Part shown: positions 1 through 64,000 of the stretch, piece by piece
How the letters are laid out: each line of letters begins with the position of its first letter
Position numbering within the stretch: position 1 is the first letter of the stretch
Assembly (NCBI GenBank): GCA_025352045.1
Contig: JANXUD010000072.1
Location: 1-64,000, forward strand
DNA length: 64,000 bases
Source: Gammaproteobacteria bacterium
GTDB taxonomy: Bacteria > Pseudomonadota > Gammaproteobacteria > Xanthomonadales > Xanthomonadaceae
Direction: 5' to 3'
The notes under the pieces: generated by a model
The model's database searches: none
Told to the model about the DNA's origin: nothing
Seen by the model: the letters and a program-made list of their open reading frames with translations, nothing else
Made by a program: the position numbers and the translations under genes

Positions 1-1
1 G

Positions 2-589
2 ATCCGCGTCTCCCAGGCGGTGGACTTCGTGGCCGGCGTGCATCCGCGCTTCGACCGCGCCAAGGCCGAGCGTTACCTGGCGCACACCAAGCTGCGGCCT
101 TCGATGAAGGTCAAGGAAATGTCCAAGGGCATGATCGTGCAACTGCACCTGGCGCTGGTGATGGCGATCGACGCCAAGTTGCTGGTGCTGGACGAGCCGA
201 CCCTTGGCCTGGACATCCTGTATCGCAAGCAGTTCTACCAGAACCTGCTGGAAGACTACTTCGACGAGAACAAGACGATCATCGTCACGACGCATCAAGT
301 GGAGGAGATCGAGCACATCCTCAGCGACCTGATCTTCATCCGCGAGGGAAAGATCACGCTGTCGGCGACCATGGACGAGGTCGGCGAGCGCTTCGTCGAG
401 GTGATGGTGCCGGCCGAGAACGCCGCTGCCGCCAGGGCGCTGAAGCCGGTCGACGAACGACTCGTGTTCGGCAAGTCGGTGATGCTGTTCGACGGCGTTC
501 CGCGCGCCCAGGCCGCGGCGCTGGGTGAAACCCGCAACGTCGGCGTCGCCGACCTGTTCGTGGCCATGATGAAAGGAACCTACGCATGA
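2..589 (+). CDS. ABC transporter ATP-binding protein (5' truncated by window edge)
   Basis: Reading frame is open to the window edge. Translation has the ABC signature region (MSKGMIVQLHLALVMAIDAKLLVLDEPTLGLD) and the H-loop (TTHQVEEIEH). Confidence 0.93.
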   Translation: MRVSQAVDFVAGVHPRFDRAKAERYLAHTKLRPSMKVKEMSKGMIVQLHLALVMAIDAKLLVLDEPTLGLDILYRKQFYQNLLEDYFDENKTIIVTTHQVEEIEHILSDLIFIREGKITLSATMDEVGERFVEVMVPAENAAAARALKPVDERLVFGKSVMLFDGVPRAQAAALGETRNVGVADLFVAMMKGTYA

Positions 590-1551
590 ATACCTACAAG
601 TGGCTCCTCCAGCGTGAATTCTGGGAACACAAGGGCGGCTTCTTCTGGGCCCCGGCCGTGGTCGGCGCGATCATGACCCTGTTCCTGGCCGTGTCCATGA
701 TGATCGGCATCGGCGCCAGCAGGCACCACGGGTTCGAGATCAATGGCGAGCAGGTGACCAACCTCTCGCATGCGGTCTCCGCGGAACAGCGCACCCAGAT
801 CGTCAACGCAATCAGCCACGGCTACATCGGCACCTCGGCGCCCTTGTTCCTGGTGATGGCCTTCGTGGTGTTCTTCTTCTGCCTGGGCAACCTGTTCGAC
901 GAGCGCAAGGACCGCAGCGTCCTGTTCTGGAAATCGCTGCCGGTGTCGGATGGCGAGACGGTGCTGTCGAAGGTGGCGATGGCCCTGGTCGGCGCGCCCC
1001 TGCTGACCACGATCTTCGCCGTCATCACCAGCGTGCTCGCCCTGCTGATCATCTGCATCGGCGCCGCGATGACCGGCCTGAACGTGTTCGGCCCGGTGCT
1101 GGCCTCCCCGGCCGTTTACGCCGCGCCCTTCGAAGTGCTGGCGATCATCCCGGTGTATGCAGTCTGGGCCCTGCCCACCGTCGGCTGGCTGATGATGGTC
1201 TCGGCCTGGGCGCGCACCAAGCCCTTCCTGTGGGCCGTGGGCGTGCCGGTGCTGGCTGGCGTGCTGCTGAGCTGGTTCAACGCCATGTTCGACTTCCACT
1301 GGAACATCCAGTGGTTCTGGCAGCACATCGTGGCCCGCGGCCTGGGCAGCGTGGTGCCGGGCCTGTGGTTCGCCTTCGTGGATCCGCACGGCCCCGGCAT
1401 GGACGTGCACAACGGCAACGTGGACTTCGGTTTCCTGGTCGTGCAGAGCTGGAAGACGCTGACCTCGGCCAACGCCTGGATCGGCGCGGTCATCGGCGCC
1501 GCGATGCTGTATGCCGCGGCCCGGATCCGGCGCTGGAAGGACGAGGGCTGA
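586..1551 (+). CDS. ABC-2 type transporter permease
   Basis: Multi-TM hydrophobic protein. ATGA overlap with the upstream ATPase; ABC-2 permease-like architecture. Confidence 0.85.
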   Translation: MNTYKWLLQREFWEHKGGFFWAPAVVGAIMTLFLAVSMMIGIGASRHHGFEINGEQVTNLSHAVSAEQRTQIVNAISHGYIGTSAPLFLVMAFVVFFFCLGNLFDERKDRSVLFWKSLPVSDGETVLSKVAMALVGAPLLTTIFAVITSVLALLIICIGAAMTGLNVFGPVLASPAVYAAPFEVLAIIPVYAVWALPTVGWLMMVSAWARTKPFLWAVGVPVLAGVLLSWFNAMFDFHWNIQWFWQHIVARGLGSVVPGLWFAFVDPHGPGMDVHNGNVDFGFLVVQSWKTLTSANAWIGAVIGAAMLYAAARIRRWKDEG

Positions 1552-1585
1552 TCGGGGCCGCGCGTGACCGTCCCCGGCTGACAGC

Positions 1586-1613
1586 GAAAACGCCCCCACC
1601 CGGGGGCGTTTTC
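1586..1613 (+). terminator. Intrinsic terminator after the ABC transporter genes
   Basis: Perfect hairpin GAAAACGCCCCC-accc-GGGGGCGTTTTC downstream of the permease stop. Confidence 0.8.
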
Positions 1614-1706
1614 CATTCCCGCCCCCTCCCGTCCAAGCGGCAGTTCCGACATACTCCTCCGGCCCTCCTCCCGGACTGGCGCATCTCAAACCAGGGGACG
1701 ATTCCG

Positions 1707-2294
1707 ATGACCGCAATTCCCAGCAAGCGCCTGCTGGCCTGCACGGCGCTGTGCGCCGCGCTCGCCGCCACCGGCTGCACTTCCACCAGTTCCACGCACG
1801 CCAAATCGCTCAAGGTCGCCTCGTCCCAGGCGACGTCGCTCGCCGACTGCGAGAACATCACCGTGCTGCCGTTCGCCATGCCGCCCAAGCGCAGCAAGGA
1901 TGCCGCCGTCGGCACCACCTTCGCGCAGGGCATCCAGGCGCGCCTGTCGTCCGATTTCGGCCCCCTGTTCAAGTCCGTGGAAACGGGCACCGCCGCGCGC
2001 GGCGTGGACCACGAATGCCTGGTCGGCGGCAGCATCACCAAGTACAAGCCGGGCAGCCGCGTCGCCCGCGCCATCCTGATCGGACTGGGCTCGGCCAGCC
2101 TCCAAGGCTCGGTGACCGTGACCGACGCGTCCGGAGGCACGGCCCTGCTCTCGGCGCCATTCGACAAGCTCTGGGCCTGGGGCGGAATCCTCGGCGCGAG
2201 CAAGGGAATGAACAACATGGTCGAGGAGACGTCGGCCTCGGTCGCCGCGACCATCGCCCACGCCAAGGGCTGGAACCCGCCCGCCGCGAAGTAG
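1707..2294 (+). CDS. DUF4410-like lipoprotein
   Basis: MTAIPSKRLLACTALCAALAATGCTSTSS lipobox. Body GSITKYKPGSRVARAILIGLGSASLQGSVTVTDASGG resembles DUF4410. ATG at 1707 preferred over the longer ORF from 1230. Confidence 0.75.
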   Translation: MTAIPSKRLLACTALCAALAATGCTSTSSTHAKSLKVASSQATSLADCENITVLPFAMPPKRSKDAAVGTTFAQGIQARLSSDFGPLFKSVETGTAARGVDHECLVGGSITKYKPGSRVARAILIGLGSASLQGSVTVTDASGGTALLSAPFDKLWAWGGILGASKGMNNMVEETSASVAATIAHAKGWNPPAAK

Positions 2295-2371
2295 GCAGCG
2301 TGCTCCCGGCGGCGGCGGCCGCTGCGGCCGTCGTCGTCGTCGGGAACCGTGCGACAGGCGGCGGCTGTGGC

Positions 2372-3775
<1,404 letters not shown>

Positions 3776-3809
3776 GTCCCACTCCGTGTCCGGGTGGGGA
3801 GGATGATAG

Positions 3810-5282
<1,473 letters not shown>

Positions 5283-5284
5283 GC

Positions 5285-6487
5285 ATGGCCGCGATCGAGG
5301 TGCATGCCAGTGCAAGTACGAATGTCCTCGGCATGCCCGCCGCGACCTTCCTTCGCGACTACTGGCAGAAGGCGCCGCTGCTGATCCGCCAGGCCCTGCC
5401 CGGCTATTCGCCACCGCTCGCCCCGGAAGACCTGGCCGGACTGGCCTGCGAAGAGGCCGCGCTGTCGCGACTGGTGCAGCACGATCGCAAGGCCGACCGC
5501 TGGCGGCTGCGCACCGGGCCGTTCGCCGAATCCGACTTCCCGAAACTCGGCAAGAAGGACTGGACCCTGCTCGTGCAGGACATGGACAAGTGGGATGCCG
5601 ACGTGCGCGCCCTGCTCGCGCATTTCCGTTTCCTGCCGGCCTGGCGCGTCGACGACGTGATGATCAGCTATGCCACGCCCGGCGGCTCGGTTGGCCCGCA
5701 CGTGGACCAGTACGACGTGTTCCTGTTGCAGGCCCAGGGCCGGCGCCGCTGGCAGATCGACACCGATCCCGGGGCGCCGCGCGGATTCCGCGCCGATGCC
5801 GAACTCAAGCTGCTCGAGCGCTTCACGCCCTCGCACGACTGGGTGCTAGAACCCGGCGACATCCTCTACCTGCCGCCCGGCGTGCCGCACCATGGCGAGG
5901 CCATGGATGCCTGCATGACCTTCTCGATCGGCATGCGCGCGCCCGCGCAGGCCGAACTGCTGGTGGACCTGGCCGAGGAGATCGCCGCCGCCCTGCCGGA
6001 GGACGCGCGCTACGCCGACCCCGACCTGCGCGAAGCCAGTGATGCCTTCGAAATCGACACGGCTGCACTTGCCCGGGTGGACCAGGCCATGGCCGCCATG
6101 CAGTCGCTCGATGCGGCCGCGCGGCGGGACTGGTTCGGCCGCTTCATCACCCGCTACCGCAGCGCCGGCGAGATCGCCGCCGCGCCGCGCACGCCGCGCT
6201 GGCCCACGGTCGAGAAAGCGCTGGCGGCCGGCGGCCACCTGCAGCGGCATCCGTTCGCGCGCACGGCCTGGGCCGCGGCATCCGACCATGGCCCGGAGGC
6301 CGCCACGCTGTTCGCCAGCGGCGCGGCCTGGCCGATGCAGCGCGCCTCGGCGCAGCTGCTGGCCGCGCGCGAACTGCTCGACGCGGCCGCCGTGGCCGCG
6401 CTGGATCCCGGGGCGCTCGCCGCGCTGCAGTCCCTGCATGCAGCCGGTCACTACCGACTCGAACCCGACGCCAGGACGCGCCGATGA
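5285..6487 (+). CDS. roxA: Cupin/JmjC ribosomal oxygenase (RoxA/YcfD, L16 arginine hydroxylase family)
   Basis: DYWQKAPLLIRQALPGY, HVDQYDVFLLQAQGRRRWQI and PGDILYLPPGVPHHGEA are typical of YcfD/RoxA. Confidence 0.88.
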   Translation: MAAIEVHASASTNVLGMPAATFLRDYWQKAPLLIRQALPGYSPPLAPEDLAGLACEEAALSRLVQHDRKADRWRLRTGPFAESDFPKLGKKDWTLLVQDMDKWDADVRALLAHFRFLPAWRVDDVMISYATPGGSVGPHVDQYDVFLLQAQGRRRWQIDTDPGAPRGFRADAELKLLERFTPSHDWVLEPGDILYLPPGVPHHGEAMDACMTFSIGMRAPAQAELLVDLAEEIAAALPEDARYADPDLREASDAFEIDTAALARVDQAMAAMQSLDAAARRDWFGRFITRYRSAGEIAAAPRTPRWPTVEKALAAGGHLQRHPFARTAWAAASDHGPEAATLFASGAAWPMQRASAQLLAARELLDAAAVAALDPGALAALQSLHAAGHYRLEPDARTRR

Positions 6488-7449
6488 CCCTGCCCACTGC
6501 CGATTTCCGCGTCGAGCCGGCCGACTATGCCGCCGACTTCAAGGACCTGCGAAGCATCCGCGAGCCGGTCTTCGTCATCGAGCAACAGGTGCCGATCGAG
6601 GAAGAGTGGGACGCGCTCGACCCGCATTGCCAGCACGTGATCGCGCGCGATGCGCAGCACCGGCCGATCGGCACCGGCCGGCTGACGCCCGAGCGCAAGA
6701 TCGGCCGCATGGCCGTGCTACGCGACTGGCGGGGCCGTGGCGTCGGCGAAGCGCTGCTGCAGGCATTGATCGATCGCGCGGGCGAGCTCGGCTGGACCGA
6801 GGTCTCGCTCAATGCCCAGGTCGGGGCGCTCGGGTTCTACGAGAAATTCGCCTTCGTGCCGTACGGCGAGCGCTTCGAGGAAGCCGGCATCCAGCACCAG
6901 GCCATGCGCCTGGCGCTCGATCCCAGGCCCGCGTCGCCACGGCCGCCAGCGCGTGCGCGCGGGGCGGCCACGCCGGCCGAGGACTTCGAGGGGCTGGAAG
7001 CGACGCTGAAGGCGGTGCGCAGCCTGGCCAATGGCGCGCGTCGCGACCTGGTCATCTATACCCGGGAACTGGAGCCGTCGGTCTACGCCGACCCCGGCGT
7101 GCTGGACGCGCTGAAGGCCTTCGCCGTCTCCGGACGCGGCGGCACCGTCCGCATCCTGGTCCAGGACCCGGCCGCCGCGCAGCGCCAGCCGCATCCATTG
7201 ATCGCGCTGGCGCAACGCCTGCCGAGCATCGTTTCGCTGCGCACGCCGCAGGAACCCGAAGAACTGCAATACCCCTCTGTGTATGTCGCCAACGACGTCG
7301 ACGGCTACCTGTTCCGACTGCTCGGCAGCCGGCACGAGGGCGACTGGAGCCCGGCCCTGCCAGGGCGCAGCCGGCAGCTGATGGAGTTGTTCCAGCGCGG
7401 CTGGGAACGCGCGCGACCCTGCACCGAATTGCGCAACCTGGCGTTCTGA
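6484..7449 (+). CDS. GNAT family N-acetyltransferase fused to a C-terminal domain resembling DUF7931/PLD-like
   Basis: GNAT motif RMAVLRDWRGRGVGEALLQALIDRA and YEKFAFVPYGERFEEAGI; about 150 aa C-terminal extension. ATGA overlap with roxA. Confidence 0.82.
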   Translation: MTLPTADFRVEPADYAADFKDLRSIREPVFVIEQQVPIEEEWDALDPHCQHVIARDAQHRPIGTGRLTPERKIGRMAVLRDWRGRGVGEALLQALIDRAGELGWTEVSLNAQVGALGFYEKFAFVPYGERFEEAGIQHQAMRLALDPRPASPRPPARARGAATPAEDFEGLEATLKAVRSLANGARRDLVIYTRELEPSVYADPGVLDALKAFAVSGRGGTVRILVQDPAAAQRQPHPLIALAQRLPSIVSLRTPQEPEELQYPSVYVANDVDGYLFRLLGSRHEGDWSPALPGRSRQLMELFQRGWERARPCTELRNLAF

Positions 7450-7532
7450 CCGGCGGCCAGGAAGGGCCGCCGCGTGCGACTCGGCCTGCCCGGCACCGGC
7501 CGCGCGGCAGGGCGATGGCGGCGTGATCGGGC

Positions 7533-7538
7533 TATAAT
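7533..7538 (+). promoter_or_regulatory. Candidate -10 element (TATAAT) for the sucAB-lpdA operon
   Basis: Perfect TATAAT in a GC-rich intergenic region upstream of sucA; no clear -35. Confidence 0.5.
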
Positions 7539-7628
7539 CGATGTTCTTGCCTGCCGGGGACGGCGGGCGTCCTTCTGGCCCATCGGCCCGACACGATTGG
7601 CCCGTAACGCGAGGCAGCAGCAACCGCC

Positions 7629-10466
7629 GTGGACAGCCTGATCAAGCAATTTTCCCAGACCTCGCAGCTGTCCGGTGGCAATGCCGGCTTCATCGAAGAT
7701 CTCTACGAACAGTATCTGGTCGCGCCCGACAGCGTCTCCGCGCAGTGGAAGGCCTATTTCGACGCGATGAAGGGCCGCGAGGCGGGCGACGTGCCGCACT
7801 CGGCGGTCATGGCGCAGGTCCAGCAGGCGGCACGCCTTGGCGCGCGCGCCGGCACCGCCGGCGGCATCGACGAGGACGCGGCGCGCAAGCAGACCGCCTT
7901 CGGCAAGCTGGTCACCGCCTACCGTTCGCGCGGCCACCTGGGTGCGGCCCTCGACCCGCTGGGCATGACGCTGCCCCAGCCGGCGCCCGACCTCGCCCTC
8001 GAGTTCCACGGACTGTCCGACGCCGACCTCGACCGCGAGTTCGACGTGGCCACGTATTTCGGCGCGCCCAGGCTCAAGCTGCGCGACCTGCTGGCGAAGC
8101 TGAAGGCGACCTACAGCGGCCATATCGGCGCCGAGTTCATGCACATCGCCGATGCGCCGCAGCGGCACTGGATGCAGCAGCGGCTCGAAGGCGCGGCCGG
8201 CAAGTTCGGCCTGTCCGCGGACGACAAGCGCCGCGTCCTCGAGCGGCTCACCGCGGCGGAGGGCCTGGAGCGGTTCCTGGGCAGCAAGTACGTGGGGCAG
8301 AAGCGCTTCTCGCTGGAAGGCGGCGACTCGCTGATCCCGCTGATGGACACCCTGGTGCGCCGCGGCGGCAGCGGTGGCGTCAAGGATGTGGTCGTCGGCA
8401 TGGCCCATCGCGGCCGCCTCAACGTGCTCATCAATACGCTCGGCAAGCCGACCGAGAAGCTGTTCGCCGAATTCGAGGGCAAGTTCGACCGCCCCGACAC
8501 GCCCGAGCATTCCGGCGACGTCAAGTACCACATGGGCTTCAGCGCCGACGTCGCCACGCCAGGCGGTCCGGTCCACCTGGCCCTGGCCTTCAATCCCTCG
8601 CACCTGGAGATCGTCGACCCGGTCGTGGCCGGCTCCGTGCGCGCGCGCCAGCTGCGCCGCCAGGACCTGGCGCACAAGCAGGTGATGCCGGTGCTGATCC
8701 ACGGCGACGCCGCCTTCGCCGGCCAGGGCGTGGTGATGGAACTGTTCCAGATGTCGCAGGCGCGTGGCTTCACCGTCGGCGGCACCGTGCACGTGGTGGT
8801 CAACAACCAGGTTGGCTTCACCATCAGCCGGCCGGACGATGCGCGTTCCACGCCCTACTGCACCGACCCGGCCAAGATCGTCGGCGCGCCGGTGCTGCAC
8901 GTGAATGGCGATGATCCTGAAGCGGTGGTGTTCTGCGCCCAGCTGGCCTTCGATTTCCGCCAGGCCTTCTCGCGCGACATCGTCATCGACCTGGTGTGCT
9001 ACCGCCGCCACGGCCACAACGAGGCCGACGAACCCGCGGCCACGCAGCCGCTGATGTACCAGAACATTCGAGCCCGCAAGACCACGCGCGAGCTGTACGC
9101 GCTGGCCCTGCAGGCGGAGGGCGTCATTGCCGCCGACGCCGCGCAGGCGCTGGTGGATGCCTATCGGGACAAGCTCGACCGCAAGGACGTCACCACCGAG
9201 GTCGCCACCGGCCTGGTCGATCCGTATGCGGTGGACTGGAAGCCCTGGCTCAAGGGAAAGCTGGCGGACGCGGTCAAGACCGGCATGCCGCGCTTCTCGC
9301 TGGACGCGCTGGCGAAGAAGATCAATACGATCCCGGAAGGCATCGTGCTGCACCCGCGCGTGGCCAAGATCTACGAGGACCGGCGGAAGATGCTGGCGGG
9401 CGAGCTGCCCATGGACTGGGGCTTCGCCGAAAACCTCGCCTATGCCACCCTGCTCACCGAAGGCTATCGCCTGCGCCTGGTTGGCCAGGATTCCGGCCGC
9501 GGCACCTTCTTCCACCGCCACGCCGTGCTGCACGACCAGGCCACCGACGGCACCTACATGCCATTGCAGGCCCTGGTGAAGAGCCCGGACCACGCGATGA
9601 TCGTGGACTCGCTGCTGTCGGAAGAAGCGGTGATGGCGTTCGAGTACGGCTATTCCACCGCCGAGCCGATGACCCTCAATATCTGGGAAGGCCAGTTCGG
9701 CGATTTCGCCAATGGCGCCCAGGTGGTGATCGACCAGTTCATCAGCTCCGGCGAGTCGAAGTGGGATCGACTGTGCGGCCTGGTGCTGTTCCTGCCGCAC
9801 GGCTACGAAGGCCAGGGCCCCGAGCACAGCTCGGCGCGCCTGGAGCGCTTCCTGCAGCTTTGCGCGCTCAACAACATGCAGGTCTGCACGCCGACCACGC
9901 CGGCGCAGATGTACCACATGCTGCGCCGCCAGATGCTGCGCGCCACGCGCAAGCCGCTGGTCGTGATGACGCCCAAGTCCCTGCTGCGCAACAAGGCCTC
10001 GGTGTCGTCCATGGACGAGCTCGCGGCCGGCGGCTTCCAGAACCTGATCCCCGACGATACCTGCAAGGACGCAGGCAAGGCGCGGCGCGTGGTGGTTTGC
10101 GGCGGCAAGGTCTACTACGACCTGGTCGAGGCGGCCGAGGCGCGCGGCCTCACCGACGTGGCGATCGTGCGCATCGAACAGCTCTATCCCTTCCCGCGCG
10201 CCGGGCTTGCCGCGGAGCTGAAGCGCTTCGCCAACGCGAAGGAAGTCAGCTGGTGCCAGGAAGAGCCGATGAACCAGGGCGCCTGGTACCAGATCCAGCA
10301 CCACCTGCGCGCTTGCCTGCAGCCCGGGCAGTCGCTCGACTACACCGGGCGCGCGCGCTCCGCCGCGCCTGCCTGCGGCCACCTGGCCACCCATGTCGCC
10401 GAGCAGGCCGCCCTGCTTGCCGACGCGCTGGTCAATCCGGCCGACGGCGACCACGTGCTCGAATAA
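7629..10466 (+). CDS. sucA: 2-oxoglutarate dehydrogenase E1 component
   Basis: Full-length 945 aa; [41 protein letters not shown]. Confidence 0.97.
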
Positions 10467-10533
10467 GCCCAGTCTTCGAACCAGCCCGTCCCGAACAAGA
10501 CATTCGAACCACCACTTTCCACAGGCAACGACC

Positions 10534-13220
<2,687 letters not shown>

Positions 13221-13254
13221 ACCCGGCTGGCCGCGTTCCGCGCGGCCTTCGTCC

Positions 13255-14127
13255 ATGACCACCGACCCCAGCCCGATCCGCAACGTCTCGGACACGGCCC
13301 TGTGGGTCGCGACCTGGCGTGCGATGGAAAGCGAACGCCCGGACGCGCTCTTCCACGATCCCTTCGCCCGCCGCCTCGGCGGCAAGCGCGGCGAAGCAAT
13401 CGCCGCGCGCATGGGCGGTGCCAAGGCCAACTGGCCCATCGTGGTGCGCACCGTCGTCATGGACGAGATCGTCCAGCGCTGCGTGCGCGACGGCGCGGCC
13501 ACCGTGCTCAACCTGGCGGCGGGCCTGGATGCCCGCCCCTACCGCCTCGACCTGCCCGCTTCGCTGCGCTGGCTGCACGTCGACCTGCCCGAGATGGTCG
13601 ACTACTTCCGCGCCAACATGGCCGCGGAAACGCCGCACTGCCAACTCGAGCTGGTCGCCGCGGACATGCGCGACGCCGAAGCCAAGCGCGCCTTGTTCGA
13701 CCGCGTCGCCACGCTGCCGGGGCCGGTCCTGGTCATCACCGAAGGCTTGCTGCTTTACCTGGAAGGCGAGCAGGTGGCGGAGTTGTCGCGCGACCTGCAC
13801 GACCGCAGCCAGGCGCGCTGGTGGTTGACCGACCTCGCCTCGCCAGCCTTGCTGAAATTCCTCGCGCGCCGCTGGAATTCCGGCGGCGTGCAGGACAATG
13901 CGCCGTTCCGATTCGGGCCCGCGGATGGCAGCGGCTTCTTCGCTCCGCAGGGCTGGCGCGAGGCGGAATTCCATTCGACCATCGTCGACGCCTACCGCCT
14001 CAAGCGCACCATGCCCCTGGCCTGGTTGTGGCGCCTGCTGTCGATGGTGCAGCCGCGCAGCCGGCGCCGCGAAGCGGTGCGCATGTCCAGCGTCGTCCTG
14101 CTCGAACGCGAAGCTGGCGCAAGGTGA
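13255..14127 (+). CDS. Class I SAM-dependent methyltransferase (PPM1/LCMT-type)
   Basis: DTALWVATWRAMES..., TVLNLAAGLDARPYRLDLP, LVITEGLLLYL. Confidence 0.85.
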   Translation: MTTDPSPIRNVSDTALWVATWRAMESERPDALFHDPFARRLGGKRGEAIAARMGGAKANWPIVVRTVVMDEIVQRCVRDGAATVLNLAAGLDARPYRLDLPASLRWLHVDLPEMVDYFRANMAAETPHCQLELVAADMRDAEAKRALFDRVATLPGPVLVITEGLLLYLEGEQVAELSRDLHDRSQARWWLTDLASPALLKFLARRWNSGGVQDNAPFRFGPADGSGFFAPQGWREAEFHSTIVDAYRLKRTMPLAWLWRLLSMVQPRSRRREAVRMSSVVLLEREAGAR

Positions 14128-15119
14128 GCGATCCCTCGAATTTCCGCGCGTTCCGCATCCGCGACGACGCGCAGGGCTACCGCGCCGCCGTCGAGACGAT
14201 GCGTGCCGATGAGCTCTCGCCCGGCGAGGTCCTGGTCAAGGCCGCCTACAGCAGCGTCAACTACAAGGACGCCCTCGCCGGCACCGGAAGCGGCCGCATC
14301 CTGCGCCGCTTCCCGCTCAATGGCGGCATCGACGTCGCCGGCCATGTCGTGGCCTCGACGGACGCCGCGTTCAAGGAGGGCGATGCAGTGCTGTGCACCG
14401 GCAGCGGGCTGTCGGAAACGCGCGATGGCGGCTATGGCGAGTACATCCGGCTCGCCGCCGAATCGACCATCCCGCTGCCCGTCGGCCTGGACCTGCGCGA
14501 GGCGATGATCCTCGGCACGGCGGGCTTCACCGCCGCGCTGGCGTTGTATCGCATGGAGCAGAACGCGCAGCAGCCCGGGCAAGGTCCGATTCTCGTCACC
14601 GGTGCGACGGGCGGCGTCGGCATGCTGGCGATCGACATCCTCACGCGCGCGGGTTACGCGGTGGAGGCGCTTAGCGGCAAGCCGGACCAGGCCGACGCAC
14701 TGCGCGCGCTTGGCGCGACGGTGGTGCTGGACCGCCACCATCTGCAGTTGGGCTCGCGTCCCCTGGAAACCGCGCGCTGGGCCGGCGCGATCGACAATGT
14801 CGGCGGCACGCTGCTGTCGGGCCTGGCGCCCTGCATCCAGCCCTACGGGAACATCGCCACCTGCGGCATGGCCGGGGGCAGCGATATCCAGGGCACGGTC
14901 ATGCCTTTCATCATCCGCGGCGTCTCATTGCTCGGCATCGCCTCGGCCGGCACCGCCCGTCGGGTGCGCGAGTCCGTCTGGCGGAATCTCGCCAGCGCGT
15001 GGAAACCGGCGCACCTGGCGCGCATCTGCACGCGCGAAGTGGGCCTGGACGCCCTCCCGACGGTCTTCCCGGGCATGCTCGCCGGCGGTTCGATCGGACG
15101 GACACTCGTCAAATTGTGA
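14124..15119 (+). CDS. YhdH/AcuI family acryloyl-CoA reductase / quinone oxidoreductase (MDR superfamily)
   Basis: VLVKAAYSSVNYKDALAGTGSGRI, GATGGVGMLAIDILTRAGY; GTG start overlapping the methyltransferase stop. Confidence 0.88.
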   Translation: MSDPSNFRAFRIRDDAQGYRAAVETMRADELSPGEVLVKAAYSSVNYKDALAGTGSGRILRRFPLNGGIDVAGHVVASTDAAFKEGDAVLCTGSGLSETRDGGYGEYIRLAAESTIPLPVGLDLREAMILGTAGFTAALALYRMEQNAQQPGQGPILVTGATGGVGMLAIDILTRAGYAVEALSGKPDQADALRALGATVVLDRHHLQLGSRPLETARWAGAIDNVGGTLLSGLAPCIQPYGNIATCGMAGGSDIQGTVMPFIIRGVSLLGIASAGTARRVRESVWRNLASAWKPAHLARICTREVGLDALPTVFPGMLAGGSIGRTLVKL

Positions 15120-15177
15120 CCGGAGCTTGCGCGCAGCGAAGGCGGCGGGCATACAATTCGGCAAACTGGAGAACCCG

Positions 15178-15546
15178 ATGGCCCGCATCCTGATTGTTGA
15201 TGATTCCCCGTCCCAGCTCATGGGCATGAAACGCATCGTGGAAAAACTGGGCCATGAAGCGGTGACGGCGGAAGACGGCGCCGCGGGCGTCGAGGCAGCC
15301 AAGGCCAACCTGCCCGACCTGATCCTGATGGACGTGGTGATGCCCAACCTCAATGGGTTCCAGGCCACGCGCGCGATTTCCAAGGAAGCCACCACCGCGC
15401 AGATCCCGGTCGTGCTGGTCACCACCAAGGACCAGGAGACCGACAAGGTCTGGGGCATGCGCCAGGGCGCCAAGGCCTACATCACCAAGCCCTTCACCGA
15501 GAACCAGCTGGTGGAAGTGATCAACTCGCTGCTCGTGCCGGGCTGA
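15178..15546 (+). CDS. pilH: Single-domain response regulator, PilH-like
   Basis: CheY-like receiver: MARILIVDDSPSQLMGMKRIVEKLGHE...DLILMDVVMPNLNGFQATRAI...VTTKDQETDKVWGMRQGAKAYITKPF. Confidence 0.75.
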   Translation: MARILIVDDSPSQLMGMKRIVEKLGHEAVTAEDGAAGVEAAKANLPDLILMDVVMPNLNGFQATRAISKEATTAQIPVVLVTTKDQETDKVWGMRQGAKAYITKPFTENQLVEVINSLLVPG

Positions 15547-15567
15547 GTCTGGCGCGCCGCGGCAACG

Positions 15568-15596
15568 AAAAAGCCAGGCTTTCGCCTGGCTTTTTT
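15568..15596 (+). terminator. Intrinsic terminator
   Basis: AAAAAGCCAGGC-tttc-GCCTGGCTTTTTT immediately after the response regulator. Confidence 0.9.
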
Positions 15597-15629
15597 GCAT
15601 CCGGGGACGGGACGCCGAAAGCGGAGGCG

Positions 15630-16544
15630 CTAGCGCGCCTTGCCCGCGAAGGCCTCCGCAAGCCGCTGGTAGGCGTCGCGCTGGGCAGCGCTTTCCGGCT
15701 TCGGCGTACTGACTTCGAGCTCGACGATCTGGTCGCCCGCCGCCGGCTTGCCCGGCAGGCCACGACCGCGCAGGCGCAGCTTGCGCCCGCTGTCCGAGCC
15801 CTCCGGCACGCGCAGCTCCACGCGCCCGCCCAAGGTCGGCACGCTCAGCGTCGTGCCCAGCGCCGCCTCCCAGGGCGTGACCTGCGCGGTATAGAGGATG
15901 TTGCGTCCGTCCACTTCGAACTCGCCGTGCGGGCGATAGTCGATTTCCAGCAGCAGGTCGCCGCGATGCGCCGTCGGGCCCTGCCCCTGCCCGGCAAGGC
16001 GGATCACCTGGCCGGGACGGATGCCGACGGGAATCTTCACCTCGAGGGTGCGGCCGTCCACCGAAATCGCCTGGGCGCCGCCGGAATAGGCGATCTCCAG
16101 CGGGATGGCGAGCTTGGCGCGGGTGTCGCCCTGCGGCGCCTGGCGCGCGCGCGCGGCGCCCCGTCCTGCGCCGCCGAACAGCGATTCGAAGAAATCACTG
16201 AAGCCCTCGCCGCCGCCCTGGTCGAAGCGGAAGCCCTGGCCATTGCCGCCGCCGAAGCCACCGAAGCCGCCCTGCCCGCCAGCGGATCCGAAATCCGGGG
16301 GCGGGCGGAAATCCTCGCCCGGACGGTAGCCTTGCGCGCGCAACTGGTCGTAGGCGGCGCGCTTTTCCTTGTCGCGCAGCACCTCGTAGGCCTCGTTCAC
16401 CGACTTGAAGCGCTCCTCGGCGCCTTTTTCCTTGCTGACGTCGGGGTGGTACTTGCGGGCAAGCCGGCGGTAGGCGGTCTTCAGCTCCGCCTCGCCAGCG
16501 CCCGGCTCAACGCCCAACGCCTCGTAATAATCCTTGAACTGCAT
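15630..16544 (-). CDS. cbpA: DnaJ-class co-chaperone, CbpA-like
   Basis: J-domain [56 protein letters not shown] with HPD; Gly/Phe-rich linker; DnaJ C-terminal domain. Confidence 0.9.
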
Positions 16545-16557
16545 CTTTGGCTCCAGC

Positions 16558-16590
16558 GAAAAGGCCCGCGGAAGCGATCCCGCGGGCCTC
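16558..16590 (-). terminator. Hairpin terminator between hsp20 and cbpA (minus strand)
   Basis: Minus strand AGGCCCGCGG-gatcgctt-CCGCGGGCCTTTT. Confidence 0.6.
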
Positions 16591-16615
16591 ATTCTACGTC
16601 CGCCCGGCGTAACGC

Positions 16616-17065
16616 CTACTGCACGTTGATCCGGCGCGGGGTGGTTTCCGGGCGCTTGGGGATGGCTATCTCCAGCACGCCATGGCGACCGGTCGCGCTG
16701 ATGCCATCCGGGTTGGCACTCTCGGGCAGGGCGAAGCGGCGATAGAACACGCCGTGCGCGCGCTCGACGCGCGAATAGCGCTCGCCTTCGCTCTTTTCCT
16801 CGGCGCGGCGTTCGCCCCGGATGGAGAGCACGCCCCTGTCCATGTTGACCTCGATCGCCGCCGGGTCAACGCCCGGCAGGTCGGCCAGGATCAGGAAGCG
16901 GTCCTGCTCTTCCTTGATGTCCACGCGCGGAATCCACTGGCTGGTGACGACGCTGGATGCGTCGGCCTCGGGCTGGCTGGAAAAGAAGCGGTCGAAAACC
17001 TGCTTGATCTCGTCCTGCAGGGGGTGCTGGGCGGCGTGGTGCCACCCGATCTGGCGCTGTCGCAT
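16616..17065 (-). CDS. Hsp20/alpha-crystallin family small heat shock protein
   Basis: [44 protein letters not shown]...[33 protein letters not shown]. Confidence 0.93.
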
Positions 17066-17198
17066 GGTCTTGCTCCTGTGTCGTGGGCGCGGCACGTCGG
17101 CCGCGATGGCTGGAACATGCGTTCGGTTAGCTGGGATTCAAGGCTGCCCGCGCCAAATCCGTTTAGACTGCATTCCACTTCTTGAATGCGAGGCGGCA

Positions 17199-17681
17199 AT
17201 GACGATCCAGGTCGGCGACACCATCCCCGAGGCAACCGTCAACGAACTGCAGGACGGCGTCCAGGCAATTGGCACGGGCGAGCTGTTCGCCGGGAAGAAG
17301 GTCGTCCTGTTCGCCGTGCCCGGCGCCTTCACGCCCACCTGCTCGGCCAAGCACCTGCCCGGCTACGTCCAGCACATGGCCGACTTCGCCGAGCGCGGCA
17401 TCGAACTGGCCTGCCTGTCCGTCAACGACGCCTTCGTGATGGGCGCCTGGTCCCGCGACCAGGCCGTCCCGGCCGGCTTGCACATGCTGGCCGACGGCAA
17501 CGGCGCCTTCACCCGGGCGCTGGGCCTGGAACTGGACGCCACGCCCTTCGGCATGGGACTGCGCGCCAAGCGCTTCGCCCTGTATGCCGAGGACGGCGTG
17601 GTCCGCCAACTGCACGTCGAGGCGCCGGGAGAGTTCAAGGTCTCCTCGGCCGAATACGTCCTCGAACACCTGCCCGCCTGA
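17199..17681 (+). CDS. Peroxiredoxin (Prx5-type)
   Basis: VPGAFTPTCSAKHLPGYV active site motif; FALYAEDGVVRQLHVEAPG. Confidence 0.92.
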   Translation: MTIQVGDTIPEATVNELQDGVQAIGTGELFAGKKVVLFAVPGAFTPTCSAKHLPGYVQHMADFAERGIELACLSVNDAFVMGAWSRDQAVPAGLHMLADGNGAFTRALGLELDATPFGMGLRAKRFALYAEDGVVRQLHVEAPGEFKVSSAEYVLEHLPA

Positions 17682-17754
17682 TTCGTTGGGCGCCCGTTAC
17701 GTTCCGGCTTCCCATACTGAACGGAACTTCCCCACCCACCCCACGGAGCCAACC

Positions 17755-18153
17755 ATGAAGAACATCCTGATGGCCAGCCTGCTATCCCTGGCGGCGCTGT
17801 TCGCAGCCCCGCAGGCCCAGGCCTATTGCAACAACTGCGGTCACGTCACCAACATCGAGGCCTACACCGGGCACCGCTCCGGCACGGGCGGCGCGGTTGC
17901 AGGCGCAGTCGTGGGCGGACTGGTCGGCAACCAGGTCGGCGGCGGCTCGGGCAAGACGCTGGCGACGGTCGCTGGTGCGGTTGGCGGCGCCTATGCCGGC
18001 AAGCACATCGCCGAGAACTCGGAGAAGACCCGCTATCGCGTCACCGTGCGCCTGGATGACGGACACTCGGAAACGGTGACCCAGTCCAGCGTGGGCAACC
18101 TGCACGTGGGCAGCGCGGTCAAGATCAAGAACGGCAAGGCCGTACACCTCTAA
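17755..18153 (+). CDS. Glycine zipper 2TM domain secreted/outer membrane protein
   Basis: Signal peptide, then GGAVAGAVVGGLVGNQVGGGSGKTLATVAGAVGGAYAGKHIAEN. Confidence 0.82.
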   Translation: MKNILMASLLSLAALFAAPQAQAYCNNCGHVTNIEAYTGHRSGTGGAVAGAVVGGLVGNQVGGGSGKTLATVAGAVGGAYAGKHIAENSEKTRYRVTVRLDDGHSETVTQSSVGNLHVGSAVKIKNGKAVHL

Positions 18154-18168
18154 GCAAACGCTTCAAGC

Positions 18169-18228
18169 AAGGGGCCAGCGTGGTCGGTTGCCTCGGGCAA
18201 TCGGCGACGCTGGCCCCTTCTTTTTTTG
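18169..18228 (+). terminator. Large bipartite hairpin terminator
   Basis: AAGGGGCCAGCGT pairs with ACGCTGGCCCCTT (18207-18219), with an inner GGTTGCC/GGCAATC hairpin, followed by CTTTTTTT. Confidence 0.85.
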
Positions 18229-18274
18229 TACTCGGCTGGTTCGGCTACGCGCGCCCGGTCCGGGTCCTGCGTGC

Positions 18275-19081
18275 CTATTTGGGTGCGGTGGTCGCGACCG
18301 GCAGTTTCTGCGCCAGGTGCGTTGCCGCGGCCACCTTCGAGATCGGCGTCATCTGCAAGGCGGAATCGGCCATGTCCAGGCCCAGTCCCTGCCCCGCCGT
18401 GCGGGCGCGCAACAGTCGCGGGAAGTCCACGTCCACATACCCCATCGGCGCGCCGTCGGCGGAGAACGCCATGCCGGGCACGCCATCCACCAGCAGCAGG
18501 GTCTTGGGCGTGTGCGTCTCGCCGATCACGGACCCGATCCGGAACACCGGCACGCCGCCCCATTCATCGGAGGTGCGCAGCAGGGAGAAAAAGGTCATGC
18601 CGGGCTCAGCCACGACACCCTCGTCGAGGTTGACGAAGCTCAGCCCCGCCGGCGGCTTGCGCAGGCGCAACCAGGCCAGGCCGATCTGGGTGTCGCGGGT
18701 GACCAGGTCCGCGGGCAACCAGTCCTCGCTGCCCGCAAGGCGCACGCGGAACTCGCTGGACTTGGCCACGGGCGCCGCGCCCTGCCCGGCCGACGAGCCC
18801 ATCAACTGCTTGAAATCCATCGAGACGGCGCGGTCGGGCACCAGCAGCAGGCCATCGGCGCTGACCAGCAGGGCTTGGGTGCGGTCTTCGATCCGCTCTT
18901 CCTTGCCCGAGGTGGTCACCGACATCACGAACTTGACGGTCACCACCGCGTCGCCGTGCTTGGCGGTCAGCGACCGGTAGATCGGGCGGTAATCCTGCAC
19001 GCCCGATTGCGCCAGCGCAGCGGGCGCCGCGATCGCGCAGCACAATGCCAGGGAGATGAGCCAGGGGGCGGTGCGCTTCAT
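18275..19081 (-). CDS. Secreted trypsin-fold HtrA-like protein lacking catalytic residues (putative pseudoprotease)
   Basis: Signal peptide; alignable by eye to the neighbouring HtrA but with His, Asp and Ser positions substituted. ATGA overlap with the htrA-like gene. Confidence 0.65.
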   Translation of the reverse strand: MKRTAPWLISLALCCAIAAPAALAQSGVQDYRPIYRSLTAKHGDAVVTVKFVMSVTTSGKEERIEDRTQALLVSADGLLLVPDRAVSMDFKQLMGSSAGQGAAPVAKSSEFRVRLAGSEDWLPADLVTRDTQIGLAWLRLRKPPAGLSFVNLDEGVVAEPGMTFFSLLRTSDEWGGVPVFRIGSVIGETHTPKTLLLVDGVPGMAFSADGAPMGYVDVDFPRLLRARTAGQGLGLDMADSALQMTPISKVAAATHLAQKLPVATTAPK

Positions 19082-21174
19082 CGTGCGGACTCCGGTGCGT
19101 CGGCGTTGAGCCAGTAGCGTTCGAGGAACAGGATCTTGGTCTGGTTGCCGCGGATCACCGTCAGCGGGATCAGCCCGTCTTGGCGCGCCGCCAGGGCCTG
19201 TTCCAGTGCCCGCGACAGTTCGGTCGGGTCGTGCACTTCGGTGTCGCCCAGGCGGACGATCACGTCGGAGCGCCGCAGGTGCGACAGGCCGGCGGCGCCG
19301 CCGCTTTCCACGCCATCCACGAACACGCCTTGCGCGGTGCTGGGCAGGCGCAGGCCGACCCGGTCGTAGAAGCCCAGTTCGCGCAACTGCGCGCGCAGCC
19401 GGCCGATGGCCAGGGTGCGCAGGCCGGAGGTTTCGGTGGGCGACGGCGCGGCGGTGACATCGAACTGCACGGGCTTGCCGGCGCGCACGGCGCCGAACTT
19501 GCCCTTCGCGGACACGTCGAGGTCGTGCACGCGCTGGTCGAATTCCTCGGAAGAAACGTCATTGCTGGGCTTGAGCGCCTCGCCATTGAGCGAGACCAGC
19601 AGGTCGCCGACGTGCGCGCCGGCCGACCCCAGCGGGCTGCCTGGATAGATGCGCGCGATGCGGTAGCCGGCGCCCGGCAGCCCGACTTCCTTGGCCAGCG
19701 ATCCGGTGAACGGCTGCACTTCGACGCCGACCCAGCTCTTGGGCAGTTCGGGCAGCGGGTCGTGGCCCTGGTCGCCCTGCTGTGGCTTGAGCAGGCTCAG
19801 GCGCTGCTCGCCATCACTCTCCAGTTGCAGCACCAGCGGCTTGTCTTCGCTCGCGCCCGCTGCCGCGCCGAGCAGGTCGGTGAGCTTGGTCACCGGCTTG
19901 CCATTGATCGCGCTGATCACCATGCCCGCTTCGATTTCGGGACGGGCCACCGCAGCCGGGCCGCCCGGCTTGACGCCGGTGACGAGCACGCCGGAGCGCG
20001 CCTCCAGGTTGCGCCGCTTGCCCATCTCGGGCGTGAGCTCGGACGCGGAAATCCCGTAGGCGGCGAGCGCCAGCTCGTTGCCGCGTTCCACCCGCTGCGC
20101 CTGGGCGACCAGGGCGATGTCCTGCTGGCGCCCGCCGCGCTCGATGCGCAGCGCCACCTTCGAGTCGATCGGCAGTTCGGCGATGGCCTGCTGCACGCGC
20201 GGCACGTCGACCGGTTGCAGCGCGGTGATCTGTTGGCCATTGAGGCTGACGATGCGATCGCCGGCGCGCAGGCCCGCCTTTTCGGGCGGCGACCCGCGCT
20301 CGACCGAGTTGACCAGCACGCCTTCGGTGAACGGCGTGCCCTTGAGCGAGCGGATGCGGAAGCCCAGCGACACGCGGTCAACGCGGCCCTTGGCGATCAG
20401 GGTACTGACGATGCGCCCGGCCTCGGCGCCGGGGATGGCGAAGGCCAGGTCGCCGCCGACGATCATGCCGCGCGTGTTGACGCCGACGATGCGGCCGTTG
20501 AGGTCCACCAGCGGGCCGCCGGAATTGCCCGGCGCGATCGAGGCGTCGTGCTGGATCCAGGCGTAGTAGCGCCCGGTCGGCTCGTCCTCGCTGAGGGAAT
20601 CCTCGTATTCGGCTTCGTCATCGAACAGCGACACCAGCAGGCGGCGCGGGTTGTTGACCACGCCCATGCTCATGGAGTTGGACAGGCCCCAGGGCGCGCC
20701 CATGGCCAGCACCGTGTCGCCGGGCTTCAGGTCGAGCTCGGTGGCGAATTCGGCGTAGGCGAAGGTTTCAGGGTGCGGCGGCTGCACCTGCAGCACCGCC
20801 AGGTCGGACAGGGTGTCGGTGCCCACCAGCTTGGCGGGCAGCTCGCGGCCGTCGGCGAAAACGATGCGGAAGCTCTTGCCGTTCTGGGTGACGTGCGCAT
20901 TGGTGGCGATGTGCCCCTGGGCGCTGACCACGGTGCCGCTGCCGCTTGAAACGCTCAGCGTTGGTCCACCTTGGCGATAGTCCTGGCGCACGGTGAGGAT
21001 GCTGACCACCACCGGCAGGACATGGTCACGCGCCGCGGCGATGCGGCTGGCCTCGACGGGGGCCTGCGGCGCAACCGGATCGGCGAAGGCGGGCGAGGCG
21101 AACACGGCGAGCAACAGCGCGGCGAAGAGCGGCGCGACCAGCGCGCAGCGGAAACGAATCGAAAGGATCGGCAT
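19078..21174 (-). CDS. Periplasmic HtrA/DegP-type serine protease with multiple PDZ-like domains
   Basis: TNAHV, SDLAVL and GNSGGPL catalytic motifs intact; about four PDZ-like segments in 698 aa; signal peptide. Confidence 0.9.
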   Translation of the reverse strand: MPILSIRFRCALVAPLFAALLLAVFASPAFADPVAPQAPVEASRIAAARDHVLPVVVSILTVRQDYRQGGPTLSVSSGSGTVVSAQGHIATNAHVTQNGKSFRIVFADGRELPAKLVGTDTLSDLAVLQVQPPHPETFAYAEFATELDLKPGDTVLAMGAPWGLSNSMSMGVVNNPRRLLVSLFDDEAEYEDSLSEDEPTGRYYAWIQHDASIAPGNSGGPLVDLNGRIVGVNTRGMIVGGDLAFAIPGAEAGRIVSTLIAKGRVDRVSLGFRIRSLKGTPFTEGVLVNSVERGSPPEKAGLRAGDRIVSLNGQQITALQPVDVPRVQQAIAELPIDSKVALRIERGGRQQDIALVAQAQRVERGNELALAAYGISASELTPEMGKRRNLEARSGVLVTGVKPGGPAAVARPEIEAGMVISAINGKPVTKLTDLLGAAAGASEDKPLVLQLESDGEQRLSLLKPQQGDQGHDPLPELPKSWVGVEVQPFTGSLAKEVGLPGAGYRIARIYPGSPLGSAGAHVGDLLVSLNGEALKPSNDVSSEEFDQRVHDLDVSAKGKFGAVRAGKPVQFDVTAAPSPTETSGLRTLAIGRLRAQLRELGFYDRVGLRLPSTAQGVFVDGVESGGAAGLSHLRRSDVIVRLGDTEVHDPTELSRALEQALAARQDGLIPLTVIRGNQTKILFLERYWLNADAPESAR

Positions 21175-21304
21175 GGGAACCCCGGGGGACTGCAGCCAAG
21201 CTTAGGCCACAGACCCCGGTGAAATCCACGGAAAAAGCATCGCGTTTTGCGCCAAAGCGACGGAAAGCGGCCAGACAGCCGCCTTCCGGGTGCGAAGCGG
21301 CGGC

Positions 21305-23914
21305 TCAGTCCACCGCCGGCTGCGCCTCGCCCGCGGTCCCGTCCGGGTCAGGCGTCGCAGCGTCCAGCGCGGGCAGTTCGTCCACCTCGACCACGTCCAG
21401 CCGCTCGACCGCGATCAGCTTCTCGTCGCCGGCCACGCGCATCAGCGTGACACCCTGCGTGTTGCGCCCGACCTGGGACACTTCCGAGGCGCGGGTGCGC
21501 ACCAGGGTGCCCTGGTCGGATATCAGCAGGATCTCGTGGCGCTCTGTGAGCTGGATCGCGCCCACCAGCTTGCCATTGCGATCGCTGGTCTGCAGGGCGA
21601 TCACGCCCTGGGTGCCGCGGCCCTTGCGCGGATATTCCGCCTGCCCGGTGCGCTTGCCGAAGCCCTTCTCGCTGGCGGTGAGGATGTCGCCCTCGCCGTC
21701 CACCACGATCATGCTCACGACGCGTTCGCCGCCGGCCACGCGCATGCCGCGCACGCCGGTGGCGGTGCGGCCCATCGAGCGCACCTCGTTCTCGGCGAAG
21801 CGCACGGCCTTGCCGTTGGAGGCGAACAGCATCACGTCGCTCTTGCCGCAAGTGAGCTGCACGTCGACCAGGGCGTCGCCTTCGTCCAGGTTGATCGCCC
21901 AGATGCCGATCGAGCGCGGGCGCGAGTAGTCCGACAGCGGCGTCTTCTTGACCGTGCCGTCGCGGGTGGCGAAGAACACGAAGCGGTCGTCGCTGTAGTC
22001 GCGCACCGGCAGCACCGCCTGCACCTTCTCCCCGTCCTGCAGCGGGATCCAGTTGATGATCGGGCGGCCGCGGGAATTCGGGCCGGCGTCCGGCAGCTGG
22101 TAGACCTTGAGCCAGAACACCCGGCCGGCGCTGGTGAAGGTGAGCAGGGTGTCGTGCGTGTTGACCACCCACAGGCGCTCGACGAAGTCCTCTTCCTTCA
22201 CCGCCGTGGCCGACCGGCCCTTGCCGCCGCGCTTCTGCGCGCGATAGGCGGTGGTCGGCTGGCGCTTGGCGTAACCGGCGTGGCTCAGGGTGACGACGAC
22301 GTCCTCGGACTCGATCAGGTCGAGCACGTCCAGGTCTTCCTCGCCGGCGCGGATCTCGGTGCGGCGCGCATCGCCGAATTCCTCGACCAGGTTGTGCAGC
22401 TCGGTGCGGATGACGTCCAGGAGCACATCGGGATTTTCAAGGATCCGGATCAGCCCGGCGATGGTGTCGAGCAGGGCACGGTATTCGTCGGTCAGCTTTT
22501 CCTGTTCCAGCCCGGTAAGGCGGTTCAGGCGCATCTCCAGGATTTCCTTGGCCTGGACCTCGGTCAGGCGGTAGCCGTCGCTGAGCAGGCCGAACTCCTC
22601 GCCCAGGTCTTCGGGCCGCGATGCACCAGAGCCGGCGGCGGCCAGCAACGCGCTCACCAGCCCCGGGTCCCAGCGCTTGTCGAGCATGCGGTCGCGCGCG
22701 ACCTGCGGGCTTTCCGAGGTCTTGATCAGCTCGATCATCTCGTCGATGTTGGCCAGCGCGACGGTCAGGCCTTCGAGGATGTGGGCGCGGGCGCGGGCCT
22801 TGCGCAGCTCGAAGATGGTGCGGCGCGTGACCACCTCGCGGCGGTGGCGAACGAAGGCCTCCAGCATCTGCTTGAGGTTGAGCAGCTGCGGCCGGCCGTC
22901 CACCAAGGCGACCATGTTGATGCCGAACACGCTCTCCATCGGTGTCTGCTGGTAGAGGTTGTTGAGCACCACCTCGGCCGACTCGTTGCGCTTGACCTCG
23001 ATGTAGATGCGCATCCCGTCCTTGTCGGACTCGTCGCGCAGCTCGGTGATGCCCTCGATCTTCTTTTCCTTGACCAGCTCGGCGATCTTTTCAATGAGCC
23101 GTGCCTTGTTCACCTGGTACGGCAGCTCGGTGACGATGATGGATTCGCGGCCGCTGTCCTCGTTGACCTCGACCGCCGCCCGCGCCTTCATGCGCACCCG
23201 GCCGCGGCCGGTGTGGTAGGCGGCGTGGATGCCGGCGGCGCCGTTGATGATGCCCGCGGTCGGGAAGTCGGGGCCCGGCACGAACTCCATCAGCTCGGAG
23301 ATGGTGATCGCCGGCTCGTCGATCAGGGCGATGGTGGCGCGCACCACTTCGCCGAGGTTGTGCGGCGGGATATTGGTGGCCATGCCGACGGCGATGCCGG
23401 CGGAGCCGTTGATGAGCAGGTTCGGCACCCGGGTCGGCATGACCGTGGGCTCGAGTTCCTTCTCGTCGTAGTTGGGTTGGAAGTCGACCGTGTCCTTGTC
23501 GATGTCCGCCATCAGCTGGTGGGTGAGGCGCGACATGCGCGCCTCGGTGTAACGCATGGCTGCGGCGGAATCGCCGTCGACCGAGCCGAAGTTGCCCTGC
23601 CCGTCCACCAGCAGGTAGCGCAGCGAAAACGGCTGCGCCATGCGCACCAGGGTGTCGTACACCGACTGGTCGCCGTGCGGGTGGTATTTACCGATGACAT
23701 CACCAACGATTCGGGCGGACTTGTAGTAGGGCTTGTTGGAATGCGCGCCAAGCTCGTGCATGGCGTACAGGACGCGACGGTGGACCGGCTTCAGGCCGTC
23801 GCGGACGTCGGGAAGCGCGCGCCCCACGATCACGCTCATCGCGTAATCGAGGTAGCTGCGGCGCATCTCGTCCTCGAGGTTGACCGGGATGATTTCCTTC
23901 GCGAGATCTGCCAT
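21305..23914 (-). CDS. gyrA: DNA gyrase subunit A
   Basis: [33 protein letters not shown]-type start, [26 protein letters not shown], GyrA box QKRGGKG. Confidence 0.97.
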
Positions 23915-24042
23915 TCAGGAGTCCGTTTTCGACGCGATTCGGGCCCGTCCGGAGGGCTCCGGAGGGAGGTGCTGCAAAGAGCGGGAATTGTAGCAAATCG
24001 CGGCCCCTTCCGCAGGCCCGATTGCCCGGAAAAATCAGGGAT

Positions 24043-25113
<1,071 letters not shown>

Positions 25114-25143
25114 GCCTTAGTGTAGCCGGGGTATGCTCCGCCC

Positions 25144-25953
25144 ATGGCTCGCGTCGTCCGTCCATCGCTTCCCGCACCCGCGCCGCTGCGCGCCGAGGCA
25201 GGCATCGAGCCGATGTTGCATGCCGCCTGCGTCAAGGCCGGCGCGGCGGCGGCGCTGCAGGTTGCGCTCGACCGCATGCCCCTGCTCAAGCCGATGCTGC
25301 CGCGCGCAATCACCAATGCCGCGCGCGGCGACGCGCCCGAGCGGATCCAGCGCTTGCTGGTGAAGGAAATCTACGCGCGCTACCACGTGCGTCCCGCCGA
25401 TTGGGAAGTCGAGGGCATCATCGCGGTCGCCCAGACCCAGAGCGTCCTGACGCCACTGGCCACGCAGGAAGGCCTAAAGGGCGTGATGCGTGCCTGGGTC
25501 CCCGACGCCCTGAGCAGCCCGTTGATCCGCTTCACGCCGCTCGAACCATTGATCACCGCCACCGCCAAGGCGATCGCGGCCACCTGGGCCGCGGGCCGCT
25601 ACGCCGACAGCGTTTGCCGCCTGCGTCGCGCGGGTGCCGACTGGCTGCCCGCACCGCTCGCCGATGCCCTGAACCTGGCGCCGGCCAAACTGCGTCGTTG
25701 GAGTACCGAGGCGCTAACCCTCGCCCTGCCGCCGCTTCGGCTGGCCACCCGCTGGGGCTTGCGCGCCGCCGAGGCGGCCACGCCCGCGCTGTTCCGCGCA
25801 ACAGCGAGGGCGGCCGCGCCGGGGTCGAAACGGGCTGCATCGGCGACGACACACGTCAAGCCCAAGCGGGTAACGAAAACCCCGGCAAAAAAAATCGCCC
25901 GGCCGAAGCCGGGCGATCCTGTGCCTGCCGCAAAGCGACGCCGCACTCAGTAA
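25144..25953 (+). CDS. Hypothetical protein with Lys/Arg/Ala/Pro-rich C-terminal tail
   Basis: Open 269 codons, divergent from mtnA; no family recognised. Tail TTHVKPKRVTKTPAKKIARPKPGDPVPAAKRRRTQ. Confidence 0.65.
   Translation: MARVVRPSLPAPAPLRAEAGIEPMLHAACVKAGAAAALQVALDRMPLLKPMLPRAITNAARGDAPERIQRLLVKEIYARYHVRPADWEVEGIIAVAQTQSVLTPLATQEGLKGVMRAWVPDALSSPLIRFTPLEPLITATAKAIAATWAAGRYADSVCRLRRAGADWLPAPLADALNLAPAKLRRWSTEALTLALPPLRLATRWGLRAAEAATPALFRATARAAAPGSKRAASATTHVKPKRVTKTPAKKIARPKPGDPVPAAKRRRTQ
25887..25917 (-). terminator. Intrinsic terminator for the DUF3011 gene, embedded in the convergent CDS
   Basis: Minus strand ATCGCCCGGC-ttcg-GCCGGGCGATTTTTTTT. Confidence 0.85.
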
Positions 25954-26672
25954 CGGGGGTCGTAACCGTTCTGGTTGTAGCCGTAGCGGCTCGAGCCGGT
26001 GGCGAAGTCGGCGCGGCAGCCGTTGGTCACCCAGACCCGGTTGCCACTCGCGCCCCAGGTACTGCCCTCGATGCAGGGCTGGTGCGAATACTGGTTGACG
26101 AGGCTCACGCCGTAGCGGGTATCGAGGCTGCAGTAGCGCGTGCGGCCATTCTTCGATTCACAGCGGATGGTGCGACCGCTGTAGGCGCCGTTGCTGTAGC
26201 CGCCGTTGTAGCCACTGCCGTTGCCGTAACCATCGCCATAGCGGCTGTCGTAGCCGCTGCGATCGTCATAGCCGTTGCGATCGTCGTATCCGCTGCGATA
26301 GCCGTTGTCGCCATAGGCACCGCCCTGCCCGGTGTTGATGGCGAAGGTGCCACGGCAGCCGCCCGCGACCCAGATGCCGCGACCGTCCGCGCCCCAGGTG
26401 CGGCCGCGGATGCAGCTGCTCTGCGAGATCTGCTGGACCAGGCTCACGCCGCCACTGGTATCCACGCCGCAGTAGACGGTGCGGTTGTCGCGCGACTCGC
26501 AGCGGACCGTCCGGCCGTAGCCGTTGCTGCTGTAGCCGGTGTTGTAGCCGGTGTTGTTGTAGCCATTGTCGTAGCCATTGCTGTAGCTGTAGCCGTAGGC
26601 GGCGCTGGCGCTGCCTGCAGCCGCGGCCAGCGCCAGGCCGGTCGCCAATCCCAAATTCTTGATCTTGCGCAT
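25947..26672 (-). CDS. Secreted protein with two DUF3011-like repeats and Tyr/Gly/Asn-rich linkers
   Basis: Signal peptide; repeats RTVRCES...YCGVDT..VSLVQQISQSSCIRGRTWGADGRGIWVAGGCRGTF and RTIRCES...YCSLDT..VSLVNQYSHQPCIEGSTWGASGNRVWVTNGCRADF. Confidence 0.82.
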   Translation of the reverse strand: MRKIKNLGLATGLALAAAAGSASAAYGYSYSNGYDNGYNNTGYNTGYSSNGYGRTVRCESRDNRTVYCGVDTSGGVSLVQQISQSSCIRGRTWGADGRGIWVAGGCRGTFAINTGQGGAYGDNGYRSGYDDRNGYDDRSGYDSRYGDGYGNGSGYNGGYSNGAYSGRTIRCESKNGRTRYCSLDTRYGVSLVNQYSHQPCIEGSTWGASGNRVWVTNGCRADFATGSSRYGYNQNGYDPRY

Positions 26673-26864
26673 GACGGAACTCCTTGACGTGTCCGGTCGA
26701 CATCGGCTGGCTGCCGACAAGGCCACCATAGCCATGGCGCCATGAATCCAGTGCAAATGCACGACCCGGCGATGAACGCCATGCAAATGGCCCGCCTCCC
26801 GAACTGTGGCGCAGCACACGAGCGGATCGTTGTCAGTCTCGCCCACAGCCCCTAAGGTAAGGGG

Positions 26865-28028
26865 ATGCCCCCCGCCGCCGCCGCCGCCGCCGCCGTCGCC
26901 CTGCTGGCCGCCATCGCAGCCATCGGCGGACTGTGGTCGCTGATCCGCCGCCTTGCAGCCGCCGAGGCACGAACGGCACGCGCCGAGGCTGGCCTGCGCC
27001 AGGCCGAGGCCGACGCGCACGCGGTGCGCGCGGCCCAAGGTTCGCGTGCAGACGACCTTGCCCTGCTCGGCCGCTACGGCAACCTGCTGATCGGCTGCAC
27101 CGACCTGGCCGAGGCCCTGCAGATCAGCCAGCAAATGCTGTCCCTGCTCCTGCCCGACTGCGCCGGGACGATCTATCCGCTGATCGATGGCGAGGGCCTG
27201 GCGGAAGCCACCCACCTGTGGGGCAACCATTCCGCCGAGACGCGATTGCAGGCCAGCGCCGAAGACTGCTGGTGCATGCAGCGGCATCGCATGCACCAGG
27301 CCAGCACGACGGCATCGGAAGACCTGTGCGCCCATGTCACGGTGCCCGGCCAGGGCGCGGCGGCCTGCGTCGCCTGCATCCCGCTGACCGCGCAGGGCGA
27401 ATCCCTGGGCTGGCTCTACCTGAGCGCGCCCGGCGACGGGCCGCTGCCCAAGCTCCCCGTCGCGATCGCGGCGGCGGACCAGCTGGCGCTGGCGCTGGCC
27501 AACCTGCGCCTGCGCCAGAGCCTGCGCGACCTGTCGGTGCGCGATCCGCTCACGGGACTGTTCAACCGCCGCTACCTGAGCGAATCGCTGGCGCGCGAAA
27601 TCGCGCGCGCGCGCCGCCGCGGGCAGCCGGTGTCGGTGATGGCCTTCGACCTGGACAACTTCAAGGACTTCAACGACCGCTACGGCCATCCAGCCGGCGA
27701 CCTGGTGCTGGTGGCGTTCGCGCACCTGCTGCGGGCCAACTCGCGCAGCGAGGACATCGCCTGCCGCCAGGGCGGCGAGGAATTCGTCCTGATCCTGCCC
27801 GAGATGGAACTGTCCGTTGCAATGCGTCGTGGCGGAGACCTGATGAAGGTACTGTCGCGACTGGAACTGATGCACGAGGGCCAGATACTGCCCGCCCTCA
27901 CCACCTCGATCGGGCTGGCGGTGTTCCCGGCGCACGGCGACACGCCCGAGGCGCTGCTCGCGCTGGCCGACCAGGCCCTCTACGCCGCCAAGTCCCAGGG
28001 CCGCAACCGGATCGCCGTCGCCAGCTGA
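26865..28028 (+). CDS. Membrane-anchored diguanylate cyclase (GAF-like + GGDEF)
   Basis: DPLTGLFNRRYL, DLDNFKDFNDRYGH, RQGGEEF active site; RSED I-site five residues upstream of GGEEF. Confidence 0.9.
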   Translation: MPPAAAAAAAVALLAAIAAIGGLWSLIRRLAAAEARTARAEAGLRQAEADAHAVRAAQGSRADDLALLGRYGNLLIGCTDLAEALQISQQMLSLLLPDCAGTIYPLIDGEGLAEATHLWGNHSAETRLQASAEDCWCMQRHRMHQASTTASEDLCAHVTVPGQGAAACVACIPLTAQGESLGWLYLSAPGDGPLPKLPVAIAAADQLALALANLRLRQSLRDLSVRDPLTGLFNRRYLSESLAREIARARRRGQPVSVMAFDLDNFKDFNDRYGHPAGDLVLVAFAHLLRANSRSEDIACRQGGEEFVLILPEMELSVAMRRGGDLMKVLSRLELMHEGQILPALTTSIGLAVFPAHGDTPEALLALADQALYAAKSQGRNRIAVAS

Positions 28029-28030
28029 AG

Positions 28031-31900
<3,870 letters not shown>

Positions 31901-31981
31901 CGTGTGTCTCTCCAGTGGTCCGGGTGCGAGGCAACGTGGGTCGGGGGGCTGGGGCGTGCTGGGCTGGGGGCGCCAGGTGGA

Positions 31982-34900
31982 TTATGCCGCACCAACGAGC
32001 CTGGATGCTTCCGCCAGGTCCACGGACACCAGCCGGCTGACGCCGGGCTCGCGCATGGTGACGCCCGACAGCTGCTTGGCCGCCTCCATGGTCGCCTTGT
32101 TGTGGGTGACGAACAGGAACTGCACCTGCTCGCTCATCTCCGTGACCATGGTGCTGAAGCGGCCGACATTGGCCTCGTCCAGCGGCGCGTCCACCTCGTC
32201 GAGCAGGCAGAACGGCGCCGGGTTCAGGCGGAAGATCGCGAATACGAGGGCGACCGCGGTCAATGCCTTCTCGCCGCCCGACAGCAGGGAGATGTTCGAC
32301 ACGCGCTTGCCCGGGGGCCGGGCCATGATCGAGACGCCGGTGTCGAGCAGGTCCTCGCCGGTCAGCTCCAGGTAGGCATGGCCTCCGCCGAACAGGCGCG
32401 GATACAGCTCCTGGATGCCGGCATTGACGCGGTCGAAGGTTTCCTTGAAGCGGCCGCGGGTTTCGCGGTCGATCTTGCGGATGGCGGACTCGAGGGTGTT
32501 CAGGGCCTCGCACAGGTCTGCGTTCTGGGCATCCAGGTAGGTCTTTCGCTCGCTCTGCTCGCCGTATTCCTGGATCGCCGCCAGGTTGACCGGCTCGAGC
32601 CGGCGCATCTTGGCGTCGATGTCGGCCAGGGCCTTGGTCCAGGCGTCGAAGTCGGCTTGTTCGGGCAGTTCGGACACGACCTGGGCGATGTCGAGGCCGG
32701 CGCCGGTGATCGAATCGGCGATCTGGCCCGAGCGCAGCGCCAGCGCCTGCTCGCCCAGGCGGCGGGTGCCGATCGCCTCGCGTTGGGCGATCGCCTGTTG
32801 GTCGGCGCGCTGCCGCGCCTGCTCGTGCTTGCGCAGTTCGTTCTCGATGCCGTCGAGGGCCGAGCGCGCGGCGCCCAGGTCGCGCTCGACCAGCACGCGC
32901 TGGTCCAACACCGTCTGGCGGTCCGACTGCAGCTTGAGGACCGGCGCATCGCCCTCGGCAAGCTGGGTCCGCAATTCGTTGAGCCGCACTTCCAGTTGCG
33001 CGCGCTGGCTGCCCATGCGCGCCAGCGACTCGCTCAACGCCAGCACCCGTGCGCGTTGCGCCTCCAGGCCGAGCGCCAGCTTGTGCGACTGCTCGCGGGA
33101 ATCGCGCGCAGCATTGCGGGCGACATCGCGGGCTTCGCTGCGGCTGCGGCGCGCGGCGTCGAGTGCCTGCCTGCGGGTCTCGTGCTCGCCCATGGCGGCA
33201 ACCGCGTCGTTGAGCCGGGTGCGCGATTCGCGCGCCTGCTCCTGCGCGTCGGCCAGCGCCTGCGCCAGGCCGGCCTGCTCGCCCTCGATCCGCGCCATCC
33301 GCGCCTGCGCGGTTTCCAGCCGGCTGCGCAGGCCCTGCAACTGGCCGCCGAGTTCGGACACGCCGCGGTGCGCCAGGTACATGCTGCGCTGGGCGTCCTC
33401 GCGCAGCTGCTCGGCCTCGAGCAGGCGGTCGCGCAGGCCGATCGATGCGTCGTTGCTGCGCTGCTCGGCGGCGGCGAGCCGCTCGATCTCGGCGCGCAAT
33501 TGCTTGATCTCGGCTTCGCGGGCCAGCGCGCCCTGCTGGGCTTCGCCGCTGCGCGACACGCGCAGCCAGCCCGGGCCCAGCCATTCGCCGTTGCGCGACA
33601 CCACGGCCTCGCCATCGCCAAGCGCCGCGGCCTGGCGGTGCGCGTCCGCGGCGTCGTCGGCGATGCGAATCCGCGCCAATTGCCGGCGCACGGCATCGGG
33701 GCCGCGCACCTTGGCGGCGAGCGATCCGGCTGGCGCGTCGAACCCGCCATCGGCCGCCGACACCAGGGCCACGCGACCCTGCGACAGGCTGGCCAGGGCA
33801 TCGACCCAGTCCGATGGCGCGTCCACCGCAACCGCCTCCACCAGGGCGCCGAGCACGGTTTCCACCGCGGTTTCCCAACCCGCTTCCACGTCGAGCAGCT
33901 CGCCCAGGCGCGGCTTGCCGGCAAGGCCATGCGCGCGCAACCAGTCGAGGGCGACGTTTTTTTCCTGGCCCAGGGCGGCGTGCTGCAGCGCCTCGAGCGA
34001 GGCCAGGCGGCCGCGCGCGGCCTGCACCTGCTTGCGGATCTCGGCGAGTTCGGCCTGGCCCTGGCGCTGCTGCTCCTGCAGCGCGGTCAGCGCGGACTTG
34101 CGCGCTTCCAGTGCCGTCGCCAGGCCATCGAGGCCCGACTTGTCCCTGTCGTGGTCGGCCTGCAGGCCGGCCAGCGACGACACCAGCGCGGCGGTATCCA
34201 GGCCTGCGCGTTCCGCGGCCAGGGCATCGGCGCGGCGGGCGGCGTCGGCCGCCTGCTTCTCGAGGTATTCGATCTTGGTGCGTTCGACTTCGGCCCAGCG
34301 CGCCGTCTCGGACTGGGCGCGGGCGTGGGCGTCCCACTGCTGCTGCCAATCCAGCAGCGCTGCTTCGGCCGCGCGCAGTGCCTCCTGGCGCGCGGCATCG
34401 TCGGATTCCAGCGCGGACAACTGCGGGTCGGCGGCGGCGATGGCCGTGCGCAGCTCGCCGAGCTGGCGCTCGTCGCCGGTGATGTGCTCGCCGATCTCGG
34501 CGAAGGCGGCGTCGGCCTCGACGCGCGCGGTTTCGAGGCGCTGGGTGAGTTCGCGCTGGTGGCTGACCTGCTGTTCGATCCGCGCCAGCTCGCCGCTGAC
34601 CCGGTAACCCTCGGCCTGCACCTTGCCAAGCGCCTCGCTGGCTTCGCCAGCCTGCGCGCGTGCTGCCTCGATCTGCGCCTCGGCGGCCCGCTGCTCGGCC
34701 AGGATGCGCTGGAGCGTGGTCTCGTCGCCGGCCAGTTGTTCGCGCACGGCGCCCAGCTCGGCGTCGAGCTTGCGGTACTCCAGGCCCTTGAGCTGCGCGT
34801 CGCGGCGGATGCGGTCGGCCTGCAGTCCCTGGTACTGCTCGGCGGCGCGCGCCTGGCGCTTGAGGTGCTCGATCTGCTTGTCCACTTCCTCGCGCAGGTC

Positions 34901-35485
34901 GGTCAGGCGCTCCAGGTTCTCGCGGGTGTGCTTGATGCGGGTTTCGGTTTCCTTGCGGCGCTCCTTGTACTTGGAGATGCCGGCGGCTTCCTCCAGGTAC
35001 ACCCGGAGGTCTTCGGGCCTGGCTTCGATGATCTGCGAGATCATGCCCTGCTCGATGATCGAGTAGCTGCGCGCGCCAAGCCCGGTGCCCAGGAACAGGT
35101 CGGTGATGTCGCGGCGCCGGCAGCGGGCGCCGTTGAGGTAGTAGTTCGACTGGCCGTCGCGGCTGACCGATCGCTTGACGGAGATTTCCGCATAGCGCGC
35201 GTACTCGCCGCCAATCGCGCCTTCGGAGTTGTCGAACACCAGTTCCACCGTCGCCTGGCTGACCGGCTTGCGGCTGGAGGAGCCGGCGAAGATCACGTCG
35301 GTCAGGCTGTCGCCTCGCAGGCGGCTGGCCGAACTTTCACCCATCACCCAGCGCACCGCGTCGATGATGTTCGACTTGCCGCAACCGTTGGGCCCGACCA
35401 CGCCGGTCATGTTGGTGGGCAGGTGCAGCACGGTGGGATCGACGAAGGACTTGAAGCCGGACAGCTTGATGGTCGAAAGGCGCAT
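31982..35485 (-). CDS. smc: Chromosome segregation protein SMC
   Basis: MRLSTIKLSGFKSFVDPTVLHLPTNMTGVVGPNGCGKSNIIDAVRWVMGE; coiled coils; LSGGEKALTAVALVFAIF. Confidence 0.97.
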   Translation of the reverse strand: MRLSTIKLSGFKSFVDPTVLHLPTNMTGVVGPNGCGKSNIIDAVRWVMGESSASRLRGDSLTDVIFAGSSSRKPVSQATVELVFDNSEGAIGGEYARYAEISVKRSVSRDGQSNYYLNGARCRRRDITDLFLGTGLGARSYSIIEQGMISQIIEARPEDLRVYLEEAAGISKYKERRKETETRIKHTRENLERLTDLREEVDKQIEHLKRQARAAEQYQGLQADRIRRDAQLKGLEYRKLDAELGAVREQLAGDETTLQRILAEQRAAEAQIEAARAQAGEASEALGKVQAEGYRVSGELARIEQQVSHQRELTQRLETARVEADAAFAEIGEHITGDERQLGELRTAIAAADPQLSALESDDAARQEALRAAEAALLDWQQQWDAHARAQSETARWAEVERTKIEYLEKQAADAARRADALAAERAGLDTAALVSSLAGLQADHDRDKSGLDGLATALEARKSALTALQEQQRQGQAELAEIRKQVQAARGRLASLEALQHAALGQEKNVALDWLRAHGLAGKPRLGELLDVEAGWETAVETVLGALVEAVAVDAPSDWVDALASLSQGRVALVSAADGGFDAPAGSLAAKVRGPDAVRRQLARIRIADDAADAHRQAAALGDGEAVVSRNGEWLGPGWLRVSRSGEAQQGALAREAEIKQLRAEIERLAAAEQRSNDASIGLRDRLLEAEQLREDAQRSMYLAHRGVSELGGQLQGLRSRLETAQARMARIEGEQAGLAQALADAQEQARESRTRLNDAVAAMGEHETRRQALDAARRSRSEARDVARNAARDSREQSHKLALGLEAQRARVLALSESLARMGSQRAQLEVRLNELRTQLAEGDAPVLKLQSDRQTVLDQRVLVERDLGAARSALDGIENELRKHEQARQRADQQAIAQREAIGTRRLGEQALALRSGQIADSITGAGLDIAQVVSELPEQADFDAWTKALADIDAKMRRLEPVNLAAIQEYGEQSERKTYLDAQNADLCEALNTLESAIRKIDRETRGRFKETFDRVNAGIQELYPRLFGGGHAYLELTGEDLLDTGVSIMARPPGKRVSNISLLSGGEKALTAVALVFAIFRLNPAPFCLLDEVDAPLDEANVGRFSTMVTEMSEQVQFLFVTHNKATMEAAKQLSGVTMREPGVSRLVSVDLAEASRLVGAA

Positions 35486-35568
35486 ATAACTCTTTGATTT
35501 GCAAGCAGGAAGGCCATCCCCGATGGCCGTTTTCCCAGTATAACTGGCTGGGACGGCCGGCGCCCCGG

Positions 35569-35958
35569 TCAGTCGTGGCTGTGCTGGGGGGTGGCGGGCG
35601 CCTCGATCTGATCCAGGAAGTCCACCGCCCGGCGCAGGTGCGGGATGACGATGCTGCCGCCGACCACCAGGCCGACGCTGAAGGCCTCGAAGAACTCGTC
35701 GCGGTTGACACCCGCGTCCTTGCACTGGGCCACGTGGTAGCTGACGCAGTCGTCGCAGCGCAGCACCATCGATGCCACCAGCCCGAGCAGCTCCTTGGTC
35801 TTGAGGTCGAGCGCGCCGGCCTTGTAGGTCTGTGTATCGAGCGCGAAGAACCGGCGCACCACCTGGTTGTCCTGTTCGAGGATGCGCTCGTTCATGCGCT
35901 GCCGGAATTCGGTGAATTCGCGTAGCCGGTCGCCGTCGCCGCCGCCTTGCCCGCTCAT
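35569..35958 (-). CDS. Carboxymuconolactone decarboxylase/AhpD-like family protein
   Basis: LDLKTKELLGLVASMVLRCDDCVSYHVAQCKDAGVNRDEFFEAFSVGLVVGGSIVI with CxxC..H motif. Confidence 0.88.
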   Translation of the reverse strand: MSGQGGGDGDRLREFTEFRQRMNERILEQDNQVVRRFFALDTQTYKAGALDLKTKELLGLVASMVLRCDDCVSYHVAQCKDAGVNRDEFFEAFSVGLVVGGSIVIPHLRRAVDFLDQIEAPATPQHSHD

Positions 35959-36230
35959 GGTGCCGCCTCCAGCAGGGGTTTGAGTTCGCCGCGGCGATCC
36001 ATCGCGACCATCTCGTCGAAACCGCCGACGTGCACGTCGCCGATGAAGATCTGCGGCACCGAGGTGCGCTTGCTGGTTTCCATCATGGCGCGCCGGGCGT
36101 CGGGATCGATGTCGACCCGGACCTCCGTCCAGGCGACGCCGCGCGACTTCAGGAAGTTCTTCGCCGCCACGCAATAGGGGCAGACGGCGGTGGTGTACAT
36201 GGTCACATCGGGCACGCGCAAGGTCTCCAT
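35955..36230 (-). CDS. grxC: Glutaredoxin 3
   Basis: VTMYTTAVCPYCVAAKNFLKSRGV, TSVPQIFIGDVHVGGFDEM. Confidence 0.93.
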   Translation of the reverse strand: METLRVPDVTMYTTAVCPYCVAAKNFLKSRGVAWTEVRVDIDPDARRAMMETSKRTSVPQIFIGDVHVGGFDEMVAMDRRGELKPLLEAAP

Positions 36231-36301
36231 GTCCCTCCAGGTGGGGACGACGGGGAACATTTTACAGACCGGCCTGTCCCATCTGGGGCAAACTCCGTGC
36301 C

Positions 36302-37969
36302 TTGCATCCCATTCCGGTCCCGCGCCGACCGCTGGCGCCCCAGGAGCTCCACCTGCGCCATCCAGCCCTGCTGACGCTTGCAATCACCCTCGCCATTGGC
36401 CTGCCGGCGACGCCCGCGCACGCCCAGGACAAGGGCCTGCCCGACATCGGCTCGTCGGCCGAGGAGTTGCTGACCCCGGCGCAGGAAACCGAGATCGGCG
36501 CCTATACCCTGTACCAGCTGCGTCGCTACGGCTACGTGCTGGAGGATCCGCTGATTGATTCCTGGCTGGATACGGTCGGCCATCGACTGGCGGCGGTGTC
36601 CGACCGGCCCGAGCAGGGATTCAGCTTTTTCCTGCTTCGCGACCGGCAGATCAATGCCTTCGCCACCCTGGGCGGCTTCGTCGGCGTGAACGCCGGCACG
36701 GTGCTGGCGGCCGAGCGCGAGGACGAACTGGCCGGCGTGCTCGCGCACGAGATTTCGCATGTCACCCAGCGCCACGTACTGCGCGCGGTCGAACGGGCCA
36801 AGAAGGACCAGATCCCGATCATGCTGGCGACGCTGGGCGTAATCCTGGCGGCCCAGAAGACCAGCGGCAGCAACAAGGACGGCTACGGCGACAGCCGCGC
36901 GAACGCCATCCAGGCCGCGGTGCTGGCCGGCCAGGGCCTGGCGGCGCAGCGACAGATCGACTACACGCGCAGCGTCGAGACCGAGGCCGACCGGGTCGGC
37001 ATCCAGACCCTGTACCGGGCCGGCTACGACGCCAACGGCATGGGCGATTTCTTCGAGAGGATGGAACGGCTGACCCGCGGCGACTCGGGCGGCTACCAGA
37101 CGCCCGCCTACCTGCAGGACCATCCGGTCACCACCACGCGCCTGAGCGAGGCCCGGGATCGCGCCGCGAAGCTGCAACGCGAGCGCCCGGTGCTGCGCAC
37201 CCAGTCGGCGGCGCAGCCGAGCCTGCTGCTGCCCTGGGGCCTGAGCGCCAATGCCGACACTGCCAGCGCCCGGCCCGCCGCCATGTTCGAGTGGGCGCGC
37301 GAGCGCCTGCGCGTGCTGACTGCCAAATCGCCGGCCCAGGGACTGCGCGAAACCCAGCAGGCCCTGGCCGACGCCGGTCCGAAAGCCAGCGACGCGCGCC
37401 GCTACGCGGTGGCGCTGTCGCAGATGAAGGTCGGCTATCCGGCCGCGGCCGACGCCGTCCTGCAGCCGCTCGCCTCGCGCCATCCGGACAACATCTGGAT
37501 TGGCCTGGCCCTGGCCGAGAATGCCTTCGTGGCGCGCGACCCGGCGCTCTCGAAAACCCGCTACGAACGCCTGTTGGCCGCGCATCCCGACGATCGCGCC
37601 GTGATCCTGAGCTATGCCGAGACCCTCAACGACATCGGCGGCGCCGAGTCCGGCCGGCGCGCCCAGGCCATCCTGCGTCCCCTGCTGTCGGCCAATGGCG
37701 ACAACCCCCTGTTCCAGGCCAACTACGCCCGCGCCAGCGAACTGGCCGGCGATACCGCCCGTGCCGGCGAGGCCTATGCCGAGGCGGCCTGGCTCAATGG
37801 CCGCGCCGAGGACGCCCTGAACCAGTTGACGGCCCTGCTCAAGCGCGACGACCTGGGCTACATCCAGCGCGCCCGCATCGAGGCGCGGATCGCCGCCCTC
37901 ACTCCCGAGGTGCTGGACATGAAGCGGCGCAAGATCAAGCCCCAGGACCTTCCCCCTGACGGCACCTGA
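36302..37969 (+). CDS. M48 family metalloprotease with TPR-like C-terminus (BepA-like); start codon uncertain
   Basis: LPDIGSSAEELLTPAQETEIGAYTLYQLRRYGYVLEDPLIDSWLDTVGHRL; HEISH zinc motif; TPR-like tail. Predicted start is TTG. Confidence 0.88.
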   Translation: MHPIPVPRRPLAPQELHLRHPALLTLAITLAIGLPATPAHAQDKGLPDIGSSAEELLTPAQETEIGAYTLYQLRRYGYVLEDPLIDSWLDTVGHRLAAVSDRPEQGFSFFLLRDRQINAFATLGGFVGVNAGTVLAAEREDELAGVLAHEISHVTQRHVLRAVERAKKDQIPIMLATLGVILAAQKTSGSNKDGYGDSRANAIQAAVLAGQGLAAQRQIDYTRSVETEADRVGIQTLYRAGYDANGMGDFFERMERLTRGDSGGYQTPAYLQDHPVTTTRLSEARDRAAKLQRERPVLRTQSAAQPSLLLPWGLSANADTASARPAAMFEWARERLRVLTAKSPAQGLRETQQALADAGPKASDARRYAVALSQMKVGYPAAADAVLQPLASRHPDNIWIGLALAENAFVARDPALSKTRYERLLAAHPDDRAVILSYAETLNDIGGAESGRRAQAILRPLLSANGDNPLFQANYARASELAGDTARAGEAYAEAAWLNGRAEDALNQLTALLKRDDLGYIQRARIEARIAALTPEVLDMKRRKIKPQDLPPDGT

Positions 37970-38021
37970 CCGCCCGTCGGCGGCATGCCGCGGCCCGGGC
38001 GCGGCGTTCGGGGCGGTGGCT

Positions 38022-38039
38022 GCGTCACACGACGGTCAC
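38022..38039 (+). promoter_or_regulatory. Candidate Pho box upstream of phoB
   Basis: GCGTCAC-ACGA-CGGTCAC: two GTCAC cores exactly 11 nt apart, with a TTATCT -10-like hexamer about 8 nt downstream. Confidence 0.5.
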
Positions 38040-38086
38040 GAAAGTGTTATCTACTGCCGCCGGCCCCCTCGGCCGCCGGAGTCATC

Positions 38087-38776
38087 GTGCTGAAACGCAT
38101 CCTGATCGTCGAAGACGAGCCTGCGATCCGCGACATGGTTGCCTTCGCCCTGCGCAAGGGCGGCCACGAACCGGTGCATGCGGCGGACGGCCGCGAGGCC
38201 GCGGCAGCCATCGCCGAGAAGGTGCCCGACCTGATCCTGCTGGACTGGATGCTGCCAGGCGCAAGCGGCCTGGAGCTGGCCCGGCGCTGGCGGCGCGAGG
38301 AACTGACCCGCGACGTGCCGATCATCATGCTCACCGCCCGCGGCGAGGAAAACGACCGGGTCAGCGGCCTCGAATCGGGCATCGACGATTACGTGGTCAA
38401 GCCCTTTTCCGCGCGAGAGCTGCTGGCGCGGATCAAGGCAGTGCTGCGCCGCTCGCGCGACGACAGCGACGACGGCTCGGTCAGCGCCGGCGCCCTGCGC
38501 ATCGACTGCGCCGCCCACCGGGTCTACGCCGGCGGGCAGGCCCTGCACGTGGGTCCGACTGAATACCGCCTGCTGCATTTCTTCATGACCCACGCCGATC
38601 GCGTCTATACCCGCGCCCAGTTGCTCGACCACATCTGGGGCGGCAACGTGTACGTGGAGGAACGCACCGTGGACGTGCATATCCGCCGCCTGCGCAAGGC
38701 GCTCGAGCCGACCGGGCTGCAGGACATGGTGCAGACCGTGCGCGGCACCGGCTACCGCTTCTCCCAGTCGCCATGA
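38087..38776 (+). CDS. phoB: Phosphate regulon response regulator PhoB
   Basis: GTG start; [32 protein letters not shown]; winged helix [30 protein letters not shown]. Confidence 0.94.
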
Positions 38777-38813
38777 GGGCAGCGCGCAAGCCAGCCCGCG
38801 CGCGAGCCCTAGC

Positions 38814-40142
<1,329 letters not shown>

Positions 40143-40159
40143 CCGGTTATCATCGCGGC

Positions 40160-42233
40160 ATGAACGCGAAGATGGCCCATCCCGAACCGCTCGAGGGAGA
40201 ACTCTTCCTCAACCGCGAGTTGTCGCAGCTGGAGTTCAACTTCCGCGTGCTGGCGCAAGCGGCCGACCGCGCGATCCCGCTGCTCGAGCGGCTGCGCTAC
40301 CTGTGCATCGCCTGCACGAACCTGGACGAATTCTTCGAAGTGCGCGTGGCCACGGTGCTGGCCGCGCTGGAATTCGGCGCGCCCCTGCTGCCCGACCGCA
40401 CCGACCCGCGCATCGTGCTCGAGCGCCTGCATGCCGTGGCCGGGCGCATGGTGGACGAGCAGTACCGGCTGTGGAACGAAGACCTGCGCCCGGAACTGAT
40501 GGAGGCGGGCATCCGCGTGCTCAGCCGGGACACCTGGACCCCCGACCAGCGCGGCTGGCTGCAGCGCTATTTCCGCGACGAAGTACTGCCCGTGCTGTCG
40601 CCGATCGGCCTGGACCCGGCGCATCCTTTCCCGCGCATCCTCAACAAGAGCCTGAACGTCGTGGTGGTGCTCGATGGCCGCGACGCCTTCGGCCGCAAGG
40701 GCGGCATGGCGATCGTGCGCGCCCCCCGGTCACTGCCCCGGATCATCCAGTTGCCCGAAGCGGTGTCCGGCGGCAAGCACGACTTCGTGTTCCTGTCGGC
40801 CCTGCTCACCGCCTTCGTGGACGACCTGTTCCCCGGCCTGAAGGTGCGCGGCGCCTACCAGTTCCGGGTCACGCGGAATTCGGAACTGTTCGTGGACGAG
40901 GAGGAAGTCGAAAACCTCGCCAGCGCGCTCAAGGGCGAGCTGCTCAGCCGCGGCTTCCGCCCCGCCGTGCGCCTGGAAATCGCCGAGAACTGCCCGCGCA
41001 GCATCGTCAATACCCTGCTCCAGCATTTCCAGCTCGAACCGGGCGCGGTCTACAAGATCAACGGGCCGGTCAACCTCAACCGGGTGACCCAGGTGTACGA
41101 CCTCGCCGATCGCCCCGACCTGAAGTTCCCGGCGTTCACCCCGCGGGCGCCCGACCTGGACGCGGACGCGCCGTTCGAGACCCTGCGCGAGCGCGACGTG
41201 CTGCTGCACCACCCCTTCGAAAGCTTCGGCGCGGTGCTCGACCTGCTGCAGGCCGCGTCCACCGATCCGGCCGTGCTGGCGATCAAGCAGACCCTGTACC
41301 GCACCGGAGGACTCCCGGATCATCGAGCACCTGATCGCCGCCGCGCGCAATGGCAAGGACGTCACCGTGGTGGTGGAGTTGCGCGCGCGCTTCGACGAGG
41401 AAGCCAATCTCAACCTGGCCGACCGCCTGCAGGAAGCCGGCGTGCAGGTGATGTACGGCGTGGTCGGCTACAAGACCCACGCCAAGATGTTGATGATCGT
41501 GCGCCGCGAGGGCCATTCCCTGCGCCGCTACGTGCACCTGGGCACCGGCAACTACCATGCCGGCACCGCGAAGGCCTACACCGACATCGGCCTGATGACC
41601 GCCGATCCGCAGATCGGCGCCGACGTGCATGGCCTGTTCCAGCAACTGTCGGGACTGGCGCCGATCGTCAAGCTCGAACGCATGATGGCCTCGCCCTTCA
41701 CCCTGCACAGCGGCCTGCTGGCGCGGATCGAACGCGAGGCCGTGCATGCGCGCGCCGGGCGCCCGGGCCGGATCATCGCGCGCATGAACGCGCTCAACGA
41801 AGCCGGCGTGATCGCGGCGCTGTACGCCGCGTCCCAGGCCGGCGCACAGGTTGACCTGGTGGTGCGCGGCGCCTGCTGCCTGCGCCCCGGGGTGCGTGGC
41901 CTGTCCGACAACATCAGAGTGCGCTCGGTGATCGGCCGCTTCCTGGAACACAGCCGGGTGTACTGGTTCGGCAACGACGGCGCGCCGGAAATCTTCTGCT
42001 CCAGCGCGGACTGGATGGAGCGAAACCTGCTGCGCCGGGTCGAGACCTGCTTCCCGATCCTGGATCCGGCGCTGGCGCAGCGCGTATTCGACGAAACCCT
42101 GGCCAATTACCTGCGCGACAACCAGCAGGCCTGGGTGTTGCATCCGGACGGGCGCTATACGCGCGTCCTGCCCGGCGCCGACGAGCCCGCGTTTTCCGCG
42201 CAGGCGGACCTGCTTGCACGGCTGTGCGGCTGA
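40160..42233 (+). pseudogene. ppk1: Polyphosphate kinase 1, split by an apparent +1 frameshift near 41306-41311
   Basis: N-terminal half in ORF 40160..41854 (NRELSQLEFNFRVLAQAADRAIPLLERLRYL...AIKQTLYRTG). C-terminal half continues in the +1 frame (DSRIIEHLIAAARNGKDVTVVVELRARFDEEANLNLADRLQEAGVQVMYGVVGYKTHAKMLMI...). Confidence 0.85.
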
Positions 42234-43774
42234 TGGCCCGCGCCTCCAGTGGTAGCGCAAAGGCCGCGGCAGCGGCGGAGACCGCAGACGGCGACCTGCT
42301 CGCCGCCGTGGACCTGGGCTCGAACAGCTTCCACATGGTGGTCGCGCGCGCGGTGCTCGGGCAATTGCGCATCGTCGACCGGATCAAGGAAAACGTGCGC
42401 CTGGCCGCCGGCCTGCAGGACGGTGAACTGAGCCCGGAGGCGTTGCGCCGCGCCGAGGACTGCCTGCAGCGCTTCGGCCAGCGCCTGGCCCATATTCCCA
42501 ACCGCCGGGTGCGGGCGATCGCCACCAACACGGTGCGCCAGCTGCGCCAGCCACAACAGTTCCTGGCGCCCGCCGAGGCCGCGCTCGGGCACGACATCGA
42601 GGTCGTGTCGGGCCGCGAGGAAGCGCGCCTGATCTGGCTGGGCGTCGCGCATGGCAATCCACCGGGCGAGCGCAGTCGCCTGGTGATCGACATCGGCGGC
42701 GGCTCGACCGAGTTCATCGTCGGCTCCGGCTTCGAGGCGCTCGAGCGCGAGAGCCTGCAGATGGGCTGCATCGCCACTACGCGACGCTTCTTCTCCGACG
42801 GCAAGCTGTCGCCAGGACGCTGGAAGGACGCCCGCACCGAGATCACCGCCGAGTTCCAGCAGTTTTCCAGCACCTTCCGCCACCTGGGCTGGGAGGAAGC
42901 CTATGGCTCCTCGGGCACGATCAAGGCGATCGGCGAGGTCGCGGTGGCGATGAAGCTCGGGCGCGAAGGCGGCATCGGCGCCGAGGCGCTGGAGGCGATC
43001 CGCCAGAAGCTGCTCGGCTTTTCGCGCATCGACGACATCCGCCTGCCCGGCCTGTCCGCCGACCGCCGCCCGGTGATCGCCGGCGGCCTGCTGATCCTGG
43101 ACGCGGTATTCGGCGAACTCGGGCTGGCCCGCATGCTGGTCAGCGAAAACGCACTGCGCGAGGGCGTGCTGTACGACATCCTGGGCCGCGACACCGGCGA
43201 CGATCCGCGCGAGGCATCGATCGAGGCCCTGGTCGCGCGCTACGACGCCGACCGCGCGCAGGCCGCACGGGTCGCGGAAACGGCGTATTCGCTGTTCGAC
43301 CAGGTGGCGAAGGACTGGCAGCTCAATGGCGACGACCGGCGGCTGCTCGGCTGGGCCGCGGAGGTGCACGAACTGGGCCTGGCCATCGCCCACAGCCAGC
43401 ACCACCAGCACGGCGCCTACCTGGTGGAGAACTCCGACATCGCCGGATTCTCGCGCACGGAGCAGCAATTCCTGTCCGCTCTGGTGCGCAACCAGCGCCG
43501 CGGCCTAGACTTGTCGGCGATCCAGGCCCTGCCCGATCGCATGGCCGCGGCCGCGCTGCATTGCGCCCTGATCCTGCGCCTGGCGGTGCTGCTGCACCGG
43601 AGCCACGACCGCCTGCAGATTCCCGTGCTGGCGGCCAAGGCGCTCGACGATGGCCTGCGCCTGACCGTGGCGCGCAAGTGGCTGGCCGAGAACCCGCTGA
43701 CCGAAGCCGACCTCGCTACCGAGAAGGACTACCTGGCCGAGCGCGACCTGCGCCTCGACATCAAGACTCCCTGA
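42233..43774 (+). CDS. ppx: Exopolyphosphatase (Ppx/GppA)
   Basis: LLAAVDLGSNSFHMVVARAV, LVIDIGGGSTEFIVG; start overlaps the ppk1 stop. Confidence 0.95.
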   Translation: MARASSGSAKAAAAAETADGDLLAAVDLGSNSFHMVVARAVLGQLRIVDRIKENVRLAAGLQDGELSPEALRRAEDCLQRFGQRLAHIPNRRVRAIATNTVRQLRQPQQFLAPAEAALGHDIEVVSGREEARLIWLGVAHGNPPGERSRLVIDIGGGSTEFIVGSGFEALERESLQMGCIATTRRFFSDGKLSPGRWKDARTEITAEFQQFSSTFRHLGWEEAYGSSGTIKAIGEVAVAMKLGREGGIGAEALEAIRQKLLGFSRIDDIRLPGLSADRRPVIAGGLLILDAVFGELGLARMLVSENALREGVLYDILGRDTGDDPREASIEALVARYDADRAQAARVAETAYSLFDQVAKDWQLNGDDRRLLGWAAEVHELGLAIAHSQHHQHGAYLVENSDIAGFSRTEQQFLSALVRNQRRGLDLSAIQALPDRMAAAALHCALILRLAVLLHRSHDRLQIPVLAAKALDDGLRLTVARKWLAENPLTEADLATEKDYLAERDLRLDIKTP

Positions 43775-43778
43775 TTGC

Positions 43779-45383
43779 CTACAGCAGGCCGTCGATCGGC
43801 AGCAGCTTCATCATCATGACCTCGACGCGGCGAATCGCGGACGCCTCGGGCTCGTGCTCGTAGATCACTTCCTTGCCGCCTTCCTCGGTGCGCCAGTGGA
43901 TGAAGCTGCCATCGCCCTTGCCGTCGCCGTCCTTGTCCGTGCCGCTGGCCAGGACCTGGTAGGCGTTGGCTGGTTGGCGCAGGATGTTGAAGTAGTCGAG
44001 GATGGCCTTGGCCAGCGCCGGCGAGTCCACCACGAAGCCCATCTCCGTGTTGATCAGCTTGGAGCGGTTGTCCATGTTCATCGAACCGACGAACACATAG
44101 CGCGAGTCCACCACGAAGGCCTTGGCGTGCAGGCCGACCGCGCTTTCCTTGCCGAATTCCGTCACCGACTGCTTCTGCCCGGCGCGTGGCTTCAGCTCGA
44201 ATATCTCCGCGCCGGCGCCGAGCAGAAGGCGCCGGTGCGCGGCATAGCCGACCTGCACGGCGGGTTCGTCGGTGGACGCCAGAGAATTGGTGACCAGGCG
44301 CAGCTTGACGCCACGCTTGAGCAGGCCCAGGAACTGCTGGTCCTCGGCGTCGCTGGGCACGAAGTAAGGCGAAATGATGCTGACGTCCTGCTTCGCCGCT
44401 TCGATGATGCCGCCCAGGGCAGGCGCCATGCGCAAGCCCGGCTGGTCGTCACCCCCATCGATCTTGTCGGGCTGGTCGGCCACCAGCGTGGCCGGTCCCC
44501 AGAACCAGGAGCCGCCGCGATCGGCGGTCGGGCCGTTGGGCAGTTCCTCGCCCGCCGCCTTGGCGTAATCGGACTGGGCGAAGCTGTTGGCATGCCGGTT
44601 CAACTCGGTGCGCAGGTTGGCCAGGTCGGCCTGGGAATTCTTCGCGCCCTTGAAGGCATTGGCTGGCACGGCCGCGTCGTCCGCCCAATAGGTATCGAAG
44701 ACCCGCGACGCTTCCTGCACCACCGGCCCGACCGCGAGCAGGTCGAGGTCGCGGTAGTTGTGCTCGTTGCCGGCGTCGAAGTAATCGTCGGCGATGTTCC
44801 GGCCGCCGATCACCGCGACCTTGTTGTCGACGATGAAACTCTTGTTGTGCATGCGCCGGTTCAGCCGGCGGAACTCGAGCAGCATCTGCGCCGCCTTCGA
44901 GAGCATGCCCGGCTCGCGGGTGTTGAACGGATTGAACACGCGCACCTCGATCCTGTCGTGTGCGTCGAGCGCATCGAGCATCGGCTTGGTCGCCTTGTTG
45001 TTGATGTCGTCCACCAGCAGGCGCACGCGCACGCCGCGGTCGGCGGCGGCCAGCAGGTGCTGGGCGAGCAGCTTGCCGGTGTCGTCGTTGGCGAAGATGA
45101 AGTACTGCAGGTCGACGCTGCTCTGCGCCTTGTCCACCAGCACGAGCCGGCTGAGCAGCCCGTTCGTGCTCAGGGTCAGCACGCGGAAGCCCGATTCGTT
45201 GTTCACGGCCCCGCGGATCTCGGCCACCTTCTGCACCGACTTGGCGACCGGTGATCCGGCCGCCGGCGCGATGGCCGTGCTGGCCGGCTTGTCGTAGTGT
45301 TCGCGCATGCCCTGCGTCGCGCATGCAGACAGCAATGCGGCCAACAGCACCGGCGCCAGCCGCGTCAATCCCTTCCCCGCCAT
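43779..45383 (-). CDS. Phospholipase D/cardiolipin synthase-like lipoprotein
   Basis: Lipobox LAALLSACATQG; two HKD motifs (MHNKSFIVDNKVAVIGGRN, LHAKAFVVDSRYVFVGSMN). Confidence 0.9.
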   Translation of the reverse strand: MAGKGLTRLAPVLLAALLSACATQGMREHYDKPASTAIAPAAGSPVAKSVQKVAEIRGAVNNESGFRVLTLSTNGLLSRLVLVDKAQSSVDLQYFIFANDDTGKLLAQHLLAAADRGVRVRLLVDDINNKATKPMLDALDAHDRIEVRVFNPFNTREPGMLSKAAQMLLEFRRLNRRMHNKSFIVDNKVAVIGGRNIADDYFDAGNEHNYRDLDLLAVGPVVQEASRVFDTYWADDAAVPANAFKGAKNSQADLANLRTELNRHANSFAQSDYAKAAGEELPNGPTADRGGSWFWGPATLVADQPDKIDGGDDQPGLRMAPALGGIIEAAKQDVSIISPYFVPSDAEDQQFLGLLKRGVKLRLVTNSLASTDEPAVQVGYAAHRRLLLGAGAEIFELKPRAGQKQSVTEFGKESAVGLHAKAFVVDSRYVFVGSMNMDNRSKLINTEMGFVVDSPALAKAILDYFNILRQPANAYQVLASGTDKDGDGKGDGSFIHWRTEEGGKEVIYEHEPEASAIRRVEVMMMKLLPIDGLL

Positions 45384-45480
45384 TGTCCATCCTTGGTGTC
45401 GATCGGAGCGACGGTACGACCACCATCGTGAACGGCGACCGACGGAGTCGCCGCAATGACCATACCAGGCCGGCGAAACC

Positions 45481-46023
45481 TCAGCTGGCGAGCCGACGGG
45501 GCATGGCCGCCAGCGAAAGGAGCAGGGCCAGCAGCCAGGCGCCGACCCAGATCGGCAGGACCTGCGCCTTGCGCGCCTCGGCCTCATGCAGCGAACGACC
45601 GGCAAGCAGGTAGCCACGGCCGGGCATCGGCACGATCACCAGGGCCTCGCGCACGCCGGGCGCCGGCTGCCAGCTGAGCCGGTGCTCGCCGCCGTCCGCC
45701 TGGGCGAACACACCGCCGGGCGGGGACGGCAGGGCGCCGTGCAGGCTGGCGCTGGACCAGAGCGGGCGACCGGCCGTGTCGTAGGCAGCCAGGAACAGCC
45801 CCTCACCCGTCTCCAGGGCGATCGGCGGCGGCATCCAGCGTTCGGGGCCCTGGCCTGCGGCGATCGCCAAGGCCGCGTCATGGGCCAGGCTGCGTTGCGG
45901 CTCGTCGGCGGCCTGGCGCAGCTGCTGGTGCCAGGCGAGCAGTCCGCCGAAGGCAAGCACGCTGGTCGCCAATGCGATCGGCAGCCAGCGGCGGACTACG
46001 GACGCGGGCGCCAGCGCGTTCAA
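45481..46023 (-). CDS. Hypothetical membrane protein, possibly the last gene of the cre cluster
   Basis: N-terminal and C-terminal TM segments flanking an approx. 120 aa soluble region; ATGA overlap with creD. Confidence 0.7.
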   Translation of the reverse strand: MNALAPASVVRRWLPIALATSVLAFGGLLAWHQQLRQAADEPQRSLAHDAALAIAAGQGPERWMPPPIALETGEGLFLAAYDTAGRPLWSSASLHGALPSPPGGVFAQADGGEHRLSWQPAPGVREALVIVPMPGRGYLLAGRSLHEAEARKAQVLPIWVGAWLLALLLSLAAMPRRLAS

Positions 46024-47396
46024 GCTGCCGCAGCCGCAGTGGGCGCCGCGCCGGCACCGGCGGCGTACCAGTCGATCCGACGGGTCACCAGCATCGCAGC
46101 GGCAAGGATGGCGAACAGGAGCAGGGAACCGAGCACCAAGGCATTGTCTTCGGACACTAGCAGACCGTAAAGCGCGGCATACAACGCCGTCAGGATGGCG
46201 GCGAAGCCCAGGCCGCGGCCGCGGCTGCGCAGCACCGCCGACAGATAGGCGCCGAGCAGCCCGATGCAGGCGACGCCCGAGAGCAGGTAGGCGATCCAGA
46301 AGGCCATGTGCTCGGACAGGCTAAGCAGCAGCAGGAAGAAGATCGCAAGCGCCAGTCCCACCAGCGTGTACTGGATCGGATGGATCGGCAGCCGCTTGAG
46401 CACTTCGAACAGGAAGAAGCCGGCGAAGGTCAAGCCGACGAACAACAGGCCGTACTTGCTCGCGCGGTCGGCCTGCGAATAGACGTTCACCGGTTCGACC
46501 AGGCCAACCGATAGCGCTTCCAGGTCGCGCGTTGGAACCGCCTGCAAGAGCTGGGCCTGGGTGGACGAGGCCAGCGCGCTCACGTCCCAATGCGCCTGGA
46601 AGCCCGCGTCGGAAATCTGCCGGGTGCGCGGCAGGAAGCGGCCGGCGAATTGCGGATGCGGCCAGCTCGAATGCAGGTCGATGGTGTTGCTGTCGGCGGC
46701 GGGCGCCAGCGCGAACGTCTCGGTGCCCCCCAACACCAGCTGCAGCCGGGTCTGGAATCGCAGCGGCGTCCCGGCGACCAACCCCAGCCCCGTGTCGGCG
46801 TGCAGGCCGCCACCGCCGCGCTGCCCGCCTGGGCCCTGGCGCAGGTCCAGGGACCGGGCGTCGAGCTGCAGCGCCGGCGTACCGACCAGGCCGCGCACAT
46901 CGGCGATCGCGATGCTCAGCCAGGGCACGCCGATCTGGCGCTGGCCGCCGGGATCGGCGGGCACGGTGAACGCGAAGTCCGAATCCACGCGCGCCTGCAA
47001 TTCGTACACTCGCACCTCGTGCAGGCCGATCGTCCGCACGGACGGCGCCAGGTTGCCGTCGAGCCGCGAGCGCGTGGGGAAGCGCAACCACCGGCCTTCG
47101 CGCCGCTCGGTTTTCAGGACCGGCTTTCCGAAGGCATCGGTGGATGCAACCTGCAAGGTCTCGACGTAGGGGATGACCAGCACCGGACCGGCCAGGACCT
47201 GCGCTCCGGCGTGGCTGTCGGCGACCGCGGCCACCGCCTGCTGGCGATAGGCCTGCCGCTCGGCGATGGTGCCGCGGATCATCGCCAGCGGGATCATCAG
47301 CAACAACACCATCACCGCGACCATGGCGGCCTTGAGGCCGACCCGCAGCCGGGGAGGATTTGCGTTCCATCCGGCGGGAATCGGCGGTAGCGGCAT
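46020..47396 (-). CDS. creD: Cell envelope integrity protein CreD
   Basis: LLMIPLAMIRGTIAERQAYRQQAVAAVADSHAGAQVLAGPVLVIPY; FLFEVLKRLPIHPIQYTLVGLALAIFFLLLLSLSEHMAFWIAYL. Confidence 0.95.
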   Translation of the reverse strand: MPLPPIPAGWNANPPRLRVGLKAAMVAVMVLLLMIPLAMIRGTIAERQAYRQQAVAAVADSHAGAQVLAGPVLVIPYVETLQVASTDAFGKPVLKTERREGRWLRFPTRSRLDGNLAPSVRTIGLHEVRVYELQARVDSDFAFTVPADPGGQRQIGVPWLSIAIADVRGLVGTPALQLDARSLDLRQGPGGQRGGGGLHADTGLGLVAGTPLRFQTRLQLVLGGTETFALAPAADSNTIDLHSSWPHPQFAGRFLPRTRQISDAGFQAHWDVSALASSTQAQLLQAVPTRDLEALSVGLVEPVNVYSQADRASKYGLLFVGLTFAGFFLFEVLKRLPIHPIQYTLVGLALAIFFLLLLSLSEHMAFWIAYLLSGVACIGLLGAYLSAVLRSRGRGLGFAAILTALYAALYGLLVSEDNALVLGSLLLFAILAAAMLVTRRIDWYAAGAGAAPTAAAAA

Positions 47397-47478
47397 CGGG
47401 CGTGCTCTCTTCGGGACCGCAGCCAGCTTGCCCCGGCATGGTGAGCAGAAGATGTGCCGCGAATGTGCTGTTCGTGAA

Positions 47479-47547
47479 GTTCCTGAACGGGGCCGGTTCT
47501 TTCACACGCGAACGTCGGGGCCATGTGAAAGAACCGGCCCCGTTCAG
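47479..47547. repeat. Palindromic repeat element: perfect 24-nt inverted repeat with 17-nt loop
   Basis: CTGAACGGGGCCGGTTCTTTCACA (47483-47506) and its exact reverse complement (47524-47547). Confidence 0.9.
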
Positions 47548-48968
47548 CGCGGCAACGTGAGCACGGCCTCGGCCCCGCCATCCGCGCGATTGCCCAGGGC
47601 GATGCTGCCGCCATGCAGCAGCGCCACTTCGCGCACCAGGGTCAGGCCGAGCCCGCTGCTGCGCGCGCCGTCCGGACGTGGCAGCGAGTAAAACCGCTCG
47701 AATACCCGCTCGCCCGCGAACGCCGGCACACCGGGACCCTGGTCCGCGACGCGCAGGACGACGGCATCGGCGTCCTCGACCAGGGTCAGGTCGATCCGCG
47801 CGCCGTCGGGCGAAAATTCCAGCGCGTTCTCGAGCAGGTTCGACAGCGCGTGCCCCAGCAGGAAACGGTCGCCCGGCACCATCGCGCGCGACGCGCCGGT
47901 GCGAGCGGTGCGCAGGCCGCGCTGCTGGAGGCGCGGTTCCAGTGCGAGCACTGTCTCGTCGAGCAGTTCGACGAGGTCGACCGGCTTGGGCTCCTCGAGC
48001 GCCTGCCGCGACTCCATCGCCGCCAGCGCCAGCATCTTGTCGATCATCGCCGCCAGGCGCGCGCCCTGCCCGTCGATATTGGCGAGGAACCGGACGCGAT
48101 CCGGCCCCTCGGGCGCATCGTGCAGGATCTCGACCGCGGCGCGGATGGCCGCCAGTGGGCTTTTCATCTCGTGCGCCAGGGTCTGCACGTAATGCTCGAC
48201 GTATTGCTTGCCGTCCAGGCGCTCGCGCATGGTCGCCAGCGCACGACCCAGCTCGCCGATCTCGTTGCGCCCGAGGTCAGGCGCCGCCACTCGCTCGCCC
48301 GCCGTCACCGCGCGGGCGTAGCGGCCCAGCGTGGACAGCGAACGCGACAGCCACCAGGTCACGCCCACGCCAATCAGGAAGCTCAGCCCCAGCAGGATCC
48401 AGCCACCCTTGAGGATGGCGCGCCGGCTGTTGTCGATGAAGGGCTGGATGCGCTGGTTGGCCTTGGCCACGGTCAGCACGCCGATGATGGCCCCGTCGGC
48501 CCCGCGCACCGGCGCGGCCACGTGCATCACCGAGCTGGTGTCGTCGGCCGGGTCGCTGAGGGTCGAGCGCGCGCCATACTTGCCGCGCAGGGTCAGGTAG
48601 ACATCGTTCCAGCGCGAATAGTCGCGGCCAAGGTCGCGATGCGTGGAGTCGTAGACGACGATGCCGCGGGCGTCGGTGACATAGATGCGGTAGTCGAAAC
48701 TGCGTTTCTGGAAATTCCAGATCTGCGCGCGCACGTCGCGCTTGACCAGAGAATCCACGCTGCGCGCGAAGTAGCCGTCGCCGATGTGGCCGCTGCGCAT
48801 GTCCGGCGACGCCAGCTCGGCCAGGGCATTGGCCGTGTCCACCAGCGTGTCCTCCATCGCCTGGCGCACGCCCGGCTTGACCTCGTTGACGAACACCCGC
48901 ATCACGAAGAAGGCCGCCAGCCCGACGATCAGGAAGTAACCCAGGAAGATCCGCGTGCCGATCCGCAT
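47544..48968 (-). CDS. creC: Two-component sensor histidine kinase CreC
   Basis: MRIGTRIFLGYFLIVGLAAFFVMRVFVNEVKPGVRQAMEDTLVDTANALAELA; HEMKSPLAAIRAAVEIL; GLGLTLVREVALLHGG. Confidence 0.95.
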   Translation of the reverse strand: MRIGTRIFLGYFLIVGLAAFFVMRVFVNEVKPGVRQAMEDTLVDTANALAELASPDMRSGHIGDGYFARSVDSLVKRDVRAQIWNFQKRSFDYRIYVTDARGIVVYDSTHRDLGRDYSRWNDVYLTLRGKYGARSTLSDPADDTSSVMHVAAPVRGADGAIIGVLTVAKANQRIQPFIDNSRRAILKGGWILLGLSFLIGVGVTWWLSRSLSTLGRYARAVTAGERVAAPDLGRNEIGELGRALATMRERLDGKQYVEHYVQTLAHEMKSPLAAIRAAVEILHDAPEGPDRVRFLANIDGQGARLAAMIDKMLALAAMESRQALEEPKPVDLVELLDETVLALEPRLQQRGLRTARTGASRAMVPGDRFLLGHALSNLLENALEFSPDGARIDLTLVEDADAVVLRVADQGPGVPAFAGERVFERFYSLPRPDGARSSGLGLTLVREVALLHGGSIALGNRADGGAEAVLTLPR

Positions 48969-48995
48969 GTCAGTTCCGCATGGCCATCAGGCAGC

Positions 48996-49664
48996 TCAGG
49001 TCCGCAGCGAATAACCCAGGCCGCGATGGGTCTGGATCGGGTCGGCGTCGGGGGCAATGGCGCGCAGCTTGGCGCGCAGGGTCTTGACGTGGGTGTCCAC
49101 GGTCCGGTCGACCGTATCGGGCGCGTCGCGCCAGACAGCGTCCATCAATTGCTCGCGGCTGCGGATCGCGCCGGGGCGCGACAGCAGGGCTGCCAGCAGC
49201 AGGTATTCGTACCGGGTCAGGGCCAGCCCGTAGCCGGCATAGCGGATGCGCTGGCCGGCGGCGTCGTGTTCAAAGCCCTGGGCGGCGACCGCGACGGCGG
49301 CCACGGGCGCCCGGCGTAGGCGCGCGCGTACCCGCGCCACCAGTTCGCGCGGTGAAAAGGGCTTGACCACGTAATCGTCCGCGCCCAGTTCCAGGCCCAG
49401 CACGCGGTCGATCTCGCCGGCGCGCGCGGTCAGGAAGATCACCGGGATGTCGGAAAACGCACGCAGGCGCCGGCACAGCGCGAATCCGTCCAGGTCGGGC
49501 AGGCCCACGTCCAGGATCGCCACGTCGAAGGCGTCCTCGCGCAGCCGTGCCAGCGCGGGCTCGCCGCGCAGGCAATGCTCGGCGGCCATGCCGTCGGCGC
49601 GAAGCGCGTAGAGCACGGCGTCGGCGATGCCCATCTCGTCCTCGACCACCAGGATCCGCGCCAT
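48996..49664 (-). CDS. creB: Two-component response regulator CreB
   Basis: MARILVVEDEMGIADAVLYALRADGM..., OmpR-type winged helix; adjacent to creC. Confidence 0.94.
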   Translation of the reverse strand: MARILVVEDEMGIADAVLYALRADGMAAEHCLRGEPALARLREDAFDVAILDVGLPDLDGFALCRRLRAFSDIPVIFLTARAGEIDRVLGLELGADDYVVKPFSPRELVARVRARLRRAPVAAVAVAAQGFEHDAAGQRIRYAGYGLALTRYEYLLLAALLSRPGAIRSREQLMDAVWRDAPDTVDRTVDTHVKTLRAKLRAIAPDADPIQTHRGLGYSLRT

Positions 49665-49717
49665 CGTCCTCCACCCGCGGTGTGCAAGGCCCGGCCGAGA
49701 CTATATCCTCCGGGTGG

Positions 49718-50563
49718 ATGAATTACCGCCACGCCTACCATGCCGGCAACCACGCGGACGTGCTCAAGCACGTCGTCCTGCTGGCGATCGTCGATGCGCT
49801 CAAGCGCAAGGACGCGCCGTTCTGCGTGATCGACACCCACGCCGGCCGCGGCCAGTACCTGCTGCAGGGCGAACAGAGCGGCGCCACCGGCGAGGCGCGC
49901 GCGGGCATCTTCCGCATGTTCGTGCTGAAGGGACTGCCGCCGGTGCTGCAGTCTTACCTCAAGCGCGTGCAGGCCGACAATCCGGTCGGCGCCCTGGTCA
50001 GCTACCCGGGTTCGCCCCTGCTGGCCGCCCAGGCGATGCGTCCGCAGGACCGCCTGGTGGCCTGCGAGCTGCAGCCCGACGAGGCACGCGCGCTGTCGCT
50101 GCTGTTCAAGGACGACAAGCGCGTGACCGTGATGGCGCGCGACGGCTATGCGGCGATCAAGGCGCTGGTACCGCCGAAGGAGCGCCGCGGCCTGGTGCTG
50201 ATCGACCCGCCCTACGAGCAGCAGGAGGACGAGTTCGTGCCGATCCTGCAGGCGCTCAAGGACGGCCTCGAGCGCTGGCCCACGGGCTGCTTCGCGCTCT
50301 GGTACCCGATCAAGCGCGGTCGCACCCTGCAGCCGTTCTTCCGCAAGGCGGCGCGACTGGACTGCAAGTCCTTGCTTCGGGTGGAATTGCTGGTGCGTCC
50401 CGACGACTCGCCGCTGCGCCTCAATGGCAGTGGCATGCTGGTGGTCAACCCGCCCTGGCAGCTGGACCAGGCCCTGGGCCCGGCGCTGCCCGTGCTTGCA
50501 CGACTGCTCGGCGAGCAGCAACCGAACGCCACGCTGGACTGGTTGAAGAAAGACGAAACCTGA
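49718..50563 (+). CDS. rlmJ: 23S rRNA (adenine(2030)-N6)-methyltransferase RlmJ
   Basis: MNYRHAYHAGNHADVLKHVVLLAIVDALKRKDAPFCVIDTHAGRGQY; VLIDPPYEQQEDE. Confidence 0.95.
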   Translation: MNYRHAYHAGNHADVLKHVVLLAIVDALKRKDAPFCVIDTHAGRGQYLLQGEQSGATGEARAGIFRMFVLKGLPPVLQSYLKRVQADNPVGALVSYPGSPLLAAQAMRPQDRLVACELQPDEARALSLLFKDDKRVTVMARDGYAAIKALVPPKERRGLVLIDPPYEQQEDEFVPILQALKDGLERWPTGCFALWYPIKRGRTLQPFFRKAARLDCKSLLRVELLVRPDDSPLRLNGSGMLVVNPPWQLDQALGPALPVLARLLGEQQPNATLDWLKKDET

Positions 50564-50600
50564 GCGCGCCGCGAGGCGCGCGCTTCCCCGAGGATCACGC

Positions 50601-51872
50601 ATGACCCTGCCGTTCTCCCCCGCCACCCGCATCCTGATCAGCCTCGGGCTCGGCCTGCTGGCCGGCATCGCCCTGGCCGAGGCTGCGCCGCCCTGGCTGC
50701 CGTCGCTCGTCAACGTCGCCGAGCCGGTCGGCAACCTGTGGCTGGACGGCCTGCGCATGACCGTGGTGCCGCTGGTGTTCTCGCTGCTGGTCACCGGCAT
50801 CGCCTCGACCGCCGCGCAGGCACTGGCCGGGCGACTGGCGCTCCGCTCGCTGTGGGTCTTCATCGTGCTGATGTTCCTGAGCGGACTGTTTGGCGTGGCG
50901 GTGGTCGGCGGCATGCTGGACCTGTGGCCGATCCCGGCGGCGGCGGCCGAGGCGATGCGCGCAGGCATCGCCGGCGTGGATGCGTCGGTCGTGCCGCCAC
51001 CGGCTTCGCTGGCGGTCTGGCTGCACGCGATCCTGCCGCAGAACCCGATCAAGGCCGCGGCGGACGGCGAGATGTTGCCGCTGGTGGTGTTCGCGCTGAT
51101 CTTCGGCTTCGCGGTCGCGCGCATCGAGCGCGTGCAGGGGCCGCGCCTGAGCGGCTGGTTCCAGGCGCTGGTGGACGCGCTGCTGGTGATGGTCGAGTGG
51201 GTGATCCTGGTCGCGCCGATCGGCGTGTTCGCGCTGGCCCTGGTGCTGGGCGCGCGGGCCGGCGTGGCCGCGGCCGGCGCGCTGGCGCACTACGTGCTGC
51301 TGATCGTGCTGGTGCAGGTGCTGATCATCGCGCTGATCTATCCGCTGCTGGCGCTGTTCGCGCGCATCCCGGTGCGCCGCTTCGCGCGCGCCGTCGCACC
51401 AGCGCAGGCCGTGGCGACGAGCACGCAAAGCTCGCTCGCCTCCCTGCCCGCCATGATCGAGAGTTGCCAGGCCCTGGAGGTGCCGGCGCCGGTCACCGCA
51501 CTGGTCATGCCGATGGCGGTGTCGCTGTTCCGCTTCACCGGGCCGGTGGCAAACGTCGGCGTGGTCGTCTATTCCGCTGCCCTGTTCGGCGTGCACCTGT
51601 CCACCGGCCAGATCGTCGCCGGCGCCCTGCTGGCGCCGCTGATGAGCCTGGCCGCGGTCGGCTTGCCCGGCCAGGTGAGCTTCTTCACCTCGATCGCGCC
51701 GATCTGCCTGGCGATGGGCGTGCCGGTCGGCGCACTGCCGCTGCTGCTGGCGGTGGAGACGATCCCGGACATCTTCCGCACCATCGGCAACGTGACCGCC
51801 GACGTCGCCGTCACCGCCGCGATGGCACCAGCACCCGCCGCGATGGCGCCGACTACCGAACTGTCAGGCTGA
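50601..51872 (+). CDS. Dicarboxylate/amino acid:cation symporter (DAACS family)
   Basis: VGNLWLDGLRMTVVPLVFSLLVTGIAS; TSTQSSLASLPAMIESC; multi-TM. Confidence 0.92.
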   Translation: MTLPFSPATRILISLGLGLLAGIALAEAAPPWLPSLVNVAEPVGNLWLDGLRMTVVPLVFSLLVTGIASTAAQALAGRLALRSLWVFIVLMFLSGLFGVAVVGGMLDLWPIPAAAAEAMRAGIAGVDASVVPPPASLAVWLHAILPQNPIKAAADGEMLPLVVFALIFGFAVARIERVQGPRLSGWFQALVDALLVMVEWVILVAPIGVFALALVLGARAGVAAAGALAHYVLLIVLVQVLIIALIYPLLALFARIPVRRFARAVAPAQAVATSTQSSLASLPAMIESCQALEVPAPVTALVMPMAVSLFRFTGPVANVGVVVYSAALFGVHLSTGQIVAGALLAPLMSLAAVGLPGQVSFFTSIAPICLAMGVPVGALPLLLAVETIPDIFRTIGNVTADVAVTAAMAPAPAAMAPTTELSG

Positions 51873-54020
51873 GTTTCCGGAGCGGGCGGCGGCGCGGGCG
51901 GCGTACATCGCCGCATCGGCGCGGGCGATGGTCTCGGCCAGGGCCTCGCTGCCCTCGCGCAAGGCCTCGCCCACCGAGAACCGCGACGGCGCAACGAGTG
52001 CATCGTCGCGCAGGCGCGCCGCGCTGGCATGCAGCATGGCGGCGTCGCCGCTCGAGAGCAGGATGACGAATTCGTCGCCACCCAGGCGCACCACTGCATC
52101 GCCGATGCGCACGCGCTCGGACAGGAAGCGCACGAACTCGATCAGCACCTGGTCGCCGCGATCGTGGCCCTGGCTGTCGTTGACCTGCTTGAAATGGTCC
52201 AGGTCCATCGTCAGCACGCCCCAGCCGCGGGTACCCTGCGCGCCCTCGAACACATCGAGCTGGCGCCGGTTGTAGCAGCCGGTCAGGGCGTCGCGCAGGC
52301 TCTGCTCGTGCAGGGCGCGGGTTTCCTGCACCTGGTCGGTGACGTCCACCGCGTTGCCGATCACGTAGGCGCGGCCATCCTCGGGAGCCGACAGCCGCGA
52401 ACTGTAACGCCAGTGTCGATGCTCGCCGCCGCCGCTGCGGACCAGGAACACGCCCTGATCCTGGCCTTCGTCGCGCACCCGCTGCAGGTAGTTGGAGAAC
52501 GCCTCGCGCCCGACCCGGGGCTGGAAGTCCTGCAGCGAGCGGCCGACCATGGTCTCCGACGGCTGGCCCAGGGCCTGGGCCGCGGCCGGATTGACCAGCA
52601 GCAGGCGGCCCTGGGGATCGTGCAGGAAGACAAAGCCCGAGCTCATGTTCAGCAGGTCGTGCGCCCGCGCCTCGCTTTCGCGCAGAAGCGCGAGGGTGGC
52701 CTTGAGCCGCTGGTTGGAGCGGCGTTGCAGCAGGTAGAAGCCGCCCAGCACAAGCAGCATCGCGATCGCGAAGGCCACGACCCCGCCAGCCAGCTGGTTG
52801 CGCTCGGCCAGGGTACGTTCGCGTTCGGCCGCCAGCACCGCCTCGTCCTTCAGGCGCAGCACGTCGAGCTCGCGCTCGGCGTATTCCAGGCGGGCGTCGA
52901 AATCGTCCGACGCCTTGGCGCGGTCGCTGCGCTCGATCTCGCCGTCGATGTCCAGGAAGCGCCGGACCATGGCGTTGACCGTTGCCGCGTCCTTGCCCTG
53001 GTCGACCGAGATGCGGATCAGTTCGCGCAGCACCCGCAGTTCGTCGCGCTTCTGGCCCAGCGCGCGGAAGCTGCGGTAGGCGATGCCCAGCTCGCGCCCG
53101 GCCAGCGCACCCTCGCCGGTATCTAGCGCGGCCAGGCCGAGCACTTCGTGGCCGAGGCCCTCGAGCTGCGAGTTCTTCAGTTGCCCGGCCAGCGCCAGCA
53201 CCGCCTGGCCGCTGTCGCGTTGCGCGGCGATATCCCCGGACAGGCGTGCCATGCGCGCCGTCTCGATCAGGATCTCGGCGCTGAGCTTGGGATCGTGGAA
53301 GCGCGCGGTGAGGACGCGGGCGCGATCCAGCGAGGCCTGTGCCGCGCGCGACTGGCCCAGCTGGGCCTGCGCGCGCGCCTGGTTGCGCAGCAGCCGCGTC
53401 TGCATCGGCAGGGCCACGTCCGCGGGCAGCACGGCAAGGCCCTTTGCGGCATATTCGGCCGACAGCGCGTGCTTGCCCAGCGACCAGCTCAGCGAGGAAT
53501 AGGCCAGGTAGACATCGGCCGACAGCTCCGGCGAGCGCGAGGTCTTGAGCAGCAGTTCGGCATCGCCCAGCAGCTTTTCGCCGCGGGTGAAGTCCTGCAT
53601 GGCGATCATGGCGCGGCTCTGGCCGACCAGGGCGCGGATGCGCAGGATCGGCTGGCCCGCCGCGCTTGCGGCGACACTGGCCTGGGCGCTGGCGTCGCGC
53701 TGGCAGGGCCAGTCGGCGATCACCCGGCAGGCATTGGACTGGGCCAGGTACAGCAGGGCGAGTTCGCGCCAGTTGCCTTTGGCGCGCGCCGCTGCAAGCA
53801 GTGGCGGCAACTGCCTGAGCACCGCTTCGGGCTGGCTCAGCGCCTGCTCCTCCAGGGGGTGGCGTGGCAGGCGCGAGTCGGTCGCGACGCTCTCGTCGTA
53901 GCGCGCCTGCGCGGACGCCGGCAGGCCCGTCGCCGCCAGCCCGCAGGCCGCGAGCAACAGCAGGGAAAGCACGCCATGGACGCGGCTTCGCTGGTCGCCG
54001 GGGCGCGCCCGCGGCGTCAT
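51864..54020 (-). CDS. Diguanylate cyclase with periplasmic TPR-like sensor, TM, PAS and GGDEF domains
   Basis: Signal peptide, helical repeats, TM (GGVVAFAIAMLLVLGGFYLLQRR), PAS, RLGGDEFVILL with upstream RIGD I-site. Confidence 0.9.
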   Translation of the reverse strand: MTPRARPGDQRSRVHGVLSLLLLAACGLAATGLPASAQARYDESVATDSRLPRHPLEEQALSQPEAVLRQLPPLLAAARAKGNWRELALLYLAQSNACRVIADWPCQRDASAQASVAASAAGQPILRIRALVGQSRAMIAMQDFTRGEKLLGDAELLLKTSRSPELSADVYLAYSSLSWSLGKHALSAEYAAKGLAVLPADVALPMQTRLLRNQARAQAQLGQSRAAQASLDRARVLTARFHDPKLSAEILIETARMARLSGDIAAQRDSGQAVLALAGQLKNSQLEGLGHEVLGLAALDTGEGALAGRELGIAYRSFRALGQKRDELRVLRELIRISVDQGKDAATVNAMVRRFLDIDGEIERSDRAKASDDFDARLEYAERELDVLRLKDEAVLAAERERTLAERNQLAGGVVAFAIAMLLVLGGFYLLQRRSNQRLKATLALLRESEARAHDLLNMSSGFVFLHDPQGRLLLVNPAAAQALGQPSETMVGRSLQDFQPRVGREAFSNYLQRVRDEGQDQGVFLVRSGGGEHRHWRYSSRLSAPEDGRAYVIGNAVDVTDQVQETRALHEQSLRDALTGCYNRRQLDVFEGAQGTRGWGVLTMDLDHFKQVNDSQGHDRGDQVLIEFVRFLSERVRIGDAVVRLGGDEFVILLSSGDAAMLHASAARLRDDALVAPSRFSVGEALREGSEALAETIARADAAMYAARAAARSGNSA

Positions 54021-54928
54021 GCCGAGTCGTCCGGCTCGAAGAAACTCCACATGACCTCGGGGAAGGTGGCTTTCACCGCCGCTTCCACGGCATTGATCTG
54101 CCGCACCATGCTGGCGCCGTCGCTGGCGGTGTCGGCCATCTCCGCCTGCACGGCGAGCATGATGTCGTTGCCGAGCTGCAAGGTGATCAGGCTGAAGACC
54201 TGGCGCACTTCCGGGCGCGCGCTGATGAAGCGCTCGATCTCGACGCGCCGCTCCGGCGCCACGCTCTGGCCGATCAGCATGCCCTTCACCGCGACCGCCA
54301 CGAACACCGCCACCACGATCAGCAGCACGCCGATGCCCAGGGTACCGAGCGCGTCGAAGACGGGATTGCCCGTCACCATGGTCGCAACGATGGCCAGCAG
54401 GGCGAACACCAGGCCGAGCAGAGCCGCCAGGTCCTCGCCGAAGATCACCACCAGCTCGGCCTGCCGGCTTTCGCGGAACCAGCGCCACAAACCCAGCGTG
54501 CCGCGCGCCTTGTCCACCTCGGCCAGGCAGGCGCGCATGGACACGCCCTCGGCGACGATGCCGAACACCAGCACGCCGACCGCGATCCAGGGCTTGTTCA
54601 GCGGCTCGACCGAATGCAGCTTGTGCCAGCCTTCGTACAGCGAGAACACGCCGCCAACCGAAAACAGCATCAGCGCGACCAGGAAGGACCAGAAGTAGAT
54701 TTCCTTGCCGTGGCCCAGCGGGTAGTCGGGGCTGGGCGGCCGCTTGGCGCGCTTCATCCCCAGCAGCAGCAGGCCCTGGTTGCCGCAGTCGGCCAGCGAA
54801 TGCACGGCTTCGGCCAGCATGGCAGCGGAACCGGTGAGGAAAGCGGCGACGGACTTGGCCAGGAAGATGGCGAAGTTGGCACCCAGGGCGTACAGGATCG
54901 TCTTGAGGGAATTGCCCTGGCCGGCCAT
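54017..54928 (-). CDS. Cation diffusion facilitator family transporter
   Basis: LYALGANFAIFLAKSVAAFLTGSAAMLAEAVHSLADCGNQGLLLLGMKRAKRPPSPDYPLGHGKEIYFWSF. Confidence 0.92.
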   Translation of the reverse strand: MAGQGNSLKTILYALGANFAIFLAKSVAAFLTGSAAMLAEAVHSLADCGNQGLLLLGMKRAKRPPSPDYPLGHGKEIYFWSFLVALMLFSVGGVFSLYEGWHKLHSVEPLNKPWIAVGVLVFGIVAEGVSMRACLAEVDKARGTLGLWRWFRESRQAELVVIFGEDLAALLGLVFALLAIVATMVTGNPVFDALGTLGIGVLLIVVAVFVAVAVKGMLIGQSVAPERRVEIERFISARPEVRQVFSLITLQLGNDIMLAVQAEMADTASDGASMVRQINAVEAAVKATFPEVMWSFFEPDDSA

Positions 54929-55033
54929 AAGCTCGCGCGATCTTGGTCCAAGCGCGATTCTACATCGGCAATGCCGCGACTCGGGGAGCCCCATGCCGGG
55001 TCCGCCGGGCGTGACTGGTAAACTGCCGGGCTG

Positions 55034-58000
55034 ATGCCTCCCCAGCAATCCAATCCGCCCCGCGCCGATGGCGCGGCCCACGCCCTCCCCGTTCCGCCGC
55101 GCCCGCGTCCCGGCCAGCAGCGTGCGCGCTGGCGTGCGCCGGCCAGTCCCAGCGCCTTCGCGCTCGGCCTGGTGGCGCTGGCGCGCGCGAATGATGGCCT
55201 GGTGCTGGTGGCGGTGCGCGACACGCAATCGGCCGCCATCCTCGAGCGCGACCTGCAGGTGCTGGCCGGCGACCTGCCCGTGCTGCACTTCGCTGATTGG
55301 GAAACCCTGCCCTACGACCTGTTCAGTCCGCATCCGGACATCGTCTCGCAGCGCATCGCGGCCCTGTACCGCCTGCCGACCGCCACGCGCGGCATCCTGG
55401 TCGCGCCGGCATCGTCGCTGATGCAGCGCCTGCCGCCGCCCGAATGGGTCGCGGGCAATGCATTGGACGTGCGCCGCGGTGCGCGCCTGGACATGGACGT
55501 CGAAAAGCGCCGGCTCGAGGCCTCGGGCTACCGCAACGTGCCGCAGGTGCTCGATCCCGGCGATTTCGCGGTGCGCGGCGCCCTGCTCGACCTGTACCCG
55601 ATGGGCGCCGACCGGCCCTACCGCATCGAACTGTTCGACGACGTGGTCGATTCGCTGCGCAGTTTCGATCCGGAGACGCAACGCTCCGACCACCCGGTCG
55701 ATTCGGTGAGGCTGCTGCCCGCGCGCGAGTTCCCCCTGGACCAGGCGTCCACCAAGCGGGTGCGCGAAAAACTGAGCGAGCGCTTCGACTTCGACCCGCG
55801 CAAGTTCCCGCTCTATCAGGACCTGAAGGAAGGCGCGGCGCCCGCGGGCGTGGAGTACTACCTGCCCCTGTTCTTCGAGCGCACGGTGCCTCTTTTCGAC
55901 CACCTCGCCACCGGGGCGTTGCTTGTCGTGGCCGATGGCGTTGGGGACTCCGCCGCCGCGTTTTGGGCCCAGACCCGCGACCGCTGGGAGCAGCGCCGGC
56001 ATGACGTCGAGCGGCCGATCCTGCCGCCCGAGGAACTGTTCCTGCCGCCCGATGCCCTGCGTGCCGAATTCAACAAGCTGCGCCGGATCGAAATCGTCGC
56101 GCGCGATGCCGCCGACGCAGCCGATGCGGCATCCATCGACGACATGCCGGCGCCGGTGCTGGCCTGGGTGCACAAGGGCGAGGCGCCCGGCGCGGCGCTC
56201 ACCTCCTTCCTGCACAACTACCCCGGCCGCGTGTTGCTGGCTGCCGACAGCGCCGGCCGGCGCGAAGCCTTGCTGGAATTGCTGGTCGCCGGCGAATTGC
56301 GGCCGACGCAAGTCGGCGGCTGGCAGGCCTTCCTCGACGGTGATGTGCGATTCGCCATTGCAGTCGCGCCGCTGGAGGACGGCTTCGCGCTGACGCAGCC
56401 CCCGCTGACCGTCCTCACCGAACGCCAGCTCTTCCCCGACCGCGCCGACCAGAGCCGGCGCAGGCGCCGGGCGACCCGCGATCCCGACCAGATCCTGCGC
56501 GACCTGAGCGAGATCGTGATCGGCTCGCCGATCGTGCACGAGGACCATGGCGTGGGCCGCTACCAGGGTCTTGTGTCGCTCGATACCGGCGGGGTCGCCG
56601 GCGAGTTCCTGTGCATCGAGTACGCCAAGGGCGACAAGCTGTACGTGCCGGTGGCGCAGCTTCAACTGGTCAGCCGCTACTCCGGCGCCTCGCCCGAGCA
56701 CGCGCCCCTGCATTCGCTGGGCGGCGACGCCTGGGAAAAGGCCAAGCGCAAGGCAGCCGACAAGGTGCGCGACGTCGCCGCCGAACTGCTCGACATCCAG
56801 GCGCGGCGCCATGCGCGCGTGGGGCTTGCGCTGGAAGTCGATCGCGCCATGTACGAACCCTTCGCCGCGACCTTCCCGTTCGAGGAGACGCCGGACCAGG
56901 CGACCAGCATCGAGGCAGTCATCGCCGACCTCGGCAAGACCACGCCGATGGACCGCGTGGTTTGCGGCGACGTCGGCTTCGGCAAGACCGAGGTCGCCGT
57001 GCGCGCCGCCTTCGTCGCCGCCACCGCCGGCAAGCAGGTTGCCATCCTGGTGCCGACGACACTGCTGGCGGAGCAGCACTACCGGAACTTCCGCGACCGC
57101 TATGCCGATTGGCCAATCCGGGTGGAGGTGCTGTCGCGCTTCAAGTCGACCAAGGAGATCAAGGCGGTGCTGGCGCAGGTCGAGGAAGGCAGGATCGACG
57201 TGATCGTCGGTACCCACCGGCTGCTGCAGGGCGACGTCCGCTTCAAGGACCTGGGCCTGGTGATCGTGGACGAGGAGCAGCGCTTCGGCGTGCGCCAGAA
57301 GGAGGCGCTGAAGGCCCTGCGCGCCGAAGTACACCTGCTGACCCTCACCGCCACGCCGATCCCGCGCACCCTGAACATGGCCATGAGCGGCCTGCGCGAA
57401 CTGTCCATCATCGCCACCCCACCGGCGCATCGGCTGGCGGTCAAGACCTTCATCACCACCTGGGATCCGGCGCAGCTGCGCGAGGCCTTCCAGCGCGAGT
57501 TGGCCCGCGGCGGCCAGGTGTATTTCCTGCACAACGAGGTGGACACGATCGAGAAGACGGCGCGCGAACTGGCCGAGCTGGTGCCGGAGGCGCGGATCCG
57601 AATCGCCCATGGCCAGATGCCGGAGCGCGAACTCGAGCAGGCCATGCTCGACTTCCACCGCCAGCGCTTCAACGTGCTGGTGTGCACCACCATCATTGAA
57701 TCCGGCATCGACATCCCCAGCGCCAACACCATCATCGTCAACCGCGCCGACCGCTTCGGCCTGGCCCAGCTACACCAGCTGCGCGGACGGGTCGGGCGCT
57801 CGCACCATCGCGCCTACGCCTACCTGATCGTGCCGCCGAAGAAGGCGATGACCGCGGATGCCGAGAAACGCCTGGAAGCGCTCGCCTCGCTCGAGGAACT
57901 GGGCGCCGGCTTCACCCTGGCCACGCACGACCTGGAGATCCGCGGCGCCGGCGAACTGCTGGGCGAGGAACAGTCGGGCCAGATCGCCGAGATCGGTTTC

Positions 58001-58522
58001 TCGCTCTACACCGAACTGCTGGAGCGCGCCGTGCGCTCCATCCGCACCGGAAAGATCCCCGACCTCGACCCGGCCCTGCGCCATGGCGCCGATGTCGAGC
58101 TGCATATCCCCGCCCTGATTCCCGAGGACTACCTGCCCGACGTGCACGCGCGGCTGACGCTGTACAAGCGCATCGCCTCGGCCCGCGACGAGGACGCGCT
58201 GCGCGAGTTGCAGGTGGAGATGGTGGACCGCTTCGGCGTGCTGCCTGATCCGGCCAGGCAACTGTTCGCAGTCGCCGAACTCAAGCTCGAGGCCACGCGA
58301 CTCGGCCTGCGCAAGCTCGAGCTCGGGCCGACGGGCGGGCGCGTGCAGTTCCTGGCCCAGCCGAACGTGGATCCGATGTCGGTGATCCGCCTGATCCAGT
58401 CGCAGCCGCGCGTCTATTCCATGGACGGGCCGGAAAAGATGCGCATCCGGCAGGAACTTCCCGATGCATCCTCGCGCCTGCGCACCGCGCGTGGCCTGCT
58501 GGCCCTGCTCAAGACGGGATGA
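55034..58522 (+). CDS. mfd: Transcription-repair coupling factor
   Basis: DWETLPYDLFSPHPDIVSQR; VCGDVGFGKTEVAVRAAF; LVIVDEEQRFGVRQKEALK; TRCF C-terminal domain. Confidence 0.97.
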   Translation: MPPQQSNPPRADGAAHALPVPPRPRPGQQRARWRAPASPSAFALGLVALARANDGLVLVAVRDTQSAAILERDLQVLAGDLPVLHFADWETLPYDLFSPHPDIVSQRIAALYRLPTATRGILVAPASSLMQRLPPPEWVAGNALDVRRGARLDMDVEKRRLEASGYRNVPQVLDPGDFAVRGALLDLYPMGADRPYRIELFDDVVDSLRSFDPETQRSDHPVDSVRLLPAREFPLDQASTKRVREKLSERFDFDPRKFPLYQDLKEGAAPAGVEYYLPLFFERTVPLFDHLATGALLVVADGVGDSAAAFWAQTRDRWEQRRHDVERPILPPEELFLPPDALRAEFNKLRRIEIVARDAADAADAASIDDMPAPVLAWVHKGEAPGAALTSFLHNYPGRVLLAADSAGRREALLELLVAGELRPTQVGGWQAFLDGDVRFAIAVAPLEDGFALTQPPLTVLTERQLFPDRADQSRRRRRATRDPDQILRDLSEIVIGSPIVHEDHGVGRYQGLVSLDTGGVAGEFLCIEYAKGDKLYVPVAQLQLVSRYSGASPEHAPLHSLGGDAWEKAKRKAADKVRDVAAELLDIQARRHARVGLALEVDRAMYEPFAATFPFEETPDQATSIEAVIADLGKTTPMDRVVCGDVGFGKTEVAVRAAFVAATAGKQVAILVPTTLLAEQHYRNFRDRYADWPIRVEVLSRFKSTKEIKAVLAQVEEGRIDVIVGTHRLLQGDVRFKDLGLVIVDEEQRFGVRQKEALKALRAEVHLLTLTATPIPRTLNMAMSGLRELSIIATPPAHRLAVKTFITTWDPAQLREAFQRELARGGQVYFLHNEVDTIEKTARELAELVPEARIRIAHGQMPERELEQAMLDFHRQRFNVLVCTTIIESGIDIPSANTIIVNRADRFGLAQLHQLRGRVGRSHHRAYAYLIVPPKKAMTADAEKRLEALASLEELGAGFTLATHDLEIRGAGELLGEEQSGQIAEIGFSLYTELLERAVRSIRTGKIPDLDPALRHGADVELHIPALIPEDYLPDVHARLTLYKRIASARDEDALRELQVEMVDRFGVLPDPARQLFAVAELKLEATRLGLRKLELGPTGGRVQFLAQPNVDPMSVIRLIQSQPRVYSMDGPEKMRIRQELPDASSRLRTARGLLALLKTG

Positions 58523-58596
58523 TCCGGGCCGGGCGCAGGGTTGAATCCTGCGATGCGCTCGGGCCTACTTGGCTCCCCTGGTCGAGAGTCCCGCCC

Positions 58597-59367
58597 ATGT
58601 CGCTTCGCCCCGTCCTGCTTACGCTCGCTGTCGCCGCCCTCGCCGGTTGCGGCGGCGCCAAACTGGTCCGCCATCCTTCAGAGCCTGCGCCCATGGGGGC
58701 GCTGGTGCAGGCGACTGATGGTCGCCTGGCCGCGAGCGTGGACTGGGTGATCGTGCAGAACGGTCCGGGTTCGTGGGCGAAGAACGGCGACTGGGACGAA
58801 TACCTGGTGCGCGTGCGCGGCATGGGCCCCGGTCCGCTGACCCTGACCGGCGCGTCCGTGGTCGACTCGCTCGGGGCGACCTTGCCCGCGGGCGACAACC
58901 GCAGCGACCTCGTGCGTGCCAGCAAGGCCAGCGTCCGGCGCTACAGGTCCTCGGGCATGCGCGTGCAGGCCGGCCTTGGCGGCGCCAGCATCGCGGCGGC
59001 TGGCGTCGGCGCGAGCTACGGCGCGGCCTCGGCCCTGGCGACGGGAACCACCATGGGCGGCGCCTATGCGGGCGCCCTGCTGTTCACCGTTGCCGCGCCG
59101 GTGTTCGGCATCGCCGGCATCATGCGCGGCGTGCACAACCACCAGGTCAACCAGGAGATCGCCAAACGCCGCCCGACCTGGCCGCTGGTACTGGCCGGCG
59201 GGAATGCGCAGCCCCTTGACCTGTTCTTCCCGCTTGCACCCGCGCCACAACGCATCGACATCGCCTACACCGATGCCACGGGCGCGCATGTCCTGGCGAT
59301 CGACACCCGCGTGGCGCTCGCCGGCCTCCACCTTCCCGCCGCGGCCGCAACCGCCGGCGCACGCTAG
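58597..59367 (+). CDS. Hypothetical lipoprotein with glycine-rich membrane-like segment
   Basis: MSLRPVLLTLAVAALAGCGGAKLV lipobox; central GGASIAAAGVGASYGAASALATGTTMGGAYAGALLF. Confidence 0.78.
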   Translation: MSLRPVLLTLAVAALAGCGGAKLVRHPSEPAPMGALVQATDGRLAASVDWVIVQNGPGSWAKNGDWDEYLVRVRGMGPGPLTLTGASVVDSLGATLPAGDNRSDLVRASKASVRRYRSSGMRVQAGLGGASIAAAGVGASYGAASALATGTTMGGAYAGALLFTVAAPVFGIAGIMRGVHNHQVNQEIAKRRPTWPLVLAGGNAQPLDLFFPLAPAPQRIDIAYTDATGAHVLAIDTRVALAGLHLPAAAATAGAR

Positions 59368-59378
59368 GGGACACGACG

Positions 59379-60239
59379 ATGCCCAGATTCCTGCCACCGA
59401 CCGTGCACGACCTGGGCGGTTTCACCGTGCGCCGCCTCATCCCGCAGGCGGGCTGCCGCAGCGTCGGGCCATTCGTGTTCTTCGACCACATCGGCCCGGC
59501 CGTGCTGGAAGGCGACCAGCCCGTCGCCGTGCGTCCGCATCCGCATATCGGCCTGGCCACCGTCACCTACCTGTGGGAAGGCGCGATGATGCATCGCGAC
59601 AGCCTGGGCTCGGTGCAGGAGATCCAGCCCGGCGACGTCAACTGGATGACCGCCGGCCGCGGCATCGTGCACTCCGAGCGCACGCCCGGGCGCCTGCGCG
59701 GCGTCGCCCATTCCTTCCACGGCCTGCAGACCTGGGTCGCACTGCCGAAGGAACACGAAGAAGCGGAGCCGCACTTCGCGCATCATCCCAAGGCGACGCT
59801 CCCGCTGATCGACAACGACGGCGTCTGCCTGCGCATCGTCGCCGGCACGGCGTTCGGGGAGACCTCGCCGGTCAAGGTTTTCAGCGACACGCTGTACGTG
59901 GCGATCGACCTGGCCGATGGCGCCGAGCTGATGATCCCGAACGACCACGAAGAACGCGCGATCTATCCCGTGTCGGGCGAGGTCTTCCTCAATGAAACCG
60001 AGCCGCTGCCGCTCAACACCCTGTGCGTGCTGGACCCTGGAACCCTGCCCCTGCTCAATGCGCGCGGCCCCGCGCGGGTGATGCTGCTCGGCGGCGCGCC
60101 GCTGGATGGGCCGCGCTTCGTCTGGTGGAATTTCGTGTCCAGCTCGCGCGAGCGCATCGACCAGGCCAAGGCCGACTGGCGCGAAGGGCGCATCGGCCAG
60201 GTGCCGGGCGAGACCGAATTCATTCCGCTGCCCGACTGA
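59379..60239 (+). CDS. Pirin family protein
   Basis: FTVRRLIPQAGCRSVGPFVFFDHIGPA; VRPHPHIGLATVTYLWEGAMMHRDSLG; MTAGRGIVHSER. Confidence 0.94.
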   Translation: MPRFLPPTVHDLGGFTVRRLIPQAGCRSVGPFVFFDHIGPAVLEGDQPVAVRPHPHIGLATVTYLWEGAMMHRDSLGSVQEIQPGDVNWMTAGRGIVHSERTPGRLRGVAHSFHGLQTWVALPKEHEEAEPHFAHHPKATLPLIDNDGVCLRIVAGTAFGETSPVKVFSDTLYVAIDLADGAELMIPNDHEERAIYPVSGEVFLNETEPLPLNTLCVLDPGTLPLLNARGPARVMLLGGAPLDGPRFVWWNFVSSSRERIDQAKADWREGRIGQVPGETEFIPLPD

Positions 60240-60358
60240 TCCGCGACCGGGCCCAAGATCATGTCGAACGCGCTCGAGACACTGGCAAACATCTCTCAGG
60301 CAGTCGGAACCGTCACCATCACGACGCAAGGCGCAGTCCGCGCCGGCGCACCTCCCGC

Positions 60359-61249
60359 ATGCCGATTGGACGCCGTGAATTGAAAGTCCATCGCGCATTG
60401 GCAGGGGCGAGCGCAATCGCCCTGCTTTGCATCGCGTTCGTGCTTGGCGTTGGCGAGGTCCTGAGCCGACCCGTGCAGCACGCGGTTGGCAGCCCACCCC
60501 GGGGATTGCAGGCAACCTCCGTCGTCCTGAATGTCAATTCGCGGCAACACGTTGCGGGCTGGTTCTCCCCGGGCGGCAGAGGCAAGGGCGCGGTCCTGCT
60601 GCTGCACGGCGTGCGGGGCGATCGGCGCGACATGCTGGGTCGCGCACTGTTGCTGCACAGGCTGGGATACTCGGTCTTGCTCATTGATTTGCCGGCGCAC
60701 GGGGAAAGCGACGGCGACCGGATCACCTTCGGCTATCGCGAGGCCGCCGGGGTCAGGGCGGCGCTCGATTACCTGCGGCGGCGATCGCCCGGCGAAAGGA
60801 TTGGCGTGATCGGCGTCTCCCTGGGTGCCGCAGCATTGGTTTTTTCCAGGCCCGACCCGGCCCCGAGCGCCGTCGTGCTTGAATCCATGTACCCGACGAT
60901 CACCGAGGCGGTCGAGGACCGCCTGGCCATCCGTTTTGGAAGGCTGGGCAAGGCCCTGGCGCCAGTGCTTCTCTGGCAGGTGCCATGGCGCCTGGGCGTC
61001 TCCGAAGACAGGCTTCGTCCGATTTCCTTCCTGGCGGAACTCCATGCCCCGGTCCTCATCATCGCGGGATCCGTCGACGAGCACACACCTCTGCCGGAAA
61101 CACAACGCATCTACCGGGCGGCTCGGGAACCCAAGGAACTGTGGGTGGTGGAGGGCGCGGCGCACGTCAACCTGCATCGTTACAGCCCGGAGGCTTACGA
61201 GTCCAGGGTCCTGCCTTTCCTTGCAAAATATCTTCGCAATGGCGCATGA
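60359..61249 (+). CDS. Alpha/beta hydrolase, membrane-anchored or secreted
   Basis: VLLLHGVRGDRRDMLGRALLLHRLGYSVLLIDLPAHGES; GVIGVSLGAAAL; GSVDEHTP; GAAHVNLH. Confidence 0.88.
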   Translation: MPIGRRELKVHRALAGASAIALLCIAFVLGVGEVLSRPVQHAVGSPPRGLQATSVVLNVNSRQHVAGWFSPGGRGKGAVLLLHGVRGDRRDMLGRALLLHRLGYSVLLIDLPAHGESDGDRITFGYREAAGVRAALDYLRRRSPGERIGVIGVSLGAAALVFSRPDPAPSAVVLESMYPTITEAVEDRLAIRFGRLGKALAPVLLWQVPWRLGVSEDRLRPISFLAELHAPVLIIAGSVDEHTPLPETQRIYRAAREPKELWVVEGAAHVNLHRYSPEAYESRVLPFLAKYLRNGA

Positions 61250-61671
61250 CGATGCAGTCCGGCCCGATCCGATTCGCTGTTCGACTTGAGCCGCGCCTCG
61301 GGCCGCGGGTGCGGCGACTCGCAGCAGCGATTTGTCTTGCTGCAGCCTTTGCGGCGACCGCGAAGGAACCTCGACTTCCGATCGCCTCCGGCACCTACGC
61401 GTTCCAGCACCGATATGCCGAGCTCCCCGACATGCAGGGCATGCCCCTGGTGGCAAGAGTGCATGGGCGTCACATCGAACGCCTCAACAGGACTGACTCG
61501 AACGTCTGGCCGAAAGGACGCATGGCCAGCGGAACGCTCATGTGGCACGCAGCGTCCAGGCAGTGGATCATCGGAAATCCCAAGGAAGACCAACGGGCGC
61601 AGGAGGTCGGGGGCTGCAGCGACGGGCCGTACGTCGTGGACCTGGTGAACCGCATTTATTGGACCTGCTAG
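61246..61671 (+). CDS. Hypothetical secreted protein
   Basis: Signal-like N-terminus (RRLAAAICLAAAFAATAKE); ATGA overlap with the hydrolase. Confidence 0.6.
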   Translation: MTMQSGPIRFAVRLEPRLGPRVRRLAAAICLAAAFAATAKEPRLPIASGTYAFQHRYAELPDMQGMPLVARVHGRHIERLNRTDSNVWPKGRMASGTLMWHAASRQWIIGNPKEDQRAQEVGGCSDGPYVVDLVNRIYWTC

Positions 61672-61699
61672 GCGATGGTTGAGATGCCTTCAGCTGGCC

Positions 61700-62608
61700 T
61701 CAGAACCTGCCGGCCTGGAAATCCCGCACCGCCTGCGTGAGCTCGTCCTGCGTGTTCATCACGAACGGACCGTAGCGCGCCACCGGCTCGCCGATCGGCC
61801 GACCGGCAACCAGGATCAGGCGCGACGTCGGCGCACGGCCGGTGAGCTGCACGCTGTCGCCGGCGCCGAACACGATCAGTTCGCCGCGGCCCACCGTCGT
61901 GTTGCCAACCGTGACTTCGCCTTCGTACACATAGGCGAAGACGTTGTGGCCCTCCGGCAGCGCGTGCCCGAACCTGCCGCCGGCTGCGATGCTGAGGTCG
62001 AAGTAGGTCGGATCAGTCGCAGGCTGAGACACCGGGCCGGAGACGTCGCCGATGCGACCGGCGATCAGTTTCGCGGACACGCCCTCGGACACGATGACGT
62101 CGGGGATGCGCTCGGGACCGTACTCCTGGTATTGCGGCGCGCACATCTTGTCCTTCGCCGGCAGGTTGACCCAGAGCTGGAAGCCGCGCATCAGGCCCGA
62201 CTCCTGTTCGGGCATCTCCGAGTGCACGATGCCGCGGCCGGCGGTCATCCACTGCACCGAACCCGGCGTCATCAGGCCCTCGTTGCCGTGGTTGTCCTTG
62301 TGCCGCATGCGGCCGTCGAGCATGTAGGTGACAGTCTCGAAGCCGCGGTGCGGGTGCGAGGGAAACCCGGCGATGTAGTCGCCCGGCGTGTCCGAGCCGA
62401 ACTCGTCGAGCATCAGGAAGGGATCGAGGGCCGGCAACTGGTTGGTGCCGATGACCCGCGTCAGGCTGACGCCGGCGCCGTCGGAGGTGGCCAGGCCGCG
62501 CAGGCGGCGGGCGATCGGGCGGGCGCGGGCCGGCGTCGCGGCGGGCGCGCACACGAATGCGCCGCCAGACGGGCTGGCGTTGGAGTGGATGCTCGGTTGG
62601 ATGGACAT
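61700..62608 (-). CDS. Pirin family protein
   Basis: DPFLMLDEFGSDTPGDYIAGFPSHPHRGFETVTYMLDGRMRHKDNHGNEG; MTAGRGIVHSEMPE. Confidence 0.95.
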   Translation of the reverse strand: MSIQPSIHSNASPSGGAFVCAPAATPARARPIARRLRGLATSDGAGVSLTRVIGTNQLPALDPFLMLDEFGSDTPGDYIAGFPSHPHRGFETVTYMLDGRMRHKDNHGNEGLMTPGSVQWMTAGRGIVHSEMPEQESGLMRGFQLWVNLPAKDKMCAPQYQEYGPERIPDVIVSEGVSAKLIAGRIGDVSGPVSQPATDPTYFDLSIAAGGRFGHALPEGHNVFAYVYEGEVTVGNTTVGRGELIVFGAGDSVQLTGRAPTSRLILVAGRPIGEPVARYGPFVMNTQDELTQAVRDFQAGRF

Positions 62609-62742
62609 GGCGGCAGCTCCTCGAAACGATGGACTGCGGCAAAGATGCGGGCACACGTGGCCCGGGCCAAGGGGCCGTGGAGAACCCAGCGTTGCGGTGC
62701 TGCAACCGCCGGGCCCAGGCCCGGCTTGACGGCGCGCGCCGC

Positions 62743-63378
62743 TCAGCGCATGGAGGTCGGGGGCATGCTCCGGGACACGCGCCGCTGGTAGACGTAGACG
62801 GTCGCGGGCGGGACGTTCCACCAGGTGAAGCTGGCGCGGCGTGCGCTCAGGTCCATGGCCTCGACGACCTCGCGGGCCACGGGATTGGCCGGGCCATACG
62901 TGAACTGGATGAAGCGCCCGTCCGGACGCAGGCTGTCGAAGGCGGCCTGCAGGATGGACTGCTGGGTCTGGCGCGGCATGGACAACAGCCCGAGGCCGGA
63001 GATGATCGCGTCGGCCGCGTGCTCGTCGGCAAAACCGTGCTTGCAGGAAATCGCCGCCAGGTCGCTGGCGTCCCCGCAGATCACGTGTGCGCCAGGGAAC
63101 TGTTCGACCAGGTGCCGGTGCAGTTCCTCGTTCAACTCCAGCACCATCAGGTCCGCAGGGGCGATGCCGTGCTCGAGCAGGGCCTGGGTGAACACGCCGG
63201 TGCCGCCGCCCAGCTCGATCACGCGGCGGGAATTGCGCGGCAGCTGGTGCATCATCTGGCGGGCCAATTGCCGGCTCGACGGCGAGATGGCGGCGACCCG
63301 GCGCGGGTCCTTGAGCCACTGGCGGAAGAAGGTCCAGCCCGAAGGCAAGGTGCGGGTCGCATCGTCGCGTGGTTTCAT
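62743..63378 (-). CDS. Class I SAM-dependent methyltransferase (phospholipid N-methyltransferase/KsgA-like)
   Basis: RRVIELGGGTGVFTQALLEHGIAPADLMVLELNEELHRHLVEQFPGAHVICGDASDL. Confidence 0.82.
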   Translation of the reverse strand: MKPRDDATRTLPSGWTFFRQWLKDPRRVAAISPSSRQLARQMMHQLPRNSRRVIELGGGTGVFTQALLEHGIAPADLMVLELNEELHRHLVEQFPGAHVICGDASDLAAISCKHGFADEHAADAIISGLGLLSMPRQTQQSILQAAFDSLRPDGRFIQFTYGPANPVAREVVEAMDLSARRASFTWWNVPPATVYVYQRRVSRSMPPTSMR

Positions 63379-63468
63379 GGGCCGAGCATACTGCCTGCCC
63401 CGGGGTTTTGGGTTTCGCCCGGGTTAAACCAAGCAGGCGCAGACTGGATCAAGTCCCGGGAGACCGCC

Positions 63469-63927
63469 ATGAACGCACGTGTCGTCGCCACCCTGTCCAC
63501 CACCCTGGTCCTGTTCGCGGCCGGCGCTGCCGCTGCCGCCCCGCTCGTTGCTGCCGCCGGTTCCGACCAATCGACGGCACCCCGCTCCGCCTACCTGCGC
63601 GGTTCCCAATGCCTGGATCCGGCGTTCGCGCGCGGCTGGGTCTACCTCGACGACCGCCACATCCTGGTCGACGCGGGCCGCAACCGCTACCGGATCGAGT
63701 TCAGTTCCTACTGCCGGGACATCGCCTTCACGCCGGTCATCGGCTTCCGCGGCGAGCCGGTCGGCGGCCGGGTCTGCGGCGGCCCCTTCGATTCGGTGTT
63801 GACGCGGGACATGCCCTGCCATATCCAGCGCATGGACCTGATCAGCCGCGAGGAATACAAGGCCATGGAAACGCAGCGGGCCCGCGATCGCGCCGAGCGC
63901 AAGATGAAGCGCCGCGTCAGTTCCTGA
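63469..63927 (+). CDS. Hypothetical secreted protein, resembling DUF6491
   Basis: Signal peptide; four Cys (GSQCLDPAF..SSYCRDIAF..GRVCGGPF..MPCHIQRMD). Confidence 0.7.
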   Translation: MNARVVATLSTTLVLFAAGAAAAAPLVAAAGSDQSTAPRSAYLRGSQCLDPAFARGWVYLDDRHILVDAGRNRYRIEFSSYCRDIAFTPVIGFRGEPVGGRVCGGPFDSVLTRDMPCHIQRMDLISREEYKAMETQRARDRAERKMKRRVSS

Positions 63928-63984
63928 ACGGGGCCGGTTCTTTCACACAGCGAATGGGCGCGAAAAGCGGGCCGGTTGTTTCAC
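63920..63984 (+). repeat. Second locus of the dispersed GGGGCCGGTTCTTTCACA element, with a tandem degenerate copy
   Basis: 29-nt exact match GTTCCTGAACGGGGCCGGTTCTTTCACAC to 47479-47507; then GGGCCGGTTGTTTCAC (63969-63984), 15/16 identical to 63931-63946. Confidence 0.85.
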
Positions 63985-64000
63985 GCGCCCGCCTCGGCAT

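Follow-up and report, generated by a model that had tools for sequence, protein, structure and literature searches.

In the main, HtrA proteases have been described as homo-oligomers, with peptides or the enzyme's own PDZ domains acting as the switch. Among the described systems closest to the one considered here, MamO is needed, without catalysis of its own, for proteolysis by MamE; the activating part of MamO is its TauE domain rather than its pseudoprotease domain, and the protease domain binds a transition metal (PMC4794232). Plant Deg7 carries its domains on a single chain in the order PD-PDZ-PDZ-PDia-PDZ-PDZ, and the inactive domain of AtDeg7 is reported to participate in trimerization (PMC3473262). 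Here we describe a locus in the window (the whole 64,000-nucleotide stretch of DNA that was analysed) where an HtrA gene is directly followed by a gene for a predicted HtrA-like pseudoprotease, which we call the partner. We searched the literature on this group of bacteria for a pseudoprotease that partners an HtrA and found nothing.

The gene pair and its products

The window comes from a 3.0 Mb genome that groups with Arenimonas species. On the minus strand the gene order is mtnA and gyrA, then HtrA, then the partner. Both reading frames lie where the first-pass annotation had put them, and the ATGA overlap that it had described between the two genes is indeed present (positions 19081–19078). 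A GGAG sits about 8 bases 5' of the partner ATG, inside the 3' end of the HtrA gene. The features of the pair are as follows.

19078..21174, minus strand: gene for a predicted active HtrA/Do-type serine protease, 698 aa, with a Sec signal peptide (Pfam Trypsin_2, PDZ stretches, invariant triad)
18275..19081, minus strand: gene for the predicted HtrA-like pseudoprotease (partner), 268 aa, with a Sec signal peptide (AlphaFold2, Foldseek, profile comparison)
19078..19081, minus strand: ATGA shared by the stop codon of HtrA and the start codon of the partner (seen in the sequence, recurring in most relatives)
20557..20652, minus strand: enlarged, acidic L3 loop of the HtrA protease domain, 32 residues (175–206), before the IQHD motif

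Downstream of the pair, the window holds a CbpA/DnaJ-type gene and an Hsp20 gene (15630–17095, minus strand). Both are also found downstream at loci L068, L086, L088 and L089, and CbpA at L082, L084, L085 and L087. Since such genes recur in several relatives, the locus may be a protein-quality-control (stress) cluster next to gyrA. A search of the window genome matched at least one more HtrA-like frame, of 481 aa, on contig C88. The paired HtrA thus probably exists in addition to another HtrA system rather than being the only one of this genome.

The first gene is predicted from its sequence to encode a catalytically active protease. The protease domain covers approximately residues 42–262, with a triad of H94, D124 and S218 that is invariant in 22 of 22 homologues. 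The protein matches Pfam Trypsin_2 (4.1e-30) and has four PDZ stretches; the combination of triad and PDZ domains is that of S1C peptidases. An AlphaFold2 model likewise contains four PDZ-like repeats and matches DegP at 6e-28. Against the Do family model TIGR02037 the protein scores 317.9 bits, which is under the curated cut-off of 416.2.

The partner matched no family in Pfam, NCBIfam (including its MamO model) or PHROGs, and a sequence search of the PDB found nothing. Its AlphaFold2 model, built from 24 sequences (pLDDT 84.7, pTM 0.79), assigns it the trypsin-like double barrel of an HtrA protease domain, as the first-pass annotation had expected. The best 50 Foldseek matches of this model in the PDB all belong to the HtrA family, led by DegP (E 9.4e-10; TM up to 0.75 of the target). 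The earlier alignment of motifs by eye reflects real homology: in hhalign, the partner family aligns with the paired HtrA family at a probability of 96 and a score of 75.5, against at most 23.6 for 40 column shuffles and 17.0 for a reversed profile. When a partner HMM is searched against 369 class genomes and 399 phylum genomes, it also picks up frames of HtrA size (E 1e-4 to 1e-10); the matches in the phylum sample are weak and likewise lie in such frames. Genuine HtrA/DegP proteases account for the class matches that were inspected, and in the 369 class genomes the model finds only HtrA proteases besides two partner fragments in genome G328. As the first-pass annotation had noted, a PDZ domain is lacking: there was no Pfam match and no PDZ was found.

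The same annotation had held that His, Asp and Ser are all replaced, and the aligned positions of the window partner are R84, G134 and V201. Over the 35 members of the partner family, the His position is occupied by R, L, M, N or S, the Asp position by G (31 of 35) or D (the remaining 4, all in one family), and the Ser position by V, M, A, P, S and other residues. Any given member retains at most one triad residue, and neither an invariant His nor an invariant Ser occurs anywhere in the family. The GNSGG oxyanion loop is missing, the segment comprising L3 and the oxyanion loop aligns as approximately 30 residues shorter than in the paired HtrA, and an insert of approximately 20 residues follows the former His position. 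Thus the partner appears to have the fold of an HtrA/S1C peptidase with neither the triad nor the PDZ domain, and we predict that it is catalytically dead. In family f7, the partners at L045, L064, L065 and L067 retain the triad Asp next to an altered Ser loop (e.g., NGKGLPAF); these possibly represent an earlier stage of triad loss than the other families. At L057 and L058 the partner has a Ser at the nucleophile position (DGSPG), yet the His position is R and the Asp position is G.

Pairing, selection and origin

To describe the distribution of the pair we gathered 35 partner relatives from whole genomes, representing three families. All 35 lie directly behind a multi-PDZ HtrA in the same direction, most of them with the ATGA overlap and the rest separated by tens of bases at most. 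Among 300 genomes of the order, the partner occurs in 23, and an HtrA of the paired type occurs in the same 23. The paired type was scored by the C-terminal half of the protein, which gives E values of 5e-28 or better in the holders; the best match outside them in the order is 8e-13. With these classes so well apart, we can dismiss the possibility that the pairing statistic is an artefact of missed HtrA relatives. In the genus, both genes are present in the same 21 of 27 genomes and both absent from the same 6, and in two other families the genomes with the partner and those with this HtrA likewise coincide (4 of 39 and 8 of 10). Only one further genome with this HtrA type, from another order, turned up in the class sample, and the partner is there too. 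No genome searched for both contained an orphan. Hence the co-occurrence, which had been proposed as a check, holds without exception in the genomes where both genes were looked for, although it is weaker evidence than it would be for unlinked genes, because one deletion removes both neighbours. The pair is, however, also kept in family f7, where neither gyrA nor mtnA was found beside it. Together with its absence from the Pfam, NCBIfam and PHROGs models searched, these data define the partner as a new, undescribed and obligately paired protein family.

Several individual loci deserve mention. In G328, from another order of the class, the same pair is present with the partner split over contig ends (L191, L192). 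In G097, an additional HtrA frame that carries the QHD motif (contig C19, L174) probably represents the remaining half of the split paired gene of this genome, of which 431 aa lie there and 272 aa on C110. Frames of 703 and 719 aa that the HtrA query matched in two partnerless genomes of family f3 were considered as unpaired long HtrAs and rejected; they are ordinary DegP/MucD proteins with an open stretch upstream.

For the pairs compared, the dN/dS ratio of the partner is 0.10–0.38, similar to that of HtrA, with somewhat faster change than HtrA in some pairs. These codon changes indicate that the partner is under purifying selection and is not a decaying copy. In a phylogenetic tree, the partners form one clade and the paired HtrAs another, both with the same three-family split. 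The partner clade is not sister to the neighbouring HtrA, and both groups sit on long stems. The term "dead paralog" used in the first-pass annotation is therefore apt in the wide sense of an HtrA-derived protein, and fails in the narrow sense of a sister to the adjacent gene. The tree, in which long branches meet, does not assign the origin of the partner to any particular HtrA.

The L3 loop and a two-subunit reading

In HtrA proteases such as DegS and DegP, L3 is the loop that passes on activation signals. The L3 and LD loops of Deg1 have also been described (PMC3640471). Counted from the strand before L3 to the IQ.D motif, this loop has 30–32 residues and comes with WIQHD in 23 distinct HtrA sequences of the paired type, whereas in 35 other HtrAs from the collected loci it has 13–17 residues, mostly with IQTD. 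Residues 178–215 of the window HtrA, which overlap the enlarged loop, have a pLDDT below 50 in the single-chain AlphaFold2 model.

Because the two genes always occur together, the partner is probably a functional component of the active protease. It was earlier suggested to be a regulatory subunit, an adaptor or a mixed-oligomer partner. Our main reading, to which we give a probability of about 0.6, is that the two proteins form a two-subunit HtrA, with the dead subunit serving to regulate or scaffold the live one. MamO/MamE and the dead domain of Deg7 are precedents for such an arrangement. The first gene would provide an active periplasmic HtrA protease with four PDZ domains, and the second a dead HtrA protease domain, translated right behind HtrA and exported alongside it. 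The dead subunit would most likely bind to the protease core of the live HtrA by the kind of surfaces found in HtrA protease-domain trimers. Once bound, it would set the assembly or the active state of HtrA, probably via the enlarged L3 loop. We infer all three elements, i.e., the binding, the surface used and the contact with L3, the last of these because the long loop is found in paired HtrAs and absent from unpaired ones. Two points count against this reading: HtrA PDZ domains bind hydrophobic tails, and the C-terminal tail of the partner (...LPVATTAPK) is unlike such a tail; and MamO activates through its TauE domain, which has no equivalent in the partner. A more specific version of the two-subunit reading, which we put forward only tentatively, would combine live and dead protease domains in mixed cores. 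Control of HtrA by the obligate pseudoprotease would run through an L3 loop evolved for this contact, and the bacterial machine would match Deg7 in its parts while being encoded by two genes.

Alternatively, the partner could act by itself, for example by binding a metal or another ligand, and merely be made together with HtrA in one stress response. The metal bound by the MamO protease domain would fit such a function, as would the CbpA/DnaJ and Hsp20 genes downstream in several relatives, since these might make the entire locus a stress cluster. We consider it unlikely, given that the partner family has no conserved His for a metal site, that the partner was never found without this HtrA type, even in family f7 where gyrA and mtnA were not found beside the pair, and that the long L3 loop exists only in the paired HtrA.

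Pseudoenzymes often retain ligand binding, and the partner could therefore be a substrate receptor or adaptor that holds unfolded clients and passes them to HtrA with no direct effect on activity. The conserved blocks DWLPADLVTRD and LLRTSDEWGG with the invariant residues D130 and R169, the gene overlap and the strict pairing are all consistent with this role. The shortening of the oxyanion/L3 region by approximately 30 residues relative to the paired HtrA argues against a kept peptide-binding cleft, and we regard an adaptor as improbable.

That the partner might still be a peptidase, with an unusual triad or dyad, is very hard to reconcile with at most one triad residue per member, no invariant His or Ser in 35 sequences and the lost GNSGG loop, despite the aligned Asp kept in one family and the Ser at the nucleophile position of two members. 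Finally, the lost triad and the somewhat faster change in some pairs might hint at a functionless duplicate in decay, an idea made scarcely credible by an open reading frame kept at 35 loci in three families and by the purifying selection.

Comparison with known systems

The pseudoprotease always accompanies one HtrA type, in at least four bacterial families. The pair offers a simple soluble system, with two periplasmic proteins and no membrane domain, in which to ask how a live protease domain is steered by a dead one; MamO/MamE and Deg7 have left this question open.

The live subunit shares its fold and protease core with DegP, DegQ, DegS and MucD of the Do family (TIGR02037). Unlike these proteins, it has four PDZ domains, an approximately twofold longer L3 and a TIGR02037 score below the cut-off (317.9 against 416.2). 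As in Arabidopsis Deg5/Deg8, a PDZ-less protein of HtrA fold stands beside a PDZ-bearing HtrA in one compartment; Deg5 retains its triad, whereas the partner has none (PMC3640471).

The partner agrees with MamO in being an HtrA-derived domain with a broken triad, and like MamO with MamE it would work with an active HtrA encoded in the same cluster. Features particular to MamO are a membrane TauE domain, a partial triad (H, D and T for S) and metal binding. In contrast, the partner is a short secreted domain (268 aa in all) with no TauE domain and no conserved His. Counting both gene products, the pair resembles Deg7 in having one live and one dead protease domain and four PDZ domains. In Deg7 the dead domain lies in the middle of the chain, whereas here it is a separate protein and all four PDZ domains are on the live HtrA.
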